DNA of 64,000 nt, taken from NCBI GenBank assembly GCA_037893245.1, contig JBAIAA010000311.1:682001-746000 (forward strand), given 5' to 3'. Under the pieces are notes generated by a model. It searched no databases, was not told the DNA's origin, and worked only from the letters and a program-made list of their open reading frames with translations. Made by a program: the position numbers and the translations under genes. Origin of the DNA: Crossaster papposus. Taxonomy: Eukaryota; Echinodermata; Asteroidea; Velatida; Solasteridae. Within the stretch, counting starts at the first letter, position 1; every line of letters begins with the position of its first letter. Of the stretch, positions 1 through 64,000 are shown one piece after another.

Positions 1-393
1 TATAATGTACGTACCATAACATTAGGGCACTTTCTGTAGGTCTGAACTTGAGCCGATGAACATGACGCTTTCCCCAAATTACATGAAGACGCGATTAACG
101 CGTCCCTAGCGCCTAGGAGACGATAATCTGGCCGCTAGGTGGCGCTATTACAAGTTGACTTGTTCGGATGAACACAAAATGCTCCATGATACAACACACT
201 GCACGTTGCCATTAGGACGAACCGAGAACATATTCCAAATCCGTTGAAATTTTGACAATAATTATAAATCGCCAAGGAGATGCCATTTTTGACCTAATAA
301 CAAATCGAGGACGTCCTCGGTATGTTGAAGGTCCTCGGTCTGTGAGTGTGTAATCACACGAAAGTGCTCGATTTGCAGGCTTTGACAAGAGCA
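1..393. repeat. Left copy of a 393-bp direct repeat
   Basis: The first 393 bases recur at 12065-12457 with no difference that I could find by eye. Identity stops abruptly after GAGCA at 393. The left edge cannot be judged because the window starts inside or exactly at the repeat. No protein-coding character is seen. It could be the two ends of a large element or two copies of one dispersed repeat; the right-hand flanks differ, which favours a dispersed repeat. Confidence 0.8.
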
Positions 394-1290
394 CGCATAG
401 ACGTCGTGTAATGCACCTTGGATGACTGTGATATTTTCTCAGTCCGTACAGAATATTTATACAGTTTGAGCATCCTATCGAAGTATTCACTTCAAAAGGA
501 TTTAAATACCCCAACAATCTAGTATTGTACAGTATTGTTAACCCACTGTTGACCACTGCCTATTGTCTGAATCCTGAAAAAAAAATCGCGTGGGTTGGAT
601 CAGTAGTCGACTCGATAGACCACGATAAACCACGCCGAAATGTACCCATTTTCACGGAAATATATATTTCCTTGTAGTAACACGCGAAGGGAGAGAACGA
701 AGGCCCCAAGCTATAGCATATTTCGTAGGTCATGAATTCACAACTTTAGTTAATGATTTAAATGAACGATTGACCATACTGCATCTAAAGTAAGAATAGT
801 CAAGTATAACTTTTTTTTTGTACCGACGGTCAACCCCTTCTGATTTTATTACCATTTTAGAGGTTCCAAACATGCATTAATGACGATTTTCAAGCATAAG
901 AGTATGATGTACCAGTACAATTTGTGCCTACATGGAAATCACTGGAAGGCACTATATTGAAATGTACAAAAAAGCCAAATTATTAAGGGTCTACCGTCGA
1001 GGTCTACCGTCGGGATTACCGAGCACGGTCGACCACGATTCAATAGCGCCCTCTCGGGCTACGACGTGTGACATAACCATTACTTCAATGTGATTGGTTA
1101 AAACTTTTAGAAACGTTGGCGGCGCTATGGACATGCGTGATCATTGAATGAAATGCCCCGTTCTGGTTCTTATTGTTATTATAACTAGATCTAGAGAAAA
1201 CATGCAAATTGGTTTGCAAAACAGGCGACAGGTTTCCCCCCCCCCCCCCACCCCAAATCCTCTAAAAAATTCCAAAAATTGGCTCGCTAG
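394..1290. other. Non-coding stretch before the Rep-like element
   Basis: I see no gene here. The DNA is AT-rich with two short phrases repeated near 995-1035 (GTCTACCGTCG-like) and a C homopolymer at about 1237-1249. No terminal repeats or coding exon could be recognised. Confidence 0.5.
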
Positions 1291-1300
1291 ATATATAAAG
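1291..1300 (+). promoter_or_regulatory. Candidate TATA box of the Rep-like gene
   Basis: ATATATAAAG lies about 30 bp upstream of 1321, where the terminal inverted repeat begins, and about 90 bp upstream of the ATG at 1381. The spacing would place a transcription start almost exactly at the repeat. It lies just outside the inverted repeat, so either the element uses a flanking promoter or the true element edge is further left. Confidence 0.4.
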
Positions 1301-1380
1301 CCCATACATTCGGGTCACTTGTGTCTACACGCTTAGAGAATTGCAGTACGGTAACTGAAACTGTGCTCTTTGAAACCATC

Positions 1381-2997
1381 ATGGAGAACCTTCAATTACT
1401 TGGAACTCGCCAGGTACGTCAAGTATATTTAATAACATATAGCCAATGTGACGAAAGGCTTGTGCCAAATCGTGACGCCTTCGCACACATTGTAGTGGAA
1501 GCTTTCATCAGTGTGACACACGATCCAATGTCAGTCGTTTGCTGGGCTTGCTGTAAAGAACCACACCAGCAAGGGGGTTTTCATTATCACATGGTGGTAA
1601 AACTTCGACTTCCAAGACGCTGGCTACATGTACGACAATGTTTATCTACTGTGCATGGCATTAATGTAAACTTTTCGTCCAATCACACTAATTACTACAG
1701 TGCATGGCAGTATGTCGTCAAAGAAGACATTCTTTATATTCAGTCCCCCAACCATCCAGATTTGACCGGACCCCCTCAAACAGCAAGCGCTTCAGCTGCA
1801 CGCAGTCACCAAGACGCCGTAGAGAGACCGACGAAGAAAAGAAAAACCCGTTTAACTCCCTTTGATGTAAGCAAAATAGTGGAGTCAAATAACATTCGTA
1901 CACGATTGGAGTTGCTAGCCTTTGCCCGTGACCAAGAACAGCTTGGAAAAACCGATCTCACACAGTTCATCGTCAACAGGGGCGACAAAGTTGTGCAACA
2001 GGTACTTAAGGTAGACATGCACATATTGAAATATAGTTTGACTCGTAAACATCAGTGTCCATTCAATTCAATTCAAATTTATTTTTACAACTTCCGAGAC
2101 AAAAACAGGTAATAAAAACAATTAGAATCCTGTATATAAACTGTTATTAACATAATATATAATACTGATGAAAGACAAATCGAAAATAGTGTTCAAATAA
2201 ATAAGTAAGAGGACTTTTCAAAAATCTTCCTTGGTTATACACCCCCCCCCCCCCCCCCCCAGTTAAAAAGTATTACTATAGTTTTAATAGTATATATTCT
2301 ATTTGTTTCCACCTTTTCTTAGACTGCCTGGGAACTACATGGGGCAACAGATTCACTTGAACGGTACAGAATGACCAGACTTCAAATCTTGGAGAGAGCT
2401 TTTTCTGACGATGACTGCATTTGTCAGGGTGACTGGCTACGATGCGCCAATGAGATACTTCAGAGAAATGGGTTGAACAAAGTAGGGTTTTCTCAATGTG
2501 TGCAAACTCTTTTGGATAAAGGAAGGGGAAAATATAGAAATGTAATGCTAGTAGGGCCCGCTAATTGTGGAAAAACATTTTTATTGAATCCACTTAACCA
2601 AATATATAAAACCTTCACTAATCCGGCTACCACTACATTTGCCTGGGTCGGTGCAGAGCAAGCGGAATTAATTTTTCTAAATGACTTTCGTTGGTCTCCC
2701 AAGATTTTGCCATGGCAAGATCTTCTGTTATTACTAGAAGGACAACTTGTACACTTACCAGCTCCCAAATCACACTTTGCTCAAGATCTCGTCTTGGATA
2801 AGGACACCCCGATATTTAGCACATGTAAACGCCAACTCATCTTCATTCAGGGAGGTGTAGTTGATGAGCGTGAAACTGAGATGATGGCAGTTCGTTGGAA
2901 AGTTTTCCTAATGCACTACCAGATCCCCGAGGATAAACAGCAACGTGTACCTGCATGTACACGTTGCTTCGCCTCACTAATCTTAAATAAGGACTAA
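1381..2997 (+). CDS. HUH endonuclease-SF3 helicase (Rep-like) protein, two exons
   Basis: Predicted exons are 1381-2001 and 2323-2997, separated by a 321-bp phase-0 intron (CAG|GTACTT ... TTCTTAG). Both frames are open and join cleanly to a 431-residue product. Residues 68-70 are His-Tyr-His, the metal-binding HUH motif. Tyr111 followed by Lys114 fits the YxxK catalytic motif of rolling-circle initiators. A basic KKRK-like stretch follows at about 160 and may be a nuclear signal. The second exon holds a P-loop GPANCGKT (285-292), a Walker B segment with Glu322 and Asp328, and a motif-C-like DTPIFST starting at 368, as in superfamily-3 helicases. In known families, HUH plus SF3 is the replication initiator of parvoviruses and CRESS-DNA viruses; eukaryotic Helitrons instead carry a Pif1-type helicase. 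The in-frame GTG at 1321 lies inside the terminal repeat, so the ATG at 1381 is preferred. No frameshift is seen, so the gene may be intact. Confidence 0.7.
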
Positions 2998-3116
2998 TTA
3001 ATAACAATTTGTAACAAGTAATGTAATCCCAGAGGATGAACATTACTACTAAAAACACAATCTTAGAACTTGTAAATGAAAGAAAAACACCTAAGTGGGC
3101 CCCACGACTAAGTTGT

Positions 3117-3430
3117 TTAAAGGTAGGATACACCATTGGTCATTGCTTGAATTATCATGAATGAGTAGATTTGGGGGGTTGTATTTAGAGTACATATCGT
3201 TTAACTGGGCTGTCCGAAGTTTTAAAATCATGGATGCCGAGAAAAGCACGAAAAACAGCTGGTTTTTTTTCAACCGGCACCGAGCAGTTATTCTTATGTT
3301 ATCTTTGTCGATCGCGAATTTTTCATTATAAAATTCTATTTTTCGGAAGAATTACAGGCAATCTAGCGCCATTATTTTGCTGGATGCCCAGAATCAACAT
3401 TTAATTTACATTTACACGTTGCTTTTACCT
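3117..3430. mobile_element. MITE family A, copy 1 (right end missing)
   Basis: It begins TTAAAGGTAGGATACACCAT, the terminal sequence shared with the copies at 3481, 9601 and 42002. It then follows the family interior (TTTGGGGGGTTGTATTT, a CGTTTAACTG box, GAGCAGTTATTCTTATGTTAT). Similarity fades near 3430 without the inverted right terminus, so this copy is truncated. It lies about 120 bp downstream of the Rep-like stop codon. Confidence 0.75.
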
Positions 3431-3480
3431 CCTAAGTTTTAAATAAGAAAATTTATATCATTGTGTCATTACTGAAACAT

Positions 3481-3871
3481 TTAAAGGTAGTATACACCAT
3501 TGGTAATTGCTTGAATTATCATTAATGGTTAGATTTGGGGGGTTGTATTTCATAGTAAATATCGTTTAACTGACCTGTCCGAAGTTTTACAATCATATAT
3601 ACTGAGAAAAGCACAAAAACAGCGTTTGTTTTTAACTGGCGTCGAGCAGTTATTTCTTATGTTATTTTGGGGGTTTTCACGATCACCGTCCGGCGATCGC
3701 AAATTTTAATTTATAAAAATTTCAAGTTTTCGAAATAATTACAGGATATCCAGCGGAATTATTTGGCTGGATGCCTAGAATCACTATTTACTTTCAAATG
3801 AGTAAGATATTTCCTAATAATTCGCTAGTAAATATTTTTCGATATCTGCAAATGGTGTATCCTACCTTTAA
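3481..3871. mobile_element. MITE family A, copy 2 (full length)
   Basis: The left end is TTAAAGGTAGTATACACCAT and the right end is ATGGTGTATCCTACCTTTAA, giving inverted termini of about 20 bp over 391 bp. The centre has a small palindrome CGTCCGGCG. It sits inside the 1321-4531 element, so it inserted later. No coding capacity. Confidence 0.8.
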
Positions 3872-3896
3872 TGAATGGCAATTTTCCTGTTGGAAC

Positions 3897-3945
3897 AACA
3901 ACGTGTACAAACCATATGTACTCGTTGCTTTGCCTCATGAAGGTT
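3897..3945 (+). pseudogene. Second copy of the Rep-like gene's 3' end
   Basis: Bases 3897-3945 resemble 2938-2988, the C-terminal codons of the helicase exon: both spell CAACGTGTAC, then a T/ACTCGTTGC-type block, then GCCTCA. In one frame this reads to CTRCFAS followed by a stop. It lies just right of the MITE at 3481-3871. I read it as a remnant of a local duplication of the gene's end, later separated by the MITE insertions; the match is short and imperfect. Confidence 0.4.
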
Positions 3946-4531
3946 AAATGATATTTTTTTAAAATGTTCAATAATTCATCGCTTTCCATGGTGGTTTCAA
4001 ATATGGGTCATTCAACCAGGTTGGACTACGATTTGTGACGGTATCAAGTTGTTACATTTGTAAATGTGCCATCTATTATCCTTTCTATTGAAGCAGCAGA
4101 GATTGATTTAATTTGAATTTAAAGCACAACCTTACTTAAGGATAATAGATGGTACATTTACAGACGCAACAACTTGACGTCGTCACAAATCGTAGTGCAA
4201 CCTGGTGGAATGACCAATATACCGTACCGGAAAGAAAATGACCTGCTCTGTGAGAAGTTGACATGTGCCACCATTAACATAGTAAGCGTAATTTGTCTGA
4301 ACAGTTTAACGCGCTTGCTCCTTGCCCAAAGGCCCCCCCCCCCCACACCCAAACAAAAATAAACAATCGATAAATAAATCACTAAATAAATGAAAGGGCC
4401 TATGAGATACCAGAAATGTCCACCAAAATATAAACAAGTCATTAAAAGGTTGATTGTAAGACTCATTATTGGTTGCGACTTGTCAACTTTTCACAGAGCA
4501 GGTAAAAAAAATTCTCTAAGCGTGTAGACAC

Positions 4532-6217
4532 TTAAAACAATATGTGACCTGGCCCAACAAAATGGGTATAAAATCGCAACAATCAAAAAATGTATATATT
4601 TGTATATCTCAATAGAGCAGGAAAAGAGTTTTCAAATGGTAACACTTGAGGATAACGATTTCAGTTAATCTTGGAGAGCTAAGACCATCAATTCAAATCA
4701 AATCCGATAACTTAAAAAAATGATGCGACTTTCTACTCATTTTGTGGTGCCATGTCACATGTTAAAGCCCCTATAACAATTTTTTAATTACCCGATTACA
4801 AACTGACATGTTTATAATGGTATCAAACCTTTGTGGAAGTTTCCCTGCCTGAAATGCTCACATTGTAGAGAAAATGGCAAAACATTTACCGAAAAATTTT
4901 AGTCCTAAAAAATGATGGCTACATTTTGTCTCTTCTGATTCACTTGAAAAACCATTTCACTTTTTCATCTTTTTTTTTTTTTAAATGTGAGCACTTACGG
5001 AGATGAAACTTTCACAAGGTTAGTTTCGGATGTGTATATAAACCATAGAGCTATATTAAATTACTAGAGCACTGGCTGGATGTACAAAGTGATGCGAGCT
5101 GGGCGCATCCATGTTTGTGCACAAACCTATGGAAACCTCAAACTTTTGTACGGCTATTTGCATATATGCGTTTGTATTCTATACAATGCGTTACCAAAAC
5201 CAAAACGCATGATCAGCAAATGAGCGCAAACATCGCAAATGCGTGTGCGTATTTGCGCGCTGCAGATGATTTGCCGTGGCTTTTTTTAACTGACATGACG
5301 CGCGTAAAGTTGTTTGCGTCTGTTCTACTTGCACGCGCGTTGCATTTAGAGTACACTTTCAAAATTAAATCCATCTATTTTTATTATGTTCTACAACACG
5401 CACATGAATTAAAAATGTCTGCTTACAGAATGGATTCAAAGGACCAATAATGTATACCCGCTGTAAATGAATTAATACAATAATGAAATAATAATGAAAT
5501 AATAAAATAATAATGAAATAATTAAAAGTCTTTTTCAAATAACTAATTCCTGGTGTATTAATGTGTCCCTCGTAGCAAATGTAGTAAAAGGCACTTTCTA
5601 TTTCTAAACCCCCCCCCCCCCCCCCCCCTAATACAATGTTGAATGACCGTTGAATGACCGGGGTGCACAGGGGTTTGTCCAGAAAGTCCACTCTCTCAAT
5701 TCTCAACATTGTATTGGGGGGGGGTGGGGGGGGGGGGGGGGGGGGGGGGGAATGATAAACTTGTAAAATTTCTACATTGTATTGGTGGCGAGGGGGCAAA
5801 TGACAAAATTCAGAAATTTCTACATTGTATTGGTGGCAAGGGGGAGTGGTGGCGGTATTTATAAATAGAAAGTGTGCATATTAAAACCTATTCCACAAGC
5901 GTTTCACAAGACGCATTTACAAGGAATGTTTAATTGGATACATGCACCCACTCATGCATACATGTGCAGACCATCACATGGAGGACCTATTGAGCAGTCT
6001 ATCCAATAGGGGACATTTTTCTGGAGGTACATGATCATATCAATGTGAGGACGCCATACACATAATTCTCTATTTTGCTTATTATCAAGGTGCGTTTGCC
6101 ATTTCAGCCCAAATACATTCACAAATGCTTTCTAACACGAGTGAATTATTTCCTCGGGTGCGGACAATTGCTGCGTGTGTACACGTCCACCGGCGTGGAG
6201 TGGTTAAAGATAGCCAC
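4532..6217. other. Non-coding stretch with G/C homopolymers
   Basis: No gene is recognised. Open frames here are short and of low complexity. Notable content: a C-run at about 5610-5628 and a G-run at about 5716-5750 flank an inverted TAATACAATGTTGA / TCAACATTGTATT pair, and the phrase CTACATTGTATTGGTGGC occurs twice, at 5773 and 5820. A TGCG-rich patch at 5160-5340 has no visible repeat structure. Confidence 0.5.
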
Positions 6218-8766
6218 TTATCGTTGTTCTCGAATAAGTGTGTTGCGGCAAAAGTCTTTGATGTTCTTCCATGATCGACTCTGCAGTGCTATGGTACATG
6301 ATCTTTCAATATCACGCTTACCAGGAATTTTCTTCAGAACAAAGAATCTGTGCAGACTTTCCATGACGTCTCTTCTCTCCTCTTCCGTCCAACTACGACG
6401 TGTCGCCGTTATCCGCCGATGCCTCACCGTGACTGATGCCTTGTTTGCTTGAACCTGTACTGTAATACAACACATACATTACAGCTTTAGACACACGAAT
6501 TCATCAGTAGTTTTAACACATACAATGACCGCCTGACAGTGTGACACACTGATAAAACATTTCAACTTACTGCTGCCACAGGTGTCGCTGACATCACCGA
6601 TGTTACCATCACCGCGGGTGTCGTTGACATCAGCGATGTTACCATCACTGCGGGTGTCGTTGACATCACCGATGTTACCATCACTGCCATCGTCACTGCC
6701 ATCGCTGCTCTCACTCGTGAAGCCTTCTGAAGTGATTGGGAAAAAACCACATAGAAAACACTATTGTCTAAATGCATATGTATCCAGGTCAACTTACAAA
6801 CAGTCATCGGCATGTGTACCTCATGCACAGATCCATTTAAATTGTACTTACCTCCCAATACATCCAATTCGTTCAAGGACCTGCCCTCCTGGGAAGGCAA
6901 GTTGCCCCTCTCTAAGCTGAGGAACAGTCTTGACAATTGTGTTACCCTCTGCACAGTGTCTGGTAGCTGGTAGTATTCACGGTGTATTCGCAAGTCGTGA
7001 CCCATGAAGTTTGCTAATGTCTCCAGCTGATGCTCCTTCAATGATAATATTTGTGATGCAGTTGCTACATGCTTACGAAGCTTAGTAGACCGGATGCTTG
7101 TAGGATTATCTAGGCCCACAATGTCAGCATAGGATCGGAGCTGGTCACTTCCTCGTATGTGGCCCAAGCCTCCATAACAGCGCGCAAACAAGTAAGGGTT
7201 TCCTGCCGCTACTCCAGCTTCAATTCTCTTGGCTACAAGTGCACCCAACCATGTCACTGCATCAGTACACAGCAGCACTGGTACAGTCCGGCCCTTCTTA
7301 CCCACTATTTCAACAACTGTGAACATTTTGCATAAATGCCGTTCCAAATCACTCAAGACACAGCCCCCATCAATTTGTGCTGTGGTCCGCTTGTGAAAAT
7401 CGTGTAATTGCATCTTTGACACCTCCCCTTGTCGCCTGCGATTGAACATTATGAGATGGCACAGCGTCACTTCATTCAAACACTTCCATGCAAGTTTGAT
7501 TGCATCACCAGACGCATCTTCCAGAATTTGCACTTGCTGGTTGGCAGCTTCTTTAAGGAAGGACGACATCTTAACAACATCTGCATTGGTTGGGAGAACT
7601 GTATTCTTGTTCCGCTTTTCTTGGTACAATGTTCGGTGTGCATGGACAGATACATGGTCTCGCCACTTCAAATTGCATAACTCCAAAAACTGTTCTGCGT
7701 CATCAGCTTTCTGCTTGAGGCCATGCTCTAGAGCATTGCCTTTCACCACCAGGGCACACTTTTTTATGGAATGTCCTATCTTTAGTGCCAATGATGGAAC
7801 ACTATACAATTGTTTGCGTTTGTCAAAGCCAGCAATGTCATGGACAGCGTTAATTATGGTAATGACATGCCGGGGATGCACAAACAGCTCGAGCGATGCA
7901 TTTGGTTGCACAGTATTCTTCCGGAGTTGTAAGATGAGGCGACCTAATTCACGCAATTTGTTTCGGATATATCCGTGTTGATCTACATCATGGCCCATTT
8001 TTAGGAATTCACGTTTGGCGAACTCAATAACCAACGAGTCGGTCTTGGCTATCAAGGCAACCTGATCTTTCTTCATCGGGCAGAGAATCTTGTTCAGCTC
8101 AAAGGACACACCCGGAGGAGGCGGTTTCAATAAATCACTCTTGTGAGCAACTCGGCCACGTACACGAACACCTTTATCATGGGCAGAGAGCGCTGGATTT
8201 AGTAAGCAACGATGTCTCCAAAGATCAGTTCGCACATAATAGCCAAAGCAATACATGCACGGTCCATATGCATCTGCATTTACGGGATGATTCGGTCTAT
8301 ATGCTACTATAAGCACACCGTGACCTTGGCGAATTACTTGGCAATTGTGTCTGTGATTACCAGCATTGCGGATTTTTAACAGAAATTTATTGCGGATCAA
8401 ATTGTTGTTTTCGGACGATATCTGCACTATTTCGGTTTCTTCCTTATGCAAAGACGCGAGATGACGGGGTAATTTGGCCTGTGGCTCATCACAGTAGAAG
8501 CAAAAGTTTTTTTTGTCCCATTTTCTTTGACCGCTTTCATTACTAGTCTGCATAACTGTGATGTTACACTCATCTGTCAAGTCTCTGATGGGCGACGGGA
8601 TGCGAGATCGTACACTCAACGGTTCATTTGCAGTATTCAATGTGTCATCCAAACGGACGTGAGAAACGCAATCAGAATCACTGGCATCCGTATGAACTGG
8701 AGCATCGTTACAACTGGACGGACAGAGGGAAGTGCTGCTGCAAGCACTGTGTCCAAGGTCTGCCAT
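6218..8766 (-). CDS. Tyrosine recombinase-like protein with zinc-finger N-terminus and SANT-like C-terminus
   Basis: Three minus-strand exons join in phase: 8766-6852, 6726-6571 and 6459-6218, about 770 residues. Exon 1 has two Cys/His clusters (CFYCDEP...H...H and CMYCFGYY...HRC), then a long domain with FNRRRQGEVSKMQL as a candidate catalytic-Arg segment and LRKHVAT plus MGHDLRIHREYY as candidate His/Tyr box. These resemble the tyrosine-recombinase fold of Crypton-type enzymes. Exon 2 is Ser/Asp/Gly-rich with a 12-residue repeat (SDGNIADVNDTR type). Exon 3 has a Trp-containing SANT/Myb-like segment (RSWTEEERRDVMESL ... RSWKNIKDF). I recall multi-copy animal proteins with this order, but their function is not known to me. 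The frame continues to 8814 without an ATG; the first ATG is at 8766. A single frame reading through to 6562 is open but ends in non-homologous residues, so splicing is preferred. Confidence 0.7.
6571..6720 (-). repeat. 36-bp coding minisatellite in exon 2 of the recombinase-like gene
   Basis: About three copies of a 36-bp unit (GGTGTCGTTGACATC...GATGTTACCATCAC on the plus strand) fill most of exon 2. In the spliced frame they encode an acidic repeat of twelve residues. Because the unit is a multiple of three, copy-number change keeps the frame. Confidence 0.7.
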
Positions 8767-9600
8767 AATAGGATTCAAACTGTAAAGGCCATGGGAACTG
8801 CTATTGGTGAACAAACTCTCATATGTAAACCCTCTCTGAAGAACTTCAACACAGTCACAAATGATGATATACTAAGGGGCCACCTGCAAAGAGAAATGCA
8901 ACCATACTTATTGTAATCAGGTTCAGTAAGTACATGTTGGACTCGTTAAACATTTCAAGACTGATTGCTATTCATCCTTATTGCTTAGGAAGCTGCTTTA
9001 TTTAGTATTTAAGCCTAAGTTCCCCCCCAAAATAACAAATTTGGTTTTTGGTCAGGGGTTGGCTTAAAGTGTTGCGGAGACGCATTTAAAAACAATATTT
9101 GTGGTTCTTTGGTTACCCCCAAAAAATTTTTATGAGCTATATAACACATGCCTTGCTACTATGAAATGCGCGAATAAGCCAATTTGTAATAATTAATAGA
9201 CAATGGGGGACATATTACATGATATATCACGTTTATTAAAAGCGTTTACAGCTTTCAAATATTAAACAAACTTTTGTTTTTGTCTGTTCCCAGCAATAGA
9301 TGTAAAAGTCAATAAAATTAAATGGATACTGCCCTGGTTCAATTAGCCTTAGGTGGTCTATTTTGCAACGCGATTAGCGATTCCACATCCTCCCGGCGGA
9401 CGGACATGTAGTATTCGAGTGACCCCGTGAAGGGGGGGGGGGGGGGGGGGGGGGGAGGGGGCATTAAATAAACTTGCATTTACAAAAAAATTAAATTGGG
9501 CATTAACTGTTCAATTTATTTAGAATTAATAAATAACTACATTTGCATAAATCCTCGATCTTCCTATTTCTGCGCACATAAGGGTTTGCAACCGAGTAGC
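8767..9600. other. Upstream region of the recombinase-like gene
   Basis: This lies 5' of the minus-strand gene. No upstream exon or core promoter could be assigned with confidence. It contains a long G-run at about 9431-9456 followed by AT-rich DNA. Confidence 0.4.
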
Positions 9601-9987
9601 TTAAAGGTAGTATACACCATTTGCAGAAATCGAAAATATTTACTACTTAATTATTAAGAAATACCTTACTCAATTGAAAGTAAATAATGATTTTCGGCAT
9701 TCCGCAAAAGGATTGCGCTGGATATCCTGTAATTATTCCAAAAAAATGAATTTTATAAAGAAAAATTCGCTCTCGCCGGACGGCGAGAGCGAAAAAACAA
9801 AGATAACATAAGAATAACTGCTCGACCCCGGTTGAAAACAAACGCTGTTTTTCGTGCTTTTCTCGGCATCCATGATTGTAAAACTTCGGAAAAGTCAGTT
9901 AAACGATATTTACTATGAAATACAACCCCCCAAATCTACCCATTCATGATAATTCAAGCAATTACCAATGGTGTATACTACCTTTAA
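9601..9987. mobile_element. MITE family A, copy 3 (full length, inverted)
   Basis: It starts TTAAAGGTAGTATACACCAT and ends ATGGTGTATACTACCTTTAA, 387 bp. Relative to the copy at 3481 it is in reverse orientation, since the TTTGCAGAAATCGAAAATAT end is on the left. The centre holds a perfect short hairpin, CTCTCGCCGGACGGCGAGAG, at about 9771-9790. No coding capacity. Confidence 0.85.
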
Positions 9988-12064
9988 AACTAAAAGAGCA
10001 ACCACTCTTTTCATCAACAAAACTTGTATTGTTGGCTTACGATCTTCCACTATGCGGATTAACAAAGACAAATTTTCTTTATTTGTAGCGACAAGCGGGG
10101 AATTCCAAAGCGTGCAGTTTTGGCGTTCAGAAACAAATCCTGCCTAAATCTGCGCAGTGGGGCGCTTCATGGAAAATCTACGGTGTCCGGGTCATGCAAC
10201 TTAAGAACAACATTTTTTACTCCTTGATTTTGGAAAATATATTAGCTTGAACATTTTTAACCTAATTATTTACTTCTTTTTTTCAATGCCAGTACACTTT
10301 TCGTAATTTCAAGATTAATTCGCCATAATGGTTTAATTCTCAATAGATAATTGTTAATTTTTTTTTACAAAAAGGCATATATTTAAAATTCACATCCAAT
10401 TTATACATTTTTACCTATTTAATGTAGACCCCAGTTTGTATTGTTATCATTGAAGAAATGTATTAATAAAGTTGGAAATGTACATTCATATTAAAATAAT
10501 TAATTCAATTTTTGTTACTTTAAATATAGTAGGATTAGCTCTACACGAGTGTTCACGAATCATACTCTCAGTCAAACTAAACTAAAGACTGCCGTGCTCT
10601 GAATTCATACTAAATTGGCTTTTTATGTTCTTTAGGCAATACAAATTAGTTTTACAATATTACAAATCGTCACCTCAGACGTTCCAAGCCTCTCGTTCTA
10701 ATATTAATAATCTTAATGATAATGGTTTATACAAGGTACACCCAGGACCAAGTTGTGCGTTGTATTGTTCATTTCAAGTAGCAATTGGTTCGCTGAGTTT
10801 TTAGAAGGGTGCATCAATAAACTCGGTTGTTGATTAGGCCTGAATTAAATAAAAATACAAATAAACCTAATAATATTTAAATGCCTTAATAAATTGACCC
10901 CTTCTTAGATTTGGTAACCTGAATTATCTTGATGAATGTATGTCATATATTGATCATCCCAATCAACAGAGAACATTGTCAAGATGTCAGATTTTAATAG
11001 GTATGACAGAAGAAAATTCCAAAATAATATAAGAAACATGTCTTCTTTGTTGCACCGCAAGTCTTAAACCCCCTTAACAAAATTAATGAATTATATAGGA
11101 CACGGTAGCTATAATACTGACGACAGAGGGCGAATAACAGAGTTTACCGTGCGGTCATCTTTTCGACTTCTGCAGGCCCGAAAGCCTCTACCAACAATTG
11201 TACCTAGTAAATTAGCTGTAAAAATCAGATTTTTTTCAATTTTTGCCCGACTTACCGTTAAAGCATTCACTATAATTTTTCGGTGGTTGTGAAAGTTCAT
11301 GCATCAAAGAATACGATCCTAGTGACAGTACATCATTTTTAAGATGCGCGCGTTGCCAAATTGAAATTAAAGACGAGTGCGCAGAAATAGGACCGCGCAG
11401 ATTTAGGGGGTCTGACGATACTAAAAACTCATTCAAAATGTACATTATGTACATTTATGTAGAAAAGTTAAACTAAATGCATAAAATAAACAATATGAAA
11501 AGTGATTATTAATATCATTGTTTTAAAATATTAATTAATGAAAAAGGCAAAATTTGTTTTTAATTTGTTGTCTTTTGCTTGGGTGACAACTTGACGAGGG
11601 GCCCACCTGGTCATGGGAAATTCGGAAAATTTGATAGTGGACGACTTGACGTAGTGGACGACTTCATTTGTGAGGGGACAACTTTACATGTACTTGTAAT
11701 CGATTTGATTCGGGATACGAGTTGATGACCCAAATTATAACCTTTCACTTTTTTATGTCATGCCCAATTTCAGTTGAGAAAAATAAATGCACATAAATAT
11801 GTGTCTATCTATGATTTTTTAGTATAACCGAATATTTCTTAATTGGGTGGATTTATTATGTTAATGTTTTTGGGTTTGGTTGGGCATGTGGAACCATGGA
11901 GGTATGGTGGAACATACTGTAATGGTTGTGAGAAAGCTGACGATCGATTGATGTGAAAAGAATTCCACATGTGAAATTAATTATTTCAACAATACCCGAT
12001 TACTATTTCCTTCAATATCCTATGTAAATTGTACACGAGAACAGTTTTAAACATATTTGTTAAT
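9988..12064. other. AT-rich non-coding stretch
   Basis: No gene, RNA gene or terminal-repeat element was recognised across these two kilobases. A short phrase GACGACTTGACGTAGTGGACGA near 11640 partly repeats GACAACTTGACGAGG at 11585. Open frames are short and lack conserved motifs. Confidence 0.5.
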
Positions 12065-12457
12065 TATAATGTACGTACCATAACATTAGGGCACTTTCTG
12101 TAGGTCTGAACTTGAGCCGATGAACATGACGCTTTCCCCAAATTACATGAAGACGCGATTAACGCGTCCCTAGCGCCTAGGAGACGATAATCTGGCCGCT
12201 AGGTGGCGCTATTACAAGTTGACTTGTTCGGATGAACACAAAATGCTCCATGATACAACACACTGCACGTTGCCATTAGGACGAACCGAGAACATATTCC
12301 AAATCCGTTGAAATTTTGACAATAATTATAAATCGCCAAGGAGATGCCATTTTTGACCTAATAACAAATCGAGGACGTCCTCGGTATGTTGAAGGTCCTC
12401 GGTCTGTGAGTGTGTAATCACACGAAAGTGCTCGATTTGCAGGCTTTGACAAGAGCA
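12065..12457. repeat. Right copy of the 393-bp direct repeat
   Basis: It matches 1-393 at a constant offset of 12064 with no mismatch noticed. The left flank ends ...TTTGTTAAT and the right side passes directly into a GTAC/CATGTA-rich low-complexity tract (12458-12530). The high identity implies a recent copy or ongoing homogenisation. Confidence 0.8.
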
Positions 12458-12549
12458 TGTACGTTCGTACATACACATCGTTCGTATACAATGTACGTAC
12501 ATATATCATGTACATGTATGTACAGTGTACGTGCCGTGATTTTATGAAT

Positions 12550-12930
12550 GAATGCTCATGAAGCCGTTTTCCGAAACCAGCTCAGGCTCCGTGTATATGG
12601 CTCCATCTCCGGCTCCGTGTATGGCTCCATCTCCATTGCCAAAACGCACATACGAAGCCAACGCAGAAGTAGCTGGGGTTTGGAAAACGGCTTCATGGTT
12701 GACGGGTTTCCCCGTCTGTATGAAGGGGGTCAATGGTTGTTTATCTTGATATGGAGCGCGAAGCCGGAACTACTTTTGTTGCTGTTATTGCGTGCTGGGG
12801 GATTTCCCCGAGCGCACAATACCAGGCCCGTTTTCAAAACCCCACATAGGCTCCGGACGCGGCTTCATAACCATTGCCAAACTGCGAAGACAATCGTACA
12901 AAACTGGGGTTTGGCAAACGGCCCTATAGT
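12550..12930. repeat. Fold-back repeat with GGTTTGGAAAACGGCTTC arms
   Basis: CATGAAGCCGTTTTCCGAAACC at 12556-12577 is complementary, with one base missing, to GGTTTGGAAAACGGCTTCATG at about 12679-12699. Degenerate forms of the same phrase recur at about 12835-12870 and 12903-12922. The internal phrase GGCTCCGTGTAT(AT)GGCTCCATCTCC is duplicated at 12590-12640. This looks like a non-autonomous hairpin element; open frames across it are incidental. Confidence 0.55.
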
Positions 12931-13054
12931 GTATAGTTTTAAGAGCCTCGGCAAGTTAATTAAAGGACAGTTAATTAAAAGAGAGTTAATTAAAAGAGAG
13001 AACACGAAACCTGAACAGCAAAACACTGCCTTCATATTTATATCGCGACATTAA

Positions 13055-13456
13055 TAACGAGTGTGCTGATTACCTGGTAGGTCTCTCGAATTCATTGTTT
13101 ATTTATTTGGTATTCCTGTGATATTAAACATTTAGCTTTTTTGGAATTGTTTTTTTATAAAAGAAATATGTTGACAACAATGACAAGTTGAAAATTACAC
13201 TGATCTTTTCTCCACTGAACTGAATTTAGCCGTTTTTATGAAAACGACATGAAATACATGATGGCCTCACATATTGCATATGCTTACATACATGTACGTG
13301 GTACACGTGTATACGTACTATGCAAAAATAATGAATTAAATACTTGGAAATAAGTTGGCCTCGGTGCCCCGTCAGTTGGCCTCGGTGCCCTTTGAAATTT
13401 TGGTGTTGATGAGGCCAAAGTGGCCCGCCCCTTTTTTTCTTAAGGTCGAGGCCTGA
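13055..13456. other. Non-coding stretch
   Basis: AT-rich, with GTTGGCCTCGGTGCCC occurring twice in succession at about 13352 and 13375. No gene seen. Confidence 0.4.
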
Positions 13457-13660
13457 GTGCTTAACCAGTTCGCACCGGGATTATTTTAACATCACCGAGC
13501 CAAGGGTCAGGATTATTTTTAACAAAACTTGATCCGAAGCGGGTTCAGGCGGATAGTGCGGGGAAGCACACCCACGCATTTCCGGCCTTGCTCGCTGCTG
13601 ACAGACATTTCCGAACTTGAACTTGGCGTGTTTATGCGTCATCCGTTTTGAATTTGCATT
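13457..13660. mobile_element. MITE family B, copy 1
   Basis: It begins CTTAACCAGTTCGCACCGGG and contains the family blocks GATCCGAAGCGGGTTCAGG, TTTCCGGCCTTGCTCGCTGC and TTATGCGTCATCCGTTTTGA. The right terminus seen in other copies (CCAACTAGTTAAG type) is absent, so this copy is truncated. Confidence 0.7.
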
Positions 13661-15064
13661 TAGTAAGTGCCCTAATTCCAACAGAATGAGTTATGTGATT
13701 TATAACCAGATTTACAACCCCCACCTTTGTCTTCCCCCAACACTTCATCTGCAGATAGATTAATTATGTAATTTTTTTTCAAATTCATAACAAGTTGAAG
13801 ATAAGTGTGAATCATAAGTTCTGTGGACACATTTGTGGCCAATGAAAGCATGTAGTATAAACATATGGTAGACAACATATGCCAGACATACAGACATTGA
13901 TCCAGGGCCGTTGTGTGTTTAGCCGTCTTTGTACATTTGTACATTCTGCGGTTTGATAAATTTCTCATAAATGACTACACTTCTAAATTGCTCTTGTGGC
14001 TTTATTTCCTGACCATTGATAATGAGCTCGACTGCCCCCGCCCCCCAAAAAATTAAATTAAACTATTTGAAAATAAAATAATTATTTCATTCCCAATTTC
14101 CCCAAAAATTGTATGATCTGGTTCCGCCACTGTTTATAACATACAAGTACAACGTACATGTACATGTAAGACAAGAATTATCAGAAAGGGAGGAAATCTG
14201 TACCAATTTGAGCACAGAACTGTAAACATGGGAAAAGTACAGTACATGAGCTTGATCAAATATATAATTTGCAAAACATAGGCCTATGCTACCGTTTCTT
14301 ACCGATTGATGAGTTGCTGCCACTTTAAACGATGTTTGTCTCTACACCGATAAAACTTGACATGGTCCCCAGTTCCCATGTGGGCCTGGACATGGGGCAA
14401 AACCTTTATTCTAAATTAGACAAATCAGGAAACAAAATTATCATAATTAATACATATATACATGTACTAGTACTAGTAGTAAACAGAATTAATGGGGAAA
14501 AAACCAACCAACATGCCATTGTAAATGGGGCGGGTAACGGGTACACAAACCCCCTCTGGGAGATGTACAAAATACATGTCCCGTCTCCCCACCCCCCTTC
14601 CACCTACGTGTGCATGTGTCACTGCATAGACATTTTTTGTTATTCGTTTTTTTTACTCCGGCATAAGACAAGGCCAAGGGCAAGGCCGGGATAAATATCA
14701 TATTAAAATAAACCAGCTGCCCTCTTTGTATTCCAGCACAGCATTAATCCTGCAGATATTCAGTCAAGTTCAATAACGTTTACTGAAAGAAGGCCGGCTA
14801 TATTGACCAATCAAAGGAAGCCAATTTGAAAATGGTGTTTACATTACTATACTACATGTACTACTAGCTGCTAATGTCGGCGCCGACAAAATATGGATTT
14901 GGTGCCCAATTTTCGGACGTCTCTTTTATTCTTTAACAGTTTTATTATATACTTTAACTTAAGTTTTATACCAACTTTGATTTTCTGAGGTGAAACTTAC
15001 CTTTGTGGGTAGCGTCTGTCATTATTACAACCATATGCAGCACATCTGTGTGACATATTTGACG
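13661..15064. other. Non-coding stretch
   Basis: No conserved coding frame is seen. Short CATGTAC-rich tracts and an ACTAGTACTAGTAGT tract at about 14465 are present. The open frames on both strands around 14332-14701 overlap one another and have no recognisable motif. Confidence 0.45.
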
Positions 15065-15159
15065 TTAGTATTGCCTAGAAAATTGTCGTGAGTTGTGAGT
15101 TAGCGCACGCACGAAACTAGCTGCCCGTACACGCAAGCTTGTTCGTTCGGAATGTACGT

Positions 15160-15255
15160 GGGACAACTCGTACCCGGGACAACTCGTACCCGGGACGACT
15201 CGTACCCTAGACAACTCGTACCCGGGACAACTCGTACCCGGGACAACTCGTACCC
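15160..15255. repeat. 16-bp minisatellite, six copies
   Basis: Exactly six consecutive units of GGGACAACTCGTACCC with two variant units (GGGACGACTCGTACCC and TAGACAACTCGTACCC). It sits within the left arm of the 15065-18297 segment. Confidence 0.9.
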
Positions 15256-15931
15256 AGCATGCACCATGCTCCAGTACTATTTGCGAAAGAGTCTAGCTTG
15301 CAAAGCTAGGCTTAACTCTGTCTATTGAAGCGTGCGGAGGGAACCATTTCCAGCAATGCTGCGTGTATTATCATAGAGCACGGGTACCACGGCACCGTAA
15401 TCAGCTTTGAAAAAAGGTCAAAAGGTCAGTGATAGTGAAGTTGTCAATTCGTACTAACTATTTTATAAATGGCCGTGGACTGGGAGCGTGCAGAAAACAA
15501 ATTTTGGAAGGTGCTTTTTTTTAATCTAATCTTATCTAATCCGAACGAAATCACACATTTAAAAACCTGTTTGGTATTTATATACATTAAAACGTCGTGA
15601 ACGTTTAACAAAAACACCGGGTCAATTGTGGCGGCTATTAAAAACAGGAGGTGTTTAAATCACCGTTTTAGCGGCGAGATAAAACCGATTCTGTTATTGT
15701 TAAAACTATTAAAACCGTTCACACACTTTTAACCAAATCGAGTTCAACTAGTGTTTTAAGCGAATTTAAAACGGTACGTGTGTGAACGCACCCAAAATTG
15801 AAAGCTGTTCGTCATCAATAAATCATGATGAATAAACCAACCTTTATTCTATTGTTTGGTTACGCAACGTACACGGAGGCCAGACAGTGAAGCTTATCCT
15901 GCATGACGCGGTTGCAGTCGTCAAGAACATA

Positions 15932-16127
15932 TGAAGCACGATATGTGGCAGAGAAACCCCCCCCCCCTCTTTTGTGTTGACCATTGTGTTCCCGGAATCT
16001 CAGGAATTCCTTTTAGGTTTCAGGGGGGGGGGGGGGGGGGGGGGGTGGGTTAGGTTACAATAGTGTTGAGTGCGTATAAAGTATAGGGATAAGAGGGGGG
16101 TACCCCTCTGCCACATATCGTGCTGGG
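15932..16127. mobile_element. Small hairpin element with G/C runs
   Basis: AGCACGATATGTGGCAGAG at about 15934 is inverted at about 16107-16125 (CTCTGCCACATATCGTGCT). Inside are a C-run at about 15957-15967 and a G-run at 16023-16045. This is a MITE-like structure of roughly 195 bp nested within the 15065-18297 segment. Confidence 0.65.
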
Positions 16128-16493
16128 TATAGTCAAGAAATATCATGAATATACACAGCATGCGGCCACTTTTACACGCGCTAATTTGAAGGGTAAATTT
16201 GGGTCGAATATACCCGGCCTAACCCCCTTTGCCTTACTTTGGGCTAAAGAACTGCGTACTACAGAATACTACTTAGTATTTTGTAGCACTGGGTGTCTCC
16301 ATGACTGATGATTGGGTGTGTAACTGACAGAGTACAGATATTGCCAACTAAAAAATACTAACAGTGGCAATACAGGTTAGTAGTATACTTATCTGGCAAA
16401 AAAATGCAGTAGTCCAGCCTTGACCCATTGTGTCCCAAGTGACAAATTTGGCTGGAGAGTTTAGAACACCTTACACTGCAGTGAGAGTACTGC

Positions 16494-16537
16494 ATACTAC
16501 TTTTTACTACTACTGTACTAGTAGTAAAAAGTAGCAT
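16494..16537. repeat. Short palindrome TACTACTTTTTACTAC
   Basis: TACTACTTTTTACTAC and its complement GTAGTAAAAAGTAG face each other around CTGTACTA, forming a compact stem-loop of about 44 bp. Confidence 0.7.
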
Positions 16538-16814
16538 TAGGTAGGGTTAGGGTTAAGGGCAATGTCACGTGTGCTTAAATCGTTGTATTTAAATTTGTTT
16601 TCCCAATAAATTGCATAAATAATAAATTCTGCAACCGTTAAATTGCTGTCTCTACAAAATGAGAGACAATAGAACACAATACATACCTATCTATAGCTTT
16701 CATTCCCTGCGTATACGGTCGGCCGGTGCATGTTTCTTGCAAAAATCCACCAGCTTCAATAGTTTTGGCGCTGTGAAACCACAGAATCTGGCTCTTCACT
16801 GAATCACTTCCTTC

Positions 16815-17340
16815 TTAATATTCCTCCATGAAATGACTCAGTCATGGCTGTCCATGCATGGCTTGGTTCACTTTTAGTTCTGACATGGAGGAATATCTGC
16901 TAGTACTAGTCTTATTCCGCCACGAGTCCTCCATTTAATAATCATAGAGCTTGCTCTAAATGATTTGATCGAATATAATTCCCGAGTTGTTTCCTACCTC
17001 CATGGTCTACCCATGGAGGAATAAGAGCTGCATGGTCTACCTCGTGGTCATCCACACGCGGCAATGGAGGTACGGTCGGCCGGAAACACAGCTAGCCATT
17101 CCCTGGTCACCCTAACCGTGGTACTGGTACTCTGTACGAATAGTATACGCCAAGTCGGATGGTCGGACTATTCCTCCATGGTCGGATTTGGTCCAGAAAC
17201 TGCTTGCTATAACATGGAGAAATGTCTTATTTCTCCATGGACTGCACAAGTTCCATTGTCATATCTCAATCCACAACTGACAAGGCAAGGTTTGGATATA
17301 TCATGGAGGAAGGAAAATTAAAACAGCATCCATGGATTAT
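16815..17340. repeat. Cluster of CATGGAGGA / TCCTCCATG motifs
   Basis: The nine-base word TCCTCCATG or its complement CATGGAGGA, and close variants such as TTCTCCATGG, occur about ten times in 500 bp in both orientations. They are not regularly spaced, so this is not a simple tandem array. No gene is recognised here. Confidence 0.5.
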
Positions 17341-17844
17341 GAGCAAGTGTAATTCGGAACAGCTCAAAGTTATATCATGGGCAGCATGGCCACTCATCAA
17401 TTTTGAAAATGCCAAGATGTAGGCAGTAAAATTCCCAAGAATTCCCAAGATGTCATAAGATAGCACGGATGATGCTATAACGGACCAGAGAACCCGCGAA
17501 AAGGCCCAATTTTGTGAAGAAATGTACAGTACAGTCAAACGCCTTTATAACAAGGTCCTTTTACAAATTATCTTGTTGTAACAGGTACCTGGTATTATCT
17601 CAGTAATGAAAAAAAAAGGACTCGGGACCTATTTTGTCCTCGTTACTGGGTTCGACCTTCCTTGCTCTATGGTTCGACGTACTACAAAAAAATGATCTAA
17701 ATGTACAAGCGCTCAAAGTCGCTGTCCACACTTCAACAGTTTTTTGCGGTTTAGATGAGTGCCATAAATATAAAAAAAAGTTGTTTGCGATTACTAACAA
17801 AAATGCCTAAAATGTATACAAGTTGTTTGCAGTTAACAAAAATG

Positions 17845-17940
17845 CAAAAATCCCAAGATTTCGTGAAATTTGGATACAAAATCCCAAGATCCCAAGGTCT
17901 TGCCCAAATTCCCAAGATCTTGGGAAAAATCCCAAGGAGT
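17845..17940. repeat. CCCAAGAT-rich short repeats with local palindrome
   Basis: AATCCCAAGAT-type words recur five to six times, and TCCCAAGATCTTGGGA at about 17910 is a perfect palindrome. Low-complexity DNA inside the 15065-18297 segment; AATTCCCAAGA also occurs twice near 17430. Confidence 0.55.
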
Positions 17941-18016
17941 GGCCACGCTGATGAGACTCTTTCGCAAATACTGGAGCATGGTGCATGCTGGGATAGATAG
18001 CGAACAAGCTTGCGCC

Positions 18017-18202
18017 TAGCCTTTAGTCAAGGCCCGCGTGGCTACCCGGACGCGTGACGTGCCCCGGTTGCTGGTACGAAGAAAAGAAAACCCCTGCAGC
18101 GCGACTACGCGTAGTCGCGCTGCAGGCGTTTTCTTTTCTTCGTACCAGCAACCGGGGCACGTCACGCGTCCGGGTAGCCACGCGGGCCTTGACTAAAGGC
18201 TA
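18017..18202. repeat. 186-bp near-perfect palindrome
   Basis: The centre is GCGACTACG|CGTAGTCGC at 18109/18110. Arms of 93 bp run out to TAGCCTTTAGTC on the left and GACTAAAGGCTA on the right, with one mismatch noticed (ACCCCTG against CAGGCGT). There is no loop. The sequence is much more GC-rich than its neighbours. Confidence 0.9.
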
Positions 18203-18768
18203 GCTTGCGCCCGGATACGTACGACGACTACGGGCAGCTAGTTTCGTGCGTGCGCGCGCTAACTCACAACTCGCGACAATTTTCTAGGCAATACTAATAT
18301 ACGTATAGCATTTACGTACGGCCGGGCGGGTCATTGATCGCTAACTATACCAGCATGCCACGCGCGATCGTGCTCACGCATGCGCACTCAAGTATGTGAT
18401 ACGTCATCAGATTGAACACATGCACGCTATAATCCTCCATGGACTGACCAATGATCGCCTGCGATTGTTCTGATTGGCTAATAAATGTACACGATTATCG
18501 TCACCCACAGAAGAAAAAATAATCGATAATCATGGTGGTAATCCCCGATTTTGAGTTTATTTTGTGACATGAAAATGTCCCTGTCTTTTCAGTCGTGTAT
18601 ATTAATTTTGGTTAACTGTTAAAATTAATAGGGTGTTAGTTCACTCACCGCGACTGAAGACATCCACACACAGACTGTCCGTGCGCCGAAAATCTAACCA
18701 ATGTTTATCCCCAAAATTGTACGACTTTTCTATGTCAGAAACTGCAAGTAAAACCTTCATTTGAAACG

Positions 18769-18914
18769 GGGGGGGGGGGGGGGGGGGGGGGGGAGGGGGG
18801 GGGGGGGGGGGGGGGAGGGGGGGGGGGGAGGGGGGGGGGGGGGGGGGAGGGGGGGGGGGGGGGGAGGGGGGGGGGGGGAGGGGGGGGGGGGAGGGGGGGG
18901 GGGGGGAGGGGGGG
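18769..18914. repeat. G-rich tract of about 146 bp
   Basis: Runs of 8-23 G are broken by single A residues about nine times. The tract could form G-quadruplexes. Open frames through it are poly-Gly or poly-Pro artefacts. The exact length is uncertain, because such tracts are often mis-sized in assemblies. Confidence 0.85.
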
Positions 18915-18987
18915 CCCAACAAAGTGCGCCACCAACGTTTGTATCTCATTCATTCTTCCACGCTCGAGAGCTGCACATCTCACATTA

Positions 18988-19322
18988 ATAGATCGGGACC
19001 ACTGACCTCGACCTGGACGGACCATTGTCCATATTCTGCTGTGCTAACACTTGAAGTCGGCGCGAACTGGAAGTGCAACATGGCGGACCCGAGACGTCAC
19101 TGCTGTGAGCCAATGAAATGTCCAGGTGTGGAGGTCAGCGGATTTATTCTGTACATTTTGTATTTATAAACATTACGTAATACGTATCGTACCAACACCT
19201 GGACATTTCATTGGCTCACAGAGTCACGTCGTGGGTCCGCCATGTTGCACTTCTCTGCATGCCGACTTCAAAATGAAACAATGATGATCTGTCCATGTAT
19301 AGAGGTCAGTGATCGGGACGGA
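18988..19322. mobile_element. Hairpin element with 70-bp inner arms
   Basis: The block 19051-19125 (GAAGTCGGCGCGAACTGG...AACATGGCGGACCC...GTCCAGGTG) is inverted at 19195-19270. The outer flanks 18990-19025 (GATCGGGACCACTGACCTCG...) also pair imperfectly with 19283-19320. No coding capacity, so this is a fold-back or MITE-like element. Confidence 0.75.
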
Positions 19323-19505
19323 CATACGTCACAGGTCAGCGCGCCGATGAAAACAATACGCGCTCATACGTTTTTGTACCTTTTATGCTTTGATATTGAA
19401 CGAATCACGAACGAAGCCAACTGGGAGATCGCCGTTCTGATTGGGCGTATTGGCAAGCTAATGTATCTATGAATAATTCATGCCGAGCAGTGAAACCTAC
19501 ATTGC

Positions 19506-19595
19506 AAAAGGCCTCGTGACATTCGTCACTCGGTCGCGCGTTCACCCCGGGTATCTAGACTCATCTCAGCCGCTTAGCCAGAGTCACGAGGCCTT
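19506..19595. repeat. Small inverted repeat
   Basis: AAGGCCTCGTGAC at about 19508-19520 is complementary to GTCACGAGGCCTT at 19583-19595, enclosing a 62-bp loop. Confidence 0.6.
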
Positions 19596-20359
19596 GTCAA
19601 AAGGCTACTGCTTATTGACTCATTCAATTAAAATTGAGCAGAGTGCAATGATAAAAACTTTGTTTTAACAATTTGTATACACAGTATGTTTATCTTCAAA
19701 ATTCTTTTGAACATAATATCGAAATTTTAAAAAACAACGGACAACCCAAATGTAAGTTCAAGGAAACACATACCTAGTTTTGTTAGAAAGAGCGGTCACT
19801 TCTAGAGCAAGTTCGGGCGCGAACTATAGTTAACCATTAGTCAGTTTCTGCTTTACCAATGCGCATGCTCAAATGCAGTTCGCTCGAACGGCTCTAGTCG
19901 AACTATTGTTGAAAAGATGGCAACCGCTTTATTTACATTTGCGACATGAGTGAAATGGGTTTTGCCACTATTCTTCCACGCATATAAGTAGGATAAGCCA
20001 TAACGTTAGTCATGTTGGTCCAAAAACAAGACAAAAATTACATTAGGCCCGCCAGATTTTCACTTAACGTAGTGCCTTTCCCCTCCGTCCGACTACTAGA
20101 CTTGAAGACAAGTCGTTAGATAGTCGGGTTTTATCCGTGAATTTCAGTCGAAATTCATCGGCACGGCTGGTTTAAGACTAGTAACGTGCCGAGTTGCGAC
20201 AGATCTAACGACTTGATCAATACGTTCTCGACCGTTATTCATATATGCGTGCAGCGCAATACATATGCAATGTATTTCTGCGGTGAGATCCAATGGCGCA
20301 CTGGTATGCAAATGAAGACTCATCCATTCCGTTACATGGGGAGTTCTACTCAATACTTT

Positions 20360-21636
20360 GGGGACATGTTTCTATATCTGGTGACGTTTAACGACCAACA
20401 CACTTAGCTAGGTCAATTGCGTGTTGCAATAAAATATATCATTGTGATACACTTGATTTATTTGAGTTGTGTATGCTCTATTATTACTTTTGTAATGTTA
20501 CACAATACAAAGTACGAACCCTTGAAGTAATGAGAATGATCTACGTAGAAAAAAGAATAGGAGCTGAACACCTCTTTTAACCGCATGTGTTGTACGAGAT
20601 CTGTAAAGGTGGTTTATAAACACTGCAGGCGTACACATGTTCGTATAGCGCACGACCGAGAAAAAACAATCCAGTTTGATCAGGAAAATTAAGTTAAACA
20701 TAAAAACACCCAAGAATGACATGTATACGCCAAGTTTGAATGTTAGGTAGACCTATTTTCGGGAAAAGATACGAGACATTCGTGTGAGACGATGCAATGC
20801 AGTGCACGTATTTACAAGATGTTCTAAAAAAAAATTGAAAAGTTTTTTTTGGGGGAAAGAATTCCACATCATAATCTTATGCACAAACCTTAGAAAAACG
20901 AGATTTTGTTAATTAAGAACATTTTTGAAAATGTTGATTTAATTTTATATCCAGACAATAAAAAGTTTTATGATAAAATTAAAAAGGGAAAATGTCTGTG
21001 TTTTAGGAAAATGTATTTGGCACATTAATTGGTTTGTTCGTGGGGACAGTGTCCAGATTTGGAATAAACCTAATGTTTAACCAGGGTCCCAACAATTCTT
21101 GCTGGACAAGTGGACAGAAAAAATAAATTATGTGGTTTGAGCTTAAACCATAGAGCTGTATAATAAAGATACAACTTGAGAAACTTGAAATAAATCACAA
21201 TTAAAAATACCAATCACACATGTAACTAATGACATACAAGTCACACAATGGATTAAATTTTGCTTGCTTTTATTTGGCATTGATACACTGCAGATAACAT
21301 GTAATAACTACTGCCATAGTATTAATATTCTTATTATGTATTGTTTACTGATGTTATAAAACCAAAATAATAAAACGAAAACAAAATTAGCCCCCGACTT
21401 TCTATGAATTTAAAACCAAAATAAAAACTTGCGATGTCATTTTAGAATAATAATTGTTCATTCTATGCAAAGATACATTTGGCAGCGTTCTTCACAGGCC
21501 AAATTTTGATAGGACACCCTGTACGGCTTTAACTTTGAATTGTGAGTGTTTCTGGATATTTGTGCAATATGAACACGATATAACAGATTTGTACAACACA
21601 ATTTCTGTTTTGTATAAAACCGTGATTGAAAAGCAA
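20360..21636. other. AT-rich non-coding interior
   Basis: No conserved coding frame, RNA gene or repeat array was recognised here. Confidence 0.4.
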
Positions 21637-21725
21637 AATTTGACAGGCCGGCATAACATTTGACAGGCCGGCATAACATTTCAACAGGGCGGCATAAAAA
21701 TATGGCAGAACAGCGTAACATTTAC
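21637..21725. repeat. 20-bp degenerate minisatellite
   Basis: TTTGACAGGCCGGCATAACA occurs twice exactly, followed by two or three decayed units (TTTCAACAGGGCGGCATAAA, TATGGCAGAACAGCGTAACA, TTTACACAGGGCAGG). Confidence 0.8.
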
Positions 21726-23840
21726 ACAGGGCAGGCTACCCTGCTAAAATAGATTGTGGAGAACACTGACTGGGTAAATCTATGTCATTTTAACATCTGT
21801 ATAATTTGCTTTGAATATTAACAATACAATTTTAACCAGACTTGTCGGTTTTCATGAAACACATATTCACTATACGAAAGCTCAAAAGAATATTATGTAT
21901 ACTTCCATGTTTCCAAGATAATTTTGTGACTGTTGCGACTGTTTTATTATCTGTACTTATATTGTTGAAACATGAAATGCCAAGATGCAGAGTTCTGCGA
22001 TATTTTTACAGCACATCTAAAAAATGTGGAACACCGAGATAGCTTATCTTGGAAAATTTAGTTGGTCAATTAACTCTAACTCCCTCACCATTGTTATTGA
22101 ACAATACAATTCCTCCAAAATCCTCCAACTTCCTTTGTTGTGTAGGGAGTTAGGGTTAAGCTTCCGTAGTTTACTGATGGTTAAACAAAATAAGTTTTGA
22201 CATTCGCTGTCATCTGTTATCCCTCTGTCATGGGAGCAGTTCGTCCTGTGACTTGTGCAGCCGTATTAATAAGCTGTACAGCCTGACATCTCAGTAGCAA
22301 GAAGTGGACTTGGGTAAACCAATTAGCTGTAGTGTACAAAGAAAGAAAATATACAGGTATAAATTAAATGCCAAGGGAATAATGTTGCAACATTAGGTAG
22401 CTCTACACTTCCAGAATTGTGAGAGAAAAAACTGACCATTGCGATTTTAGGAAAATTCTACAGTACATTACATTTATGCACGTCAAATAGTTCATGACAC
22501 ATATGTTGTGTACACAAATTACCACCATGAACCAAAGTCAACGGGACAGTCTTCGTGGAATGTGTACAACATTGATCTGAAAATACCTGTATTGTGGAAT
22601 TCAATCCTTTGTAAAAGGTAACCTAGACCAACTGATTCTACTGTTCTTTCGAAATATTCAAGTTTTTCTCTCAGAAAGGACCACAATAATAATGAACAAA
22701 TCCCGCTGAAAACAAAAATAACATTTTCGCCTAGAGCAATGTTCTCCTAAATCTCACTTAAAACCGTAGTTCTGACATTTTCTACACGGATAGTTCACTG
22801 ATCGTACAGTCTGCGAGTTTATATAATAAATTTAATTATTTACAAAGGATTTTAATGCAATTTTACCCACCATCGCTGCTGCCACTGTGTCACTCTCGAC
22901 GGTCTGCGGTACGCATGTACGAACTTGCGAATGCGAAGGCAACACAAGTTTCACGGCTCTCTATCCTATTAATGTACGCTCGAATTATCCAGTTTGTAGA
23001 GATCAGTGGTACCGCGTACCAGTACAATACGCGAAGCAGCGTAGAATACATGCTGTATAAAGCTGCTCATAAATATTTATCCCCTCTGGAATCTGAACCA
23101 ATCAGAGTGCTCGCATAGAATTTGCTAGCGATTGCCATAGGTTGTGTACAAAACTGAAAACGATATGTCCAAGTCGGTAAATTAACTTCGAAATTGGGAA
23201 CGAGGCAACCGCAACCTCCCCCCTGTATACCGAGTGGACCGCTATTACCGACTTGGCACCAAGTCTATCCGACTACTGACATCATCTTTTTCTACGTCAC
23301 TGGTTCTCTCCATGTTTTCCTATGAAAAGAGGCTACTGTCAAGCAGCGGCAACCGTGCTCCGGGGTCTGGTTCCGAATAGTCGACTAGATAGTCCAACCA
23401 TTCTGCGTTCGAGCGACGTTAGTCGAACTATGGTTAACTATAGTATAGTTCGCGCCCGAACTTGCTCCCAAATGAAGCCTGTATTGGCCCCGCCTCAACT
23501 ACCTTCTCAATGCTCATGGTAAATGCCGCAATTTCACGCTTGGTAGACTTTTTACCGATCTTCCGGACGAGGAGCATACGATTGTCCTTCATTTCAAAGA
23601 ACTCTGTAAAAAAGAGTGGAAAGCAGCGGAAAGCAAGACAGTAATCATCATTTTGTCGTCACGGGTCGGTTCTTGATATAATTAAAATTAAAAAAATGCA
23701 GTCAAACACAATGCTTGTCAGTGGAAAGATCTCAATAACATGAAGAGTGTTGCGGTACTTAAAAAGAAAAAGTCGATATGATATCACGTATTATGCAGTA
23801 CACATTTTGGCAGCCAATGTGATGATTCACGAAGGATACT
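21726..23840. other. Non-coding stretch
   Basis: No gene is recognised. An open frame at 22855-23118 has no familiar motif and overlaps the flank of the inverted repeat at 23400-23467. AT-rich throughout. Confidence 0.4.
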
Positions 23841-24022
23841 ATATGTGATGTCATAAATAAATATGTGATGTCGTACATACAAGTTTGTGATGTCGTAGAT
23901 TTAATATGTGATGTCGTAAACAAAACTTATGTGATGTCGTAAAAAAATATGTGATGTCGTAAAAAAACATGATATGTGATGTCGTAAAAAAATAAGTGAT
24001 GTTGTAAAAAAAAAAATGTGAT
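23841..24022. repeat. TGTGATGTCGTA tandem array upstream of the DUF7869-type gene
   Basis: The word TGTGATGTCGTA (or one-base variants) occurs about nine times, separated by A-rich spacers of 3-12 bp. It ends about 100 bp before the first recognised exon of the gene at 24.1 kb, so it may lie in its promoter or an upstream intron. Confidence 0.8.
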
Positions 24023-24122
24023 TTGCGCGGTATTTTTTAACGCATGAGGGCGCTTCAAATTACTTCCGGGGGTATATATATAAATACATTAACAAAAGCA
24101 ATATTTACTTTCATGCTTCAAA

Positions 24123-27100
24123 GACACCCTCATTGAGCACAAAGGTCATGGAGGTAGACCTAAACGTCCGAAGACGTCACAGAGTTCGTGTTTTGTCCTT
24201 GCAGGGAGACGTGTATGCCATGAAGCTTTTTGCCTTCTCCAAGGAGTGAGTGAATACAAATTTAACTCGGCAAGCAAGGCTTCCACGAATGGCCACAATG
24301 TTGCTGCCCATGGCAACAAAGGGAGGGTTGCATTAAGGTAAGTAGTACATTTGTACAATATAAACCAAAGGTTTAGACATACCCGTATACAATGATACAG
24401 CCTAGTTGGCAAGATTAGTATACAAATATTGACTGCTTCGAGTGGTGTAGTAAAACTAGCCTCCCGAGGTGATCCATGAATAAGCATTCTATTTTCCCGA
24501 GGCGAAGCCAAGGGAAAATGGACTGCTCCATGGATCACCTCGGGAGGCTAGTTTTACTACACCACAAGATTAAGCAGTCAGTATTTGTTTTATAATACCT
24601 CTCCCACAGAATCTGCTGGATTATAAGCGATAACTGATGAATTTATTCTGACTACAATGAGAATTTATTTTTATTTGAATACGAAATTAGTTAAAAATTA
24701 ACTTGCACTTTTCCAAGCTATCTTTTCACGAAATGTTTGAACCTAGCTCGATAGCGCAAGCGCTTGGGAACAATGCAGAATTCGGTTGCTATGGGTAGAG
24801 TACTTAATTTGGTTGCTATGGGTATAGTACTTTTGGCCGTGCACAACAAGATAGCGAAAACAGCGAATGCCATTTGACTCGCTCTTGGCCAATCTGTGGG
24901 TGAGATGTTATAATATAATTTATAACACACCATCTTGCTTGTTCTTTATCCTGATTGGCTGAAATGCAGTCACGTGTGATTCACTAATATAGGCTAGTGT
25001 GTGAAACTTGTGTCAGCGTGAACTAGACACGCATTGAGATATCGCTCGCGCGTAATTTCCGATTTTAACCAAAAAAAATGTTGACCGGTAACAGCGCCCT
25101 CTGACAAAACTCCAACTCACAAATTTAATAGGAAACTAAAAAGTGTTACTCTTGGTGGCGCACTGCATTGTGAATCGCCTCAATCGACAATTGAGCCACG
25201 TACGCCACCAGGCTGCTGAAGGGTGCACCATTTTAAACAGTTTGACATTGATAAATGTCAAAAGTAATCGCCAGACTATTAAAGCATTCACTCTCATGTG
25301 AAAATAAATGTTGTTTGTATTTTATACAGGACTAAAACAGCAGAGTGCCTGGCATGGCTACGCTTCTTTCTTGAGCGCATTGGTGACTACATGCCGCATA
25401 ACAACAAAATCTACATCCCTGCATCGTGTACTTACACAAGTGTGTATGAGCGTATGAGGAAAGACTTCAAAGATCGTCAGATTGAAGTTGTTATTTCATA
25501 TGGTCACTTCCTTCGGATATGGCACTCTGAACTGCCGGAGTTTGTGGTTGGAAAAGTGAGTATTTGGTATTGATAAACTATTGGTCAGTCATTATCACTA
25601 TCGGTTCTTGTTAATGTTACAGGAAACACATGGTCTGAAAAATTAAGCTTTGCACCTGTTTTTTTGCTGTTAATGGATCCTATAAATGGCTCTTTTTATG
25701 AGATATAGTAGTGATAATGTGAAGATTGGGTTGTCACTATTTCTATACAGGTAAGCACTTTCACCAAGTGCAGTATCTGTACATCTCTTAAGGAAGAGAG
25801 GCGGATGGCCACAACAAACACTGAACGGACGGCTGTCCAGGAATTGCAAGATATGCATATCAAGCATGTCCAGTATGTTAATTACCTGTGAATTATAATT
25901 TTATTAAACACCATGCATTCAAGCTATGAAGGATGGTGATGGAATAAGCCAGTTAAATTTGCGAGTTCAATTTCAATTTTCTGACTTGCTCATAAAGCTT
26001 GGCACATTTTAACTTTGAAGTCTCCAGACCAAAGACACTGTTGCTATGTTTACATGAAGGGAACAAGCTTTTACATATTTGCGTAAGGTATGGTCAGTAT
26101 CAATACATTGTTCACAATGAGCAAGAATTGTACAGACACCATTCAGGAACAGGCAATTCTGTGACTTTTTAGTATTTCCATGTTTTCTTTATAATTCCTT
26201 GTTTTCACAGAATATGTTGTAATTGGCATTTAACTTATCTCAGGAATTGGGTCTTTTCAAGGTTGTCCCGCCGTCACTACCACGACAGTAGGGAGCGTGC
26301 CAGATTAAATCCACAACTTGAAAACACCATCATAATCGACGGGATGGACCAATCCAAAACAAACCTTCCTAGCTTGTTGGTTGAAGACAAGAAAACAAAG
26401 CCAAAAGCTCATCTGCGGACACATCTTACAGGTTTGATTTCATTCTCTATTTTTAAAATCCATGGTAGGTGATACACAAAATTTGAAAACGACCGCAAGT
26501 TTACAGTACTTGTATTTAAAATGAAAACAACTTTATTCTGAAACAGACTTGATTTTCCTTTCTCTTTCTTGTTTTTTTTATACAGGAGTCCTTTTGCACA
26601 CAGATAGTCCAGGAGGTATGGAGTCCTTTGTGTTTGTGGACATACTCAATGTGCCACACGATAGCAATCTCACCTTGAACGTATTGGTGCAGGTTTTACT
26701 ACTAGAGGATAGTCATGGTCATGGAAAGCGAGGACAAAAGCTGAATGTACAGGTACAGTTTAATTGCTGTTTTGCACATCCTGGAAATGAGGCACCTACA
26801 ACAGATATGGCTTGGGGATGTTTCACGAAACTTGACTTGTTTACACTCTTGACTGCGCAGAGGTGATCCATTAAAAAAGGAGGGTCAGAACTCTCATGAC
26901 AACCCCCCCCCCCCCCCGAGCAGCTGTAGCTCTGAAGATGGTTGTTCTTTTTCATGCTATATTCCATATAACAGGAAGCTCAAATAATTTTTAAGAATTG
27001 TGTTTCCTACACATCACAAGTTAATGTTTGAACTTATTTGAATCATAATTTTTTTTTTTTTTCTTTTGCAGATGGATAACTGCTTCCGTGAAAATAAAAA

Positions 27101-30100
27101 CAGATACATTCTTGCATTCGGACTCCTCTTGGTTGAGTTTGGAATATACAGTTCGGTAGGTTTCATCATCAGTTTTGGCATGCAGGGGCTTTAGCTTTGT
27201 GATCAGACTGAAATGAGTTTCCTTCAGCTCAGTACCAAAATATGAAACATTTCTGCTTTAGACCTAGTGTAAGGTTCATGACCATTACACCTGCAAAATT
27301 GCCAATCTTGATAGGTTTCAATTTTGGTTAAAACAATTTTATTAAAAGAGTGCAAAGAAAAAAAGTACAAATACCTTTTGATTGGCATAATTACTTATCC
27401 AGGATGTGGCTGTGCAAATTCCATCAAAATGAAATTCAAAAGCATGATTACCAATGCATAACATTATTCAAATTTACTCGACCCCTGGATTTGATTTCAT
27501 TTATTTATGTGCCAAATTTTTATTTTTTTTACGTTGAGTTCAACTTCTTACCAGTGGGTCACACTCACGAAGATGTGGATCAACTATTTAGCCGAATTGC
27601 AGAGAAACTACGCCATAATGATGTCTACACTTTAGAAGGTAAGATTATACATTTCGGAGTCCACTGTAACTTGTGCAGGAGAAATCTTATCCATGTAGTT
27701 GTATTAATTCTTAATTCTGTATTTTCCCTTATACTTACAGAACTTCACGAAGTGGTTGAGAATTCCTACACACCCCGAGTCCTTGTGAGACAACTCTTTG
27801 GATCAGATCTATGGGACATCAAGTCTTGGTTGCTGCCTCATCTTAAGCCCATAGGAAACCACTCCAAGCCTCATCATTTTCTGTTCAAAAAGGTGAATGG
27901 AGCTGCCAGGATGTACTATCGCATGTGGTGTTGCGATCCTTGGAGACCGAACAATGTTGAGGGTGGGTACATATTGCTATAATTAACCCACAATTTCAAA
28001 CAGTACAATGTGATGTTTTGTAATGAGCTTTGTTGCTGGTAATGATGTTACTGTGAGTATATGATCGTTTTGTTTTTATTTGCATTTTATTTTTTTGAAT
28101 GAGAAGTGGGGCAAGTTTGATTTTAATTCAGCCATTAATCTGACATTGCGTGCTGTACAGGGATCGCATCTCAAACTGCTTTGTGATTCTTGATGAGTTT
28201 AATTAAACCTCAGTGTCACAAGTCTTGGCTATGAATGTGGTTTTTGGATGCTTGTTGAAATCACTTGCTTCTTTATTGAAGTAAGTAGATGCAAGAATGA
28301 AGTTTTCCTTTTGGTTAAGTGTTTTTAACCTTACCTTATGGTCATTTTTGTGTAAGGTATACGTATACTTGCAGTTTGTATGATAGCAATTAGTGAAGAT
28401 CGAGCTTGAAAAAGATATTTCCTGCAAATTCAGTAATTATTTCCAATGTTCCTTTGTGGTTTAAATCAGGTCCTGATGCCGAAATTGACATACCCAATGA
28501 GGAGCAGTGTGAAGGACTTAGTCTGTTCAAGGTTTGAGCTTACTTGCTTACTTCACTATTTTTGCAACGTTTTACAAATGCAGTAAACATTGTAACACTG
28601 GGTGTGTTATTGCCAAGTAACGCCGTGAAGTCATTATATGATATCCTATGAGTTGTAGTTTGAGATGTACTTGTTTTCTGAAGTTTCATGTTTACTAAAC
28701 CATTGCTATGACGTCACACTATTGTTAAAAGTGTGGATTCGGATCTACGAATCTCTTACACTGGTCACAAAGTGTTGATTTGGAACGACAAATTTGCTTT
28801 CCGAAAATTACCAATGAATCTTCACTGTCAGATTCTCCACCGTCGCTGCAAAATCTACTTTTCCTCAGAAATAAATCGTCGTCTGAACTATCCATTTTGA
28901 CGTAAGGAGCCTATACATGTACACACAAAATGACTTGGTTGTACGGGTGTGGCGATACGCATGCTAAACATGCCAGGGAAAAATGTTGCAACCTGACACC
29001 ACTTCCGCGCTTGTGTACAAAGTCTATGGAAAGTCAATTCAAGTATTTCCTAGCAAAATTGGAAACATTTCTCAGTCCCAGATTCATGTTTATCATCATT
29101 TTTGCAACAAATGACCTTCTTTGAGATGATATATGAAGAAAAAGTGGCGTCAGGTTGCAACATCCTTTCCAATACTTCCGTCGACGCAATGGTTTAGGTC
29201 GAAGAAATAGAACACACTCGCAAGTGTGGATTCTTAATTTACGAATTCACTCGGCGCTTCACGCCTCGTGAATTCTTAAATTAAGAATCCACACTTTCTT
29301 GTGTATTCTCCTTAACTTTTTGCTGTACTTTTAAGTATGGTAAATAAGTTCTGCAGAATTTACTGTATGTATGGTACTTTTATTTTCAACAGAGTATTCC
29401 TGAAGTCACTACTATACCAACTAGAGTCATCCCAAGCCTGGAAAAAATGGACCCTAACCTGGAAAAAGATCTGAAGGCATTTGGGAGAAGAATGCCACAG
29501 GATGCTCATGAGTGGTGGAACGGGTTCTTCACACAAATTGACAAATTCAAAAAGGTAAATTGTTGTTTTCATTTGTGACTTTTTTGTGGTAGCAGGGTAG
29601 ACAAGACGTGACTTAAGTCTGAATTGCTTTAAAGGGAAAATACAACATTTGCAAACATCAACAAATAAAACTACCAAATTATTTTGAAAAGTCTTTTTGG
29701 AGTGTTAGTGAATGACAGTCTAAAGTATCCTGTAAAATCATGGCACCTGATATACTGTCATTTTCAAGAAAAGTGATATTTGTGTATCAATTTCAAACGC
29801 ATATTTACGGGTGTATTATACATATGTATATGTGTGTGCATGTGCAGAGCATGTGCAAACATTTGGTGCAAAAGTTTAAATTCCGACTTGATCAATCTGC
29901 CATCAGCACCCCCCCCCCCCCCCCCCCCCCTCGCATGTACGCACATGTATTCATCGATGCATATGCAACATCATCACTATGCATAAAGCGCCTTGTGTTG
30001 TGGGTACCCGTACCCAGAGCTGATTGCAACATCATCACTATGCATAAAGCGCCTCGAGTTGTGGGTACCTGTACCCAGAGCCGGTGTGTGTCTGAGTATT

Positions 30101-31509
30101 TTTGAAATAACTACACAACCAAGAAGTCAATATTTTTTAATGTGCAGATACAAAGAGCTTTAAAAAGACCATTGTGCAGTGATACATGTCTGCAATGAAA
30201 TGAAACTCATAGGGGTTGATCGGGCAAGGATAAAGAGTATCTGCTCAATCAATTCTGCAGAATTGGTTTTTTTAATTGACCTCATTGTTTTGTAGTTATT
30301 TTAAAGATAGATAAACTTTGTTTGGGGGGTGGAGATACAGTATCAGTAACTATTGGGTAATGCATCTACATAATATTGTATATTTAGCCATCTGATGAAA
30401 CAGGAAACACTTGGCCGTTGCAGACCCTGATCAGACCAAACCAACCGAGATCACTGCCAGATCTTTCCCACCTTGAAGGCATCAGCGGTGCTATTCAGCA
30501 GGACTGCCCTGAGGTTAGTTGGTATTAATCAGACACTTTTTTGTTCAGATTTGGAATTAACAATTTGTTAGGCTTTTTATTTTCGAACCAGTTCATGCCG
30601 GTGTAGCAATGATGAATTTAGGTTTTATGAAATACGGACTCATTGGTGGTATTGCGCATGCTCATGCATATATATAATTAGGAGAGGGACCGGCCACGTG
30701 AGAGGGTTTAATTAAGGTTTAACCAATAAAAGGGAGAAAAAGTCCGATTTTCATATGAATCCGATTTTCGTATGACACCGGGATTGTTTTGACAAGACTG
30801 GAATGAGGGATAAGTTGTCACTCGACCTCAAACCAGGCTAGTTGAAGCCATCACCTTCGGGGCTGCACACTCATATTTCCTGCAGCTTTGCTCGCTGTGA
30901 GCAGGTCGCTGATGCTCGCAGATAGTTTTTGCCTCTCTCCCTGCGTGTTTATCCGTCATCCGTTCCGAATACCACAAAAAACTTTGCTGATATAAACGTC
31001 ATCCAGCGCGAACTGGTTAAGTAGCATTAATATCAAGGAAGAACAGAACTCATTGTCAAAGCAACTAAGGTGTTGGTTGCAAACATTTGCCTTGTTCAAT
31101 TAACTGTTTTTTAATTTTTTATCTCTTCTGCTAGATAACTATTGGACCTCCAGCAAAGAAGACCATTTTGGCAAATCAGGACTATGCATCCATCACTGTT
31201 GGCATGCTGGTAGCTGTTTTTGTGGCCGACATTCCCCGTTGTCCCCAAATTGGGAGAGTTGTTGCAAGAGACGATCACTGGATAAATGTGCATTGGTTTT
31301 CTGGCCAATGGACTTCATCTTGGAAGCTTTGCTTTCATGGTGCTGGTAAGAACAGAAAGCCTGCTACAGAATGGCTAGATGAGAAGTGTGCCATTCTTTG
31401 GGACTTTCAACTCACGCCAAAAAATGCAGCTTTGAATAAAATGGTGCAAACTGACTTGCGAAACAGGTATGCAGAGTGTCAAAGTGCAGTGTTTGAAAAC
31501 GATACATAA
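24123..31509 (+). CDS. DUF7869-type protein, twelve exons recognised
   Basis: Exons: about 24123-24337, 25330-25555, 25751-25872, 26262-26431, 26586-26752, 27072-27155, 27539-27638, 27741-27962, 28470-28531, 29393-29554, 30388-30513, 31135-31509. Phases agree at every junction and no stop interrupts the roughly 675 codons. Exon 1 has a Cys/His segment (RRVCHEAFCLLQG) typical of the N-terminal part of this group; exon 3 has CSICTSLKEE. The core has IIIDGMDQSKT (exon 4), MDNCFRENKNRY (exon 6) and VGHTHEDVDQLFS (exon 7). From memory these are the signature blocks of DUF7869 proteins, which are multi-copy in invertebrates. Their acidic residues suggest an RNase H-like fold, so a transposase origin is an inference. 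The C-terminal exon forms a separate basic/Trp-rich domain. The start codon was not located and may lie upstream. The acceptor at 27539 is weak. Confidence 0.75.
24428..24580. mobile_element. Hairpin element in intron 1 of the DUF7869-type gene
   Basis: GTGGTGTAGTAAAACTAGCC... at 24442-24478 is a perfect 37-bp inverted match to 24529-24565. GACTGCTT further outside also pairs with AAGCAGTC. The loop is about 50 bp and carries its own short CATTTTCCC/GGGAAAATG pair. MITE-like, non-coding. Confidence 0.8.
29222..29298. repeat. Short hairpin in intron 9 of the DUF7869-type gene
   Basis: GTGTGGATTCTTAATTTACG... at 29224-29250 pairs with its complement at 29269-29296 around a CGGCGCTTCACGCC loop. 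A related GTGTGGATTC phrase lies at 28731, so 28.7-29.3 kb may be a larger decayed repeat. Confidence 0.65.
29963..30083. repeat. Two tandem copies of a 60-bp unit
   Basis: GCAACATCATCACTATGCATAAAGCGCCT...GTACCCAGAGC occurs at about 29965-30021 and again at about 30025-30081 with a few substitutions. It follows a C-run at about 29910-29930, all in intron 10 of the DUF7869-type gene. Confidence 0.8.
30777..31021. mobile_element. MITE family B, copy 2
   Basis: It shares CTTTGCTCGCTGTGAGCAGG, GCGTGTTTATCCGTCATCCG and the right terminus GCGCGAACTGGTTAAG with the copies at 13457 and 42443. The left terminus is altered (ACCGGGATTGTTTTGACAAG). It lies in intron 11 of the DUF7869-type gene. Confidence 0.65.
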
Positions 31510-31540
31510 AAACTTTAATCACTGTGTTTCAGTTTAGTAC

Positions 31541-32907
31541 TTAAAGGTAGAGTGTATCATTTGCAGCTCTCCTAAAAGTAAATGACGAAATTAGTGTTGA
31601 AAAGCATACTTGGTTTAAAGATAGTAATGTAACTAAATTCCTGGTGAAAGGTCAAACAAAACAAGATAATTAATACCAAGGCCGAGGTCGAAGGTGAGGG
31701 TCAATATCAGTGTCTCGACTCCAAACTGATCTTAACATTTTGTTTAACAACAGCCAAACACGTCTTTTTTCCCAGTCATAAATACCTTTTTTTTTGTAAA
31801 AAAAACGTAAACAAAATTGACAAAAGGTTCCAAAAAGGTGAAACATTGACAACTTTCTGATGTGTTGTTTTCGAATTTCAGGTTAGTTTGCTATCCATGT
31901 TCAGGGGCCATTTCTGTGAGTGAGTGAGTGAGTGAGTGAGTTTTTAGGGTTTAACGCCGTACCAGCATCAATGGCCATATTCACGGCGGGAACAAATTTC
32001 ATTCAACAATGTTTTATTTCATTCAACAATTAATGTGAAGAAGTTACAGTTTTAGAGGTGGGAGGAAAACCCCAGAAGAATATCCTGGGGAAAAACCCAC
32101 GGAGTCAGGCAGGGACTGAAAACCCAATCCACATATTGGCCCAGGCCGGATTCGAACCCGGGTCATAGTGGTGGAAGGCGAGGAAAGAACCGCTACACCA
32201 ACCCGACTCCCCCCCATTTCTGTGAAGAAGCGTGAGATTACAACCCCCTCTGCAAAATACAAATCAAAATAACACCTTGAAAGAAGCTCATTTGAGGATT
32301 TTTAAATATCAAAATTACCTATTTTTCTAACATTGTCTGGCATGCTTTTACCTTAAAATGGAGAGAAAAATAAGACAGCCTAAGCGAATAGTTTGTTTCA
32401 ACACTTTCGTTTTATGCTCAGCTACCAGGCCATGTGATTTTTGTGAGCAACTCCGTAAAATATGAAACCATGATAACAGTATCGTAAAAAACTGTCACAT
32501 TTTGAAGCCCATGTACATAACAATGGCCTACAAGACTAACCATTATTTTAATGTGTGTATGGCTGTACACTTGTTATGTGTATGAGGTCCACTGGTTATG
32601 CGCGCTGTATAGTCGGTGAATTGTGTGTATTTGGACTTACCTGATACTTGGTAGCTGCATGATGTACATAATTTGCCCTCTGTATGGGAATGTAATGCAT
32701 GTTGCTGGGCACATAAATGATTACTGTCCAAACTCATAAATAGTCAAGTCATTAGACCTGTTAGATGCCAGATGTATGAACACGATACAGGCTACCAGCT
32801 AGCTGCCCTTCTAGTGAATATTGGAGGCCTCATCGCACAAAACATGAAAGTGCCTAAAGACTTTATTTCAATCTATGATAGCTGCAAATGATGTACTCTA
32901 CTTTTAA
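31541..32907. mobile_element. Larger relative of MITE family A carrying a SINE
   Basis: The left end TTAAAGGTAGAGTGTATCAT is inverted at the right end (ATGATGTACTCTACTTTTAA), and both ends continue into TTGCAGCT / AGCTGCAAA. The interior is unlike the short copies and is non-coding. A SINE with 12-bp duplicated flanks is inserted at 31920-32213. Confidence 0.65.
31920..32213 (-). mobile_element. tRNA-derived SINE
   Basis: On the minus strand it starts ...GTCGGGTTGGTGTAGCGG, containing an A box (TGGTGTAGCGG), followed by GGTTCGAATCC, an exact B box for RNA polymerase III. The 3' end is a (TCAC)n-type tail, seen on the plus strand as GTGAGTGAGTGAGTGAG. It is bounded by 12-bp target-site duplications CCATTTCTGTGA at 31908-31919 and 32214-32225. 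The body carries TTTAACGCCGTACCAGC and ATATTCACGGCGGG (plus strand), words I recall from invertebrate SINEs. Likely mobilised by a LINE. Confidence 0.85.
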
Positions 32908-33203
32908 GACCAGCCACCCAGTCTTTACCTACCATTTAAAACCGGCAACTTAACTCTCGACCAATAGGAATGGGAAGACTGTCGTAGATAAAACATGGTT
33001 TTAGGGTGGATGGTCAATATTTTTAGCTTCCCTCAGTTTTGGAGGGCACTAGTTTGTCAACGTCCATTTCTGAGGGGAACTAATGTCAACTTTCCATCTA
33101 AAATAAACCTTGTTATAAAATTATTTGTTTACTATACCTCACACATATTCAGTTGCCATTGCAATTTTGGGAGCAAGGGAACAGACAATATATAGCTATG
33201 AAC

Positions 33204-33595
33204 AGTGGCGTAGCCAGGAATTTGTCAGTGGGGGCAATGGGGGGCTGGAACATTTAATGGGGGGGGGGGGGGGGGTGTCATGTAGATCAATGATAATTTT
33301 TTTAGAAACTAAAAATCTCAGTAGGGGGGGGGGGGGCGTCATGTAGATCAATGATAATTTTTTTAGAAACTCAAAATCTCAGTTGGGGGGGGGGGGGGGG
33401 GGGGCGACTGGGGGGCGACAAGGTTTCATGGGGGGGGGGGGGGGGGGGGGGCTGACAAGGCTAGACAAGGCTGTCCCTAGTGTGAATATTGTAGACCATT
33501 TTGCTGCGGCTAAACAAGTCTGTCCCTAGTGTGAATATTGTAGACCATTTTGCTGGGGCTAGACAAGTCTGTCCCTAGTGTGAGTATTTTAGACC
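33204..33595. repeat. G-run-rich repeat with internal duplications
   Basis: It begins AGTGGCGTAGCCAGGAATTT, a phrase common at one end of dispersed repeats in invertebrates. Two copies of GTCATGTAGATCAATGATAA...CTCAGT (about 33278 and 33338) and three copies of a unit around CTGTCCCTAGTGTGAATATT (about 33471, 33510, 33569) alternate with G-runs at about 33260, 33325, 33385 and 33430. Non-coding. Confidence 0.7.
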
Positions 33596-34505
33596 AGAAA
33601 TTGTGCACACAATCGACCGAGTGCTCCCTAATTGGTCGTGGCGCAATTGAATAATTTTTGAAAAATCCAAGTTTAATATTTACGAACTTCTTTTAATGTC
33701 AGGTTTCAGTCAATAAAAGGATAAAATATTACTAGATTTCACAGGCGTCTGTACATTTAATGTGACAGTATTTAAAACTGGTTTTTAAATTAACATTGCA
33801 GGATCAGGAATTTTGAGGTTTAACGTCCATATAGTAATTATGTGAACCAAGTGCTTGTGTGTAAAGCCCCAAATTTATATTTGATGTCAAAAAATAATTA
33901 AAAATACAAAAATAATATTGCTTGTACATACATGTATCAAGTTGTTTGTTTACTGTATGGCATTCAAATATGGCTTTCAAATAAAGCTTCAGTTCAGTGC
34001 CACGGCACTGAATTTTTTGTTTTGTTTAAATGTTAATTTGGCCTAACCGGTTTTCTAAGGAGCATAAATACACGGCGGGTCTTTTCAAGTGCAGGAAAGA
34101 AAATCTAGTTTTATGATTGGCCATTTTTTATTAAGTATTTCCCCGCAATTCACTAACTATCTGTTGTTTTTTCTCCATGGTATAGCTACTTACGTTAGTC
34201 TTACGCGCGAGCTCGAAAGCCATATTGACAATTTTCCGCAAAACGCCCTCTTCGGTTGATTTTCGTCATTTCATGACAGAGGCTAATCATGGCAGTAGAT
34301 CACAGTAAATGTTGACGAGTTTTGCAGAGGACAAAAACATAAGGAACTTGAACAAAAAATATATTGATTCATAAAAATATGAGTATTAAAATAAATATTA
34401 AGACTAGTATTAAATATTAAGACCCCTACAACATTTATCTTTCAATTTTACTATAGGGTTGAATGAGTTGATTTTGTTTTTTATATTCCCTCTCCCAAAC
34501 CACCC
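33596..34505. other. Non-coding stretch
   Basis: AT-rich DNA without a recognisable gene or repeat boundary. Confidence 0.4.
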
Positions 34506-34734
34506 TAGTCTTGGCCAAGACCAAGCTAGCCCGTTCATTTGTTCCGCGGCGCGCCGTCCGTATTATCTGGGATTATTGAGGGCGCCCTTTATTTATCGCC
34601 AGATTCCTGGATTTCTTCCACTAGCTTATCCAGGAATCTGGCGATAAATAAAGGGCGCCCTCAATAATCCCAGATAATACGGACGGCGCGCCGCGGAACA
34701 AATGAACGGGCTAGCTTGGTCTTGGCCAAGACTA
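34506..34734. repeat. 229-bp hairpin with arms of about 107 bp
   Basis: TAGTCTTGGCCAAGACCAAG at 34506 is inverted at 34715-34734. Pairing continues inward without a mismatch noticed, to a 15-base loop around 34613-34627. The outer tip CTTGGCCAAG is itself palindromic. The arms contain GCGGCGCGCCG and are far more GC-rich than the flanks. No coding capacity. Confidence 0.9.
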
Positions 34735-36086
34735 AAACCACCCCTAAAATGAGGCCTGAAATATATTCCGCATTTCCGGCCACCATATAAAATAGACACG
34801 CACATTAGTATTTTTGTAGAACCAAATCCCTGGAGTTGAACGCAAGTCTCAAATGCCCGATCTCCACAAATAATTTATATTCGTGTAGGCCACATGGACT
34901 TTTCATTCAAAATTATTGTTATTATCTTATTTTATTTATTTTTTGAAAAAAATAATAAATGTAACCATTTGGGTCCTTTTTTTTCAATCTAATACAATTT
35001 TAAGATCGTATTTTATACTTTAGCATCACTGTGTACATGCTCTGGAAATATATTGTTCCAATAGGAAGGCTAGGGTGTGACGTGTTGTCCTGTACATGTA
35101 GGCTAGGGTGTGACGTGTAGTCCTGTACGGTGCATACTTGATCGACCCACATGAATTTTAATTTCTAATCGTGGGTGAACCATGTTTTAATTTTAAATTA
35201 GAAGATAGGGTGTGACATGTTTACTGCACGACTCGAATTAAGATGTGTCGGGCGGCCATTTTGAGAAAAAAAAGGGAAAAAAACCGGCCTTCTCCTTCCT
35301 TTAAAAAAAAAAGTCATGACGCTAAACATGTTTTATTTTTTTTATTTGGCATAAACATTTTTTTTTTATTTGGCCATAGAGCCCCACATGTTTAAAGGGC
35401 AATAGCCTTTTGGTATGGTGGCCAAAAGTTACAAACACTAGCAATTTGTTGTTAACAAATTGTGATGCAAAGCAAAATGTTTGACAAATCTTTTAAAAGG
35501 CAAATGCATTATGTTATTTATTTAATTGCTCATAATAATAGATTAAACACTGTTTAAACAAATTCTAGCATTTTTACAAAGTTTTTTTAATTTGTTCTTG
35601 TTTTTACTACTGGTTTTCCATACTTTTGCCAAATCTTTGATTGTATCCCAGCATCCCTTGAGCGCACACTTTGTCACAAAGAATTTTGAACTTACAGTTC
35701 GTGTGCAACGCTGGTTTACTCAAGTTTTGAACAAAAATATCACTGTAGACAAAAATTAACAAACAGCAGAACGCTACTTTGGCCTTACCCTTTTTACCTT
35801 CGGAGATAAAATATAATTATACGGCAAGTAATTCATGGTGGTGGTCAGAATTCTGTTTGAATAATAAAGATCGCGCGATTTTCAAAAAATGCGCGTCAAC
35901 TCTTATGCGCAAATTTAAAATTTGTGCGCTTAAACTAAGTTTGCGTGTTTAAAAATTGCGCAACGCGCATTTTTTTAAAAGGCGCGCCGTGGAAAAATGC
36001 GCTCAACAAGATCACGAAAAAATTCGAGATTTGCTGCGATTGCGAGATTTGACACGTCAGTTCAACCAACACGTCGGTGGTACAGG
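34735..36086. other. Region upstream of COPB2
   Basis: It contains GGCTAGGGTGTGACGTGT twice (about 35068 and 35101) and AT-rich filler. A CG-containing segment at about 35870-36060, with many GCGC words just before the first exon, is the likeliest place for the COPB2 promoter. No TATA box could be assigned. Confidence 0.4.
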
Positions 36087-39000
36087 ATGGTGAGGGAAAA
36101 CTTCGTTTAAATGCGATGAAAATGTCGGTTTTTTGTTTGCGTTTAGAGTTCCAAAACTTGTGTAGAGTTTGGTTAAAAAAGATATAAGTTATTTCATATT
36201 TCTAAACCTCTATTTTTATAATTATTTAGTTGATCGATACGCACATACATTGGAAAGTCGTGTATTTCGGACATATGCATGAATTTATTTGCCGTGCAAA
36301 GGTTGAACTTTTTGAGATATACAAATTAGATTTGGTAACATCAAAAAGTGAATAAAAGTATACCCAGCTGTACAGTGGCATTTTTATAATTGTCATGATT
36401 GTTGTTTCAACTTTCACAGGATTATATCATGGAGGTAGTTTACTTTTATTAGGCTAAATAGAAATTTTTTAAAGTTTATCGTCCGGGGAGGTTTATTTTT
36501 TTTAAGTTGGCAATGGTGGCAGATGGATTCTAAAATTTTCTTGACATTTGTGCCCAGATAAGCCTTAAAATATATTCTAGATTTGCATACAGAGCTTTTA
36601 TTGATATTGGCATCAATTTGGCTGAAAGAACAAATTTGGCTGAAAGAATAAATTTGGCTGAATTGACAAAAGGACTAAACTAAATTGTAAACAAAAAGGG
36701 GGGGGGGGGGGGGGGGGTGATGAGAAACAGAGTTTATTAGAAAGAATGTAGGAACCATGGCCACTTTGGTTGTGTACAAAGTCTATGGTGAGTTGAGTGT
36801 ATTTCTAAACTATTTTCGAATGTTTTTATTTTTTTGTTGAAAATTAAGTTTTTGTATTCTTTATTGTTTCTTGAGAGAATATATGTCAGAATGCAACAGT
36901 CTTTGCATTTGCAGTTTAATTATTAATTTTGAACAAGAACATTCACTAGTAGTAGTATTGTCCGATAAGAAACTGTTTTAATTGTTTACTTTGCCTTGGG
37001 TGTCAATTTGTTAACAATTGTAAACATATTTATTATTTTTTATATTTTCTTTCAGCCTCTCAGACTTGATATAAAGGTAAGAAAGTGCATTTGTCTGTCA
37101 TTTAAAATGCAGAACTGTGTGAATATATAATTGGCATTTTTAGAACAATGGGCATAGATCTAGAATGAAAATTTGGAAGTCGCAATACTGTGCACGGAAG
37201 TCCCAAAACTTAAGTTATTAAAAACATGTAGCACAAGAAAATTACTTCCCATGAAACAACAAGTTCAACATGCCTTTAGTGCTGAGTCAGTAAACTGTGT
37301 CAAATGAAAATTATAGAAATTTTGCCAGCTAAAGAGTGAATAAAGTTGATCTGAATTTAGTATTTTGGATGTCTTTCAGCACTATCTTGCATCCCATCTG
37401 CATCTTAAACCTAATAGTTGTCTGACATAGCCTAAATATGTTGAATGTAAATAAGAATTTTGGGGTTTAATTTTGGGTTTAATTTGCTTCACTTACAGCG
37501 GAGACTGTCGGCACGGTCCGATCCTGTCAAGAGTGTCGACCTCCACCCTACGGAGCCATGGATGCTTGCCAGCTTGTACAATGGAAACGTTCACGTCTGG
37601 AACCACGAGTCGCAGGTCAGTTCAGGGTCAAAGGTCACATGAGGTCATCCAGTTGCACCAGATCAATGTCAGTTTTTGCAAATTTATATCTGATGATGAT
37701 TGTGTTGTTTTGGAGCAATTTTATAATACAGGGCCCACTCACAACTTTCGACTTTATTTACCCTAGGACATAAAATGAACTGACCCTGACCCTAACCCTA
37801 ACCCTGTATACCCCAATACCCATAAAATACAGGGCCACTTCATTCTATTTCATAGGGTAAATAAAACCAAGAATTGTGAGTGGGCCCTGCATGGGCCCTG
37901 CATTCTATAGTAAAGCTGTTTTTATTTTGTTTTTACAGACCCTGGTCAAGTCATTTGAAGTTTGTGACTTGCCCGTCCGAGCCGCAAGGTTTGTCCCCCG
38001 CAAGAACTGGGTTGTGGCTGGTTCAGTAAGTAAAGTGTGAATTAACTTAAACTTAAAAAGACAAATTGTCCTTGAAGTAGATGATGTATATTTGACCCAA
38101 ATCCCCTTCACGGTATGAATAGCTTATTCCTTAACTTCTGTTTGTCGTCTTTTGACTCGCAGGATGATATGCAGATCAGGGTCTTCAACTATAACACATT
38201 GGAGCGAGTTCATGTCTTTGAGGCTCATTCCGATTACATTAGGTCCATCTGTGTCCATCCTACACAGCCATACATACTCACTAGCAGCGGTGAGTCACTA
38301 GTCTCATATAATAATAATAATAACTTTACTAACGACCACAATAGGTCGACACTTCCATAGGATTGTGTACAAAACTGACCCTGAACTAGCCCTATCCGTT
38401 ATACCCTAACCTAACTCAAGCCCTAGCCCTGGACTAGCCCTAGCCATTATACCCTAACGTAGCCCTAGCCATTAATTGTTGAGAAAAAGGCCTTGGAAGT
38501 TTTGTGTTCTGTACATGTAATTACGAAAAAATGGAACCGTTCTTTCTCAAAAACACCTTTTTACACTACATACTATTTCTTAACAAAATATTGTTAGTAG
38601 TCATACCAAAGATTACAAATATCAGTAAATCTGCAAATATATTTTAAAAATCCACCCATTATTCACTATTTTGTATTTTTCTCCATTGTGGCCTGAGCCC
38701 AGTTCCGTCTCATTTTGCCAGAACGCCTCACATTTATCAATTCAAAACTTTTTTTTTTTTTTTTCAGATGACATGTTGATCAAGCTGTGGGATTGGGATA
38801 AGAAATGGACCTGTGCCCAGGTGTTTGATGGCCACACTCACTATGTCATGCAGATTATTATCAATCCGAAGGATAACAATACTTTGCCAGTGCTTCACTG
38901 GACAGAACCGTCAAGGTAAGAACAATCTGATTCTAGGCCACGCATACCGAGGCAACTTCCCGGCAACGCGACGCGTGCCTGACCGGCACGTTCACAGTGT

Positions 39001-42000
39001 ATGCACAGGTGTATTTCATCCAAGTGTAATTACATACAAGTACGCAACGTCTTTGTCAAAAAATTACCAAAACCTTACCAAAACACCGCTTAACCGTGAC
39101 TTTAGTCAAAAATACAAGTGCCAATTTCATGCTAAATTAAGCACAACAATACATTTAAATAATAGTACAATAAAGTTTTGCTCAGTAACAGCCAAAATTC
39201 TGTGTGTTTTTCATGCTAAGCAAAAGCCAGCTGAATATCAATCACAAACAATATACGTCACGTGGAATCGTAACCGTGTTTTTGCCAAGGAATAATTTTT
39301 TGTACTTGGCAGGGTTTGAGGGTTTGAGGATTTGAGAAGATTTGAGATGGTTAGGGTCAATAATACAGAACTTATCCATTCGTGGCTTTAACAAATGCTT
39401 CTAGGAATCTGACCAGTTAAACTGGCAAAAGAATAGACCTAACGATTTTTGTTTTGGTAACAGGTTTGGCAGCTTGGGTCCAGCACCCCCAACTTTACCC
39501 TGGAGGGTCATGAGAAGGGAGTGAACTGTGTGGATTACTACTGTGGAGGAGATAAGCCATACTTGGTGTCAGGAGCTGATGACAGACTGGTCAAGATATG
39601 GGATTATCAGGTCAGATAACAAAACATAAACAAGTTTTAAAAGTTTAACCCCATCAAAGTGTTGGCTCAAGGAAAAAAAGAACTTGTACTTTGCAGTTTG
39701 TGTGCTAAAGTTGTCTTTAGTCTGGAGATAAGCATGAAGCTGGCAGCTGAAAACTTTCAGTTCAACTTTAACCAGTTGACGTCAGATGCCATGTTTACAT
39801 TCAATTTTTTTTCTGAATTCAAAATGGATGACGAATAAGATAAACATGTCACAGGCAAGGCCGGAGATATCGGTCAGCAACTGGCTTGCAGGAAGCATTG
39901 CTGGAAATAACAGGGTGTGCTACCCACACATAACAGCTTGAACCCATCTCGAATCGAGGTTCGTGGAAACAAATCCCATGCCTCGAGCCCAGTCAATGTC
40001 AAAATAATCTTGGCGCAAACTGATTAAAAATGTCTGGACTGCCCGACCGTAGATAGTAGAAACTTGCTGTGAACTCCACAGCTTTCTAAAATTCTAAAAG
40101 CAGGCGTGACTTCACTACTGCTTAAACTTGAAAAGATGCTCGCATTTTAGCATTCTCAGGCACATTCTCTCGCATTCTCAGGCAAAAAAACAACAATTGT
40201 GTTTCTTTTATTAGTTGGCTGTTAATTAAAGTACTTGACTACTCGTGATTAATTTCCTTGTGACTACTCTGGAGTGGCAAAATCCCTTACTCGCCCATCA
40301 CTAATTTCATCTTCTTTTGGTCATCTTGTTTACAATTCCGTGTTTCTTTTTTTTCATAGAACAAGACGTGCGTCCAGACGCTGGAGGGCCACGCCCAGAA
40401 TATCTCCTGCGTCAGCTACCACCCAGAGCTCCCCATCATCATGACGGGATCGGAAGACGGTGAGAACCTGTAGATGTTATTTCTCTAAATGCTCAAAATT
40501 TTACGTGGAGCTGATTCGGTTGGGTGCAGAGGCGTTTTCCGTGACTTCCGAGTCTGTGTCCGAGGTTCGAGTCCGTCCCAAGCCAATAACTGGATCTGGT
40601 GTTTTTTTACGTGGAGCAGGGTCGGTTGGGTGCAGAGGCGTTTTTCTTGACTTCCAAGGCTGTGTCCGACGTTCGAGTCCGTCCCAAGCCAATAATTGAT
40701 GTTTTTTTTGTTTTTTCAGGTACTGTGCGTATCTGGCATGCAAACACATATCGTCTGGAGACTACGCTGAATTACGGAATGGAAAGAGTGTGGGCCATAG
40801 CGAACATGAAGGGCAGCAACAATATAGCACTGGGTTACGATGAAGGGAGCATCATCATCAAGGTAGGCGGACAAAGATTGAAAGCTGAGCGAATGTTCGC
40901 ACCGAATGCTTCGTGACATCAAATTCATATCGCTTTCGCGTGAAGTATAAACTAGCTTTTAAGCAGTTGTTTGTGTTTGTATTTTTGACAGCTCGGTCGT
41001 GAGGAGCCAGCTATGTCCATGGATTCTAGCGGCAAGATTATGTGGGCCAAGCATGCCGAGATCCAACAGGCTAATCTCAAGAGCATGGGAGGTAAGGTTC
41101 AGCTTTCAGATGTTATTTAGCGCAGCGGGCTCCGTGTGCAAACAAGATAGGGCACGTGTGCATACTGGTCTGTGTGTGTTTCGCATGAGTATGCATGAGT
41201 TATTTAGATTTTCTCTCGTCCCTCGCGAGTCCCTCACTCTTAGTCTTTCATTCTCAAGTGACAGGGTGCCTTGTGTCTGAGGAATCCTTTGTGGCCCGCC
41301 TTCCACGGGATTCTTCATTCTCAAGTCAAGTCACTATCTATTCACTATCTATGTTGAACTGATACGAAAGCCTTTCTTTGTCATTGTTCAACCACTTGTG
41401 ACTGGCTTTATGAAAGAACTTGGGATTGGACTTGTGAAAAGACTTTACTCAAACTGTACATTTATTCCTGATAGCTGAAAATCAAGCAACAACATTGAGG
41501 TCAAAACCACCAAATTAAACCTTCATAAAACGCAAACAAACAAGAAACCAAATACAACTAAACCCTTTGTTAGGCAGAAAAAAATGATAGTTTGGGAAGA
41601 CGCTCTTTTTTAGTCGTGAATCTGCGAGTGCTAGTTTCTGACTTTTTCAACATTTTCTGGGACCAGATTTGGAGATCAAGGATGGAGAGCGATTACCTCT
41701 AGCCATCAAAGACATGGGAAGCTGCGACGTCTATCCTCAAACTGTCTGCCACAACCCCAACGGCAGGTAAGGAAATAATAATAATTGGGGAGGCTAATAT
41801 CCTTACTCGCAGCTTGTGTGCTGAATTGCGAAGGACGCGGCTACAACGTAGTCGAGTCGCTGGCACGTAAAGGCGCCTATGGCAGCCGGCCACATCGACT
41901 CATATAATGACTACGGAACACAGCCTGAGATCGAAAGTGTTTGATTTTTCAGCTAAACATAGCAGATGGCTTGATTTTCTCTTGGTATTTATTTCACAAT

Positions 42001-43111
42001 CTTAAAGGTAGAATACACCATTTGCAGATATCAAAAAATAGTACTACCGAATTATTAAGAATTATCTTACTTATTTGAAAGTAAATAATGATTGTAGGCA
42101 TCTAGTCAGGTCAGTTGAACGATATTTACTATAAAATATAACCCCCAAATCCACCCATTCCTGATAATTCAAGCAATTACCAATGGGGTATCGTACCTTT
42201 AGGGTTTTTGTTCACGAATGCTGGAAAACAAGTTGAGGCAGCACTTTGTAAATTTTTTGTTTGTTTTTAGGTTTGTGGTTGTTTGTGGTGATGGAGAGTA
42301 CATTATCTACACGGCAATGGCGCTCCGTAACAAGAGCTTTGGATCAGCGCTGGAGTTCATCTGGTCACATGATGCATCCGAGTAAGTTAATAGGCTGGCT
42401 GTCCGGTTAGTCCCGCCTCCTGGGGCCAATTTTCATGAAGCTGCTTAAGCAGTTCGCGCTGGGATTATTTTATTATCACCGAGCTGAGGGGCGGGATTAT
42501 TTTTAACGAAACTCGATCCGAAGCGGGTTCAGGCCGATAGTGCCAGGAAGCACACCCATGTATTTCCAGCCTTGCTCGCTGCTGAAGAACATTTCCGGCC
42601 TAGCTCGCTGCCGACAGACATTTCCGAACATGAACTTGGCGTGTTTATGCGTCATCCGTTTTGAATTTGGGGAAAACTTTGCGTTTATGTACGTCATCCG
42701 GCGCCAACTAGTTAAGCACAAAGTATTAAATATTCTAAAATTCATTTGTATTAAAAAAAAAAATGTATGTGTTTGATTTTGGTTATTCTCTGGTCACCAT
42801 AGGTATGCCACCCGCGAGAGTAACACACTGGTAAAGATATTCAAGAACTTCAAGGAGAAAAAATCTTTCAAACCAGAATTTGGCGCAGAAGGTAAAATGT
42901 CTTTTTACTTCACTTGATATTAGCAGAACAAATTAATACCCTTGAATACATTTTGAAACAGTGCCTACAAAAGTTATTATGCAAATTTATTCAAATTTAT
43001 GTAGGAATTTACGGCGGAAACCTGCTGGGTGTTCGTTCAAGCAGCGGTCTGGCATTCTACGACTGGGACACCGCGGAACTCGTCCGAAGAATCGAGATCA
43101 TCCCAAGGCAG
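36087..43111 (+). CDS. COPB2: Coatomer subunit beta-prime, exons 1-14 (5' part of gene)
   Basis: COPB2 is a COPI coat subunit that binds dilysine cargo signals and acts in Golgi-to-ER transport. Exons: 36087-36089 (ATG only), 37056-37076, 37499-37615, 37939-38025, 38163-38289, 38768-38915, 39464-39610, 40360-40459, 40720-40862, 40992-41091, 41667-41766, 42271-42381, 42803-42891, 43005-43111. They encode the first 467 codons: the N-terminal WD40 propeller ([62 protein letters not shown]) and the start of the second propeller ([20 protein letters not shown]). Exon 6 is 148 nt instead of the expected 149: after AATACT the frame slips at TTTGCC, and the family sequence resumes one frame over. The donor at 38916 would then be out of phase. 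Exon 1 is assigned from the ATG|GTGAGG context and the family start MPLRLDIK; it is the least certain exon. Confidence 0.9.
37731..37888. repeat. Inverted repeat with CCCTAA-rich loop in COPB2 intron 3
   Basis: GGGCCCACTCACAACTTTCG at 37731 pairs with CAAGAATTGTGAGTGGGCCC near 37870-37888, and ATTTACCCTA pairs with TAGGGTAAAT. The loop carries CTGACCCTAACCCTAACCCT, a telomere-like word; CCCTA(A/G)CC words recur at 38380-38470 in intron 5. Non-coding. Confidence 0.7.
39770..40029. mobile_element. MITE family B, copy 3 (reverse orientation)
   Basis: It starts TTAACCAGTTGACGTCAGAT and ends near GGCGCAAACTGATTAA, with family words GGATGACGAATAAGATAAAC and GCAAGGCCGGAGATAT in the complementary orientation. 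It lies in COPB2 intron 7. Confidence 0.65.
40500..40694. repeat. Two 90-bp copies in COPB2 intron 8, possibly SINE-related
   Basis: TTTACGTGGAGC...GTCCGTCCCAAGCCAATAA occurs at about 40501-40589 and 40607-40695. Each copy contains GGTTGGGTGCAGAGGCG and GTTCGAGTCC, which resemble A-box and B-box promoter words of a tRNA. The copies differ by several substitutions. I cannot fold them into a convincing tRNA. Confidence 0.55.
42002..42201. mobile_element. MITE family A, copy 4 (internally deleted)
   Basis: It starts TTAAAGGTAGAATACACCAT and ends CCAATGGGGTATCGTACCTTT, about 200 bp. The central half of the 390-bp family sequence is missing. It lies in COPB2 intron 11. Confidence 0.75.
42443..42716. 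mobile_element. MITE family B, copy 4 (most complete)
   Basis: It begins CTTAAGCAGTTCGCGCTGG and ends CCGGCGCCAACTAGTTAAG, inverted termini of about 19 bp with mismatches. The inner phrase CTTGCTCGCTGC is duplicated (about 42572 and 42604). It lies in COPB2 intron 12. Confidence 0.75.
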
Positions 43112-43783
43112 GTAGGGTCGCGTCGTTTTCTCAAAAGTTCTTCACAAGCCAGTTGCTTAAGTTCTGAGATATATTTACATGATAAGAATATTGTGCCGTC
43201 CTGGAATTATCAACTCTGGGCAAGTTCGATCAAGGACAATTTTTAAACCATAAGTTAACCATAGTTCAACTAACTCTGATCGAACTCGCGCCAGTCGACG
43301 TTGGCTGGACTAGCCTAGTCGCCTATTTGCGACCAACCTACCGCGGTTGGTCGTGCTGGTTATCAATAGCAAAAGTTTCACGGCAAAATGCAGCGGGGAC
43401 CAACTATCAACCAAAAGCTGGCGGACAACTAAACTTTGCTGTGTAAAATGGCATATTTTTTTGTCCATGTTAGTTTGTGATTCTGTCACTTCTGTCACCA
43501 ATGTACGATACAAATTTTGGTTATGTAAGATATCCTAAACCACGCAATCTCTATATGGTGTAATATCATGTTGAAGTATTGTTTTGCCATGAGGAGTACG
43601 ATGTTTCAGCGCCACAAAGGTTTTACTGGACTAGTTCGCGTTACAACTTCATGGCACATGCACTAGGTATGTCGCAAACCAACCACTATTTCTTGATGAA
43701 ACTTTCCCCCTGAATTATCAACAAAAGTTCTTTTGACTAATGACTCGTAGTGCTGACATTTGATTGGTCCGTATTGTTGTCAG

Positions 43784-46700
43784 GTCTACTGGTCGGAGAG
43801 TGGCGATCTCGTCTGCATAGCAACGGACGAGTCGTATTTCATCCTAAAATTCAGCACAGACGCCGTCGCCAAGTCACAAGAGACCAACACAGGAATTACA
43901 GAAGACGGAATCGAGGAAGCTTTTGACGTGAGTGAATGATATACAGTCAAACCTTGATATAGTGGCCATCGATGGTGCCGGTTTCCTTGGCCACTATACG
44001 CAAGTGGCCACTATAGCAAGTACATGTGTCGCGACGACAAGAACTATTTTAGTCTGTGCGCTCGGTACCGTTTGTATAAAACACAAGTATGAAGTCCAGG
44101 AACCAAACAACAGGGGAGATTTCAAAGTCAACAGAGGGCGCACTTCATTTCTGCGGCCGGAGTACACCGGTTTCACGGCAATGTAATTGTACATATTTTA
44201 TTTGCAGTGGGCTATTATGGGTTGGCCACTGGCCACATTACGCAGTGGCCGCATTAGCAAGGAATGGTTATGGTATGTTTATGCAAGAATCAAACTGGGA
44301 CCAAGCAAAGGTGGCCAGTGAAGCCAGGTGGCCGCTGTATCAAGGTGGCCGCAATGGCAGGTTTGACTGTAACAGACTATTCCTGCCTGTTGGTCAAACA
44401 ATAAGTGTTAAGAGCATAGTAGACCTTTTATTGTACGCATATTTTTCTTGTTTGAAACGGCAAGAGTGCTTTGAATCTAAAGACGGGTGTTTGACGATTA
44501 ACCTGATGAAGTTTTAGCTCTGTGAATGCTGTGTATTCCCCTAAAACAATTTTCTAGTATCTCTATTATCTGATTCCCAGACTTGTTATCATGAAACTCT
44601 ATGGTTCTTGAATCTGGAGCTCATGCTTAATGGTAACACATAGCTCTCCTGTTAACCAGTTAACGAGCCGAGGCGCAGGATTATTTGTAATGAAACTTGA
44701 TGTTACCGGGAAGCACACACATATATTTCCGGCCTTGCTCGCTGCTGACAGACATTTCCGGCCTTAATCGTTATGTGTTTATTCGTCATCCGTTTTGAAT
44801 CTGGGAAAAAATTGTGCGTGTATATACGTCCTCCGTTGCTAACTGGGTTAGATAAACACCGGCTAAACGAACAGATGTTTTCACCGACCATGATGTAATG
44901 CCAGGCCACGCCGCTCCGTAAGATCTTAACTTGAGTCCCGTGACAAAAGGAGCCTGGTCAAACTCAGTCCCAAGCACTGGATTAGTTGCCAACTCACAAA
45001 CGTACTGGGATGGGAGTCTTGATAATTTCACACTTAATTAAACTCCTATTTTGTTCAACAGGTTGTTGGCGAGATCGAGGAGATAGTCAAGACAGGTTTG
45101 TGGGTCGGCGATTGCTTCATCTACACCAACTCACTCAACAGGCTCAACTACTACGTGGGAGGCGAGATTGTCACCATCTCGCATCTAGATAGGTGCGTGG
45201 GCTGGCAAGATTTAAGGCTGTGGTCTTTAAGATGGTCATGGTCGTACATTTGACATAGAGCGCTGAGCTGGGTGCAAAACCAAACAAGCTAAGGCTACAA
45301 ATGGAGAGATTCTCGATTCTCGTTTGCTTACGAAGGAATTCTCGTTTGCTTATCGAAGGCTTAGATAGGCATACAAAAAATTGAATGGAGTTTGTGAATG
45401 TTCGACAATTTACCTTTCTTGTGGTAGGCCGTCGTGGAAATCTAAGAAAGGTTTTTAATGCATCTGTTAGTAGGGTAGAAAGGTGTCTCAAAGATTTTTT
45501 TATTTTGAACGTAAACAAGTTGTGGTACAGTCTGCAACTGTTAAGAAATTTCTTCACAGAAGAGGATTTTTTCTGGTAAACGACAATAATCCGTTCGAGA
45601 AAACAGCCTAATCGCAGATAGCCTTATAATGTCAGTACATCCTACCAAACAGTTTTAGAATTCTCTGATTTTTGTCACAGAGTGATGTATCTCCTTGGTT
45701 ACATCGCCAGGGACAACCGTCTCTACCTTGGCGACAAGGAGCTCAACATCGTCAGTTACTCCATTCTCCTCTCCGTCCTGGAGTACCAGACGGCCGTCAT
45801 GAGACGGGACTTTGAGACCGCGGACAAGGTCCTCCCGACCGTGCCGCGGGAACAGCGCACCCGCGTGGCTCACTTCTTGGAGAAGCAGGGCTTCAAGTCG
45901 CAGGCCCTGGCCGTGTCGTGCGATCCCGAGCACCGGTTTGAGCTGGCGTTACAACTGGGCGAGTTGAAGACGGCCTATGACTTGGCTTTGGAGTCCGAGG
46001 TACGTCGTGGTAATATGTATGCTGACCCATTCCCGTCGTGATTTACAGTAAACTCGCGATAATTCTAAACTTGAAGCTTATCTGGAAGTTACACTTTATT
46101 CATCATGTCAAAGAGAATAGAATATTATAATTATCCCGTAACTTAAATTGCTTCGCATAAACTCAAAGACGTTTGAATTTACTGGCTTGAAAATAATGTG
46201 AGTTTATGCGAAGAAATTTGAGTTACAAAGTTGAGGTAAACAAATGTTCAAGTGTGAAACGCCGCTATTTTAAACCTTGCGTTTTGAACCCCAAAATTTG
46301 TCCAGTTGTAAAAGAAAATTGTCTTTTTGCCAACACAGGCTGAAACCAAATGGAAACAACTGGCCGAGCTGGCAACGGCCAAATGCGAGTTCCGTCTCGC
46401 CCAGGAATGCCTGCACAAGGCCCAGGACTTTGGCGGTCTTCTCCTATTGGCCAGCTGCTCGGGAGACGCGGACATGGTGGGCAAGCTTGCCGACACCGCC
46501 AATGAGAAGGACAAGAATAACGTTGGCTTCCTGGCCTACTTCATGCAGGGAAAGTAAGCAAACCTACTTGTAGTCATTGTATTTATGTTTATAAAGTTAC
46601 AGTATACCATTTATAAAGTTACAGTATACCATTTATAAAGTTACAGTATACCATTTGTGCATTTCTATTGTTTTCGAACCAACTACTGTTGGACATTTCT

Positions 46701-48870
46701 AAAAAAAGAAAAATGTCCTTGCCCTAAGTTTATTTTCTTCAAAATGACAGCATGTCAGAAGGAATGATGTTGTGGACATGAGTGAGTTTCACCCAAAACT
46801 AATACTAAAAACATACAAAAGCACTACTTTTATCCTAATTTTGTCCTCCAAAGTCCTACTTTTTTCTCCCTTTTTTTAATTCTTTTTTTTTACTATTCAT
46901 CTCTTTTTTAACCTCAATCTGATTGAAAGCCGCTTAATTGACTTCACTTCAGAACTCGGCAAATAAAGTAGAAGCTTTTTAAGAAAGTTATTTTGGTATC
47001 ACATTTCCCCCTCAACCCTTTTCTTTCCAGAAAAACAAAAGTTAGGATTTTTAATCCTCTGATTTAAACAAATAAACTTTCTGAATAAAACCATTAACCA
47101 TCTTTTTATTTGTGTAATTTGTTAGGCTTGAAGAATGCCTGGTGTTGCTGTGTAAGTCCGGTCGCTACCCAGAAGCTGCTTTCTTCGCTAGGACCTACAT
47201 GCCAAGCAAAATATCCGAGTGAGTACAAAGATTGAGAAAATGCTTGCCTAGGATACACCATTTGCAGATATCAAAAAATGTTACTCCCAAAGTATTAAAT
47301 AATGATTCTAGGCTTCCAGCAAAATGATTGTGCTAGATATCAAGTACCGTAATTTCCTGCGGTAAAGCCGCACGGCGGTTAAGGCGCAGGTCCCTAAAAT
47401 CACCCAAAAAAAATTCAAACGTCAACAGATAAAGCGCACTGCCGAATAAGGCGCATGCTTGAACGCACCCAGAAGAACACCAGGCGCCACCCGGTGTAGG
47501 TACATCGCCACAAAGGGGTCATTTTGTTGCCTTAGAAGGATCCCACTATTCCAAGCAAGAATTTGCTGAGTACTTGAGTTTATCTGGCACGCAAACAATG
47601 TATGAAAACTTCAAACCAGTAGTCACAATATCGCACGAGGTTTGCCGATACATATCATGTATCACTGCAGTATAAACTGCATGCACATGTACATCACATG
47701 CAGCGATCGCGTGCATGGTATCCCTAATTGCGACACCCCCTAGTCTTTTTTCCAGTCGTTGTGAATGCTCCGCGCTGTGTAGTTCGGATGGTGAATTGCA
47801 TGAAGCCGGAACGTAGACGAAAAAACGTTTAGAAAAAGGCCACATAGTACGGGCCAGCTTTTTATCGCTGTTGATCGTCTTGCAGTCTTGTTTGCAAGAC
47901 GATCTTAATCGCGGTATATGCAGCGCGCGTAGGCCGCCGATGCGGTAATTCGCGCGTGGTCTACGGCGTACGTTAGAGGGCGCCCCGCATCGCGAAAAAC
48001 GTCTTGCAAACAAGACTACGCACGCTGCCGAGTGCTAAATCACATACATGTACGGTCGTAGGGGGATCAACACATCGCGGCATTGTTAATGGAAACACGG
48101 TCACAATGTCCGGAGAGTTGGGCTAATTGGTTGACCGCATTATTGAGTAAGATTGCGGCGTTCAAAGAATTCTTCACACAAAGACCATCACTTTGAACTC
48201 AAGCGACATCATATACGGCGCACTGAAAGATAAGGCGCGGCGATGTTTTTGTGGTCTAGAAAGTCAGATAAGCCGCGTCTTTACCGCAGGAAATTACGGT
48301 AATTCTTCCAAAGAATCGAACAATGCTGGGTACAGCCTACGAACTCCAAAATCAACCAACATTTCTTTTTTTGCCATTTAACGTCAAAATCTGCCCAAAA
48401 CTGCCAGGCTAATTTGGGAGGATTTGGGAGGATTTGGGAGGATGTGGGAGGATGTGGGAGGATCTGGGAGGATCTGGGAGGATCTGGGAGGATCTGGGAG
48501 GATCTGGGAGGATCTGGGAGGATCTGGGAGGATCTGGGAGGATCTGGGAGGATCTGGGAGGATCTGGGAGGATCTGGGAGGATCTGGGAGGATCTGGGAG
48601 GATCTGGGAGGATCTGGGAGGATCTGGGAGGATCTGGGAGGATCTGGGAGGGTTTGGAGTTAATGATGAGTGATTCATTAACCGTCTCCTAGGATTGTGA
48701 CGCTGTGGAAGGAGAGCCTGGGTAAAATCAACAAGAAGGCTGCCGAGGCGTTAGCTGACCCCACCCAATACGAGAACCTGTTTGTGGGTCTCAAGGAGGC
48801 ATTCAAGGGGGAGGACTACCTGAAGACTACCGAGAAGAGATACCCGGCAAAGGCCTACCCTAAGATCCCA
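43784..48870 (+). CDS. COPB2: COPB2 exons 15-20, unit 1
   Basis: Exons: 43784-43927, 45062-45192, 45681-45999, 46339-46553, 47126-47218 and 48693-48870, together 1080 nt or 360 codons without a break. They continue exactly from exon 14 and cover the end of the second propeller ([40 protein letters not shown]) and the alpha-solenoid part ([76 protein letters not shown]). The solenoid contacts alpha-COP in the COPI coat. The order and lengths match the animal COPB2 family up to about residue 827 of some 900; the acidic tail is not in this window. This unit, being directly fused to exons 1-14, would normally be taken as the native copy. Confidence 0.9.
43944..44369. mobile_element. 426-bp MITE with CAGTCAAACC ends, in COPB2 intron 15 (unit 1)
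   Basis: It is bounded by CAGTCAAACCTTGATA and GGCAGGTTTGACTG with TA on each side, the usual TA target duplication. Subterminal GTGGCCACTATA / GTGGCCGCATT words repeat in both arms. Equivalent copies lie at 49393-49818, 54838-55263 and 60383-60808. Non-coding; apparent frames over it are incidental. Confidence 0.85.
44653..44850. mobile_element. MITE family B fragment in COPB2 intron 15 (unit 1)
   Basis: TTAACCAGTTAACGAGCCGA opens it and CCGTTGCTAACTGGGTTAG closes it, with CCGGCCTTGCTCGCTGCTG and TTATTCGTCATCCGTTTTGA inside. Copies recur in units 2-4 at 50102-50299, 55547-55744 and 61092-61289. Confidence 0.75.
47345..48301. mobile_element. 957-bp MITE nested in a family A copy (unit 1)
   Basis: It is bounded by perfect 22-bp inverted ends starting TACCGTAATTTCCTGCGG at 47345 and finishing at 48301. 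Subterminal words such as AAGGCGCA and AAAGCGCACTG recur at both ends. The left flank 47250-47344 is the beginning of a family A MITE (GGATACACCATTTGCAGATA), so this element inserted into it. An inner CTTGCAAACAAGAC / GTCTTGTTTGCAAG pair forms a further hairpin. No transposase is recognised. Copies lie at 52794-53756, 58239-59201 and from 63784 to the window end. Confidence 0.8.
48411..48650. repeat. 10-bp minisatellite, 24 units (unit 1)
   Basis: Twenty-four copies of GATCTGGGAG (first ones GATTTGGGAG or GATGTGGGAG) lie 42 bp upstream of exon 20. The unit-2 array (53866-54095) has 23 copies and the unit-3 array (59311-59640) has 33. This copy number explains most of the length difference between the big units. 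Open frames through it are artefacts. Confidence 0.95.
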
Positions 48871-49232
48871 GTAAGTCATGATCCAGATAGCATGATTTCT
48901 TAATTAGTAATACTAAAAACGGATTTTTGTCTCACCAGAACTTGTCTCAGGTTGTACATGCATTTTTGGTTATGTAAGATATCCTAAACCACGCAATCTC
49001 TATATGGTGTAATATCATGTTGAAGTATTGTTTTGCCATGAGGAGTACGATGTTTCAGCGCCACAAAGGTTTTACTGGACTAGTTCGCGTTACAACTTCA
49101 TGGCACATGCACTAGGTATGTCGCAAACCAACCACTATTTCTTGATGAAACTTTCCCCCTGAATTATCAACAAAAGTTCTTTTGACTAATGACTCGTAGT
49201 GCTGACATTTGATTGGTCCGTATTGTTGTCAG

Positions 49233-52200
49233 GTCTACTGGTCGGAGAGTGGCGATCTCGTCTGCATAGCAACGGACGAGTCGTATTTCATCCTAAAATT
49301 CAGCACAGACGCCGTCGCCAAGTCACAAGAGACCAACACAGGAATTACAGAAGACGGAATCGAGGAAGCTTTTGACGTGAGTGAATGATATACAGTCAAA
49401 CCTTGATATAGTGGCCATCGATGGTGCCGGTTTCCTTGGCCACTATACGCAAGTGGCCACTATAGCAAGTACATGTGTCGCGACGACAAGAACTATTTTA
49501 GTCTGTGCGCTCGGTACCGTTTGTATAAAACACAAGTATGAAGTCCAGGAACCAAACAACAGGGGAGATTTCAAAGTCAACAGAGGGCGCACTTCATTTC
49601 TGCGGCCGGAGTACACCGGTTTCACGGCAATGTAATTGTACATATTTTATTTGCAGTGGGCTATTATGGGTTGGCCACTGGCCACATTACGCAGTGGCCG
49701 CATTAGCAAGGAATGGTTATGGTATGTTTATGCAAGAATCAAACTGGGACCAAGCAAAGGTGGCCAGTGAAGCCAGGTGGCCGCTGTATCAAGGTGGCCG
49801 CAATGGCAGGTTTGACTGTAACAGACTATTCCTGCCTGTTGGTCAAACAATAAGTGTTAAGAGCATAGTAGACCTTTTATTGTACGCATATTTTTCTTGT
49901 TTGAAACGGCAAGAGTGCTTTGAATCTAAAGACGGGTGTTTGACGATTAACCTGATGAAGTTTTAGCTCTGTGAATGCTGTGTATTCCCCTAAAACAATT
50001 TTCTAGTATCTCTATTATCTGATTCCCAGACTTGTTATCATGAAACTCTATGGTTCTTGAATCTGGAGCTCATGCTTAATGGTAACACATAGCTCTCCTG
50101 TTAACCAGTTAACGAGCCGAGGCGCAGGATTATTTGTAATGAAACTTGATGTTACCGGGAAGCACACACATATATTTCCGGCCTTGCTCGCTGCTGACAG
50201 ACATTTCCGGCCTTAATCGTTATGTGTTTATTCGTCATCCGTTTTGAATCTGGGAAAAAATTGTGCGTGTATATACGTCCTCCGTTGCTAACTGGGTTAG
50301 ATAAACACCGGCTAAACGAACAGATGTTTTCACCGACCATGATGTAATGCCAGGCCACGCCGCTCCGTAAGATCTTAACTTGAGTCCCGTGACAAAAGGA
50401 GCCTGGTCAAACTCAGTCCCAAGCACTGGATTAGTTGCCAACTCACAAACGTACTGGGATGGGAGTCTTGATAATTTCACACTTAATTAAACTCCTATTT
50501 TGTTCAACAGGTTGTTGGCGAGATCGAGGAGATAGTCAAGACAGGTTTGTGGGTCGGCGATTGCTTCATCTACACCAACTCACTCAACAGGCTCAACTAC
50601 TACGTGGGAGGCGAGATTGTCACCATCTCGCATCTAGATAGGTGCGTGGGCTGGCAAGATTTAAGGCTGTGGTCTTTAAGATGGTCATGGTCGTACATTT
50701 GACATAGAGCGCTGAGCTGGGTGCAAAACCAAACAAGCTAAGGCTACAAATGGAGAGATTCTCGATTCTCGTTTGCTTACGAAGGAATTCTCGTTTGCTT
50801 ATCGAAGGCTTAGATAGGCATACAAAAAATTGAATGGAGTTTGTGAATGTTCGACAATTTACCTTTCTTGTGGTAGGCCGTCGTGGAAATCTAAGAAAGG
50901 TTTTTAATGCATCTGTTAGTAGGGTAGAAAGGTGTCTCAAAGATTTTTTTATTTTGAACGTAAACAAGTTGTGGTACAGTCTGCAACTGTTAAGAAATTT
51001 CTTCACAGAAGAGGATTTTTTCTGGTAAACGACAATAATCCGTTCGAGAAAACAGCCTAATCGCAGATAGCCTTATAATGTCAGTACATCCTACCAAACA
51101 GTTTTAGAATTCTCTGATTTTTGTCACAGAGTGATGTATCTCCTTGGTTACATCGCCAAGGACAACCGTCTCTACCTTGGCGACAAGGAGCTCAACATCG
51201 TCAGTTACTCCATTCTCCTCTCCGTCCTGGAGTACCAGACGGCCGTCATGAGACGGGACTTTGAGACCGCGGACAAGGTCCTCCCGACCGTGCCGCGGGA
51301 ACAGCGCACCCGCGTGGCTCACTTCTTGGAGAAGCAGGGCTTCAAGTCGCAGGCCCTGGCCGTGTCGTGCGATCCCGAGCACCGGTTTGAGCTGGCGTTA
51401 CAACTGGGCGAGTTGAAGACGGCCTATGACTTGGCTTTGGAGTCCGAGGTACGTCGTGGTAATATGTATGCTGACCCATTCCCGTCGTGATTTACAGTAA
51501 ACTCGCGATAATTCTAAACTTGAAGCTTATCTGGAAGTTACACTTTATTCATCATGTCAAAGAGAATAGAATATTATAATTATCCCGTAACTTAAATTGC
51601 TTCGCATAAACTCAAAGACGTTTGAATTTACTGGCTTGAAAATAATGTGAGTTTATGCGAAGAAATTTGAGTTACAAAGTTGAGGTAAACAAATGTTCAA
51701 GTGTGAAACGCCGCTATTTTAAACCTTGCGTTTTGAACCCCAAAATTTGTCCAGTTGTAAAAGAAAATTGTCTTTTTGCCAACACAGGCTGAAACCAAAT
51801 GGAAACAACTGGCCGAGCTGGCAACGGCCAAATGCGAGTTCCGTCTCGCCCAGGAATGCCTGCACAAGGCCCAGGACTTTGGCGGTCTTCTCCTATTGGC
51901 CAGCTGCTCGGGAGACGCGGACATGGTGGGCAAGCTTGCCGACACCGCCAATGAGAAGGACAAGAATAACGTTGGCTTCCTGGCCTACTTCATGCAGGGA
52001 AAGTAAGCAAACCTACTTGTAGTCATTGTATTTATGTTTATAAAGTTACAGTATACCATTTATAAAGTTACAGTATACCATTTATAAAGTTACAGTATAC
52101 CATTTGTGCATTTCTATTGTTTTCGAACCAACTACTGTTGGACATTTCTAAAAAAAGAAAAATGTCCTTGCCCTAAGTTTATTTTCTTCAAAATGACAGC

Positions 52201-54315
52201 ATGTCAGAAGGAATGATGTTGTGGACATGAGTGAGTTTCACCCAAAACTAATACTAAAAACATACAAAAGCACTACTTTTATCCTAATTTTGTCCTCCAA
52301 AGTCCTACTTTTTTCTCCCTTTTTTTAATTCTTTTTTTTTACTATTCATCTCTTTTTTAACCTCAATCTGATTGAAAGCCGCTTAATTGACTTCACTTCA
52401 GAACTCGGCAAATAAAGTAGAAGCTTTTTAAGAAAGTTATTTTGGTATCACATTTCCCCCTCAACCCTTTTCTTTCCAGAAAAACAAAAGTTAGGATTTT
52501 TAATCCTCTGATTTAAACAAATAAACTTTCTGAATAAAACCATTAACCATCTTTTTATTTGTGTAATTTGTTAGGCTTGAAGAATGCCTGGTGTTGCTGT
52601 GTAAGTCCGGTCGCTACCCAGAAGCTGCTTTCTTCGCTAGGACCTACATGCCAAGCAAAATATCCGAGTGAGTACAAAGATTGAGAAAATGCTTGCCTAG
52701 GATACACCATTTGCAGATATCAAAAAATGTTACTCCCAAAGTATTAAATAATGATTCTAGGCTTCCAGCAAAATGATTGTGCTAGATATCAAGTACCGTA
52801 ATTTCCTGCGGTAAAGCCGCACGGCGGTTAAGGCGCAGGTCCCTAAAATCACCCAAAAAAAATTCAAACGTCAACAGATAAAGCGCACTGCCGAATAAGG
52901 CGCATGCTTGAACGCACCCAGAAGAACACCAGGCGCCACCCGGTGTAGGTACATCGCCACAAAGGGGTCATTTTGTTGCCTTAGAAGGATCCCACTATTC
53001 CAAGCAAGAATTTGCTGAGTACTTGAGTTTATCTGGCACGCAAACAATGTATGAAAACTTCAAACCAGTAGTCACAATATCGCACGAGGTTTGCCGATAC
53101 ATATCATGTATCACTGCAGTATAAACTGCATGCACATGTACATGTACATCACATGCAGCGATCGCGTGCATGGTATCCCTAATTGCGACACCCCCTAGTC
53201 TTTTTTCCAGTCGTTGTGAATGCTCCGCGCTGTGTAGTTCGGATGGTGAATTGCATGAAGCCGGAACGTAGACGAAAAAACGTTTAGAAAAAGGCCACAT
53301 AGTACGGGCCAGCTTTTTATCGCTGTTGATCGTCTTGCAGTCTTGTTTGCAAGACGATCTTAATCGCGGTATATGCAGCGCGCGTAGGCCGCCGATGCGG
53401 TAATTCGCGCGTGGTCTACGGCGTACGTTAGAGGGCGCCCCGCATCGCGAAAAACGTCTTGCAAACAAGACTACGCACGCTGCCGAGTGCTAAATCACAT
53501 ACATGTACGGTCGTAGGGGGATCAACACATCGCGGCATTGTTAATGGAAACACGGTCACAATGTCCGGAGAGTTGGGCTAATTGGTTGACCGCATTATTG
53601 AGTAAGATTGCGGCGTTCAAAGAATTCTTCACACAAAGACCATCACTTTGAACTCAAGCGACATCATATACGGCGCACTGAAAGATAAGGCGCGGCGATG
53701 TTTTTGTGGTCTAGAAAGTCAGATAAGCCGCGTCTTTACCGCAGGAAATTACGGTAATTCTTCCAAAGAATCGAACAATGCTGGGTACAGCCTACGAACT
53801 CCAAAATCAACCAACATTTCTTTTTTTGCCATTTAACGTCAAAATCTGCCCAAAACTGCCAGGCTAATTTGGGAGGATTTGGGAGGATTTGGGAGGATTT
53901 GGGAGGATGTGGGAGGATGTGGGAGGATCTGGGAGGATCTGGGAGGATCTGGGAGGATCTGGGAGGATCTGGGAGGATCTGGGAGGATCTGGGAGGATCT
54001 GGGAGGATCTGGGAGGATCTGGGAGGATCTGGGAGGATCTGGGAGGATCTGGGAGGATCTGGGAGGATCTGGGAGGATCTGGGAGGATCTGGGAGGGTTT
54101 GGAGTTAATGATGAGTGATTCATTAACCGTCTCCTAGGATTGTGACGCTGTGGAAGGAGAGCCTGGGTAAAATCAACAAGAAGGCTGCCGAGGCGTTAGC
54201 TGACCCCACCCAATACGAGAACCTGTTTGTGGGTCTCAAGGAGGCATTCAAGGGGGAGGACTACCTGAAGACTACCGAGAAGAGATACCCGGCAAAGGCC
54301 TACCCTAAGATCCCA
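49233..54315 (+). CDS. COPB2: COPB2 exons 15-20, unit 2
   Basis: Exons: 49233-49376, 50511-50641, 51130-51448, 51788-52002, 52575-52667, 54138-54315. All six splice-site pairs and the 360-codon frame are intact. The only coding change noticed from unit 1 is Lys for Arg in exon 17 (IAKDNR), and Lys is also what I recall in other animals at this position. No ATG-bearing first exon or COPB2 exons 1-14 precede it, so on its own it cannot make a complete protein. It can be read only by splicing from exon 14 or from exon 20 of unit 1, both of which are in phase. Confidence 0.85.
53866..54095. repeat. 10-bp minisatellite, 23 units (unit 2)
   Basis: Same GATCTGGGAG array as in unit 1, one repeat shorter, with three GATTTGGGAG units at its left edge instead of two. 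Confidence 0.95.
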
Positions 54316-54677
54316 GTAAGTCATGATCCAGATAGCATGATTTCTTAATTAGTAATACTAAAAACGGATTTTTGTCTCACCAGAACTTGTCTCAGGTTGT
54401 ACATGCATTTTTGGTTATGTAAGATATCCTAAACCACGCAATCTCTATATGGTGTAATATCATGTTGAAGTATTGTTTTGCCATGAGGAGTACGATGTTT
54501 CAGCGCCACAAAGGTTTTACTGGACTAGTTCGCGTTACAACTTCATGGCACATGCACTAGGTATGTCGCAAACCAACCACTATTTCTTGATGAAACTTTC
54601 CCCCTGAATTATCAACAAAAGTTCTTTTGACTAATGACTCGTAGTGCTGACATTTGATTGGTCCGTATTGTTGTCAG

Positions 54678-57600
54678 GTCTACTGGTCGGAGAGTGGCGA
54701 TCTCGTCTGCATAGCAACGGACGAGTCGTATTTCATCCTAAAATTCAGCACAGACGCCGTCGCCAAGTCACAAGAGACCAACACAGGAATTACAGAAGAC
54801 GGAATCGAGGAAGCTTTTGACGTGAGTGAATGATATACAGTCAAACCTTGATATAGTGGCCATCGATGGTGCCGGTTTCCTTGGCCACTATACGCAAGTG
54901 GCCACTATAGCAAGTACATGTGTCGCGACGACAAGAACTATTTTAGTCTGTGCGCTCGGTACCGTTTGTATAAAACACAAGTATGAAGTCCAGGAACCAA
55001 ACAACAGGGGAGATTTCAAAGTCAACAGAGGGCGCACTTCATTTCTGCGGCCGGAGTACACCGGTTTCACGGCAATGTAATTGTACATATTTTATTTGCA
55101 GTGGGCTATTATGGGTTGGCCACTGGCCACATTACGCAGTGGCCGCATTAGCAAGGAATGGTTATGGTATGTTTATGCAAGAATCAAACTGGGACCAAGC
55201 AAAGGTGGCCAGTGAAGCCAGGTGGCCGCTGTATCAAGGTGGCCGCAATGGCAGGTTTGACTGTAACAGACTATTCCTGCCTGTTGGTCAAACAATAAGT
55301 GTTAAGAGCATAGTAGACCTTTTATTGTACGCATATTTTTCTTGTTTGAAACGGCAAGAGTGCTTTGAATCTAAAGACGGGTGTTTGACGATTAACCTGA
55401 TGAAGTTTTAGCTCTGTGAATGCTGTGTATTCCCCTAAAACAATTTTCTAGTATCTCTATTATCTGATTCCCAGACTTGTTATCATGAAACTCTATGGTT
55501 CTTGAATCTGGAGCTCATGCTTAATGGTAACACATAGCTCTCCTGTTAACCAGTTAACGAGCCGAGGCGCAGGATTATTTGTAATGAAACTTGATGTTAC
55601 CGGGAAGCACACACATATATTTCCGGCCTTGCTCGCTGCTGACAGACATTTCCGGCCTTAATCGTTATGTGTTTATTCGTCATCCGTTTTGAATCTGGGA
55701 AAAAATTGTGCGTGTATATACGTCCTCCGTTGCTAACTGGGTTAGATAAACACCGGCTAAACGAACAGATGTTTTCACCGACCATGATGTAATGCCAGGC
55801 CACGCCGCTCCGTAAGATCTTAACTTGAGTCCCGTGACAAAAGGAGCCTGGTCAAACTCAGTCCCAAGCACTGGATTAGTTGCCAACTCACAAACGTACT
55901 GGGATGGGAGTCTTGATAATTTCACACTTAATTAAACTCCTATTTTGTTCAACAGGTTGTTGGCGAGATCGAGGAGATAGTCAAGACAGGTTTGTGGGTC
56001 GGCGATTGCTTCATCTACACCAACTCACTCAACAGGCTCAACTACTACGTGGGAGGCGAGATTGTCACCATCTCGCATCTAGATAGGTGCGTGGGCTGGC
56101 AAGATTTAAGGCTGTGGTCTTTAAGATGGTCATGGTCGTACATTTGACATAGAGCGCTGAGCTGGGTGCAAAACCAAACAAGCTAAGGCTACAAATGGAG
56201 AGATTCTCGATTCTCGTTTGCTTACGAAGGAATTCTCGTTTGCTTATCGAAGGCTTAGATAGGCATACAAAAAATTGAATGGAGTTTGTGAATGTTCGAC
56301 AATTTACCTTTCTTGTGGTAGGCCGTCGTGGAAATCTAAGAAAGGTTTTTAATGCATCTGTTAGTAGGGTAGAAAGGTGTCTCAAAGATTTTTTTATTTT
56401 GAACGTAAACAAGTTGTGGTACAGTCTGCAACTGTTAAGAAATTTCTTCACAGAAGAGGATTTTTTCTGGTAAACGACAATAATCCGTTCGAGAAAACAG
56501 CCTAATCGCAGATAGCCTTATAATGTCAGTACATCCTACCAAACAGTTTTAGAATTCTCTGATTTTTGTCACAGAGTGATGTATCTCCTTGGTTACATCG
56601 CCAAGGACAACCGTCTCTACCTTGGCGACAAGGAGCTCAACATCGTCAGTTACTCCATTCTCCTCTCCGTCCTGGAGTACCAGACGGCCGTCATGAGACG
56701 GGACTTTGAGACCGCGGACAAGGTCCTCCCGACCGTGCCGCGGGAACAGCGCACCCGCGTGGCTCACTTCTTGGAGAAGCAGGGCTTCAAGTCGCAGGCC
56801 CTGGCCGTGTCGTGCGATCCCGAGCACCGGTTTGAGCTGGCGTTACAACTGGGCGAGTTGAAGACGGCCTATGACTTGGCTTTGGAGTCCGAGGTACGTC
56901 GTGGTAATATGTATGCTGACCCATTCCCGTCGTGATTTACAGTAAACTCGCGATAATTCTAAACTTGAAGCTTATCTGGAAGTTACACTTTATTCATCAT
57001 GTCAAAGAGAATAGAATATTATAATTATCCCGTAACTTAAATTGCTTCGCATAAACTCAAAGACGTTTGAATTTACTGGCTTGAAAATAATGTGAGTTTA
57101 TGCGAAGAAATTTGAGTTACAAAGTTGAGGTAAACAAATGTTCAAGTGTGAAACGCCGCTATTTTAAACCTTGCGTTTTGAACCCCAAAATTTGTCCAGT
57201 TGTAAAAGAAAATTGTCTTTTTGCCAACACAGGCTGAAACCAAATGGAAACAACTGGCCGAGCTGGCAACGGCCAAATGCGAGTTCCGTCTCGCCCAGGA
57301 ATGCCTGCACAAGGCCCAGGACTTTGGCGGTCTTCTCCTATTGGCCAGCTGCTCGGGAGACGCGGACATGGTGGGCAAGCTTGCCGACACCGCCAATGAG
57401 AAGGACAAGAATAACGTTGGCTTCCTGGCCTACTTCATGCAGGGAAAGTAAGCAAACCTACTTGTAGTCATTGTATTTATGTTTATAAAGTTACAGTATA
57501 CCATTTATAAAGTTACAGTATACCATTTATAAAGTTACAGTATACCATTTGTGCATTTCTATTGTTTTCGAACCAACTACTGTTGGACATTTCTAAAAAA

Positions 57601-59860
57601 AGAAAAATGTCCTTGCCCTAAGTTTATTTTCTTCAAAATGACAGCATGTCAGAAGGAATGATGTTGTGGACATGAGTGAGTTTCACCCAAAACTAATACT
57701 AAAAACATACAAAAGCACTACTTTTATCCTAATTTTGTCCTCCAAAGTCCTACTTTTTTCTCCCTTTTTTTAATTCTTTTTTTTTACTATTCATCTCTTT
57801 TTTAACCTCAATCTGATTGAAAGCCGCTTAATTGACTTCACTTCAGAACTCGGCAAATAAAGTAGAAGCTTTTTAAGAAAGTTATTTTGGTATCACATTT
57901 CCCCCTCAACCCTTTTCTTTCCAGAAAAACAAAAGTTAGGATTTTTAATCCTCTGATTTAAACAAATAAACTTTCTGAATAAAACCATTAACCATCTTTT
58001 TATTTGTGTAATTTGTTAGGCTTGAAGAATGCCTGGTGTTGCTGTGTAAGTCCGGTCGCTACCCAGAAGCTGCTTTCTTCGCTAGGACCTACATGCCAAG
58101 CAAAATATCCGAGTGAGTACAAAGATTGAGAAAATGCTTGCCTAGGATACACCATTTGCAGATATCAAAAAATGTTACTCCCAAAGTATTAAATAATGAT
58201 TCTAGGCTTCCAGCAAAATGATTGTGCTAGATATCAAGTACCGTAATTTCCTGCGGTAAAGCCGCACGGCGGTTAAGGCGCAGGTCCCTAAAATCACCCA
58301 AAAAAAATTCAAACGTCAACAGATAAAGCGCACTGCCGAATAAGGCGCATGCTTGAACGCACCCAGAAGAACACCAGGCGCCACCCGGTGTAGGTACATC
58401 GCCACAAAGGGGTCATTTTGTTGCCTTAGAAGGATCCCACTATTCCAAGCAAGAATTTGCTGAGTACTTGAGTTTATCTGGCACGCAAACAATGTATGAA
58501 AACTTCAAACCAGTAGTCACAATATCGCACGAGGTTTGCCGATACATATCATGTATCACTGCAGTATAAACTGCATGCACATGTACATGTACATCACATG
58601 CAGCGATCGCGTGCATGGTATCCCTAATTGCGACACCCCCTAGTCTTTTTTCCAGTCGTTGTGAATGCTCCGCGCTGTGTAGTTCGGATGGTGAATTGCA
58701 TGAAGCCGGAACGTAGACGAAAAAACGTTTAGAAAAAGGCCACATAGTACGGGCCAGCTTTTTATCGCTGTTGATCGTCTTGCAGTCTTGTTTGCAAGAC
58801 GATCTTAATCGCGGTATATGCAGCGCGCGTAGGCCGCCGATGCGGTAATTCGCGCGTGGTCTACGGCGTACGTTAGAGGGCGCCCCGCATCGCGAAAAAC
58901 GTCTTGCAAACAAGACTACGCACGCTGCCGAGTGCTAAATCACATACATGTACGGTCGTAGGGGGATCAACACATCGCGGCATTGTTAATGGAAACACGG
59001 TCACAATGTCCGGAGAGTTGGGCTAATTGGTTGACCGCATTATTGAGTAAGATTGCGGCGTTCAAAGAATTCTTCACACAAAGACCATCACTTTGAACTC
59101 AAGCGACATCATATACGGCGCACTGAAAGATAAGGCGCGGCGATGTTTTTGTGGTCTAGAAAGTCAGATAAGCCGCGTCTTTACCGCAGGAAATTACGGT
59201 AATTCTTCCAAAGAATCGAACAATGCTGGGTACAGCCTACGAACTCCAAAATCAACCAACATTTCTTTTTTTGCCATTTAACGTCAAAATCTGCCCAAAA
59301 CTGCCAGGCTAATTTGGGAGGATTTGGGAGGATTTGGGAGGATGTGGGAGGATGTGGGAGGATGTGGGAGGATCTGGGAGGATCTGGGAGGATCTGGGAG
59401 GATCTGGGAGGATCTGGGAGGATCTGGGAGGATCTGGGAGGATCTGGGAGGATCTGGGAGGATCTGGGAGGATCTGGGAGGATCTGGGAGGATCTGGGAG
59501 GATCTGGGAGGATCTGGGAGGATCTGGGAGGATCTGGGAGGATCTGGGAGGATCTGGGAGGATCTGGGAGGATCTGGGAGGATCTGGGAGGATCTGGGAG
59601 GATCTGGGAGGATCTGGGAGGATCTGGGAGGATCTGGGAGGGTTTGGAGTTAATGATGAGTGATTCATTAACCGTCTCCTAGGATTGTGACGCTGTGGAA
59701 GGAGAGCCTGGGTAAAATCAACAAGAAGGCTGCCGAGGCGTTAGCTGACCCCACCCAATACGAGAACCTGTTTGTGGGTCTCAAGGAGGCATTCAAGGGG
59801 GAGGACTACCTGAAGACTACCGAGAAGAGATACCCGGCAAAGGCCTACCCTAAGATCCCA
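54678..59860 (+). CDS. COPB2: COPB2 exons 15-20, unit 3
   Basis: Exons: 54678-54821, 55956-56086, 56575-56893, 57233-57447, 58020-58112, 59683-59860. The frame and splice sites are intact, and the protein sequence appears identical to unit 2. As with unit 2 there is no independent 5' end. Confidence 0.85.
59311..59640. repeat. 10-bp minisatellite, 33 units (unit 3)
   Basis: The longest of the three complete GATCTGGGAG arrays. The first units are TTT, TTT, GTG, GTG, GTG variants and then the array is uniform. Confidence 0.95.
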
Positions 59861-59953
59861 GTAAGTCATGATCCAGATAGCATGATTTCTTAATTAGTAA
59901 TACTAAAAACGGATTTTTGTCTCACCAGAACTTGTCTCAGGTTGTACATGCAT

Positions 59954-62900
59954 TTTTGGTTATGTAAGATATCCTAAACCACGCAATCTCTATATGGTGT
60001 AATATCATGTTGAAGTATTGTTTTGCCATGAGGAGTACGATGTTTCAGCGCCACAAAGGTTTTACTGGACTAGTTCGCGTTACAACTTCATGGCACATGC
60101 ACTAGGTATGTCGCAAACCAACCACTATTTCTTGATGAAACTTTCCCCCTGAATTATCAACAAAAGTTCTTTTGACTAATGACTCGTAGTGCTGACATTT
60201 GATTGGTCCGTATTGTTGTCAGGTCTACTGGTCGGAGAGTGGCGATCTCGTCTGCATAGCAACGGACGAGTCGTATTTCATCCTAAAATTCAGCACAGAC
60301 GCCGTCGCCAAGTCACAAGAGACCAACACAGGAATTACAGAAGACGGAATCGAGGAAGCTTTTGACGTGAGTAAATGATATACAGTCAAACCTTGATATA
60401 GTGGCCATCGATGGTGCCGGTTTCCTTGGCCACTATACGCAAGTGGCCACTATAGCAAGTACATGTGTCGCGACGACAAGAACTATTTTAGTCTGTGCGC
60501 TCGGTACCGTTTGTATAAAACACAAGTATGAAGTCCAGGAACCAAACAACAGGGGAGATTTCAAAGTCAACAGAGGGCGCACTTCATTTCTGCGGCCGGA
60601 GTACACCGGTTTCACGGCAATGTAATTGTACATATTTTATTTGCAGTGGGCTATTATGGGTTGGCCACTGGCCACATTACGCAGTGGCCGCATTAGCAAG
60701 GAATGGTTATGGTATGTTTATGCAAGAATCAAACTGGGACCAAGCAAAGGTGGCCAGTGAAGCCAGGTGGCCGCTGTATCAAGGTGGCCGCAATGGCAGG
60801 TTTGACTGTAACAGACTATTCCTGCCTGTTGGTCAAACAATAAGTGTTAAGAGCATAGTAGACCTTTTATTGTACGCATATTTTTCTTGTTTGAAACGGC
60901 AAGAGTGCTTTGAATCTAAAGACGGGTGTTTGACGATTAACCTGATGAAGTTTTAGCTCTGTGAATGCTGTGTATTCCCCTAAAACAATTTTCTAGTATC
61001 TCTATTATCTGATTCCCAGACTTGTTATCATGAAACTCTATGGTTCTTGAATCTGGAGCTCATGCTTAATGGTAACACATAGCTCTCCTGTTAACCAGTT
61101 AACGAGCCGAGGCGCAGGATTATTTGTAATGAAACTTGATGTTACCGGGAAGCACACACATATATTTCCGGCCTTGCTCGCTGCTGACAGACATTTCCGG
61201 CCTTAATCGTTATGTGTTTATTCGTCATCCGTTTTGAATCTGGGAAAAAATTGTGCGTGTATATACGTCCTCCGTTGCTAACTGGGTTAGATAAACACCG
61301 GCTAAACGAACAGATGTTTTCACCGACCATGATGTAATGCCAGGCCACGCCGCTCCGTAAGATCTTAACTTGAGTCCCGTGACAAAAGGAGCCTGGTCAA
61401 ACTCAGTCCCAAGCACTGGATTAGTTGCCAACTCACAAACGTACTGGGATGGGAGTCTTGATAATTTCACACTTAATTAAACTCCTATTTTGTTCAACAG
61501 GTTGTTGGCGAGATCGAGGAGATAGTCAAGACAGGTTTGTGGGTCGGCGATTGCTTCATCTACACCAACTCACTCAACAGGCTCAACTACTACGTGGGAG
61601 GCGAGATTGTCACCATCTCGCATCTAGATAGGTGCGTGGGCTGGCAAGATTTAAGGCTGTGGTCTTTAAGATGGTCATGGTCGTACATTTGACATAGAGC
61701 GCTGAGCTGGGTGCAAAACCAAACAAGCTAAGGCTACAAATGGAGAGATTCTCGATTCTCGTTTGCTTACGAAGGAATTCTCGTTTGCTTATCGAAGGCT
61801 TAGATAGGCATACAAAAAATTGAATGGAGTTTGTGAATGTTCGACAATTTACCTTTCTTGTGGTAGGCCGTCGTGGAAATCTAAGAAAGGTTTTTAATGC
61901 ATCTGTTAGTAGGGTAGAAAGGTGTCTCAAAGATTTTTTTATTTTGAACGTAAACAAGTTGTGGTACAGTCTGCAACTGTTAAGAAATTTCTTCACAGAA
62001 GAGGATTTTTTCTGGTAAACGACAATAATCCGTTCGAGAAAACAGCCTAATCGCAGATAGCCTTATAATGTCAGTACATCCTACCAAACAGTTTTAGAAT
62101 TCTCTGATTTTTGTCACAGAGTGATGTATCTCCTTGGTTACATCGCCAAGGACAACCGTCTCTACCTTGGCGACAAGGAGCTCAACATCGTCAGTTACTC
62201 CATTCTCCTCTCCGTCCTGGAGTACCAGACGGCCGTCATGAGACGGGACTTTGAGACCGCGGACAAGGTCCTCCCGACCGTGCCGCGGGAACAGCGCACC
62301 CGCGTGGCTCACTTCTTGGAGAAGCAGGGCTTCAAGTCGCAGGCCCTGGCCGTGTCGTGCGATCCCGAGCACCGGTTTGAGCTGGCGTTACAACTGGGCG
62401 AGTTGAAGACGGCCTATGACTTGGCTTTGGAGTCCGAGGTACGTCGTGGTAATATGTATGCTGACCCATTCCCGTCGTGATTTACAGTAAACTCGCGATA
62501 ATTCTAAACTTGAAGCTTATCTGGAAGTTACACTTTATTCATCATGTCAAAGAGAATAGAATATTATAATTATCCCGTAACTTAAATTGCTTCGCATAAA
62601 CTCAAAGACGTTTGAATTTACTGGCTTGAAAATAATGTGAGTTTATGCGAAGAAATTTGAGTTACAAAGTTGAGGTAAACAAATGTTCAAGTGTGAAACA
62701 CCGCTATTTTAAACCTTGCGTTTTGAACCCCAAAATTTGTCCAGTTGTAAAAGAAAATTGTCTTTTTGCCAACACAGGCTGAAACCAAATGGAAACAACT
62801 GGCCGAGCTGGCAACGGCCAAATGCGAGTTCCGTCTCGCCCAGGAATGCCTGCACAAGGCCCAGGACTTTGGCGGTCTTCTCCTATTGGCCAGCTGCTCG

Positions 62901-64000
62901 GGAGACGCGGACATGGTGGGCAAGCTTGCCGACACCGCCAATGAGAAGGACAAGAATAACGTTGGCTTCCTGGCCTACTTCATGCAGGGAAAGTAAGCAA
63001 ACCTACTTGTAGTCATTGTATTTATGTTTATAAAGTTACAGTATACCATTTATAAAGTTACAGTATACCATTTATAAAGTTACAGTATACCATTTGTGCA
63101 TTTCTATTGTTTTCGAACCAACTACTGTTGGACATTTCTAAAAAAAGAAAAATGTCCTTGCCCTAAGTTTATTTTCTTCAAAATGACAGCATGTCAGAAG
63201 GAATGATGTTGTGGACATGAGTGAGTTTCACCCAAAACTAATACTAAAAACATACAAAAGCACTACTTTTATCCTAATTTTGTCCTCCAAAGTCCTACTT
63301 TTTTCTCCCTTTTTTTAATTCTTTTTTTTTACTATTCATCTCTTTTTTAACCTCAATCTGATTGAAAGCCGCTTAATTGACTTCACTTCAGAACTCGGCA
63401 AATAAAGTAGAAGCTTTTTAAGAAAGTTATTTTGGTATCACATTTCCCCCTCAACCCTTTTCTTTCCAGAAAAACAAAAGTTAGGATTTTTAATCCTCTG
63501 ATTTAAACAAATAAACTTTCTGAATAAAACCATTAACCATCTTTTTATTTGTGTAATTTGTTAGACTTGAAGAATGCCTGGTGTTGCTGTGTAAGTCCGG
63601 TCGCTACCCAGAAGCTGCTTTCTTCGCTAGGACCTACATGCCAAGCAAAATATCCGAGTGAGTACAAAGATTGAGAAAATGCTTGCCTAGGATACACCAT
63701 TTGCAGATATCAAAAAATGTTACTCCCAAAGTATTAAATAATGATTCTAGGCTTCCAGCAAAATGATTGTGCTAGATATCAAGTACCGTAATTTCCTGCG
63801 GTAAAGCCGCACGGCGGTTAAGGCGCAGGTCCCTAAAATCACCCAACAAAAATTCAAACGTCAACAGATAAAGCGCACTGCCGAATAAGGCGCATGCTTG
63901 AACGCACCCAGAAGAACACCAGGCGCCACCCGGTGTAGGTACATCGCCACAAAGGGGTCATTTTGTTGCCTTAGAAGGATCCCACTATTCCAAGCAAGAA
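59954..64000 (+). repeat. Tandem unit 4 of the COPB2 array, cut by the window end
   Basis: It starts at the same TTTTGGTTATG boundary and is followed for 4047 bp. It carries private changes: GTGAGTAAATG at the exon 15 donor flank, GAAACACCGC at about 62699, TTAGACTTG at the exon 19 acceptor, and CCCAACAAAAA at about 63846. The private changes argue that it is not simply a re-read of unit 3. Confidence 0.85.
60223..63657 (+). CDS. COPB2: COPB2 exons 15-19, unit 4 (partial)
   Basis: Exons: 60223-60366, 61501-61631, 62120-62438, 62778-62992, 63565-63657. Exon 20 would fall beyond 64000. The first base of exon 19 is A instead of G; joined to AA from exon 18 it still gives a lysine codon, so the change is silent. 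The frame is otherwise intact. Whether this unit or a later one leads into the terminal COPB2 exon cannot be seen. Confidence 0.85.

Follow-up and report, generated by a model that had tools for sequence, protein, structure and literature searches.

Rep and Crypton-like recombinase modules joined at common junctions in arrays of the sea star Crossaster papposus

In the genome of Crossaster papposus, an apparently spliced gene for a Rep protein occupies a module of its own (A) that is joined at fixed bases, CAYGCA, to a Crypton-like tyrosine recombinase module (B). We consider it probable, at about 60%, that module A is a capsid-less rolling-circle replicon which integrates by Crypton recombination. 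Read directly are the exact common junctions, the arrays, a solo module B with its empty site, the reassortment of modules and the selection on Rep, to which a predicted fold is added; circular forms, their replication and an action of the recombinase on A are what we infer. Positions refer to the window, that is, the whole 64,000-nt stretch of DNA analysed (C311:682001-746000 of a 1.02 Gb host genome in 1841 contigs), and its features are collected in Table 1. An earlier, sequence-only reading had enclosed the Rep gene in 22-bp terminal inverted repeats and had missed the neighbouring recombinase module with its identical junctions.

Table 1. Coordinates of the features discussed (window positions unless a locus is named)
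Feature	Position	Strand	Remarks
3′ end of upstream module B	1..391		identical to 12065-12455
Module A (Rep module), 5561 bp	392..5952	+	starts CACGCATAGACG, ends ..GGATACATGCACCCACT
TATA box (TATAAA)	1294..1299	+	27 bp ahead of left arm; read by eye
Left arm, 22-bp inverted repeat	1321..1342	+	near probable Rep transcription start; internal to module A
Rep exon 1 (HUH nuclease; YLITYS, FHYH, YVVK)	1381..2010	+	
Rep intron (AAG/GTAGAC ... TTCTTAG)	2011..2322	+	predicted from sequence
Rep exon 2 (SF3 helicase; Walker A GPANCGKT, Walker B LIFLNDF, PIFSTCK)	2323..2997	+	
Two copies of ~390-bp MITE-like repeat, Rep 3′ region	3117..3871		first copy truncated
Inner right-arm piece	3972..4001	-	inverted 80% copy of 1369-1398, Rep start-codon region
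Hairpin-type repeat, 83-bp arms	4001..4220		splits right-arm pieces
Second inverted-repeat element, 26-bp arms	4241..4503		between right-arm pieces
Right arm, 22-bp inverted repeat	4510..4531	-	exact
Module B, 6504 bp, Crypton-like	5953..12456		starts CATGCATACATGTGCAGACC, ends ..GGCTTTGACAAGAG
Small ORF, possible separate last recombinase exon	6218..6475	-	candidate
Tyrosine recombinase ORF, 750 aa	6562..8814	-	
Host flank past array	12457..12516		CATGTACGTTCG...
piggyBac-type transposase ORF, C863 unit	L041 5025-6533	+	
piggyBac-type transposase ORF, C80 unit	L043 7769-9283	-	

The Rep-type gene is present where the sequence-only reading had put it, in two exons carrying HUH and SF3 motifs whose key residues vary little or not at all across alignments of 22 and 21 rows. 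The gene appears to be spliced, as had been proposed, and the intron is better read as 2011-2322 than as 2002-2322. The donor was moved from 2001 to 2010/2011 because the longer exon 1 aligns by eye without gaps to single-ORF relatives and because the Rep of an independent family, F4 (contig C146), has its predicted donor and acceptor at equivalent positions (AAAG/GTAACA ... TATAG/GACGCC). Several of the closest Rep relatives end in an apparent counterpart of the same intron. Modelled separately, the exons reached pLDDT values of 88.8 and 93.3, with predicted folds of a CRESS-type HUH nuclease joined to an E1/parvo-like SF3 helicase; on these models Rep is a geminivirus-type HUH nuclease combined with a parvovirus/papillomavirus-type SF3 helicase. 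Motifs and predicted fold thus support the parvovirus or CRESS type of Rep suggested at the outset. The profile comparison with Rep families, also suggested then, gave a Pfam match to Parvo_NS1 for the SF3 part (E 0.0015, 18.1 bits), under the cut-off of 20 bits, and a place within Parvoviridae was set aside.

Rep has hundreds of relatives, which are probably of the RepE1 cressvirus type. No confirmed relative was present in pattern-based scans of IMG/VR viral contigs or in the scan of a genome-contig collection; PHROGs and Rfam searches returned nothing informative, and PDB sequence searches gave weak matches or none. Helitrons and Replitrons are eukaryotic mobile elements with an HUH nuclease, the Helitron helicase being of Pif1 type. 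Module A shares the nuclease with Helitrons but has the fold and motifs of an SF3 helicase in place of a Pif1-type one, and their exclusion in the sequence-only reading holds.

In the copies compared, Rep evolves under purifying selection. The window Rep was set exon by exon against six divergent copies in 11 comparisons; an insertion splits exon 2 of L027, and that exon was left out. These gave dS of 0.030-0.060 and dN/dS of 0.07-0.24, values based on small numbers of changes, 2 to 8 for each class and exon. Introns are 80-92% identical between the window and divergent copies, and the near-identical copies L019 and L023 hold too few changes to tell. Three loci of the diverged type described below as A′ (L024, L026, L027) have frame breaks or insertions and were retained in the tables.

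A 101-bp query spanning the left repeat arm and 21 bp outside it had at least 40 matches in the host (40 of 48 candidates scored), and 15 of those listed, the window among them, agree with it at 100% along the full 101 bp. Twenty stretches around these matches were fetched and mapped. The 22-bp end does occur in many copies, but with shared flanks: in the stretches read, identity of the A copies continues for kilobases past both arms, so the repeats are not terminal. A multi-copy gene unit with precise boundaries does exist, and its ends lie at 392 and 5952. This block and the next one, 5953-12456, behave separately, the orders A-A, B-A and A-B being found with A/A, A/B and B/A junctions at the same base each time wherever the junction words were located in other copies.

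Just upstream of the window, C311:675889-682000 is 100% identical to window 5953-12064, and therefore a full module B precedes module A; the C311 array reads B-A-B. (The 392-bp comparison of window 1-392 with 12065-12456 includes one base of the next block.) On C792, at least nine A and at least six B among the listed matches follow the order B-A-B-AAA-B-A-B-AAA-B-A-B, one B having a 3.2-kb insertion near its end; as B-A-B-AAA repeats here, simple segmental duplication may account for some of the tandem copies. Copies of A at 98-100% identity occur on at least eight contigs, seven of which were read at array ends (the C241 array runs into the contig end, and C1402 was left out of the end reading). 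All seven left ends begin at the B start and all six readable right ends stop at the B end. Each of the six arrays read at both ends has B as its outermost module, always with the cut at an identical base, and five of them are arranged B-A-B. In L015 a 3.2-kb insertion (TAGACTTG..CAAGTCTA) sits between a B end and an A start, with an apparent 9-bp target duplication (TCGATTTGC).

By its sequence, module B is Crypton-like. Its 750-aa ORF matches Pfam Phage_integrase at E 9e-4 and 19.5 bits, below the cut-off of 27.1, its close relatives P0167, P0170 and P0171 are annotated PF00589, and the catalytic residues were read by eye. The small downstream ORF may be the last exon of the recombinase gene, as C-terminal matches of relatives in F4 suggest. 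Among 7996 candidates scored, 473 relatives were found at E <= 0.001, those named including Acanthaster, Asterias, Patella, Apostichopus, Crassostrea, Lineus and fish. Of 1220 candidates in the host genome itself 60 were scored, giving at least 63 matches. Among those listed, 30 are 99-100% identical near full length, one with a stop, and several B copies are on contigs without a listed A match (C979, C589, C476, C257 and C539 among them).

Module B lacks terminal inverted repeats and has short direct repeats at both ends. The left core is CAYGCA or CATATA; the right-flank core is CA in five of six arrays and in C979, and CG in the remaining one (C362). The B on C19 counts for its left end only, the expected right-end sequence being absent from stretch L050. 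For the solo copy on C979 the sites read CATGCATA / CATACACA, and its flanks form one 16-bp tandem repeat that continues in phase across the insertion (by eye, a single case), so that the empty site is visible. The sequence-only reading had proposed empty sites as a check on the 22-bp ends; the one seen belongs to solo module B. Cryptons are described as recombinase elements without terminal inverted repeats, with terminal direct repeats of 4-6 bp and a proposed circular intermediate, in Kojima and Jurka 2011 (PMC3212892). Module B resembles them in its recombinase gene, its missing inverted repeats and its short, variable direct end repeats, the last a weak agreement because they are often of 2-4 bases; its relatives in sea stars, sea cucumbers, molluscs, a nemertean and fish likewise recall the Cryptons of animals and fungi. 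The difference is that module B is arrayed with a rolling-circle Rep module and has its junction sites in common with it; the main text of PMC3212892 does not contain the term "Rep protein".

Pairing of the modules varies. Diverged copies of A (A′) on C827, C717, C209 and C1063 consist of blocks 90-95% identical to A (80-81% over the last ~500 bp on C717 and C1063), and that on C447 is 88-94% identical. All five adjoin a module B′, 71-73% identical to window B where aligned, and on C827, C209, C1063 and C447 B′ meets A′ in the usual way. Among the points against our main model are two cases: on C717 the join is displaced and the first ~88 bp of A′ are unaligned, and on C48 the left side of A′ has no match to A or B. 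Family F4 forms 12.64-kb tandem units. Their Rep is 73% (exon 2) and 59% (exon 1) identical in amino acids to the window Rep, and their recombinase 72% identical to the one in the window; the B start carries CACGCATACATG, and CACGCA stands where the following A begins. The B′ recombinase is 97% identical to that of F4 in L040 and 94-97% in pieces in L026; B′ is thus close to F4's recombinase module, unlike window B. It follows that A-type Rep modules (~94% alike) are paired with two recombinase modules 72-73% alike. Conversely, one type of recombinase module, whose copies agree at ~95% in the main block, is paired with two Rep modules that share 71% identity. To judge from these sequences, the modules reassort as interchangeable cassettes of a single mobile system would.

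Rep families on C863 and C80 form tandem units of 11.66 and 12.08 kb, respectively, with a piggyBac-type transposase ORF (DDE_Tnp_1_7, E 2.9e-81 and 6.5e-84). The stretches read there have no match to ten recombinase queries at E 1e-5, and Rep is therefore not tied solely to Cryptons.

In the mechanism we propose, Rep would amplify excised circles of A, or of A+B, by rolling-circle replication. The recombinase of module B would act on short CAYGCA-type cores at the ends of both module kinds, inserting circles at the core beside a B already in place or, less often, at a core elsewhere in the genome. Repeated insertions could yield B-A-B and A-A-A arrays and could swap Rep modules between recombinase lineages. 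A different history, which we find unlikely, would make A+B one composite of ~12 kb, the product of a single acquisition of a cressvirus Rep by a Crypton, with arrays that grew by unequal crossing-over and segmental duplication without any exchange of cassettes. The repeating pattern of C792 is typical of such duplication, the predominance of B-A-B (five of six arrays) fits, and A (71%) and B (72-73%) stand about equally far from the corresponding F4 modules. Yet B stands alone on C979 and, among the matches listed, on further contigs without A, A/A junctions are cut at the same base, C48 has a flank/A′ join and, above all, A′ is paired with an F4-type recombinase module.

The exactness of the junctions, common to A and B instead of ragged, also speaks against a viral origin, in which endogenous RepE1 cressvirus genomes would have integrated by chance near or inside Cryptons and been carried along, leaving Rep as a relic. 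PMC11071296 describes RepE1 cressviruses (Cress4414, Cress4479 and others) with a Rep like papillomavirus E1 and with endogenous copies in sea anemones. Module A is like them in its E1-like Rep, its size of a few kb and its endogenous copies, and in 26 of 120 listed relatives the longest contig is of small-circular-genome size, 3.6-4.2 kb. It differs in its recombinase arrays, its intron at a conserved place and its want of a recognised capsid ORF: the six non-Rep ORFs of at least 80 aa overlapping 392-5952 include nothing capsid-like and gave no Pfam match above cut-off, which makes Rep the one recognised gene of the module, although spliced or divergent genes may be present. Given also the purifying selection on Rep in the copies tested and the want of an IMG/VR relative in pattern-based scans, we hold a viral relic to be very improbable.

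The exact 22-bp pair noted in the sequence-only reading is indeed there, its left arm 60 bp ahead of the ATG at 1381 and its right arm 1.5 kb past the stop at 2995-2997; allowing up to three mismatches, the arm has two matches in the window and none in each of 100 shuffles. The repeat extends further through collinear inner pieces between 3972 and 4240, namely GTACGGTA and a 30-bp piece at 80% containing the start-codon region, and two inserted repeat elements split the right-arm pieces apart. All arms in the stretches read are exact, bar the right arm of L026 (one mismatch); in L025 the left arm alone was found, and some stretches are cut between the arms. At a copy divergence of 5-8% this exactness is, taken alone, a weak sign. 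At the equivalent place F4 has an exact inverted pair of 25 bp and F2 one of 20 bp with four right copies, the sequences of the three being mutually unrelated. In 300 simulated controls for each family no pair reached these lengths, and in F3 no arm attains even 10 bases. The distance from a TATA-like box to the start of the left arm is 27 bp in the window, ~31 bp in F4 and ~37 bp in F2, which probably puts the arm near the Rep transcription start. In the window and F4 the inverted start-codon region (ACCACCATGGA) also recurs on the right side. The repeats are probably functional, since exact pairs of unrelated sequence flank Rep near its start in two of the three other families.

A Rep-driven transposon with the 22-bp repeats as its ends would account for exact arms with a sharp edge, and for the analogous arms of unrelated sequence around Rep in F4 and F2. 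It is nevertheless mostly refuted and, in our judgement, hardly credible: the copies read are alike for kilobases beyond the arms, none bounded by them was seen among the best 40 of 48 candidates, and the arms start just past a TATA box. We speculate, with real doubt, that the right arm copies the leader of the Rep mRNA in antisense and might give rise to a small or antisense RNA limiting Rep expression, much as antisense copy-number control occurs in plasmids. An exact reverse complement of 20-25 nt does lie 3′ of Rep in three of four families, with the left copies spaced from the TATA-like box as above. On the other side, the start was placed from the TATA box, F3 has no arm, the right arms show no significant hairpin fold (z -1.1, +1.6, +1.3) that would support a microRNA-like precursor, and a cis replication element is an alternative role. 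In F2 (L043 1987-6476), ~690-bp tandem subrepeats were observed, at least four of which contain an identical 20-nt sequence that is the reverse complement of the leader of Rep. We put forward only tentatively the wider picture in which Rep and Crypton modules would reassort at a shared core, Reps regulate themselves through an antisense leader, and some have switched to a piggyBac-type transposase.

In bacteria, a rolling-circle Rep together with a recombinase or integrase makes up integrative plasmids. The pairing of initiator and site-specific recombinase is alike here, whereas the host is a eukaryote, the modules are separate and exchangeable, and Rep has a parvo/E1-type SF3 helicase and an intron. 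The yeast 2-micron plasmid, a eukaryotic replicon, resembles the present system in three traits: it is circular, has inverted repeats and encodes a tyrosine recombinase, the circle of module A being our inference. It has no HUH-SF3 Rep and is not known to be integrated in arrays. Integrative Rep plasmids are mentioned in PMC6668415, and FLP is named in PMC3212892. Searches of open-licence PMC papers turned up no account of a rolling-circle Rep partnered with a recombinase in a eukaryote, nor of Rep with a Crypton. To our knowledge, Crypton amplification is not understood. If our main reading is true, Cryptons would gain a possible replication engine, CRESS-type viruses and animal transposons would have a route to interconvert, and a viral versus plasmid origin of such Reps would become testable in a living animal lineage.

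Other repeats were observed in the window. The ~390-bp MITE-like family, with 21-bp inverted ends (TTAAAGGTAGGATACACCATT), is found at 3117-3871, 9601-9988 and 42002-42201. The C-terminal coding end of Rep occurs in three diverged copies (2939-2968, 3410-3425 and 3893-3931) with MITE copies between them, the first with a hairpin, CAACGTGTAC..GTACACGTTG. An ORF at 27350-27982 has DUF7869 (E 7e-27) and may be a transposon-related fragment. At 43502-64000, a 5.45-kb unit is repeated about four times at 99.8% identity, by segmental duplication or as an assembly artefact; it was rejected as a third module for its different edges and an exon-like stretch, which we take to resemble a coatomer beta-prime gene.
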